A DNA stretch of 24,263 nt from positions 1 through 24,263 of IMG/VR virus record IMGVR_UViG_3300005337_000046; one strand, 5' to 3'. The stretch comes from a virus. Shown here in pieces: positions 1-24,263 of this stretch (positions within the stretch are counted from its first letter, which is position 1; each line of letters starts with the position of its first letter). The notes beneath the pieces are model-generated. The model was not told where the DNA came from. It saw only the letters and a list, made by a program, of their open reading frames with translations, and searched no databases. A program made the position numbers and the translations under genes.

Positions 1-12
1 AGGGTAAATTAA

Positions 13-273
13 ATGAATTTTATTGAATTAAATTTAAATTCATATTATGAAAGAAAATTCTTAATAAGAAAAGAAAATATTTCTTATATATATCAGAGTA
101 TATATAAGGATAAAGATAGAGTTTCTATAAACACATATGTCATATTTAAAGATTTTAATCTTTCCGAATCAAAAGAAAAAGAAGAAAATCGACATGTATT
201 TAATACATATGATCAAAAAGAAATTTGTGTAAAAGAAAGCTATGATATAATTAAAAAATTATTGGAGGAATAG
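13..273 (+). CDS. small conserved phage protein, FlbD-like layout
   Basis: This 86-residue acidic and lysine-rich protein is the first of the packed rightward genes. The frame is closed by a TAA just before the ATG, so the start lies in the window; a weak AGGG precedes it. The beginning (MNFIELN, then KFLIRKENISYI) and the end (ICVKESYDIIKKLL) resemble the general pattern of very small FlbD-like phage proteins, in which a beta hairpin is followed by a conserved V-x-E-S/T-Y-x-x-I segment. The middle contains a charged, low-complexity insertion (SESKEKEEN). The role is unknown; a regulatory or accessory early function is inferred only from position. The similarity is by eye and weak. Confidence 0.6.
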   Translation: MNFIELNLNSYYERKFLIRKENISYIYQSIYKDKDRVSINTYVIFKDFNLSESKEKEENRHVFNTYDQKEICVKESYDIIKKLLEE

Positions 274-280
274 TGTTAAA

Positions 281-790
281 ATGAATGACAAAACAGAGGA
301 CGCTATGGAAGAGATACATAATATGCATATGAAAGATGTATTAAAGCGTTTTATTTATTCGAATTTAACTCATTTATTACCATTTAATTCAAAAATAGAT
401 GAAGGAATTGAATTTAGATTTGAATCTATATTCAAAAAACCAGAGGAGGAAAATAAATTTCATAGCAGATTAGCATTAAGGTATTCAAATACAGAAATTA
501 AAGCTATTTTAAATAGTAATATAAATAAAATTTACATAATTAATGATAATAGAAATTTTAAAAAACATGAATTTATTGGTTTTATTAAATCCATTGAAAC
601 AGAGATGATTAATGATAGTAGTTATATTAATTACCATAAATTTAACAATTTAAGAATAATGGTTAATGCTGAAGAATTTCCAGATATTTCTAAAATAGAA
701 TATCCAGAAAGTATCACTCATATGTATAATGGAATTCAAGTTAAACCAAAGAAATATAAAATAACATTAGAGGAATTACCAAATGATTAA
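281..790 (+). CDS. hypothetical protein
   Basis: A 169-residue soluble protein that I do not recognise. It has no signal peptide, membrane segment or clear motif; it is rich in Asn, Ile, Lys and Glu, in keeping with the local AT richness. GGAGG at 264-268 lies 12 bases upstream of the ATG, a longer spacing than usual, but no better in-frame start exists. Its last eight bases overlap the start of the next gene, which suggests translational coupling within the rightward operon. Continuous reading frame and gene packing make it a probable real gene. Confidence 0.7.
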   Translation: MNDKTEDAMEEIHNMHMKDVLKRFIYSNLTHLLPFNSKIDEGIEFRFESIFKKPEEENKFHSRLALRYSNTEIKAILNSNINKIYIINDNRNFKKHEFIGFIKSIETEMINDSSYINYHKFNNLRIMVNAEEFPDISKIEYPESITHMYNGIQVKPKKYKITLEELPND

Positions 791-1103
791 CCTAACACAA
801 CCCGGAATAGATTTTTCAGATTTTTTAGAAATTTTAGGATTGTCTAACGATGATTTAATAAAAATAGTTAGTGAATCTCAAAACGAAGATGATTTCATAG
901 AAGAACTTTGCATAGATGAATGCATAGAACAGTTTGATTTGGATGAAAATACATCAATAAAAGTGAAAAATAGAATGAGAGACCTAGCATATTATAAATA
1001 TAAAAAAATTAAGGAATATATAAGATTAGGTAAAGCTGATATGCTTGGAGATTATGGATATATTGATGAATTAAAAATGAAGGAATTAATAAATGAAAAA
1101 TGA
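783..1103 (+). CDS. hypothetical acidic protein
   Basis: A 106-residue protein, strongly acidic in its first half (clusters such as NEDDFIEE and DECIEQFDLDE) and basic in the middle (KVKNRMRD...YKYKKIK). It looks entirely helical by composition. No family is recognised. The start overlaps the end of the upstream gene, with GAGG in the last codons of that gene serving as ribosome binding site, and its end overlaps the next gene by 11 bases. The overlaps on both sides argue for one polycistronic message. Confidence 0.65.
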   Translation: MINLTQPGIDFSDFLEILGLSNDDLIKIVSESQNEDDFIEELCIDECIEQFDLDENTSIKVKNRMRDLAYYKYKKIKEYIRLGKADMLGDYGYIDELKMKELINEK

Positions 1104-1500
1104 ATGGGAAACAGAAGCAGATGAAGAAAATTTTGTTTATAAAGGATATAATTGTAGAATTAGAAGAGTTCCTGATAAGTTACATTTATGCGGATATGTT
1201 CAAATTACTGAAAAAGATGGAAATAAATTAAATGTTGATAATATTGAAGTACATGGAGGAATTACATTTAATGAATATGCTCATCTTGCTCCATTACTTA
1301 AATTTCCTTTTTTGGGACGATGGATCGGTTTTGATTGCATGCATGCGGGTGATTTTGTGCCAGGATTTTACTCTTTAGAACATTGTAATGAAATAGATTC
1401 TAATGAAATATATAGAAATTTTGAATATGTTAGAAATGAGATAAAAAAATTAGTTGATCAATTGATAAAAATATGGGAATTAAAAAATGAAAATAAGTAA
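1093..1500 (+). CDS. conserved phage protein with HGGITF / GFDCMHAGD motifs
   Basis: A 135-residue protein belonging to a family seen in many unrelated phages and some bacteria, recognised from a characteristic pair of motifs: VHGGITF (residues 53-59) and WIGFDCMHAGD (77-87), followed by a helical tail (RNFEYVRNEIKKLVDQL, 109-125). The conserved His, Asp, Cys and Gly residues suggest a binding or catalytic pocket, but I know of no established biochemical function for the family. AAGGA at about 1079-1083 precedes the ATG. It overlaps both neighbours by 11-14 bases. The family assignment is from memory of the motif pattern. Confidence 0.75.
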   Translation: MKNEWETEADEENFVYKGYNCRIRRVPDKLHLCGYVQITEKDGNKLNVDNIEVHGGITFNEYAHLAPLLKFPFLGRWIGFDCMHAGDFVPGFYSLEHCNEIDSNEIYRNFEYVRNEIKKLVDQLIKIWELKNENK

Positions 1501-1843
1501 AAAACAAAGATATCCAGCCGAATTAATCGAATATGCAATACTTTTACACAGAAACTATCGATTAACATTTAGAGATGTTTCTTATGTTATGGCAATGCGT
1601 GGAATTGATATTTCTCATAAAACAATATTTGAATGGGTTAAAAAATATTCCGAAGAAGTTAGAAATATGAGAATTAAAAATACGAATGATTATTCAATCA
1701 ATGTTTCTCAAGTAAGTTGTAATGGTGAAAGACTTTTTATGTATAGAGCCATTAATTCTAAAAATAAAACTCTCGATATTTTTTTCCAAAAAAGAAAAAA
1801 TGAAAATAGAGCAAAGAAAATATTTTCCAAAATGGAGATTTAA
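1487..1843 (+). CDS. truncated IS6-family transposase-like protein, probably DNA-binding only
   Basis: This 118-residue protein matches the N-terminal half of IS6/IS26-type DDE transposases: a basic start with FxxP-like RYPAELIEYAI, a helix-turn-helix at about residues 26-52 (LTFRDVSYVMAMRGIDISHKTIFEWV), then a strand pair resembling the start of the catalytic domain (GERLFMYRAINSKNKTLDIFF, 80-100). Full IS6 transposases are about 220-240 residues; this one ends where the second catalytic Asp region should follow. In the usual VDET motif the first catalytic Asp is replaced by Asn (N72 in SINVSQV). It cannot be an active transposase. The frame is intact, has a ribosome binding site and abuts the next gene, so I infer a co-opted DNA-binding regulator; a decaying remnant is the alternative. 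Confidence 0.8.
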   Translation: MKISKKQRYPAELIEYAILLHRNYRLTFRDVSYVMAMRGIDISHKTIFEWVKKYSEEVRNMRIKNTNDYSINVSQVSCNGERLFMYRAINSKNKTLDIFFQKRKNENRAKKIFSKMEI

Positions 1844-1845
1844 TA

Positions 1846-2064
1846 ATGAAAAAAGATTGGATTAAGCGTCTTCCTCCAGGAGAATATGATATAAAACAAA
1901 TAAAAGAATTCGCCAATTTATCAACGCATGGTTCAGCTAAAATAGTTCTTATGAAATATGGTGCTACAGTAAGAAAAGAACCTGTAAAAGGAACAAATTT
2001 AATGAAAGATATATTCATTTGGCCTGGATTTATAGTAAAAATTAAGGATAAAAATAAAAATTGA
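1846..2064 (+). CDS. small hypothetical protein, possibly helix-turn-helix
   Basis: A 72-residue basic protein starting two bases after the stop of the transposase-like gene, with GGAG at the end of that gene as its ribosome binding site. Residues 13-40 (EYDIKQIKEFANLSTHGSAK...KYGA) have the spacing of a small helix-turn-helix, followed by a short strand-like segment (IFIWPGFIVKI). This could be a compact DNA-binding protein, but no family is recognised. It is the last of the six packed rightward genes before a probable promoter. Confidence 0.6.
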   Translation: MKKDWIKRLPPGEYDIKQIKEFANLSTHGSAKIVLMKYGATVRKEPVKGTNLMKDIFIWPGFIVKIKDKNKN

Positions 2065-2089
2065 TGACTTTTTTTAAAAAGTATGATAC
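2061..2089 (+). promoter_or_regulatory. putative sigma70-type promoter for the 2119-2361 gene
   Basis: TTGATG (2061-2066) is followed after 17 bases by TGATAC (2084-2089), or after 15 bases by TATGAT (2082-2087). The -35 element overlaps the TGA stop of the upstream gene. The implied start near 2095 would leave a leader of about 25 bases ending in AAAGGGAGG. AT-rich DNA yields chance matches, so this is only plausible. Confidence 0.4.
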
Positions 2090-2118
2090 CATCATTCAAA
2101 TAAATAAAGGGAGGTAAA

Positions 2119-2361
2119 ATGTCTGAATCATTGGTTATTTCATTGTTGAACATCATTATAAAGGTCTTGCCGAGTGCAATTACATTTGTTGAAGATTTGG
2201 TTGGAAATGACGGCTCAATCTCTCCAGAACACGTTCCTCAAATTTTATCGCACATGGCTGACTTATCAAAAGCTTCAGCAGATAATGCACACTCTAGCGT
2301 TGATACTGCGCCTTCTGCTGATGCTGCTCAACCTGTGGCTCATGAGTCACACGCTCCGTAA
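2119..2361 (+). CDS. small protein with hydrophobic N-terminal helix and Ala/His-rich tail
   Basis: An 80-residue protein with the best ribosome binding site of the rightward block (GGGAGG at 2109-2114, four bases before the ATG). Residues 5-29 form one hydrophobic or amphipathic helix (LVISLLNIIIKVLPSAITF plus VEDLVG); the rest (about 45-80) is low-complexity, rich in Ala, Ser, Asp, His and Pro, and probably disordered. Its base composition is less AT-rich than the six genes to its left. It sits alone between a possible promoter and a strong terminator, so it may be expressed independently. It could be a small membrane-active protein or a minor virion protein; nothing in the sequence decides, and I assign no function. 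Confidence 0.65.
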   Translation: MSESLVISLLNIIIKVLPSAITFVEDLVGNDGSISPEHVPQILSHMADLSKASADNAHSSVDTAPSADAAQPVAHESHAP

Positions 2362-2428
2362 CTATTCGAACGTAGCTCAAAACAGGTCTTTAGAGCTCAC
2401 GAAACAATCTGTCTGCAATGCTGATATC

Positions 2429-2462
2429 AAAACCCCTCGAAATTGAAATTTGAGGGGTTTTT
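2429..2462. terminator. bidirectional intrinsic terminator between the convergent blocks
   Basis: AAAACCCCTC (2429-2438) pairs perfectly with GAGGGGTTTT (2452-2461), and the inner AAATT/AATTT can extend the stem with one bulge. It ends in a T run on the plus strand and, read from the minus strand, also ends in four T after the stem. It lies 10 bases past the stop of the leftward 2472-4898 gene and about 70 bases past the rightward 2119-2361 gene, so it can end both transcripts. A near-copy lies at 4928-4960. Confidence 0.85.
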
Positions 2463-2471
2463 GTCGTTATT

Positions 2472-4898
2472 TTATTGGTAATATTCTGTCACGATGATGA
2501 CACCTGATGCTCCAGCACCGGCAGGTTGAGCACCAACTCCTATTCCTGCTCCCCCCGCCGTGCCACCGGCGCCTAGAGTCCAGCTATAATTTGCAGCGGG
2601 AATGATGAAATCGAGATATCCTCCTCCTCCGCCCCCGGTTCCCGCTTCACAATATAAATTTGTGAGTGAATCGATGGCAACCCAAGCGCCTGCACCACCG
2701 CCTCCTGTGTTGGGAATAGCTGCTAAATCCAATGGGCCTCCTGCACCATTTCCTCCGCCTGCAAATAAACTACTTCCCCCATTCCCTCCAACTAAATAAG
2801 TTTGCATTTGATAGGGGTGAGCTGCAAAGCCCGAGTCTAGCGTCAAAAGATTGTTGGTCCCACCGGTTTGACCTGTATATTTTTGACCATATCCGATTGT
2901 CGTTGTGCATGTACCACCCGGTCCTCCGCCGCTAGTTATTGTACCACCTGTACCGCCACGTGCAGTTAACCCAGGGCCAAATGTTGTATTTCCACCGTTT
3001 CCTCCATCGACCCCATCTCCGCTATTTGCTGAGCCTTGACCACCACCACCTCCGCCGCACATCTGAACTCTCAAATATAACGGTTGTCTTGGAGATGTCG
3101 GAAGAGTGTAGCTACCTGAACCTGGAGTAGAGAATACTTGCTGTGTCGGCGCTAAAAACGTTGCTAAAATAGCTGCGTGTGTGAACGCAGTTGTCGCAAT
3201 TTGAGTTGTACTTGTACTTGCTGGACTTGCTGTTGGAGCAGTAGGAGTTCCCGTAAGTGCTGGACTATTTAAATCCGCTTTTAACGCTAAGGCAGCGCTA
3301 ACGGCAGATGTATCTGCTTTTGAAGAAAGTCCAGTATCAACGTAACCTTTTGTTGCTGCATCAGTAGACGCAGAAGGTGGAGGGACAGTTACTGTTCCCG
3401 TGAATGTAGGCGAAGCCAGATTAGCCTTCAAAACGAGATTATTTTGAACGTAAGCTGTCGTTGCTATTTTAGTTGTATTATCCGCAGTAGAAGGCGTTGG
3501 TGCTGCGGGTGTTCCTAAAAAAGTTGGGCTAGTAAATGGAGCAGCTCCTGTGACCTGATTGTAACTATAATCAAAAGCTTGCGGTGTAACAGGTCCAGTT
3601 CTACCATTAAAACTAGTAACTCCAATACTTGTATGATTTACTACCCAATTTGCAGGAGTTTGTCCCGGTATATCAATGAGAGCTAAAATCTGATCACCCA
3701 CACTGACAGGTTGGCTTCCGGGAAGAGTTCCAGCAACGCTAATTACCCAAAAATCTCCTTTGGAAATGGGCGAACCACTTTGATCAAGCGTGGGAAATGT
3801 GCCACCGCTCGCGTCATATCCCCCCTGAAATTCAAATGCTGCTGCGACGGCGGCAAGAATTGCTGCTTGCGTAGCAGCACTTGTCATTAAATGAGAATTA
3901 TCATTTGAACTCGAGTCAGTTGTTTTTGAAACGCCCGAATCTTTTACATTTCCATTTCCATCCATCGAAACTAAATTATCTGAAACTGGCGAGGAAATAG
4001 GAATTTGAACAGCAACTTGATTTGATGATAAGCTATTTACGGTTGATTTTAAAAGATGTTGCAATAAATCGCTATCTTCTGTCTCCGATAAAACATCATC
4101 TATTTCAAGAATATTACTTGTTATTCCACCAGTTGCCCCAGTGTCATACATATTACTGGGAACATTTAAAATAATTCTCAATAATTGTCCGGCAGCACTT
4201 GCTTGATCGAAAGCTTCTCCTATAATTGGTAAACCACTTGTACCAATAACTTCTTTGACTCCGTAAGCAATGTCCGGATCTAATGTTACCATGCTTCCAC
4301 GTGTGATCGCGGCGGTCGAATAAAGCCAAATACAGACGCCTGTTTTAGCAATTTCGCAGCAAGATCCTGCTGGAAAATTTTGAGATTTTTGATCGTAAAC
4401 GATATAACCATTCGGCATATCCGTTCCGGTCGAAATTATTGTTGGAATTCCATATGGATTATTTACGAATTTTATGGGTTGGCCAGGATATAACGGTATA
4501 GATTGACTTGCATCTACTTGCGCAGCCACGACATTTTTTGGTCCACTTTGTAAATCCAATTCTCCCAAAATTGCAGCCATCGCAAATTGGTTCATACCCT
4601 GTGAAGCAGGCAATGTCGTCACTATAAATGCTGTTGATTCAACTGTAGATGTTGTTGAATCAGTATATACAACTTTGTAAAAATAAGTTGTGTTTGGAAC
4701 TAGACCAGAATTATTTAAAATTAAACCTGTTGCATTTAATATAAGATTTCCGCTGCCGGGTGTGAACCCGGCGCCGCTCGTATCGCGATACCATTGCACC
4801 GTATATGGCGCCGTACCGCCGGTCGCTTGTGTCGTAGATAGTTTTGCGCTGTTAGATCCTGCGGAAATTAGCGATAAAGTACCTGCTGTTAAAACCAT
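2472..4898 (-). CDS. large modular fibre/adhesin with decoration-protein N-terminus and Gly-rich tip
   Basis: An 808-residue mosaic. Residues 1-98 are an Ig/fibronectin-like domain (GGTAPYTVQWYRDTSG); 100-250 are a beta domain (KNVVAAQVD, MPNGYIVYDQK, RGSMVTLDP). Both together equal the whole protein encoded at 21203-21964. Residues 355-422 hold a FQGGYDASGGTFPT module common in phage fibres; 425-450 contain GVTSFNGRTGPVTP; 455-580 hold three fibre repeats of the SPTFTGTPTAPT...TTQIATTAF type. From 582 comes a glycine-rich domain (PTQQVF, CGGGGGG) ending in VIIVTEYYQ. The repeats show that it is a trimeric fibre-type receptor-binding protein; the N-terminus suggests attachment where the capsid-proximal protein attaches. 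AAAGGA precedes the ATG. It is the last gene of the leftward operon, with a terminator on each side. Confidence 0.85.
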   Translation of the reverse strand: MVLTAGTLSLISAGSNSAKLSTTQATGGTAPYTVQWYRDTSGAGFTPGSGNLILNATGLILNNSGLVPNTTYFYKVVYTDSTTSTVESTAFIVTTLPASQGMNQFAMAAILGELDLQSGPKNVVAAQVDASQSIPLYPGQPIKFVNNPYGIPTIISTGTDMPNGYIVYDQKSQNFPAGSCCEIAKTGVCIWLYSTAAITRGSMVTLDPDIAYGVKEVIGTSGLPIIGEAFDQASAAGQLLRIILNVPSNMYDTGATGGITSNILEIDDVLSETEDSDLLQHLLKSTVNSLSSNQVAVQIPISSPVSDNLVSMDGNGNVKDSGVSKTTDSSSNDNSHLMTSAATQAAILAAVAAAFEFQGGYDASGGTFPTLDQSGSPISKGDFWVISVAGTLPGSQPVSVGDQILALIDIPGQTPANWVVNHTSIGVTSFNGRTGPVTPQAFDYSYNQVTGAAPFTSPTFLGTPAAPTPSTADNTTKIATTAYVQNNLVLKANLASPTFTGTVTVPPPSASTDAATKGYVDTGLSSKADTSAVSAALALKADLNSPALTGTPTAPTASPASTSTTQIATTAFTHAAILATFLAPTQQVFSTPGSGSYTLPTSPRQPLYLRVQMCGGGGGGQGSANSGDGVDGGNGGNTTFGPGLTARGGTGGTITSGGGPGGTCTTTIGYGQKYTGQTGGTNNLLTLDSGFAAHPYQMQTYLVGGNGGSSLFAGGGNGAGGPLDLAAIPNTGGGGAGAWVAIDSLTNLYCEAGTGGGGGGYLDFIIPAANYSWTLGAGGTAGGAGIGVGAQPAGAGASGVIIVTEYYQ
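4149..4898 (-). repeat. copy 1 of the Ig + decoration-like anchor module
   Basis: Encodes residues 1-250 of the 808-residue adhesin. Compared with the copy at 5930-6679, only four of the first 50 residues differ (positions 7, 8, 9 and 13), while the DNA shows several third-base changes. It is more diverged from the free-standing copy at 21203-21964. Confidence 0.9.
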
Positions 4899-4927
4899 AA
4901 GATAAGTCCTTTATTGATAATCTTCTC

Positions 4928-4960
4928 AAAACCCCTAAAATTTTAATTTCGAGGGGTTTT
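4928..4960 (-). terminator. intrinsic terminator between the two adhesin genes
   Basis: AAAACCCCT (4928-4936) pairs with AGGGGTTTT (4952-4960), with an inner AAATT/AATTT extension. Read leftward, it follows the stop of the 4985-6679 gene by 25 bases and lies 30 bases before the start of the 2472-4898 gene. The outer sequence (minus strand ATAACGACAAAAACCCCTC) is identical to that of the terminator at 2429-2462, which indicates duplication together with the gene. It should reduce readthrough into the last adhesin gene. Confidence 0.8.
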
Positions 4961-4984
4961 TGTCGTTATTTGGATTAAAAATTA

Positions 4985-6679
4985 TTAAAACCATTCACTG
5001 ATAACTAGTCCGCCGGCATCGCCGTCACCGCCATCAGTTCCACCTGTTCCGCCAGTTCCCCCGAGACCTTTCTCTCCTACAACATAATCTAGAGTAATTG
5101 GTGATAAAATAAGATTATTTATCCATGCACCGCCGCCTCCACCCAAACCAGCATTAACAAGAGTTTGGGTATCAGTATCTATATAAATTGGTGCCCCTGA
5201 TCCTCCCGATCCAGTTCCTGCTACTCCTCGACATTTATCCGGGTCTATGTTTGAAGTCCCGCCACCTGAAAATATCCCGGCACCTCCCCCACCCCCAGGA
5301 AAATATAGATTAATGCGTAGAGGAGTAGAAAAACCAGCCAGAAATGCGCTTCCTGATTCATTCCCATCTTGTCCATTAGCTGCACTCCCCGGATTTGAAG
5401 AAGGAATTCCTGTCACGCTTAGCGCACCGCCATCGCCTTTCACAACGGTGCCCCCTTTTCCACCCCCTAGTGTAATACTTATACCTTCCCCTGAATTTAT
5501 AAGTGTCGTCTCTGTGCCATCCGTTCCGTATTGTGTGGGGGTAGGAGAGTTTGCAATAGACGCACTGCCTCCACCACCTCCACCCCACGCTTGTATGGAA
5601 AGATATTTTACAGAGGGGCTACTGGGAGTGTATGTACCGGTATCCCCTGGCGCAAAGACATAAGATATTGGTAATGTAAATCCGCTAGAAGAATTTATTG
5701 CCCATTTCGCTGGATCTTGCCCTGGATTATCAAAAATTGCAGTGATTTGATCACCGACATCTACGTGTTGTGTATCAACTAAATCTACTGATTCTGGTAA
5801 ATCTCCTGCAACGCTAATTATCCAGTATTGACCTGCTGTAATTGGATTTCCGAATTGATCTGTGGTCGGAAATGTGCCACCACTCGCATCCCAAACTCCT
5901 TGGAATAAATTTGCGCCGCGTGAATCAAACATATTACTGGGAATATTGAGTATAACCCGAAATAATTGTCCATATCCTGTAGCTTCATCAAATGCCTCTC
6001 CAATGATCGGAAAACCTGAATTTCCGCTTGCTTGTCTTACGCCAGATGCAATTATTGGATCGAGTGTAACCATTGATCCCCTGGAAATTGCTTCTGTCGA
6101 ATAAAGCCAAATGCAGCTTTGTGTACGTGCAATTTCGCATCGCGCACCCGCGGGAAAATTTTGTGATTTTTGATCATATGCAATGTAACCATTAGGCATC
6201 TCTGTGCCCGCTGCTATTACAGTTGGAATTCCATTAACATTGTTCATAAACTTTACCGGTTGACCTGGATAAAGTGGAGTTGCTTGTGTGACGTCGATTT
6301 GAGCTGCAACGACATTTTTTGGCCCTGTTTGCAGATCCATTTCTCCTAAAATTGCTGCCATGCCTAATTGGTTTACGTTTTGGGATGCTGGCAATGTTGT
6401 TGTCGAAACAGCAGTAGAATTTATTGTATTGGGTACCGCATCTGTATATTTTACTTTATAAAAATATGTCACATTTGGAATTAAATTCACGTCATCTAAA
6501 ACGAGAGAAGTTGCGCCAGAAATCAGATTTCCGCTGCCGGGTGTGAACCCGGCGCCGCTTGTATCGCGATACCACTGCACTGTATATGGCGCTGTACCTC
6601 CAGTTGCTTGTGTCGTAGACAATTTTGCGCTGTTTGAACCCGTTGAAATTAATGTAATTACGCCTGCTGTTAAAACCAT
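4985..6679 (-). CDS. modular fibre/adhesin paralogue, shorter shaft
   Basis: A 564-residue paralogue of the 2472-4898 product. Residues 1-250 are the same Ig plus decoration-like anchor. Residues 259-333 are the WDASGGTFPT...GDQITAIFDNPG fibre module. The SPTFTGTPTAPT repeats are missing. From 338 a glycine-rich tip begins (ISYVFAPGDTGTYTP, WGGGGGG) and ends in GGLVISEWF, different from the TEYYQ end of the other two. So the two paralogues share an anchor and have different shaft lengths and tips. The ATG has AAAGGA upstream. It follows the tail fibre gene by 31 bases without a terminator in between and is followed by one. Likely role: virion surface adhesin, attached to head or tail by the shared anchor. 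Confidence 0.85.
   Translation of the reverse strand: MVLTAGVITLISTGSNSAKLSTTQATGGTAPYTVQWYRDTSGAGFTPGSGNLISGATSLVLDDVNLIPNVTYFYKVKYTDAVPNTINSTAVSTTTLPASQNVNQLGMAAILGEMDLQTGPKNVVAAQIDVTQATPLYPGQPVKFMNNVNGIPTVIAAGTEMPNGYIAYDQKSQNFPAGARCEIARTQSCIWLYSTEAISRGSMVTLDPIIASGVRQASGNSGFPIIGEAFDEATGYGQLFRVILNIPSNMFDSRGANLFQGVWDASGGTFPTTDQFGNPITAGQYWIISVAGDLPESVDLVDTQHVDVGDQITAIFDNPGQDPAKWAINSSSGFTLPISYVFAPGDTGTYTPSSPSVKYLSIQAWGGGGGGSASIANSPTPTQYGTDGTETTLINSGEGISITLGGGKGGTVVKGDGGALSVTGIPSSNPGSAANGQDGNESGSAFLAGFSTPLRINLYFPGGGGGAGIFSGGGTSNIDPDKCRGVAGTGSGGSGAPIYIDTDTQTLVNAGLGGGGGAWINNLILSPITLDYVVGEKGLGGTGGTGGTDGGDGDAGGLVISEWF
5930..6679 (-). repeat. copy 2 of the Ig + decoration-like anchor module
   Basis: Encodes residues 1-250 of the 564-residue adhesin. 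Residues 15-50 are identical to copy 1 (4149-4898). Both copies carry a GC-rich inverted repeat, GCCGGG-TGTGAA-CCCGGC (here 6536-6553, in copy 1 4755-4772), that is absent from the third copy at 21203-21964. Confidence 0.9.
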
Positions 6680-6710
6680 GATTTTTTTCCTTTAGTTGTT
6701 AATAAATTAA

Positions 6711-7781
6711 TTATTGGTAATATTCTGTAATAATTGCTACCCCATAGGACCCGGCTCCACCATCTCCTCCTCCTCCATTATTTACTCCAAATGCTCCTCC
6801 TGAACCTATTCCTATTAAATACGAAGAATCTGGATTGGGAATTATTGCAGAAATAATTGCGCCTGCACCTCCTGCTGCGCCTGACCAATGTTGTGTGCTA
6901 ACAGCAGTTGCTGATGTTCCTCCTCCTCCTCCTCCACACCCGGTGGCTTCTATTGCTGCTTGTCCATTTTGCGCATAAAGCCCATCTCCACCCAATCCTT
7001 GTCCAGAAAGTCTATTTTGTCCTCCAGTTCCTCCCAGGAGAGAAACTTGTGTTGGATTAGAAGCAGGCGTCTCAACATATTGTCCGGGTTGCCCAGCTTT
7101 TCCCTCTTGTATTAATCCATATGCCGGAGAGCTTATTGATGATCCAGAACTTCCAGCACCGCCTGTCCCTGCAAAATTCCCACCGCTTCCAAAATTTGCG
7201 GTTAATAAACTGCCAAACGTTGACGCTGTACCGGCACCTCCACTTCCTCCTCCTGTATTTCCACCAGCAGCCCCACCACCGCCTCCTCCGGCTAAAATTA
7301 CGTGTAAATATAATGGTTTACGTGGAGATGTGGGAGTAGTATAAGTACCAGGAATAGTAAATATTTGTTGAGTTGGCGAAAATATATTTCGTGTCCAGTC
7401 TGATGGACTTGTTGTAGGATTATTATTAGTATTAGAATCTATTAATGAATAATAAATAATATTTCCAACCCTACAAAAATCATTTGTATTATATGTTGTT
7501 CCAGAATCCCATTCAGGAATTCCTCTCGTTAAAAGATAACTCAATTGATAAAATGCAAGAAAAAAAAGTGAATTTTGGTCTTGAATAGTTGGGCTATAGG
7601 CACCCCCAACAGCAGAATATAGACCTCCCTGAAAATTAGATAAGGCTTGGATAATTGCAGGGGTAATTGTTGCGCCATCATAAAGTTGTGGGGTTGTTAG
7701 AAATGAACCGTATTGTGCCATTTCGTTTGATCCAGCACTTATACCAAATAATTTTTGTAAATATCTTGTTAATCCAGCCAT
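6711..7781 (-). CDS. tail fibre with carbohydrate-binding-like module and Gly-rich tip
   Basis: A 356-residue protein that looks like a conventional tail fibre. Residues 14-85 match a common N-terminal fibre region (NEMAQYGSF, LSNFQGGLYSAVGG, SPTIQDQNSLFFL). Residues 88-130 resemble a small CBM5/12-type module (WDSGTTYNTNDFCRVGNIIY, then SPSDWTR). From 135 a glycine-rich domain (SPTQQIFTIPGTYTTPTSP, then AGGGGGGAAGG) runs to VAIITEYYQ, closely like the end of the 808-residue adhesin. The glycine-rich end probably forms the receptor-binding tip; this is known for comparable domains on other phage adhesins and inferred here. It directly follows the baseplate genes, as tail fibres usually do. 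TAGGAG gives a good ribosome binding site. Confidence 0.85.
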   Translation of the reverse strand: MAGLTRYLQKLFGISAGSNEMAQYGSFLTTPQLYDGATITPAIIQALSNFQGGLYSAVGGAYSPTIQDQNSLFFLAFYQLSYLLTRGIPEWDSGTTYNTNDFCRVGNIIYYSLIDSNTNNNPTTSPSDWTRNIFSPTQQIFTIPGTYTTPTSPRKPLYLHVILAGGGGGGAAGGNTGGGSGGAGTASTFGSLLTANFGSGGNFAGTGGAGSSGSSISSPAYGLIQEGKAGQPGQYVETPASNPTQVSLLGGTGGQNRLSGQGLGGDGLYAQNGQAAIEATGCGGGGGGTSATAVSTQHWSGAAGGAGAIISAIIPNPDSSYLIGIGSGGAFGVNNGGGGDGGAGSYGVAIITEYYQ

Positions 7782-7789
7782 TTTTTCTC

Positions 7790-8707
7790 CTAAATAAAAT
7801 CACTATATTGTAAATAAATCCATGTATTATCAAAATCTTCATATCTATTATAAGGTTTATTTTGAAGTGGAATTCCTCCAGATTCATATGAACTATAACC
7901 AAAAAATTGTCCTACAATAGGAGGAATAATGGTAGTATAACCAACAGCCATTGGAACAGGTAATAAATTTTCTGAAATTAAAACAAGAAAAAGATTAATG
8001 CTTCCTAGACTTGAACCAAATATAAAACTCATATTCATTGTCTTAAAATCAGTAACAACAAAATCACCAGGAAAGAACATGTTTAAATTTTTTTCAATTG
8101 TTGCCAAAGAACTACCAGAATTATTTTTTATAACTGCAAATTTAATCAATACTCTAAAATCATCATCATCTAGAGTTATCGTCTGATTTTTTGTTGTTAC
8201 AGTTCTTGTAACTCCTGCGTATTTTCCTAAAATATCTAACTGAACTCCTTCTGCTGTATCTAAATTAAAAGCATCCTGGACAGCCAGAGGTAAAGTTAAA
8301 TCAACTTCTTCTATTTTTATCGTAATATTTGTTTGCAAAGTATTATTTGAAACAGTTAGTAATTGAGCAACTTCATTTACTCCATTAAAAAATACTGCGA
8401 GCCCTGTTGTTGCAATATCTCCAATGACTGAAACTTGAGATAAATCGGGTAATGCCTGCAAATATCCTTCTATTGTACTTGCACTATCATTCCAATTTAT
8501 TGCAGGAGTTGGAAATCCATTATAATTTAAAACAAAAGTTCCAGATATTGGAGAATCAGAAAATTCTATCAATTGTATAGACGTCTGTGCCATGACAATC
8601 GGCGTGACTATTGATACAATGGTTGCAAATGCTTTTGGCTTATTTTCATATTGTTTAATCAATAATTTAGCGTAATAATTAACTAATTCTAATGTACTTT
8701 CTGACAT
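7790..8707 (-). CDS. baseplate protein of the DUF2612 family (gpI position) with inserted beta module
   Basis: A 305-residue protein in the gpI/Mu gp48 position, directly after the J-like gene (1-base overlap, TAATG). The DUF2612 signature is split: residues 10-40 (YYAKLLIKQYENKPKAFATI) and 138-215 (VQDAFNLDTAEGVQLDILGK, then LDDDDFRVLIKFAVIKNNSG). Between them, at 43-133, sits a copy of the ~90-residue module also present in the sheath and J-like proteins (GTFVLNYNG...INWNDSASTIEG...NNTLQT). It likely forms the periphery of the baseplate wedge, where the tail fibre attaches. The C-terminus (YNRYEDFDNTWIYLQYSDF) is typical of the end of such proteins. Confidence 0.8.
   Translation of the reverse strand: MSESTLELVNYYAKLLIKQYENKPKAFATIVSIVTPIVMAQTSIQLIEFSDSPISGTFVLNYNGFPTPAINWNDSASTIEGYLQALPDLSQVSVIGDIATTGLAVFFNGVNEVAQLLTVSNNTLQTNITIKIEEVDLTLPLAVQDAFNLDTAEGVQLDILGKYAGVTRTVTTKNQTITLDDDDFRVLIKFAVIKNNSGSSLATIEKNLNMFFPGDFVVTDFKTMNMSFIFGSSLGSINLFLVLISENLLPVPMAVGYTTIIPPIVGQFFGYSSYESGGIPLQNKPYNRYEDFDNTWIYLQYSDFI
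8309..8581 (-). repeat. four-copy beta module, copy in the DUF2612 baseplate protein
   Basis: Residues 43-133: ISGTFVLNYNGF, INWNDSASTIEGYLQALPDL, VSVIGDIATTGLAVFFNG, SNNTLQT. It is the most diverged of the four copies but keeps the G-x-F-x-L-x-Y-x-G, W-N-D-S-A and NTLQT landmarks. Confidence 0.8.
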
Positions 8708-10527
8708 TATGGCACCATTATTGTTGCTGTTGCAGTGTTTCCAAATTCATCTGTGACTTTCGCGATATCAGTTCCTGTCGATGAACCAGCAGTGTATAAA
8801 CCACTTGAAGAATCAATTGATCCTCCAGATGGATTTGCTTGCATTGAATAAACCTTTGTCCCATAGCCACCCAATCCAATAAATTGTTGTGTTGCTAATT
8901 TAGAAACAGTGACGTTTATTGGAGATAAAATCATAGGTAAAATAATGATTTTATCAGCACTCACAATGAATTTATTTTTCTTAGTTAAAGGAGATAAAAT
9001 AGGTTGATAATTTTCGTTAAAAGAGAATGTAATTGGAGCAGGTGCACTTGTTTGTAATGTGTTATTTTTAACAATTATAAGTCCTAATGCCGAATCAACA
9101 TGCAATGTAATTGTCAATGTTTGGCTTGCAATGGATCCCGTTACGACACATGCACCCAAGCCAGTAATTAATCGCAGTGCAGTTTGAATTGTGCCTGCTG
9201 AATCATTCCAATTTAAAGTCGAAGTATCGTTTCCGTTATAGCTAAATTTGAAAGTTCCGCTAGCAGCTATCCCCGATAATGTAGCTACTTGAACAAGAGC
9301 CGCGCTAAATCCGGCGTTTGTCACAAGACAATTTGGATCTGCTTCTTGTACAATGCATGCCATTTCATTGATATTAACAGTCTGATTAACTTGTGGGACA
9401 AAATTATTTACTAATTCTTCAATTATTCCTGCAATATTTGGAGGATTTATTCCGTTAATTGAAGTGGCAGTAAATGCTATAAATAAGTTTTCATCCTCAA
9501 CAACATCATATTGAACAGTGAATATTGTTTCATCAATTTGTGTCACATTGTAAGTCGTATCCCCAAACATTCCACATCCAGCATTTCTTTTATTATAAAT
9601 AGTCTGTGCTACTGGATTATAAATCCCCCAAAATGCAGGATTTGTAACGGAATTATTTAAATTATTGTCTTTCCAAGAAATGTAATTTATGCCACCCGAT
9701 GAAACGAGTTGTCCATAAGAATAAACTGTCGTTGGAGACCAAGCTGTAATGACTAAAACAATGGGAGAACCGTCTACAATGACCCAAATAGAATGTCCTG
9801 GCACTCCATCTACATCTGTCGTATTTGATTTGTTTTCGTAAACAAATGCTGAAGAAATTCCGGGAATATTTAAAAGTGCTGCTCGTAATCCTTGCAAATA
9901 TCCTTGACTTGAAATTGCCACAGAGATTGCTCTTCTGATTTTTAATGAAGCATCACTTTCCTCATTTAGACCGATGATGCTTTGAGCTGTCGGATTATTT
10001 ACGCTCAGAACGCCTAAAACGACTGTTACGGGCACGTTTATCGTGTTCGGGATAGTAATATTAGCACCGGGAGTTGCTGCTCTAAAATCGGCTGTTATGG
10101 TCCCAGGACCAACATTTGATTGAGTTGTTTGCAAAAACCATTGCGTTCCAGTGTTATCAGAGATTGTATAAACTGGCTGATCTGCCTGATCTAATCCATA
10201 CAAATAAATGTTTGCTTGGGATAAAACAATTGTAATCGAAGTGACAGAATAAGTACCAGCTTGTCTTTGAATGCCGTTTAATGCGCACCTTTGGTCTAAT
10301 TGAACTCCCACAGCATTATCTGGGTCAAATGAATTATAAATTTGTACAAGCAAATTTTGCACATCTAAAATAGATTGAATTTCTATATTGACTGCTTGCC
10401 CATCTGGTGTATTTGAATTTAAATCAATATCACTTCCATAAATTTTTTGTAAACTTTGAGTTTTATTTGCCAAAAGTTCTTGTTGTGATGATGTTGTAAG
10501 TCCGGCTGGCGTGAGCGAATTTGGCAT
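8707..10527 (-). CDS. baseplate J-like wedge protein with extra surface modules
   Basis: A 606-residue baseplate J family protein, longer than many relatives. The core is visible at residues 20-260 (GSDIDLNSNTPDGQAVNIEI, DNAVGVQLDQRCALNGI, RAATPGANITIP, GLNEESDASLKIRRAISVAI, GYLQGLRAALLNIPGISSAFV) and 305-410. Added modules are a CBM-like segment at about 260-303, a copy of the four-copy beta module at 412-505 and a C-terminal Ig-like domain at 535-606 (GGSIDSSSGLYTAGSS...VTDEFGNTATATI). J proteins form the baseplate wedge ring together with gp25-like and gpI-like proteins, here the adjacent genes. TAGGAG precedes the ATG. The three additions probably face outward. Confidence 0.9.
   Translation of the reverse strand: MPNSLTPAGLTTSSQQELLANKTQSLQKIYGSDIDLNSNTPDGQAVNIEIQSILDVQNLLVQIYNSFDPDNAVGVQLDQRCALNGIQRQAGTYSVTSITIVLSQANIYLYGLDQADQPVYTISDNTGTQWFLQTTQSNVGPGTITADFRAATPGANITIPNTINVPVTVVLGVLSVNNPTAQSIIGLNEESDASLKIRRAISVAISSQGYLQGLRAALLNIPGISSAFVYENKSNTTDVDGVPGHSIWVIVDGSPIVLVITAWSPTTVYSYGQLVSSGGINYISWKDNNLNNSVTNPAFWGIYNPVAQTIYNKRNAGCGMFGDTTYNVTQIDETIFTVQYDVVEDENLFIAFTATSINGINPPNIAGIIEELVNNFVPQVNQTVNINEMACIVQEADPNCLVTNAGFSAALVQVATLSGIAASGTFKFSYNGNDTSTLNWNDSAGTIQTALRLITGLGACVVTGSIASQTLTITLHVDSALGLIIVKNNTLQTSAPAPITFSFNENYQPILSPLTKKNKFIVSADKIIILPMILSPINVTVSKLATQQFIGLGGYGTKVYSMQANPSGGSIDSSSGLYTAGSSTGTDIAKVTDEFGNTATATIMVP
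9013..9294 (-). repeat. four-copy beta module, copy in the J-like protein
   Basis: Residues 412-505: LSGIAASGTFKFSYNGND, LNWNDSAGTIQTALRLITGL, VVTGSIASQTLTITL, NNTLQTSAPAPITFSF. It is very close to sheath copy 1 in the IAASG, TGSIAS and NTLQT segments. Confidence 0.85.
9619..9750 (-). other. CBM5/12-like segment within the J-like protein
   Basis: Residues 260-303 read ITAWSPTTVYSYGQLVSSGG, INYISWKDNNLNN, NPAFWGIYN. The W-x-x-x-x-x-Y-x-x-G-x-x-V spacing followed by Y-x-x and a terminal FW is the pattern of small carbohydrate-binding modules. The tail fibre at 6711-7781 carries a similar segment. No binding activity can be shown from the sequence. Confidence 0.55.
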
Positions 10528-10535
10528 TTTTACTC

Positions 10536-10910
10536 CTAGGCTACTAAAAATAAGGTGCTACTAGAAATTTGAATATTGTCAGTTATAATCTGTGAATATG
10601 CATCTGTAACTTGATATGAAACAGAAAAATTTCTATTTACTAAACTAATAGATAATTGTTTAATACTTGTCACAAATGCAGTATTCAGAATCACTGAGCT
10701 TATATTTAAATTCAATGCAAGTTGATTCTTTGAACCTCCTAAAAAGTTGAACCAATCTACCCCTGCTTGAATATTAAAAAAACAATCTCCGATAAATTCT
10801 AATAAACGTGTTTTTATATTTTGTTGTACGGCTGCACTTCCTGATAAATAATTATTCTTGGATTTACCAAATGTCCAGTCATTTTGATTATCTAATGCTC
10901 TTACAATCAT
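10536..10910 (-). CDS. baseplate wedge protein, gp25/Mu gp46-like
   Basis: A 124-residue protein with the family pattern of T4 gp25 and Mu gp46: an N-terminal DWTFGKSKNNYLSG (residues 11-24), a helix AAVQQNIKTRLLEFIGDCFF (27-46), then GVDWFNFLGG (49-58) and a C-terminal beta hairpin (RNFSVSYQVTDAYSQIITD). The family seeds sheath assembly and binds the J-like wedge. The gene lies between spike and J-like genes, the usual order. The ribosome binding site is weak (TAGGT); the ATG is the only sensible start. Confidence 0.85.
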   Translation of the reverse strand: MIVRALDNQNDWTFGKSKNNYLSGSAAVQQNIKTRLLEFIGDCFFNIQAGVDWFNFLGGSKNQLALNLNISSVILNTAFVTSIKQLSISLVNRNFSVSYQVTDAYSQIITDNIQISSSTLFLVA

Positions 10911-10917
10911 ATTTTAC

Positions 10918-11673
10918 CTATTCAATTAATGTTGAAATTTGTGTTGCTATACCAGAAATATTCGTTCCAATTGCTATTATGGCAGCAGCATTAACTGGCG
11001 GCCCACTTATATTTGTAGGAGAAGGTGAAGCAGGACTTACTGCCGTAACTGTTAAAATTGATAATTGTGTTGTCAAATTTTCTAATTGAGTACATAAATC
11101 CTGCAATAATGTATTTAAAGTTGTGATATTATTTTGTAATGTTAATTTATTATTTTCTGGATTAATCCCATTTTTAACATTTCCATTTGTTATTAAAGCC
11201 CGAATTGGATCATAATTAGAAATAACAGTATTGAGATTATTTGGTCCGATTAAAGCAACGCAATCGCTAAAAGAATGAAGTCTTGGAGTAGAATTAGGGC
11301 TTGTTGTTGAACCCTGAAACCAGGTATCCATATCTCTATCATTAAATAAAAGAATACATTGATCACCCTGATTCACTGGAAAAGTTATGCGTGCTTTTCC
11401 TCCTCCTAAAACGACAAGAGGACAATCTTGAATAATTGGATAATCTTGTAATGTTTGAACATATTTTTGACTATTTGGTTCAAATTGAACATAAGTCTGC
11501 TTATAATTTATTGTGACGGTTACTGTTTGATTTTCTTGATTAAAACTTTGAATAGTCGCTAAATGATGACAACTAAAATCTAAATCTGCTTCTTTTTTAT
11601 ATAAATCAAGAAGATGATTTAAATCTGGATCTCGCACAACCTGAAAGTTTTGATTTATAGTTGGTATACTCAT
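10918..11673 (-). CDS. baseplate spike protein, gp138/gpV-like
   Basis: A 251-residue spike protein. Residues 35-135 have the OB-fold pattern of the Gp138 N-terminal domain (ATIQSFNQENQTVTVTINYK, YPIIQDCPLVVLGGGKARIT, GDQCILLFNDRDMDTWFQG, RLHSFSDCVALIGP). After about 175 the protein turns into a heptad-like helix (NNITTLNTLLQDLCTQLENL), then a Pro/Ser-rich linker and another short helix, with no long beta-helix and no HxH iron-binding apex. It caps the tube below the hub and pierces the outer membrane on contraction. The stop of the upstream hub gene directly abuts its neighbour's start, so translation is probably coupled. Confidence 0.85.
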   Translation of the reverse strand: MSIPTINQNFQVVRDPDLNHLLDLYKKEADLDFSCHHLATIQSFNQENQTVTVTINYKQTYVQFEPNSQKYVQTLQDYPIIQDCPLVVLGGGKARITFPVNQGDQCILLFNDRDMDTWFQGSTTSPNSTPRLHSFSDCVALIGPNNLNTVISNYDPIRALITNGNVKNGINPENNKLTLQNNITTLNTLLQDLCTQLENLTTQLSILTVTAVSPASPSPTNISGPPVNAAAIIAIGTNISGIATQISTLIE

Positions 11674-12612
11674 TTAAGCTCCCGTATCAGATGCATTGAC
11701 AGCATAAAATTGCACGGTTGTTATAGCATCCCCACAAACAACTGGAGAAATGACTGCTCTGTGTTTTAAGGAACTTATTTTGTATGAGTTATTTACTTGA
11801 TTATTTATAGTTATATTATTTAAATAACTGGTTGTCTGACTTCTTAATTTTATTAATTGACCAATAAATAAAGTTGGTTCAAATATTATATCAAGTGTAA
11901 TAAGTTTTACTTCAATTAATGGAGTATTTAATAATCCGTTTGATTTATCAATTATTGCAACATTACTTCCGCTTGATTGAATCTTAGAATATTCTTCGTT
12001 AGTTAAAATATATGATTTTCCATTATCAATATAGAAAGCATTTCCTGTTAAATTTTTCAAAATATTCATCACATTTCCGGTGTATGAATTTGAACGTTGT
12101 GTTAGTAATAATTGACCATTTTTATCAAAAATAAATGAATTACCAATCTCTCCAAAATTAACAAAATCAAGAAAACTCATTAATGTTTCGTAGACAGTTC
12201 TCCATGGTGTATTTGCTGGAAAAACTCCTTTTCCTGGCGGAACTGTAGAATTTGCAGCACAATATGCGCCATCTTGACATTCTATAGTAGTGACAAAATC
12301 AACACCTTCGCGGTATGACCATGCTTGGGAAACTGTCCCATAAAATATAAGAGGTAAAGAGAAAGGATCTTCTCCATATCCTGCGTTTAATTTAACAAAC
12401 TTTGCTTGAGAATAATTAGACCAATCATATCTTAATTGCTCTCTATTATCTGCATCTAGATTATAAATTCTTATTTGAGCACTATTAACTGAACCTAAGC
12501 TAGAACGTGTTAAAGCAAATTCTATTGTAAAAGGAAGATTTATGTTTAAAAATGTTCCATCATTCCTTTGCACAACTAAATTGTAATTTCTTCCAAATTT
12601 AAGTTGAGACAT
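11674..12612 (-). CDS. baseplate hub protein, gp27/gpD-like
   Basis: A 312-residue protein if begun at the ATG at 12612 (MSQLKFGRNYN). A TTG at 12624 would add four residues but is less likely. Residues 8-65 contain the typical start of hub proteins (VVQRNDGTFLNINLPFTIEF, SVNSAQIRIYNLDADNREQL), followed by AKFVKLNAGYGEDPFSLPLI and a segment of FYGTVSQAWSYREGVDFVTT type, as in gp27/late-control D proteins. Those trimers form the hub that joins tube to spike, and the spike gene follows directly. The gene overlaps the end of the plug gene by 14 bases. Confidence 0.8.
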   Translation of the reverse strand: MSQLKFGRNYNLVVQRNDGTFLNINLPFTIEFALTRSSLGSVNSAQIRIYNLDADNREQLRYDWSNYSQAKFVKLNAGYGEDPFSLPLIFYGTVSQAWSYREGVDFVTTIECQDGAYCAANSTVPPGKGVFPANTPWRTVYETLMSFLDFVNFGEIGNSFIFDKNGQLLLTQRSNSYTGNVMNILKNLTGNAFYIDNGKSYILTNEEYSKIQSSGSNVAIIDKSNGLLNTPLIEVKLITLDIIFEPTLFIGQLIKLRSQTTSYLNNITINNQVNNSYKISSLKHRAVISPVVCGDAITTVQFYAVNASDTGA

Positions 12613-12961
12613 TTGCACGTCCAATACTTAATAGTTCATTATATCTATTAACTTCGGTTTGGTCTAAAATTTGAAGTTGAAAATTATTGCTTGCAAAATC
12701 TTGTTGTAAAGTCGGTTCTCTTGTTAAAGTAGTGAAGCATCCTAATCCAAATGGAAGCTTATTTTTAAACTGATTTAATATGTTTGGATTAACTGTTATT
12801 CTTGTTCCATTTAAAACAAAATCTTGATAAATAAGATTATTAATAAACCATCCTTGTTGACTATCTAAATAATTCAAAACAATAGACAAAATGTTTCCAT
12901 TATATAAAATCAATGATTTTTGTTGTAATGGTGCAGTTGTTATTTGTTGAATTAAATACAT
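12599..12961 (-). CDS. baseplate plug-like protein (Pam3 gp18-type)
   Basis: A 120-residue protein with beta-rich layout: QKSLILYNGNILSIVLNYLD (residues 14-33), QGWFINNLIYQDFVLNGTRI (36-55), then GCFTTLTREPTLQQDFASNN. This is the pattern of the small plug protein family described for the Pam3 cyanophage baseplate, where the protein sits in the hub. It lies between the Dit-like and hub genes, as expected for that role. The ATG has AAAGGA upstream. The assignment rests on motif memory and position. Confidence 0.65.
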   Translation of the reverse strand: MYLIQQITTAPLQQKSLILYNGNILSIVLNYLDSQQGWFINNLIYQDFVLNGTRITVNPNILNQFKNKLPFGLGCFTTLTREPTLQQDFASNNFQLQILDQTEVNRYNELLSIGRANVST

Positions 12962-12970
12962 AAAATCCTT

Positions 12971-13858
12971 TTAAGCATTCTGTACAATATTATCTGGAAA
13001 TGGACTTTCAAATGGTGGTGTTGATGTCCCTGAACTATTTAATGGTAGTTTTGAATTTGCAAGTCTCCCCTGAGCAAATGTTGTCACTCCTGATTGCACA
13101 GTTCTAATCTGTTTAAATGTTATCTCAAAAGTAGAATACATCTGAGTATCTTCAGATTGAATTGGATGTAATCTTTCAATCACCATGTTGTTATGTGTTG
13201 CCCACGGAGTTTGTATCGTAAATAATGTTCTACTTATCCAATATCCATAGAATGTACTAAATGCTAATTGTTGTTTTGTTTGATTTGGAAATAAATTCAC
13301 GCCTGTTTCATTTCCAGAAAATACCTGTTGAGGAAGATTTCCTGTAATCGAATTCCACGCTGCAACTGCTGAATTAGCGACGCTGATAGCAGTTTGATAT
13401 GCCTGAAATGCTTCATTGTATGCAAGTTGAGCTGTGGCTGATGTCCCAGGCACATACGAATTTATCACTGTCAATTTTTGTGCAACAGATTTAAGCGCTT
13501 GCAAAAATGCAGGGGCAATATCATTGAGTTCGGACACAAACCCCTTGGTTGTCACTCTAACCGGCTTTAGAGCAATCTGATCTTGGATAGCGGTATTGTC
13601 TTCAATAAAATGGTCCGTGACGTCTGACGTCAATTCTGTAGTTTGTTCCCCTTCATAATCAAATAAGAATGATTTGGGAGGAGGATTGAGAGACGGCGAA
13701 CCGTCTACATTTGGCGGATTTTGCGGTTGATAGCCTCTGCTTTGCGCTAATCCCCCAAAAATTATTGGAACAACAAGGGCCAAATTTCCAAGCCCTGTCG
13801 CGGTAGTTGTAGCATTCGATAATGCAGGTGAAGCCGGTGAAATATTCGGTAAAGACAT
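12971..13858 (-). CDS. Dit-like baseplate/tail-tip protein
   Basis: A 295-residue protein directly after the tape measure gene (TAATG overlap). Residues 64-108 (FLFDYEGEQTTELTSDVTDH, KPVRVTTKGFVSEL) match the conserved beginning of Dit-like tail proteins of contractile phages. A long helical stretch follows (about 110-170, QALKSVAQKLTVIN, then Ala-rich AYNEAFQAYQTAI), and a second beta part (GYWISRTLFTIQTPWATHNN, FEITFKQIRTVQ). The first 60 residues are Pro/Asn/Ala-rich and probably flexible. Such proteins connect tube and baseplate hub. Confidence 0.7.
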   Translation of the reverse strand: MSLPNISPASPALSNATTTATGLGNLALVVPIIFGGLAQSRGYQPQNPPNVDGSPSLNPPPKSFLFDYEGEQTTELTSDVTDHFIEDNTAIQDQIALKPVRVTTKGFVSELNDIAPAFLQALKSVAQKLTVINSYVPGTSATAQLAYNEAFQAYQTAISVANSAVAAWNSITGNLPQQVFSGNETGVNLFPNQTKQQLAFSTFYGYWISRTLFTIQTPWATHNNMVIERLHPIQSEDTQMYSTFEITFKQIRTVQSGVTTFAQGRLANSKLPLNSSGTSTPPFESPFPDNIVQNA

Positions 13859-15114
13859 TATGTCACCCTACTTTGATTGATATTTCTCTTTGCTTGTGCG
13901 ACTGCATGACCCACGCTTTTTGAATGAATATCCATGACTTTCGTTGCATCAGTACCGGGATTTTGAAAAGTAAGATGCTGATTAATATGAATATTATTTG
14001 GTTGTTCTTGCAAAGAAAATCTAGAAGATGAATTTCCTGGACCAGTTAGTTTAAATCTATCTAAATCTAAAACTGCTTCTTTAAGTCCAGAATAGATATT
14101 TTTTCCAGTTGCTCCTAAAAAATTTCCTAATCCATATAATCCAGTGCTCAAAGGATCAGAAAGTGTAGGTAAATATTTTTGTGTTTTATAATCTAATAAT
14201 ATATCATTAAATAATTTATTATTTTCTGTGTCAGATGGCAATAATAAATTTTCAAGTTGATTATTTTTATCTCTTTTTCCTTCCAATGCATCAGCGGCAG
14301 TTCCCAAAATCATATCCCAGCCATGGAACATCGTGCCAATTAATTTAAAAAGTCCTAATTTTGTTGATATTCTTTCAAGGTCATTTGCTATTCTAAACAG
14401 AGCATCGGCCATCTTACTAAGATTTTTTACTGCTTCTTCTCCATCTTTAGCTGTCAAATGCGCCACAAACATTTTTACTTTAGTTTCTAAATTTTTCCAT
14501 TCTACATTTACTCTTGAAAGTGTATCGATTTCACCTGATTTTAAAATTGGTGCATTTTTTAGATTAGCAGCAGAAAATATACCGTTTATAGCTGCTCCAA
14601 TTTCATTTGGAGTTAATCCCCATCCTGCAAGAATTTCTTCTATTTTTTCCCTTGAATATTTTTTATTTTGAGAAAATTCCAATAATTTTGGAAGTATTTC
14701 ATTTATTCCAAATTTACCTTGAAAATTAAATCCTGTTTCTTGCGCAATAACATAACTTCCATCTGGCAACGTATGTTTTACTTGAAAATCTTTTATTTTT
14801 TGTTGAATAGAGCCCAAGCTTTGTTCAAATTCTTGATTTGATATATTTCCTTGTTGCGCTGCATAGTTCCATTTTTGCAGGGATTCTACGCTCATATTTA
14901 AATAAGTAGATAAGTTTTTTAGATGCGCCCCATCTTGTGCAGCTCCAGTTATCAATTTTTCCAATGCATAAACAACTGCTACGATTGCTGCTTTTGTTTC
15001 TAAAGCAGTATCATAAATTCCTCCAAGTCCTATTTTTACACTAGAAAGAGCATTTAATGTTTTTTCTGAACCTTTTAAACCTAGAGTTATGAATAATTCT
15101 GCAAATTTTGGCAC
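13858..15114 (-). CDS. tape measure protein, short
   Basis: A 418-residue tape measure protein starting at GTG (15114) with AAGGGG seven bases upstream; no ATG lies near. The N-terminus (FAELFITLGLKGSEKTLNAL), a hydrophobic stretch near 35-55 (AAIVAVVYALEKLI) and the LxxSVESLQKWNYAAQQGNI segment (75-95) are typical. The C-terminus has the HLTFQNPGTDATKVMDI pattern. Position after the frameshifted chaperones confirms the role. At the known 0.15 nm per residue it predicts a tail of roughly 60 nm, short for a contractile-tailed phage. Confidence 0.85.
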   Translation of the reverse strand: MPKFAELFITLGLKGSEKTLNALSSVKIGLGGIYDTALETKAAIVAVVYALEKLITGAAQDGAHLKNLSTYLNMSVESLQKWNYAAQQGNISNQEFEQSLGSIQQKIKDFQVKHTLPDGSYVIAQETGFNFQGKFGINEILPKLLEFSQNKKYSREKIEEILAGWGLTPNEIGAAINGIFSAANLKNAPILKSGEIDTLSRVNVEWKNLETKVKMFVAHLTAKDGEEAVKNLSKMADALFRIANDLERISTKLGLFKLIGTMFHGWDMILGTAADALEGKRDKNNQLENLLLPSDTENNKLFNDILLDYKTQKYLPTLSDPLSTGLYGLGNFLGATGKNIYSGLKEAVLDLDRFKLTGPGNSSSRFSLQEQPNNIHINQHLTFQNPGTDATKVMDIHSKSVGHAVAQAKRNINQSRVT

Positions 15115-15118
15115 TAAA

Positions 15119-15693
15119 TTACCCCTTATTTATCTCAATATAAGCTTCCTCGTAATCAGAAATAAATTTCTCATAATTCAGAGCTTGTATAACCTTTCTC
15201 GCATCCCATTCTTCTATCTCATTTACTGTCCCATATCCGGCTTTAGAAAGACGAAAATAAACCAATAAATCATCATCTTCGGCCTCTATTGCTGGCTGTT
15301 TTTTGCGATTAGAGCTAAAAACTGTCGATACTCTACAAAGAGGCCTTTCAAAAAAGGCATTACATTTTCTGTGATAACCTCTACGCATACAGGAATATAA
15401 TCTTGTCTATTTTCTTCTTTCTCAAAAGAATCTTTATCAATCTTTAAATCTGCACTATCATTAATACCTTTGTAAGTGCATCTTTTAAAGCATGTCTCAA
15501 GACAAAATTCTACTTTTTTACTAGAAAAACCGGTGCAAACTATATCTTTAAATAATTGCGCAAATTCTTTTTCTCCGCCAATATTTAATGGTTTTAATTC
15601 TTCTAATATTGCTTGATATAGAGCTCTCGATTCTGCAAATGGAGACAATGTTATTTTTAATATTGCTCCACTTTTTAATGTAATTTCTTTCAT
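15119..15693 (-). CDS. tail assembly chaperone, -1 frameshift product (GT-type)
   Basis: Slippage at 15298-15304 joins the first 132 residues of the 15286-15693 frame to a 59-residue extension beginning QPAIEAEDDD and ending YEEAYIEINKG, giving 191 residues. The extension carries the conserved pattern YFRLSKAGYGTVNEIEEWDA followed by ALNYEKFISDYEEAY, as in the second frame of Mu-like tail chaperones, and it has no good start of its own: the part of its frame upstream of the slip site does not look like family sequence. The short and long forms together keep the tape measure soluble during tail assembly. The gene lies just before the tape measure, as expected. Confidence 0.9.
15286..15693 (-). 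CDS. tail assembly chaperone, frame-0 product (G-type)
   Basis: A 135-residue protein located between tube and tape measure genes. Residues 50-105 hold the family pattern VCTGFSSKKVEFCLETCFKR followed by CTYKGI, DKDSFEKEENRQDYIPV, and later ITENVMPFLKGLF. Four cysteines (two of them in CLETCFKRC) are unusual in such a protein and could be coincidental or bind metal. It ends just after a slippery site, at TAG (15286-15288). AAGG lies before the ATG. Most ribosomes should make this form, a minority the extended one. Confidence 0.88.
   Translation of the reverse strand: MKEITLKSGAILKITLSPFAESRALYQAILEELKPLNIGGEKEFAQLFKDIVCTGFSSKKVEFCLETCFKRCTYKGINDSADLKIDKDSFEKEENRQDYIPVCVEVITENVMPFLKGLFVEYRQFLALIAKNSQQ
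15298..15304 (-). promoter_or_regulatory. -1 frameshift slippery heptamer A_AAA_AAC
   Basis: On the minus strand the frame-0 codons are GCA AAA AAC AGC, so the heptamer A AAA AAC is in the exact phase for simultaneous -1 slippage. The stop of frame 0 comes four codons after it. After the shift the reading is CAG CCA GCA ATA GAG, the open second frame. I could not identify a convincing downstream stem by eye. Confidence 0.92.
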
Positions 15694-15701
15694 AATTAAC
15701 C

Positions 15702-16157
15702 TTATCTTATTGCGCGAGGTGCATTGCTAAACTTTAAAGAATAAATAGAAACAGATTGAGATGATTCACCTGAAACGTTTGTCATAGCTTCAACTTGTTT
15801 AGTGAAAACTCCACCGCTTAAATTATAAGTGTCACTTGTGATGTTTCCTGCTCCGTCACCAATTTTCTTTATGAATTGTCCTATCATCAAAGGAAATCCT
15901 GCAAAATTTGCATTTTGTTGAGACAATAAGTCATTAAAAAATATATCATCAGGTGCGCTTCTAATAAGCCTTATTTTTAATTCAGCTTGCAAACCTGTGG
16001 TATTCAATCCGTAAATCGAGTTACCATTTTTTCCTGTTTTAACTTGTGCGATATCACTTGGAAATGTAAGTTCAACAGCATTATCATCTGCTAAATCAGT
16101 AAAATTTCTATTGTTAATAATTATTGTATCATTCCCGGACATTGCAACTACCGACAT
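15702..16157 (-). CDS. tail tube protein, DUF3277-like
   Basis: A 151-residue protein immediately after the sheath gene, with AGGAG before the ATG. The sequence has the tube-protein pattern: GNDTIIINNRNFTDLADDNA (9-28), then a TFPSDIAQVKTGKNGNSIYG turn (about 31-50), AELKIRLIRSAPDDIFFNDL and a C-terminal strand pair (SSQSVSIYSLKFSNA). It would stack in hexameric rings as the inner tube. Its length is normal for the family. Confidence 0.88.
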   Translation of the reverse strand: MSVVAMSGNDTIIINNRNFTDLADDNAVELTFPSDIAQVKTGKNGNSIYGLNTTGLQAELKIRLIRSAPDDIFFNDLLSQQNANFAGFPLMIGQFIKKIGDGAGNITSDTYNLSGGVFTKQVEAMTNVSGESSQSVSIYSLKFSNAPRAIR

Positions 16158-16186
16158 ATTAATCTCCTATTAATTTATAATTTATA

Positions 16187-17935
16187 CTACGGATTCACAT
16201 ATACAACCACCGAACTTTTGTGAATGGCGCCAGCTTCCTTCACGGCAATCTGGACTAATGGCGCATTCCGCGCAGCTCTATCTGCTGCCAATTGCTGCGT
16301 AATTGGAAGAGAATATAGATAATATCCAAATTGAGAAATGTTTTTATAAAACAAATCTTGTGGTCCGAATGTCTCTGCATTTGTCCACTGCCCTGGTGCC
16401 ATATATGCATTTGTGACGCCTTGCGCACACACAGTTGCATAAGCATTTTTAAGACCATCCATACCTTGTTCAGTCTGTGGAACTTTAGTTGCCACGCCAG
16501 CCAAATAATTAAATCCTGCGACTTGTAATGCCCCTATGAACCATTCTAAGTTGTAAACCTGATCGAAGAATTTATTTGCACCATTTGACACTACAGAAGG
16601 ATCACCCTGATATGAAACATATAGATCTGCTCCCGCATTTTTCGCTAAATCGTAAATTGTTTGTGTCATTGTGGGGTCTGGCTGAATTCCTCTTAATTGC
16701 TTTAAATTCATGGATATTGTTGTATTGCTTCCATTGAAATTAACAGATAAAGCGCGACCCATATAAGCAGCCATCATTATAGCCGCTGAATTTGCGCCGA
16801 AATATGTCCCATCATCGCCGTAATAAAGACCGCGTGAATTTGTAAATGTTCCGCTTCTTAATAGATCAATTGTTCCCCCGGGGCTGATATCTGCTTCAGA
16901 TTCTGAAACAAATGCTCCAATAATGTTCAACGGCAAAATAACTTCAGCCGCGGCCAGCACATCAACTTGTCCTAAAACTGCGTTTGATTCATTAGGAATG
17001 ACGCCGAAATAGCTTACAAGTCCTTGTGTTCTTTCAATTGCTTCACCGTATGTTTCTCCCGTGACTGTTGTAGAAAAATCAAGAGTAATGGGATCGGTTC
17101 CATTTACTAATGTATTTGCTGAAGCTGAAAGAGAAAATGCATTTCCGTAAATTCCGTTAAAAAATATCGTTAAAAGTTGAAGGGAAAGTGAACCTGTAAC
17201 AACAACATTTTCTAAACGCGGGAGTAATCTTAAAGCAGCCTGAATTTGTGATGCTGTAGACGTATAAGGAAGACTTGAAGTATTATTTCCATCATAAGTC
17301 AAAGTAAATGCACCACCATCTGGTACATCTGATAGTTCAATTGTTTGTTGAGAAACTTGTCGTAAAATAGCAATAAGCTGTCCACCACCGGCTAAAATAT
17401 TTGGTTGTTGGCTAAATATTGCATTTGCTTGTGCAAATGTAATGCTGGATGTACCGAAATCTTTTCCAACTTGTGTTGGACTAACATAAAGAGCATAACC
17501 TAATGTTCCCCCACTCCAACCTTCTGAAACGTTTGTAGCAGTAATGTCGATATCGACGGAACCTGCCGTTTGCAGAGTATTTGTTGGGGTAGTTGGAAGA
17601 GTTATTTTTCCAAGATTTCCTCGTTGACTTAAAGTCAATTTTTTACTTGCAATCGAGCCAGATACAATCACATTTTCAAATCCTGTGAGAGCGTTAATAT
17701 CATTTTGTATTGTAGCTGCTGTAGCATTCCATGCAATTGATGCTGTAGTTTGTGTACCAAATTGTAAAACAAATGCACCGCTTGCTGCCACACCACTGAA
17801 TGAAAGTGTTTGAACTGCATCAACAACATTTTCTCCAGTAATTATTGCTAAATTACTTGTATTATATGCATTTACTCCCGGATTAAATGATGCCACAGAA
17901 ATTTGTACTACATTGTCGATCGATAAATCTGTCAT
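16187..17935 (-). CDS. contractile tail sheath protein, DUF3383-like, with two inserted modules
   Basis: A 582-residue sheath protein. The core is seen at residues 1-37 (VQISVASFNPGVNAYNTSNL), 137-193 (GYALYVSPTQVGKDFGTSSI, AILRQ) and 292-582 (GEAIERTQGLVSYFGVIPNE, LPLNIIGAFVSESEADISPG, YDLAKNAGADLYVSYQGDPS, EWFIGALQVAGFNYLAGVAT). Two copies of the ~90-residue beta module interrupt it at 40-136 and 196-294. Without them it would be about 390 residues. The modules are expected to project from the sheath surface, since inserts elsewhere would block polymerisation or contraction. The gene makes a contractile tail certain. The C-terminal SSVVVYVNP is the usual inter-subunit linker end. Confidence 0.9.
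   Translation of the reverse strand: MTDLSIDNVVQISVASFNPGVNAYNTSNLAIITGENVVDAVQTLSFSGVAASGAFVLQFGTQTTASIAWNATAATIQNDINALTGFENVIVSGSIASKKLTLSQRGNLGKITLPTTPTNTLQTAGSVDIDITATNVSEGWSGGTLGYALYVSPTQVGKDFGTSSITFAQANAIFSQQPNILAGGGQLIAILRQVSQQTIELSDVPDGGAFTLTYDGNNTSSLPYTSTASQIQAALRLLPRLENVVVTGSLSLQLLTIFFNGIYGNAFSLSASANTLVNGTDPITLDFSTTVTGETYGEAIERTQGLVSYFGVIPNESNAVLGQVDVLAAAEVILPLNIIGAFVSESEADISPGGTIDLLRSGTFTNSRGLYYGDDGTYFGANSAAIMMAAYMGRALSVNFNGSNTTISMNLKQLRGIQPDPTMTQTIYDLAKNAGADLYVSYQGDPSVVSNGANKFFDQVYNLEWFIGALQVAGFNYLAGVATKVPQTEQGMDGLKNAYATVCAQGVTNAYMAPGQWTNAETFGPQDLFYKNISQFGYYLYSLPITQQLAADRAARNAPLVQIAVKEAGAIHKSSVVVYVNP
17054..17350 (-). repeat. four-copy beta module, second copy in the sheath
   Basis: Residues 196-294: QQTIELSDVPDGGAFTLTYD, SQIQAALRLLPRLENVVVTG, LTIFFNGIYG, ANTLVNGTDPITLDF. 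The QAALRLL...VVVTGS part is closest to the J-like copy (QTALRLI...CVVTGS). Confidence 0.85.
17528..17818 (-). repeat. four-copy beta module, first copy in the sheath
   Basis: Residues 40-136: QTLSFSGVAASGAFVLQFGT, IAWNATAATIQNDINALTGF, VIVSGSIASKKLTLSQRG, NTLQTAGSVDIDI. It separates IITGE from GYALYVSPTQ in the sheath core. Confidence 0.85.
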
Positions 17936-17944
17936 GTTTTCTCC

Positions 17945-18688
17945 TTATGGATTTACCAAAATTGTTGGTGTTTGGAAGTTGTCATAGTAATCTGCACTTT
18001 GTACTTTCTTAGAAAAATACTGCAAATTAACGTCAATTTGATAACGATAAGGAATTGCTGCCCCATCAATATGTGATAAATTATTAAACTGTGAACCTGC
18101 TGGCAACTTTCCAATATAGAAAGAATTAAGTTCTTGTTGTCTTTGTGAATACTGACTATTTAAAGCCATAAGAACATAATTCTTTTTTTCTCTCGCTTCT
18201 GGTCCACGACTTATTATATCAATCTGTAATTTATCCACAGTGTTTATTGATTGTATTTCTTGCTCATTTTGTGAATCAAATTTATTTGTATTGGCAAATA
18301 CTTTTGGATTTAGAACACTTACGGCTATATATAATGTATAGTCTTTTGGCTCTATTATTTTTTGATCCCAAATATAAATGTGACTATCCGCTAATTCTAA
18401 TTGATTTTTTAAAATATCGCAGAATAAAAGTAATGGAGTTCCGACTAAAATATTTTTTGTTGCAGTATTCAAATCATCATCAATTACTTGAATAATATCA
18501 TACTGTTTTGTAGGTGTATTTGGTACAATTGATGGCGATGTATAAACGCCTGTATCAGCATCAATTGTCCCACCTGCACCACCTGGTAAAACTGAATAAA
18601 CGTAAGGAGGAGTACCATCTATAGCTAAAAAACTTGCTGGTAAACTAGGTCCTATTGCTGTGACATATGAAAATAATGATAATGTCAT
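17945..18688 (-). CDS. neck/tail terminator protein with N-terminal Ig-like domain
   Basis: A 247-residue two-part protein directly before the sheath gene. Residues 1-83 are an Ig-like domain (GTPPYVYSVLPGGAGGTIDA, DTGVYTSPS, IIQVIDDDLNTATKNILVG) similar to the C-terminus of the J-like protein. Residues 87-247 match the phage neck terminator type (LLLFCDILKNQLELADSHIY, QIDIISRGPEAREKKNYVLM, ALNSQYSQRQQELNSFYIGK, YRYQIDVNLQYFSKKVQSAD). The terminator caps the tube and sheath at the neck; the Ig domain would project outward like a small collar ornament. The start overlaps the upstream stop as ATGA, indicating coupled translation. Confidence 0.8.
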   Translation of the reverse strand: MTLSLFSYVTAIGPSLPASFLAIDGTPPYVYSVLPGGAGGTIDADTGVYTSPSIVPNTPTKQYDIIQVIDDDLNTATKNILVGTPLLLFCDILKNQLELADSHIYIWDQKIIEPKDYTLYIAVSVLNPKVFANTNKFDSQNEQEIQSINTVDKLQIDIISRGPEAREKKNYVLMALNSQYSQRQQELNSFYIGKLPAGSQFNNLSHIDGAAIPYRYQIDVNLQYFSKKVQSADYYDNFQTPTILVNP

Positions 18689-19104
18689 GGGGTTGGGGGC
18701 CCCGCATTTAAATAATCTTGAACAAGCTCATAATATTGGTATTTATAAAGAGAATAATTCTTTTTATTTTGAACGCGATACTGTTCTCCTAAGAATATAA
18801 CAACATCATCAATTTGCAAGCTTAATCTTAAATCGCTGTGAACCATTATCCAGTTCCATTGCCGTTGGCCTTCCGGTTTCATGGCAATTTGTTTTCCAGA
18901 AAGCGGCTGAATGATCCCATGAAAATTTATATCAGTGACAGTTTCAATAAGCTGAAAAGCTGAAACCGTCTTAGTTATGAGTCCAAATACCAAAGGTTGA
19001 AACCAGTCCATCAAAGTATCAGCCATGTCCGGCAAAGTACCGCTATTGACGTTTAAAGGCACATCCTTTGCATTATTTATCCATTGTATAGATGCTGCAC
19101 TCAT
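18685..19104 (-). CDS. head-closure / head-tail joining protein
   Basis: A 139-residue protein with a recognisable neck-protein pattern: GIIQPLSGKQIAMKPEGQRQ followed by WNWIMVH (residues 63-89), LRLSLQIDDVVIFLGEQYRV (92-111) and a YSLYKYQYYELVQDY end (117-131). It lies between the tail-completion and neck terminator genes, linked to each by an ATGA overlap. Probable role: stopper or adaptor between connector and tail. The exact homologous position in the neck is an inference. Confidence 0.75.
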   Translation of the reverse strand: MSAASIQWINNAKDVPLNVNSGTLPDMADTLMDWFQPLVFGLITKTVSAFQLIETVTDINFHGIIQPLSGKQIAMKPEGQRQWNWIMVHSDLRLSLQIDDVVIFLGEQYRVQNKKNYSLYKYQYYELVQDYLNAGPPTP

Positions 19105-19610
19105 ATTTTTTTCTCGATAGCGTACGTGATAGAATCACGCAATTGATGTGAATCAGCTACGACTAAAATCTGTGCTCCTTGATTTTTCTTTGCACGCTGT
19201 GCTAAACGAGCAGGAGATAATGCTGGCCATTTCCCAAATCCGCCGGTGTCAAATGCTTCTAAAACGGTAGCAACGCCCATCACCGCAATTTTTTTAACCA
19301 CTTGTCTAAAACTTTTATCTTTGATTGCTTGTTCAAGCGCATCGTTATCTAAAATGCCTGAAGCTTCTAATTTTTTTGGAAATTCTTCAGTCATCGGCAT
19401 ACGTAGAAATGATCGAATTGGCAAATGAGCAGAACCGAATTCATGTGCAGCACCAATAGTAGCGTTTGATGTGCCGCCATCCCCTTTTGCAGGATCTCGA
19501 ACATTTTTATCGCCAAGAATGCCAATTTTTACCTGATATTTATTTGACACTAGAGCTTTGACTAAATCATCAAATGGTTTAGTATTTATGTAGGATTCTT
19601 CGTCACTCAT
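19101..19610 (-). CDS. tail completion / virion morphogenesis protein (HK97 gp10 or Mu gpG-like)
   Basis: A 169-residue protein. The family landmarks are VKIGILGDKN (residues 27-36), SNATIGAAHEFGSAHLPIRS followed by FLRMPM (48-73), and a basic C-terminal part (WPALSPARLAQRAKKNQG...LRDSITYAI). Family members take part in head-tail joining or tail completion. It sits between the connector and closure genes, with ATGA overlap at its end. The upstream intergenic gap is short (seven bases). Confidence 0.82.
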   Translation of the reverse strand: MSDEESYINTKPFDDLVKALVSNKYQVKIGILGDKNVRDPAKGDGGTSNATIGAAHEFGSAHLPIRSFLRMPMTEEFPKKLEASGILDNDALEQAIKDKSFRQVVKKIAVMGVATVLEAFDTGGFGKWPALSPARLAQRAKKNQGAQILVVADSHQLRDSITYAIEKKI

Positions 19611-19617
19611 GTTTTTC

Positions 19618-20055
19618 TCACGGTTTAGTATGACCTGCTACTGTGAATATTTGGCCAATTAATAATGGTAGCAACATTTCCAAATATTTTGCTCCGTATC
19701 GTGTCTGCGTTAACATTGAAAAACTGGGATAATCAAGAATTCTTTGTGGAATAGAATAACCGCTGCTTACATTTCCCACCGCTTTATTTGACTCCAGCCA
19801 ATTGTACCTACCTGCTATCCCCTGACTACTCGCCCTCAAATCTACCACCAAAAAATGAGCAGCAAGCCACAAATATCCGATAGTATAATTTTCTTGGTTC
19901 GTAAAAAGTCCGCTATTAATTCCGAATAAATTGACTTGTCCGTAAGCCTTAGCAATATCTGAATCTAAAATATTGGTCGAGGGATCAGTTCCGTATGGAA
20001 AGTCCCTCGTAAAATAGTTCTTGAAATCGTCTACTGTTGGGTTTAAGTAAGCCAA
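19618..20055 (-). CDS. head-tail connector protein, DUF4054-like
   Basis: A 145-residue protein that begins at a TTG (20055): a TGA two codons upstream closes the frame, no ATG lies in the early part, and AAGGG sits seven bases before the TTG. The pattern is that of DUF4054 connectors following the major capsid gene: PTVDDFKNYFTRDFPYG (residues 6-22), a helix with QVNLFGINSGLF, TIGYLWLAAHFLVVDLRASS and SGYSIPQRI near residue 99, ending TRYGAKYLEMLLPLL. These proteins line the channel between portal and tail. Confidence 0.8.
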   Translation of the reverse strand: MAYLNPTVDDFKNYFTRDFPYGTDPSTNILDSDIAKAYGQVNLFGINSGLFTNQENYTIGYLWLAAHFLVVDLRASSQGIAGRYNWLESNKAVGNVSSGYSIPQRILDYPSFSMLTQTRYGAKYLEMLLPLLIGQIFTVAGHTKP

Positions 20056-20064
20056 AAATCACCC

Positions 20065-21165
20065 TTACGCATTTGTTGTTGGGAATGTGATGTACAACAT
20101 TTCTAAAGGACGGTAAGCCATAACACCAGTAAATTCTCCGTAACCTACGTTTTGAAGAGTATAGTTATCAACAGAATTTGGAACAGTTGTTGTATATGGA
20201 ACAGGGATATCCATTCTTAAAGATTCTTCATCAGAACGGTATAGAGTATAAATTTGAAGTTGTTGGTTAACTGGTAAATTTTGATATAAACCGTATGCAC
20301 CATCAGCATAAGCAAGAGGTAAAATCTTGAAATTAGGATTACGACAAATTGTACGGAAAGTTTCTTGAAGCAATTCAAGAGTACTCTTGATTGGGAAATC
20401 AGGAGAAGCAGTTGAAGCAATTCCGTTGTAATCGCTTTCAGGAATGACAAAATGCGTTGGGAAAGTCGTTCTTTGGCAGTTACTACGATATTGTTCTATG
20501 ATTGTTTGTGTGAACGCTTTTAATTGCGCAGTTGTCATTTTAGAAATTGACGTTGGGAACCATGAAGGGCTCGCAAGTGTTGTTATCCCTTGTTGGTTTA
20601 AAAGGCCAAGACAAGCCGAATTTGTACCGTTGTTTGCGCCTAAAAATGCAATTTTTTGAATCCCTAAATCCCAGTTGCGCTTTCTGCTTTTTTCAAGAGA
20701 AGTAACAAGATCCCAGTTTCCGGAACGTGCAGCTTTTTGAAGCTGAGGAATAGACCAACCGATGATTTTACCCCAGTCAAATACTGTTACAGGCACAGAA
20801 TCTACAGCTGTATTAGCTTCAGCCATACGCGTATTATTTGCACCTAAGTTGACAATTCCTTGCTCAAATTGTCCTGCGATATCGAACGAACGATATGTGA
20901 CAATGTTGGAAGACCATGCGCCTTCGCCTGCGCGGATAGGAATATAATCAGCCGGCGGAATTTCGAAGAACTTTTGTTCTGTAATTCTTCTTGCCATCGC
21001 AGTAAGAGACGTGATGTTTATTTCATATCCAAGGCTATTTAATTTTAATTTTTCTTGCTCATTATAAATTAATTGTTGTTCACGGTCATTAAATATAATT
21101 CTTTTACCAGTTTTACTGTTGTAAATCTTGGTGTGTTGATGAGCCGACTTCGGTGGTTGATACAT
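20065..21165 (-). CDS. major capsid protein, DUF2184 family (HK97 fold)
   Basis: A 366-residue protein with AAGGAG before the ATG, among the best ribosome binding sites here, as expected for the most abundant virion protein. The family pattern runs through ARRITEQKFFEIPPADYIPI (59-78), GEGAWSSNIVTYRSFDIAGQ, IGWSIPQLQKAARSGNWDLV, RNWDLGIQKIAFLGANNGT and the C-terminal YGEFTGVMAYRPLEMLYITF. DUF2184 is an HK97-fold capsid family of several myophages. It lies after the protease/scaffold and decoration-like genes and before the connector. The basic N-terminal region may be removed by the protease; no cleavage site can be told by eye. Confidence 0.9.
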   Translation of the reverse strand: MYQPPKSAHQHTKIYNSKTGKRIIFNDREQQLIYNEQEKLKLNSLGYEINITSLTAMARRITEQKFFEIPPADYIPIRAGEGAWSSNIVTYRSFDIAGQFEQGIVNLGANNTRMAEANTAVDSVPVTVFDWGKIIGWSIPQLQKAARSGNWDLVTSLEKSRKRNWDLGIQKIAFLGANNGTNSACLGLLNQQGITTLASPSWFPTSISKMTTAQLKAFTQTIIEQYRSNCQRTTFPTHFVIPESDYNGIASTASPDFPIKSTLELLQETFRTICRNPNFKILPLAYADGAYGLYQNLPVNQQLQIYTLYRSDEESLRMDIPVPYTTTVPNSVDNYTLQNVGYGEFTGVMAYRPLEMLYITFPTTNA

Positions 21166-21197
21166 TAAAAAATCTCCTTATTCATTAAAAATTAATT

Positions 21198-21224
21198 AAG
21201 CTTTAGCTATCTGTTCTAAAGCTT
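21198..21224 (-). terminator. hairpin between decoration-like and capsid genes, possible attenuator
   Basis: AAGCTTTAG (21198-21206) pairs perfectly with CTAAAGCTT (21216-21224) around a nine-base loop. The stem contains the TAA stop of the 21203-21964 gene and, read leftward, is followed by AATTAATTTTTAATG. The stem is AT-rich, so full termination is unlikely; partial attenuation or 3'-end protection of the upstream message is possible. Confidence 0.45.
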
Positions 21225-21964
21225 GGTGCATTCAATACAACTCTTATTAATTGTCCAGAAGCAGTGGCTTGATCAAAAGCATATCCAACAATTGGAAGAG
21301 TAGAACTTCCAGTGACTTGATGAACTCCAGACGGAACATATTGATCAAGAGTAACTTGTGTACCACGTGTAATTGCAGCGGTAGAGTATAGCCACATGCA
21401 AGTCCCAGTGGATGCAATTTCACATCTCATTCCAGCGGTAAATGCAGGTGTTTTTTGGTCATAACAGATGTATCCATTGGGCGTATTTGTGCCCGCAGCT
21501 ACAACTGTTGGGATACCATTTGCATTATTTACGAATTTAATTGGCATACCGGGATATAGAGAAGTTGCTTGTGTTGTATCAATTTGCGCGGCAAAAACGT
21601 TTGTCGGACCAATTCTTAAATCGAGAGTTCCGACGATTGCTAACATCGCAAATTGGTTAGGATTTAATGATGCTGGAGTTGTTGTAACAGCTAGTGCAGT
21701 GTATGTAACAGACGCAGGAACTGCATCTGTCGCAACGACTTTATAATAATAAACAGTATTAGGAATTAAATTTGTATCGCTCAGCGTTAAAGCTGTTTGA
21801 CCAGTTAAAATGTTTGATCCGCTGGGGGTAAATCCTGCACCAGATGTGTCTCTATACCACTGATAAGTATATGGTGCTGTACCACCTGTTGCGGCTGTAG
21901 CAGAAAGTTGTGCCGAATTCGGCCCAACGAAGACGGATGTAATCACGCCTGCTGTAATTGACAT
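21203..21964 (-). CDS. capsid-proximal decoration-like protein, free-standing anchor module
   Basis: A 253-residue protein between scaffold and major capsid genes, the usual place for a capsid decoration protein. Residues 1-98 form an Ig-like domain (AATGGTAPYTYQWYRDTSGA); 100-250 form a beta domain (IGPTNVFAAQIDTTQATSLY, TPNGYICYDQKTPAFTAG, TRGTQVTLDQYVPSGVHQ, PIVGYAFDQATASGQLIRVV) whose R-G-x-x-V-x-L-D and G-x-A-x-x-x-A landmarks recall DUF2190-like decoration proteins. The same 250 residues form the N-termini of the two adhesins at 2472-6679. It probably binds the outside of the capsid with the Ig domain displayed. AAAGGAG lies before the ATG. A minor fibre base is the alternative. Confidence 0.75.
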   Translation of the reverse strand: MSITAGVITSVFVGPNSAQLSATAATGGTAPYTYQWYRDTSGAGFTPSGSNILTGQTALTLSDTNLIPNTVYYYKVVATDAVPASVTYTALAVTTTPASLNPNQFAMLAIVGTLDLRIGPTNVFAAQIDTTQATSLYPGMPIKFVNNANGIPTVVAAGTNTPNGYICYDQKTPAFTAGMRCEIASTGTCMWLYSTAAITRGTQVTLDQYVPSGVHQVTGSSTLPIVGYAFDQATASGQLIRVVLNAPSFRTDS

Positions 21965-21994
21965 ATTTTTCTCCTTTGAAAAATAAATTATGAA

Positions 21995-22573
21995 TTAATA
22001 ATCAGAACCAAATAATGATCTACCTCTTTCAATTCTATCCATTACGGGATCAAAATCATTTTCATTTTCTACATTTTTCAAATGAGCATTTTTTAACTTT
22101 TCAAAATTCTCTTGATTTTTAAGAGAATTTTTCATTTTCTTATTTTTCATTATTTCTTTTTCTTCATGCTCAGCAAGCTCTAATGCTTTTTTCTTTGCTT
22201 TTTTGTCTTCTTCTTCATCATCTTCATCTTCGTTTTCAATGTCTATACCCTCAGGTGACATATCAAGACCTTCAGTCGTATCCATTTCTTCATTTTTCTT
22301 TTTCATGTTCTTCATGTTTTTCATTTTTTCTTCAGATTCTTTGTATTTTTCAACAAGTTCTCCGACATTGCAAACTATTCCGTTATGCAATGTGACTTTC
22401 ATATCTAAAGAAGCATTATTTAACTTTCTTTTTTCTTCAACTTCATCCATCGCATTGACAATTTGAAGAATTGACATTTCTTTTCTTGATGTTGGCAAAG
22501 CCACATAAGTCTTTTCATAATCAATTTCGTTTTCTATGGGTTTTCTCGTAAATAATTGAAATGGATTCAACAT
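21995..22573 (-). CDS. nested scaffold protein from internal start
   Basis: In-frame start inside the protease gene at Met188 (MLNPFQLFTRKP), preceded by AAAGGAGAG with AGGAG six bases before the ATG, a site as strong as those of separate genes here. The 192-residue product is the charged, coiled-coil-like scaffold part without the protease. Lambda (C/Nu3) and Mu make free scaffold from the 3' end of the protease gene in the same way. The start falls at the boundary between the protease domain and the low-complexity part. Confidence 0.8.
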   Translation of the reverse strand: MLNPFQLFTRKPIENEIDYEKTYVALPTSRKEMSILQIVNAMDEVEEKRKLNNASLDMKVTLHNGIVCNVGELVEKYKESEEKMKNMKNMKKKNEEMDTTEGLDMSPEGIDIENEDEDDEEEDKKAKKKALELAEHEEKEIMKNKKMKNSLKNQENFEKLKNAHLKNVENENDFDPVMDRIERGRSLFGSDY

Positions 22574-23134
22574 TTTTCTCTCCTTTGTTTTTGAGGTTGA
22601 ATTTGAAATACGTTCTAATTGTGTTTTTAAATTTTCGTTATATGTCTTGAATTCTTCAGGAGTCATGATGACTGATTCTGCATAGCGAGGATTTTTTACA
22701 ATAGCGAGATGTTCATATTCTCCATCAACAACTTCGTTATCATAGTCAACACCATTCCACATTCCTGACCGACCATTCATTTTTGGCTTATAAGCATTAG
22801 ACAATTTATATCCATTCTTAATAGCTCTTTTTGCACGTTCGCTTGTAATAATGAATTTAGTCCAATGTTTACCATCGGCTGAGTTAAAAAAGCTTTCAAC
22901 TACCCATCCATCAGCTTCACCTTTTAATTCATCTAAATTAGGATTTACTTCATCAACATGCTCTACAAATATAGGTTTACCAGCAAATGATGGATCCATT
23001 TTTCTTAAGGTATCTTCATTTAAATATATTCTATGTGAATTATTTTCTTCTTTATATTCTGCAATTCCAGGATAAAAATGCATTCCATAAGCTATTTCTC
23101 CAGATGAATTATCAATTTTTCTTATATTCATCAT
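21995..23134 (-). CDS. head maturation protease-scaffold fusion, DUF2213-like
   Basis: A 379-residue protein. Residues 1-160 are the protease: YPGIAEYK, AGKPIFVEHVDEVN (51-64), GYKLSNAYKPKM (108-119) and EYEHLAIVKNPRYAESVIMT (139-158). H59 and S112 are the likely catalytic His and Ser, with E141/H142 nearby; this is by analogy to DUF2213/U35-type proteases. Residues 188-379 are scaffold-like: charged, low-complexity and helical, with an acidic run (ENEDEDDEEED) and Lys/Met-rich segments (KMKNMKNMKKKNEE). The start ATG overlaps the upstream stop (ATGATGA). The protease would process scaffold and itself during head maturation. Confidence 0.85.
   Translation of the reverse strand: MMNIRKIDNSSGEIAYGMHFYPGIAEYKEENNSHRIYLNEDTLRKMDPSFAGKPIFVEHVDEVNPNLDELKGEADGWVVESFFNSADGKHWTKFIITSERAKRAIKNGYKLSNAYKPKMNGRSGMWNGVDYDNEVVDGEYEHLAIVKNPRYAESVIMTPEEFKTYNENLKTQLERISNSTSKTKERKMLNPFQLFTRKPIENEIDYEKTYVALPTSRKEMSILQIVNAMDEVEEKRKLNNASLDMKVTLHNGIVCNVGELVEKYKESEEKMKNMKNMKKKNEEMDTTEGLDMSPEGIDIENEDEDDEEEDKKAKKKALELAEHEEKEIMKNKKMKNSLKNQENFEKLKNAHLKNVENENDFDPVMDRIERGRSLFGSDY
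22578..22586 (-). promoter_or_regulatory. internal ribosome binding site for nested scaffold
   Basis: Minus strand AAAGGAGAG, followed by A-rich spacer and ATG at 22573. It lies within protease codons for the segment SKTKERK, a low-complexity linker in which such a site can arise without harming the protein. Confidence 0.8.
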
Positions 23135-23415
23135 AGAAAACTCACAGCATTATATCCAGTTGTGGCACTCGCATTTACTGCTCGAATAGATAATCTTTGT
23201 CCCGCCGGAATATAAAACGGAACTATTACTGTTCCGCTGACCGCACAAGTACAAACATCAACTTCAGAACCAGCAGCGCCGATTGCGAATTTTAATAGTT
23301 GCCCTGATGTATCTGTGATTTGTAATTTTGAAGAAGAAGGAGTTGAAGCAACAAGCGTTACATATGCACTCGTTGTCACATTCGTAGATGCGTAAGAAAG
23401 TATATTTACTGTCAA
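23131..23415 (-). CDS. small beta-rich head protein
   Basis: A 94-residue protein started at TTG (23415): the frame is closed upstream by the TAA of the preceding gene, no ATG is available, and GGAG lies seven bases before. The pattern of short strands (YVTLVASTPSSSKLQITDTS, GQLLKFAIGAAGSEVDV, VIVPFYIPAGQRLSIRAVNA, GYNAVSFL) is frequent in small phage virion proteins next to capsid genes. The GAAGSEVD and IPAGQRLSI segments are characteristic. Its precise role is not known to me; capsid- or neck-associated structural protein is the probable reading. Confidence 0.7.
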   Translation of the reverse strand: MTVNILSYASTNVTTSAYVTLVASTPSSSKLQITDTSGQLLKFAIGAAGSEVDVCTCAVSGTVIVPFYIPAGQRLSIRAVNASATTGYNAVSFL

Positions 23416-23430
23416 GGAAAAACTCCGCGC

Positions 23431-24263
23431 TTATTTTTTAAAACGCACAATCGGTATAGCAAAACAACGACAATTATAATCCTGTCCTGGGTTATTTCTG
23501 CGTTGTGGTTGTTCCGGTGCTGTCGTAACGGGAGGGTCATTCCAAGAAAAAATCTTACCTTCTAGTATCCCATGACTGTAGCGAACTTCTCCTGGCTTGT
23601 AAATAGCATTAGGAGATTTTTGATGTGGCATGTGTACACACGCCCATTTGTATTCTGGCACGCCAGCATCAACGTATTTAACTTCTTTGAATTTTGCCAT
23701 GAGAAGATTTGTCTCTTGATGAGCCCAAAACTTGGCTTTATTGTATGTAGCGCCGTAACTTTCTTGAAATGATTTGATGAGATTTTCTCGCCTGACTCCT
23801 GAAAAAACGTTGTCATTTACTTTTTGTCTGAGGTCTTTTATTTGCTCTTCCGTAAAATTTTTGATGTATAGCCTCATGTTGTTTTGCCATTCGTCAGCTA
23901 TTTGTTTACGTTGAGCGTCATTCAATTGTGCAGTAACTGTTATATTTTTAACTGATTTTTTAAAATCATCTTCCATTTTAAATATAACTCTGTCAAATAT
24001 TGATGATATATTTAATTTTTCAGCTATTTGTTCTGAAGATATTTCCTCTAATTTTTTATCTATTTTTTTTAGTTTTTCATCAAAGTTAGCTTTTGAAAGA
24101 TATATTGAGCTCATCACATCAAATGGTATTTTTGATTCTTCCAATTTATAAGAATTTTTTTCACTGTTCCATTTTGCTCCGATTAATTGTAACTCTTTTG
24201 AAATATATGAATTAAATGAACCGTAAAAATTACCGTTTGAATAATAAATTTTACCACTCTCTA
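23431..24263 (-). CDS. MuF-like minor head protein, 5' end beyond window
   Basis: The frame is open to the right edge: upstream of the TTG at 24144 it continues with GNFYGSFNSYISKELQLIGA and KWNSEKNSYKLEESKIP, which fits the family, so the gene begins outside the window and at least 276 residues are present here. The C-terminal domain is that of Mu gpF proteins: AKFWAHQETNLLMAKFKEVK, then YKWACVHMPHQK, and a NNPGQDYNCRCFAIPIV end with the typical Cys pair. MuF proteins are minor head components near the portal, sometimes ejected with DNA. The middle is a charged coiled-coil-like part (DEKLKKIDKKLEEI). Confidence 0.88.
   Translation of the reverse strand, partial: ESGKIYYSNGNFYGSFNSYISKELQLIGAKWNSEKNSYKLEESKIPFDVMSSIYLSKANFDEKLKKIDKKLEEISSEQIAEKLNISSIFDRVIFKMEDDFKKSVKNITVTAQLNDAQRKQIADEWQNNMRLYIKNFTEEQIKDLRQKVNDNVFSGVRRENLIKSFQESYGATYNKAKFWAHQETNLLMAKFKEVKYVDAGVPEYKWACVHMPHQKSPNAIYKPGEVRYSHGILEGKIFSWNDPPVTTAPEQPQRRNNPGQDYNCRCFAIPIVRFKK

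Follow-up and report, generated by a model that had tools for sequence, protein, structure and literature searches.

The window analysed here is the whole of the 24,263-bp virus record IMGVR_UViG_3300005337_000046, and by its sequence the contig is an incomplete fragment of a phage resembling phi1422, whose host is Bdellovibrio. A block of late genes runs along the minus strand from 24144 down to 2472 and is kept in phi1422-like relatives at roughly 35-77%. The major head protein shares 48% identity with its counterpart in Bdellovibrio phage phi1422 and 66% with those of the closest environmental records, and relatives of it are present in MAG contigs of mixed taxonomy too. Two tail-fibre-like genes, 2472-4898 and 4985-6679, share an N-terminal domain of roughly 250 residues with the product of 21203-21964, which is encoded beside the major head protein; this sharing suggests that the domain has been duplicated and shuffled.

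Convergent with the late genes is a cluster of small plus-strand genes at the left end of the window, where the GC content is 21-26% up to about position 2100, higher in the last gene, and 28-50% elsewhere in the window. The low GC content of positions 1-2100 fits recently acquired or exchanged genes, for which it would be expected. Only one gene of the cluster, 1093-1500, has homologues in phi1422-like relatives, and none were found there for the remaining cluster genes. It is likewise the one AT-rich cluster gene whose homologues are widespread among phages: it belongs to phrog_2164 (unknown function), and related genes occur in Bacillus phage G and in phages of Staphylococcus and Streptococcus. 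The features considered below are as follows:

13..2361, plus strand: small-gene cluster, with genes at 13, 281, 783, 1093, 1487, 1846 and 2119
1487..1843, plus strand: ORF5, encoding a 118-aa half protein derived from an IS6 transposase (profile matches and a homologue in contig G771)
1517..1660, plus strand: predicted helix-helix-turn-helix (H-HTH), residues 11-58 (AlphaFold2, pLDDT mostly above 90)
1616-1660, plus strand: predicted third (recognition) helix, residues 44-58 (AlphaFold2 model)
1694..1828, plus strand: residues 70-114, a putative beta-beta-beta-alpha unit left from the RNase H-like catalytic domain (model, integrase-core match and selection on this half)
1700..1702, plus strand: codon of N72, where IS6 transposases have their first catalytic Asp and the homologue in G771 has Glu
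1846..2064, plus strand: 72-aa gene kept with ORF5 in G771 (49-50% identity; sequence comparison and codon maximum likelihood), possibly encoding a winged HTH
2429..2461, plus strand: terminator-like hairpin at the end of the cluster, with a 13-bp stem and then a T-rich tail; about 3 such sites are expected by chance in the scan

The earlier note had described ORF5 as the N-terminal part of an IS6 transposase, domesticated by the phage, with Asn at the first catalytic Asp, the other half gone and no IS6 terminal repeats around it, and each part of that description held up. Residues 5-116 match positions 2-117 of 202 in the NF033587 transpos_IS6 profile (E 4.3e-25), and PF13610 (DDE_Tnp_IS240) matches as well (E 1.7e-6). 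By these sequence comparisons the IS6 homology is far beyond chance, with the score of 88.6 bits falling below the curated NCBIfam cut-off of 125 for the IS6 family. Identity to public or active IS6 transposases is 25-36%, and to plasmid IS6 transposases 31-35%. All 36 of the sampled IS6 transposases hold Asp at the position of N72; ORF5 further has Val73 in place of a nearly invariant Glu and Tyr69 in place of the preceding Trp. There is no complete DDE triad, the first Asp being N72 in ORF5 and Glu in G771 and the second Asp and the Glu belonging to the missing half, for which the profile gave no other match in the entire record. Around the window copy, 14-bp terminal inverted repeats starting with GG, as in IS6 and IS26, were sought: the IS26 terminal repeat was matched at 9/14 positions at best, against a shuffled average of 9.4, and no inverted pair around ORF5 was better than in shuffled sequence.

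The position of ORF5 among its neighbors proved exact when checked again: it starts 14 bases inside the upstream reading frame (end 1500) and stops 2 bases before gene 1846. It does have a ribosome-binding site of its own, TGGGAATTAAAAAATG, but one weaker than those of most neighbors, where GGAGG, AGAGG or GGAG precedes the genes at 281, 783 and 1846. The product is strongly basic, with a pI of about 10.

An AlphaFold2 model built on a five-sequence alignment (pLDDT 86, pTM 0.77) has helices at residues 11-24, 28-37 and 44-58, strands at 70-78, 81-89 and 95-101, and a final helix at 106-114. The N-terminal H-HTH of IS6/IS26 transposases is thus present, both in the helices of the model and in a profile match that begins at position 2. 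The closest solved structures to the HTH are transposase and regulator HTH domains, led by ISCth4 (rmsd 1.0 over 43 residues, Z 6.5), with further likenesses to the DNA-binding domains of DeoR, SorC, Mos1 and SETMAR. Residues 64-118 resemble the first half of integrase/RNase H cores, matching the retroviral integrase core at Z 5.5; all of the VIA fold matches lie below Z 8 and so indicate consistency, not proof. Foldseek searches of PDB and BFVD with ORF5 gave no significant match, and comparing its sequence with PDB entries brought up no solved structure related to this half.

A second copy of the same form was reached by scanning with the neighboring gene 1846-2064, on a 58-kb viral contig, G771 (58,105 bases). 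At 3616-3972 of the part of that contig designated L144 lies a 118-aa homologue that is 44% identical to ORF5, where chance identity at this composition is 7%, that ends at the same residue, and that has Glu at the Asp position. Without selection, a 118-codon frame would be open by chance with a probability of 5e-6 at this composition. When the two proteins are compared, the N-terminal arm (SKKQR) and the recognition helix (SHKTxxEWV) are identical at 14/18 positions against 38/99 elsewhere (p 0.002, from two members), and beta-strand 2 with its flanks (76-90) is the best conserved stretch outside the HTH (12/15); these segments were picked after viewing the alignment. Both members share K45 and E49 in the recognition helix, where IS6 transposases mostly have E or S and most often R, respectively; that the two residues depart from the IS6 norm suggests that the DNA target has changed. 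The HTH fold and the conservation make DNA binding by ORF5 likely, and a role as a transcription regulator may be inferred from the same two features.

In a tree with IS6 transposases, ORF5 and its G771 homologue are monophyletic with support 100/99, and their stem is 1.4-1.9 substitutions per site long. They have in common the changes W69Y, Y84F, L85M, D90N and E32S at near-invariant IS6 positions, and D72 is lost in both. Given these shared derived changes and the long stem, the common ancestor was, most simply, already a non-transposase. The dN/dS comparison that the earlier note had called for was made by pairwise codon maximum likelihood (GY94-type, F3x4). Omega for the ORF5 pair is about 0.01-0.05, to be read as a bound and not an estimate because synonymous sites are saturated, and omega = 1 is rejected for the whole protein (2dlnL 58) and for the HTH half (2dlnL 40) and the C-terminal half (2dlnL 22) each on its own. 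As neither member has the catalytic residues, this purifying selection is on the non-mobile form. Part of the evolution along the stem may have taken place while the protein was still a transposase. The clade, its long stem and the shared losses go some way towards answering the concern that the constraint itself is left from that past.

The clade as defined here has two members, which sit at unrelated places, in phages with different structural genes; element ends were sought around the window copy only. G771 lacks any match to the major head protein of the window, and the content common to the two contigs consists mainly of tail-fibre-like sequences and the homologues of ORF5 and 1846-2064. 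Because both genes are common to contigs that differ in this way, the pair has either moved between phages or been kept during replacement of the structural genes. ORF5 is absent from 26 phi1422-like or otherwise related records, many of them incomplete, and no IS6 elements were found in the related phage records. Single-sequence scans of genome contigs and viral contigs with ORF5 gave no relative. Matches to degenerate patterns for the HTH and the conserved hairpin were limited to G771 itself, noise and ordinary IS6 elements, and samples of Bdellovibrionota, Pseudomonadota, the phylum including Leptospiraceae, and Bacteroidota held ordinary IS6 elements and no further clade member.

One protein considered as a relative was rejected for its very long branch of its own in the tree, and is treated as separate for that reason. 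It is a 531-aa protein in a genome from the Bdellovibrio phylum (UBA4095; L085:250-1845, minus strand), in which an IS6-like transposase N-half is fused to PAS domains. Its first Asp is replaced by His, its IS6 part stops at about the same place as ORF5, and a chemoreceptor-like gene lies nearby; it is apparently a separate exaptation of the same IS6 half.

The suggestion that ORF5 and the gene at 1846-2064 form a regulatory pair fared less evenly. Order and strand are the same in G771, where the ORF5 homologue lies upstream of the 1846-2064 homologue, but three genes stand between them there. The neighbor is itself under constraint, with omega of about 0.06 against its G771 homologue (2dlnL 33). 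The helix-turn-helix proposed for it is no more than hinted at: profile searches gave no family match, and its model (pLDDT 73) has no significant fold match. Elsewhere in G771 (L147; 6845-7123, minus strand) a protein with WLRDLPPGKYTIKQLEEVTG resembles the start of the 1846-2064 product (WIKRLPPGEYDIKQIKEFA), and by such sequence likeness 1846-2064 is possibly part of a wider family of small proteins that may have an HTH. As for the lysogeny control that had been proposed for the pair, nothing in the window points that way.

G771 also contains the 10-bp palindrome AAGCATGCTT six times, all within 2.6 kb (50732-53311; L149:10732-13311). The first copy starts just past the end of the ORF5 homologue's reading frame; three of the six directly precede a ribosome-binding site. 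By chance, about 0.45 occurrences of the AGCATGCT core would be expected over all of G771, and in 60 shuffles the commonest GC-containing 10-bp palindrome reached at most three copies. These repeats are candidate operators or stoperator-like sites. The palindrome is absent from the window, and a search for any palindrome common to G771 and the window found none; the absence makes for a weak link to the ORF5 protein, and the sites may belong to another regulator. A connection between the repeats and the ORF5-type protein is accordingly doubtful.

Taken together, the sequence evidence points to ORF5 as a genuine exapted, non-catalytic half-transposase, a working protein and not debris. That it acts as a DNA-binding regulator is the best explanation of the whole, to which we assign a probability of roughly 60%. 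An ancestral phage would have taken the 5' half of an IS6 transposase gene, encoding the H-HTH and the first beta-beta-beta-alpha unit, and the catalytic residues and the ability to transpose would then have been lost, as sequence, phylogeny and selection all indicate. DNA would be bound through the HTH together with the new conserved basic arm SKKQR, with the half RNase H unit perhaps serving as an oligomerisation or stability module, and the protein would regulate transcription of phage early or accessory genes, probably jointly with 1846-2064. A bolder version, which we consider unlikely, would make ORF5 part of a family of phage regulators built from the IS6 front half, a DDE-transposase analogue of the TnpB-derived TldR proteins. 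ORF5 and 1846-2064 would then pass together, as one module, from phage to unrelated phage, and the regulator would act in a stoperator-like manner on several palindromic operators (AAGCATGCTT in G771) distributed over an early gene cluster.

Other explanations start from the same observations. An early protein that binds a host protein, for takeover or anti-defence, and has lost DNA binding would suit the setting of ORF5 in an AT-rich cluster whose genes are small and lineage-specific, as is usual for early or accessory regions, as well as the high conservation around strand 2. Yet conservation is among the highest in the recognition helix and the basic arm, the product has a strongly basic composition, and ORF5 matches no defence or anti-defence family, which leaves this function quite unlikely; fold, conserved arm and helix, and charge favor the DNA-binding regulator. 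The retained IS6 DNA-binding fold and first part of the catalytic domain, and the occurrence of full-length IS6 elements in some phage records and bacteria, could instead mean that ORF5 inhibits IS6 transposition in trans, binding IS6 ends or poisoning transposase multimers and so shielding the phage from insertion. Such an inhibitor is decidedly improbable: K45 and E49 differ from the sampled IS6 enzymes, and at the low identity to active IS6 proteins, with no such element found in the records of related phages, ORF5 is unlikely to bind IS6 ends or IS6 subunits.

The truncation, the lost Asp and the absence from related phages would fit a passing remnant left by a recent IS6 insertion, the case that the earlier note had named as fatal to its proposal. 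That case fails, and a remnant is very improbable, given the same form in a second phage, the common stem and omega far below 1, as well as the lack of IS6 ends nearby and a nearest active IS6 that is about 32% identical. It is extremely improbable that ORF5 belongs to a split transposase. As the contig is incomplete, a C-half could lie at a distance in the phage, but the first Asp is replaced (Asn or Glu), neither a C-half nor IS6 terminal repeats are found in the window, and in G771 the N-half query gave only one further match, a short one in the HTH region of the probable small terminase gene.

Exaptation of transposon proteins is well known. A literature search found no report of a phage family derived from the DNA-binding half of an IS6/IS26 transposase, though such absence is weak evidence. 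The IS6/IS26 transposases themselves (Tnp26; Harmer and Hall 2019, PMC6807381) share with ORF5 the N-terminal H-HTH and the DDE domain's initial beta-beta-beta-alpha unit, in an alignment that spans all 118 residues, whereas ORF5 is a conserved phage gene without the DDE triad, C-half or terminal repeats and with other recognition-helix charges. TldR proteins, phage-encoded RNA-guided regulators derived from nuclease-dead TnpB (PMC13418256), are likewise transposon proteins that lost catalysis and were adopted by phages, in their case as transcription factors; unlike them, ORF5 comes from a DDE transposase, of which it is a small, HTH-bearing half, and nothing indicates a guide RNA. SETMAR, the domesticated Hsmar1 mariner transposase (PMC6326780), retains sequence-specific DNA binding in the HTH domains of its exapted transposase, and its HTH fold resembles that of ORF5, but it is eukaryotic, with a full-length transposase domain fused to a methylase. 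Cluster O mycobacteriophages (PMC4351075) carry many copies of one palindrome in intergenic regions, much as G771 carries AAGCATGCTT, though sequence and host are unrelated and no binding protein is named in the text consulted.

IS26 matters clinically, and ORF5, as a naturally isolated and stably predicted half, could offer a tractable way to study the DNA-binding domain of IS6 transposases. If ORF5 does regulate early genes, it would represent a route from a DDE transposase to a phage regulator, parallel to that taken by TldR.
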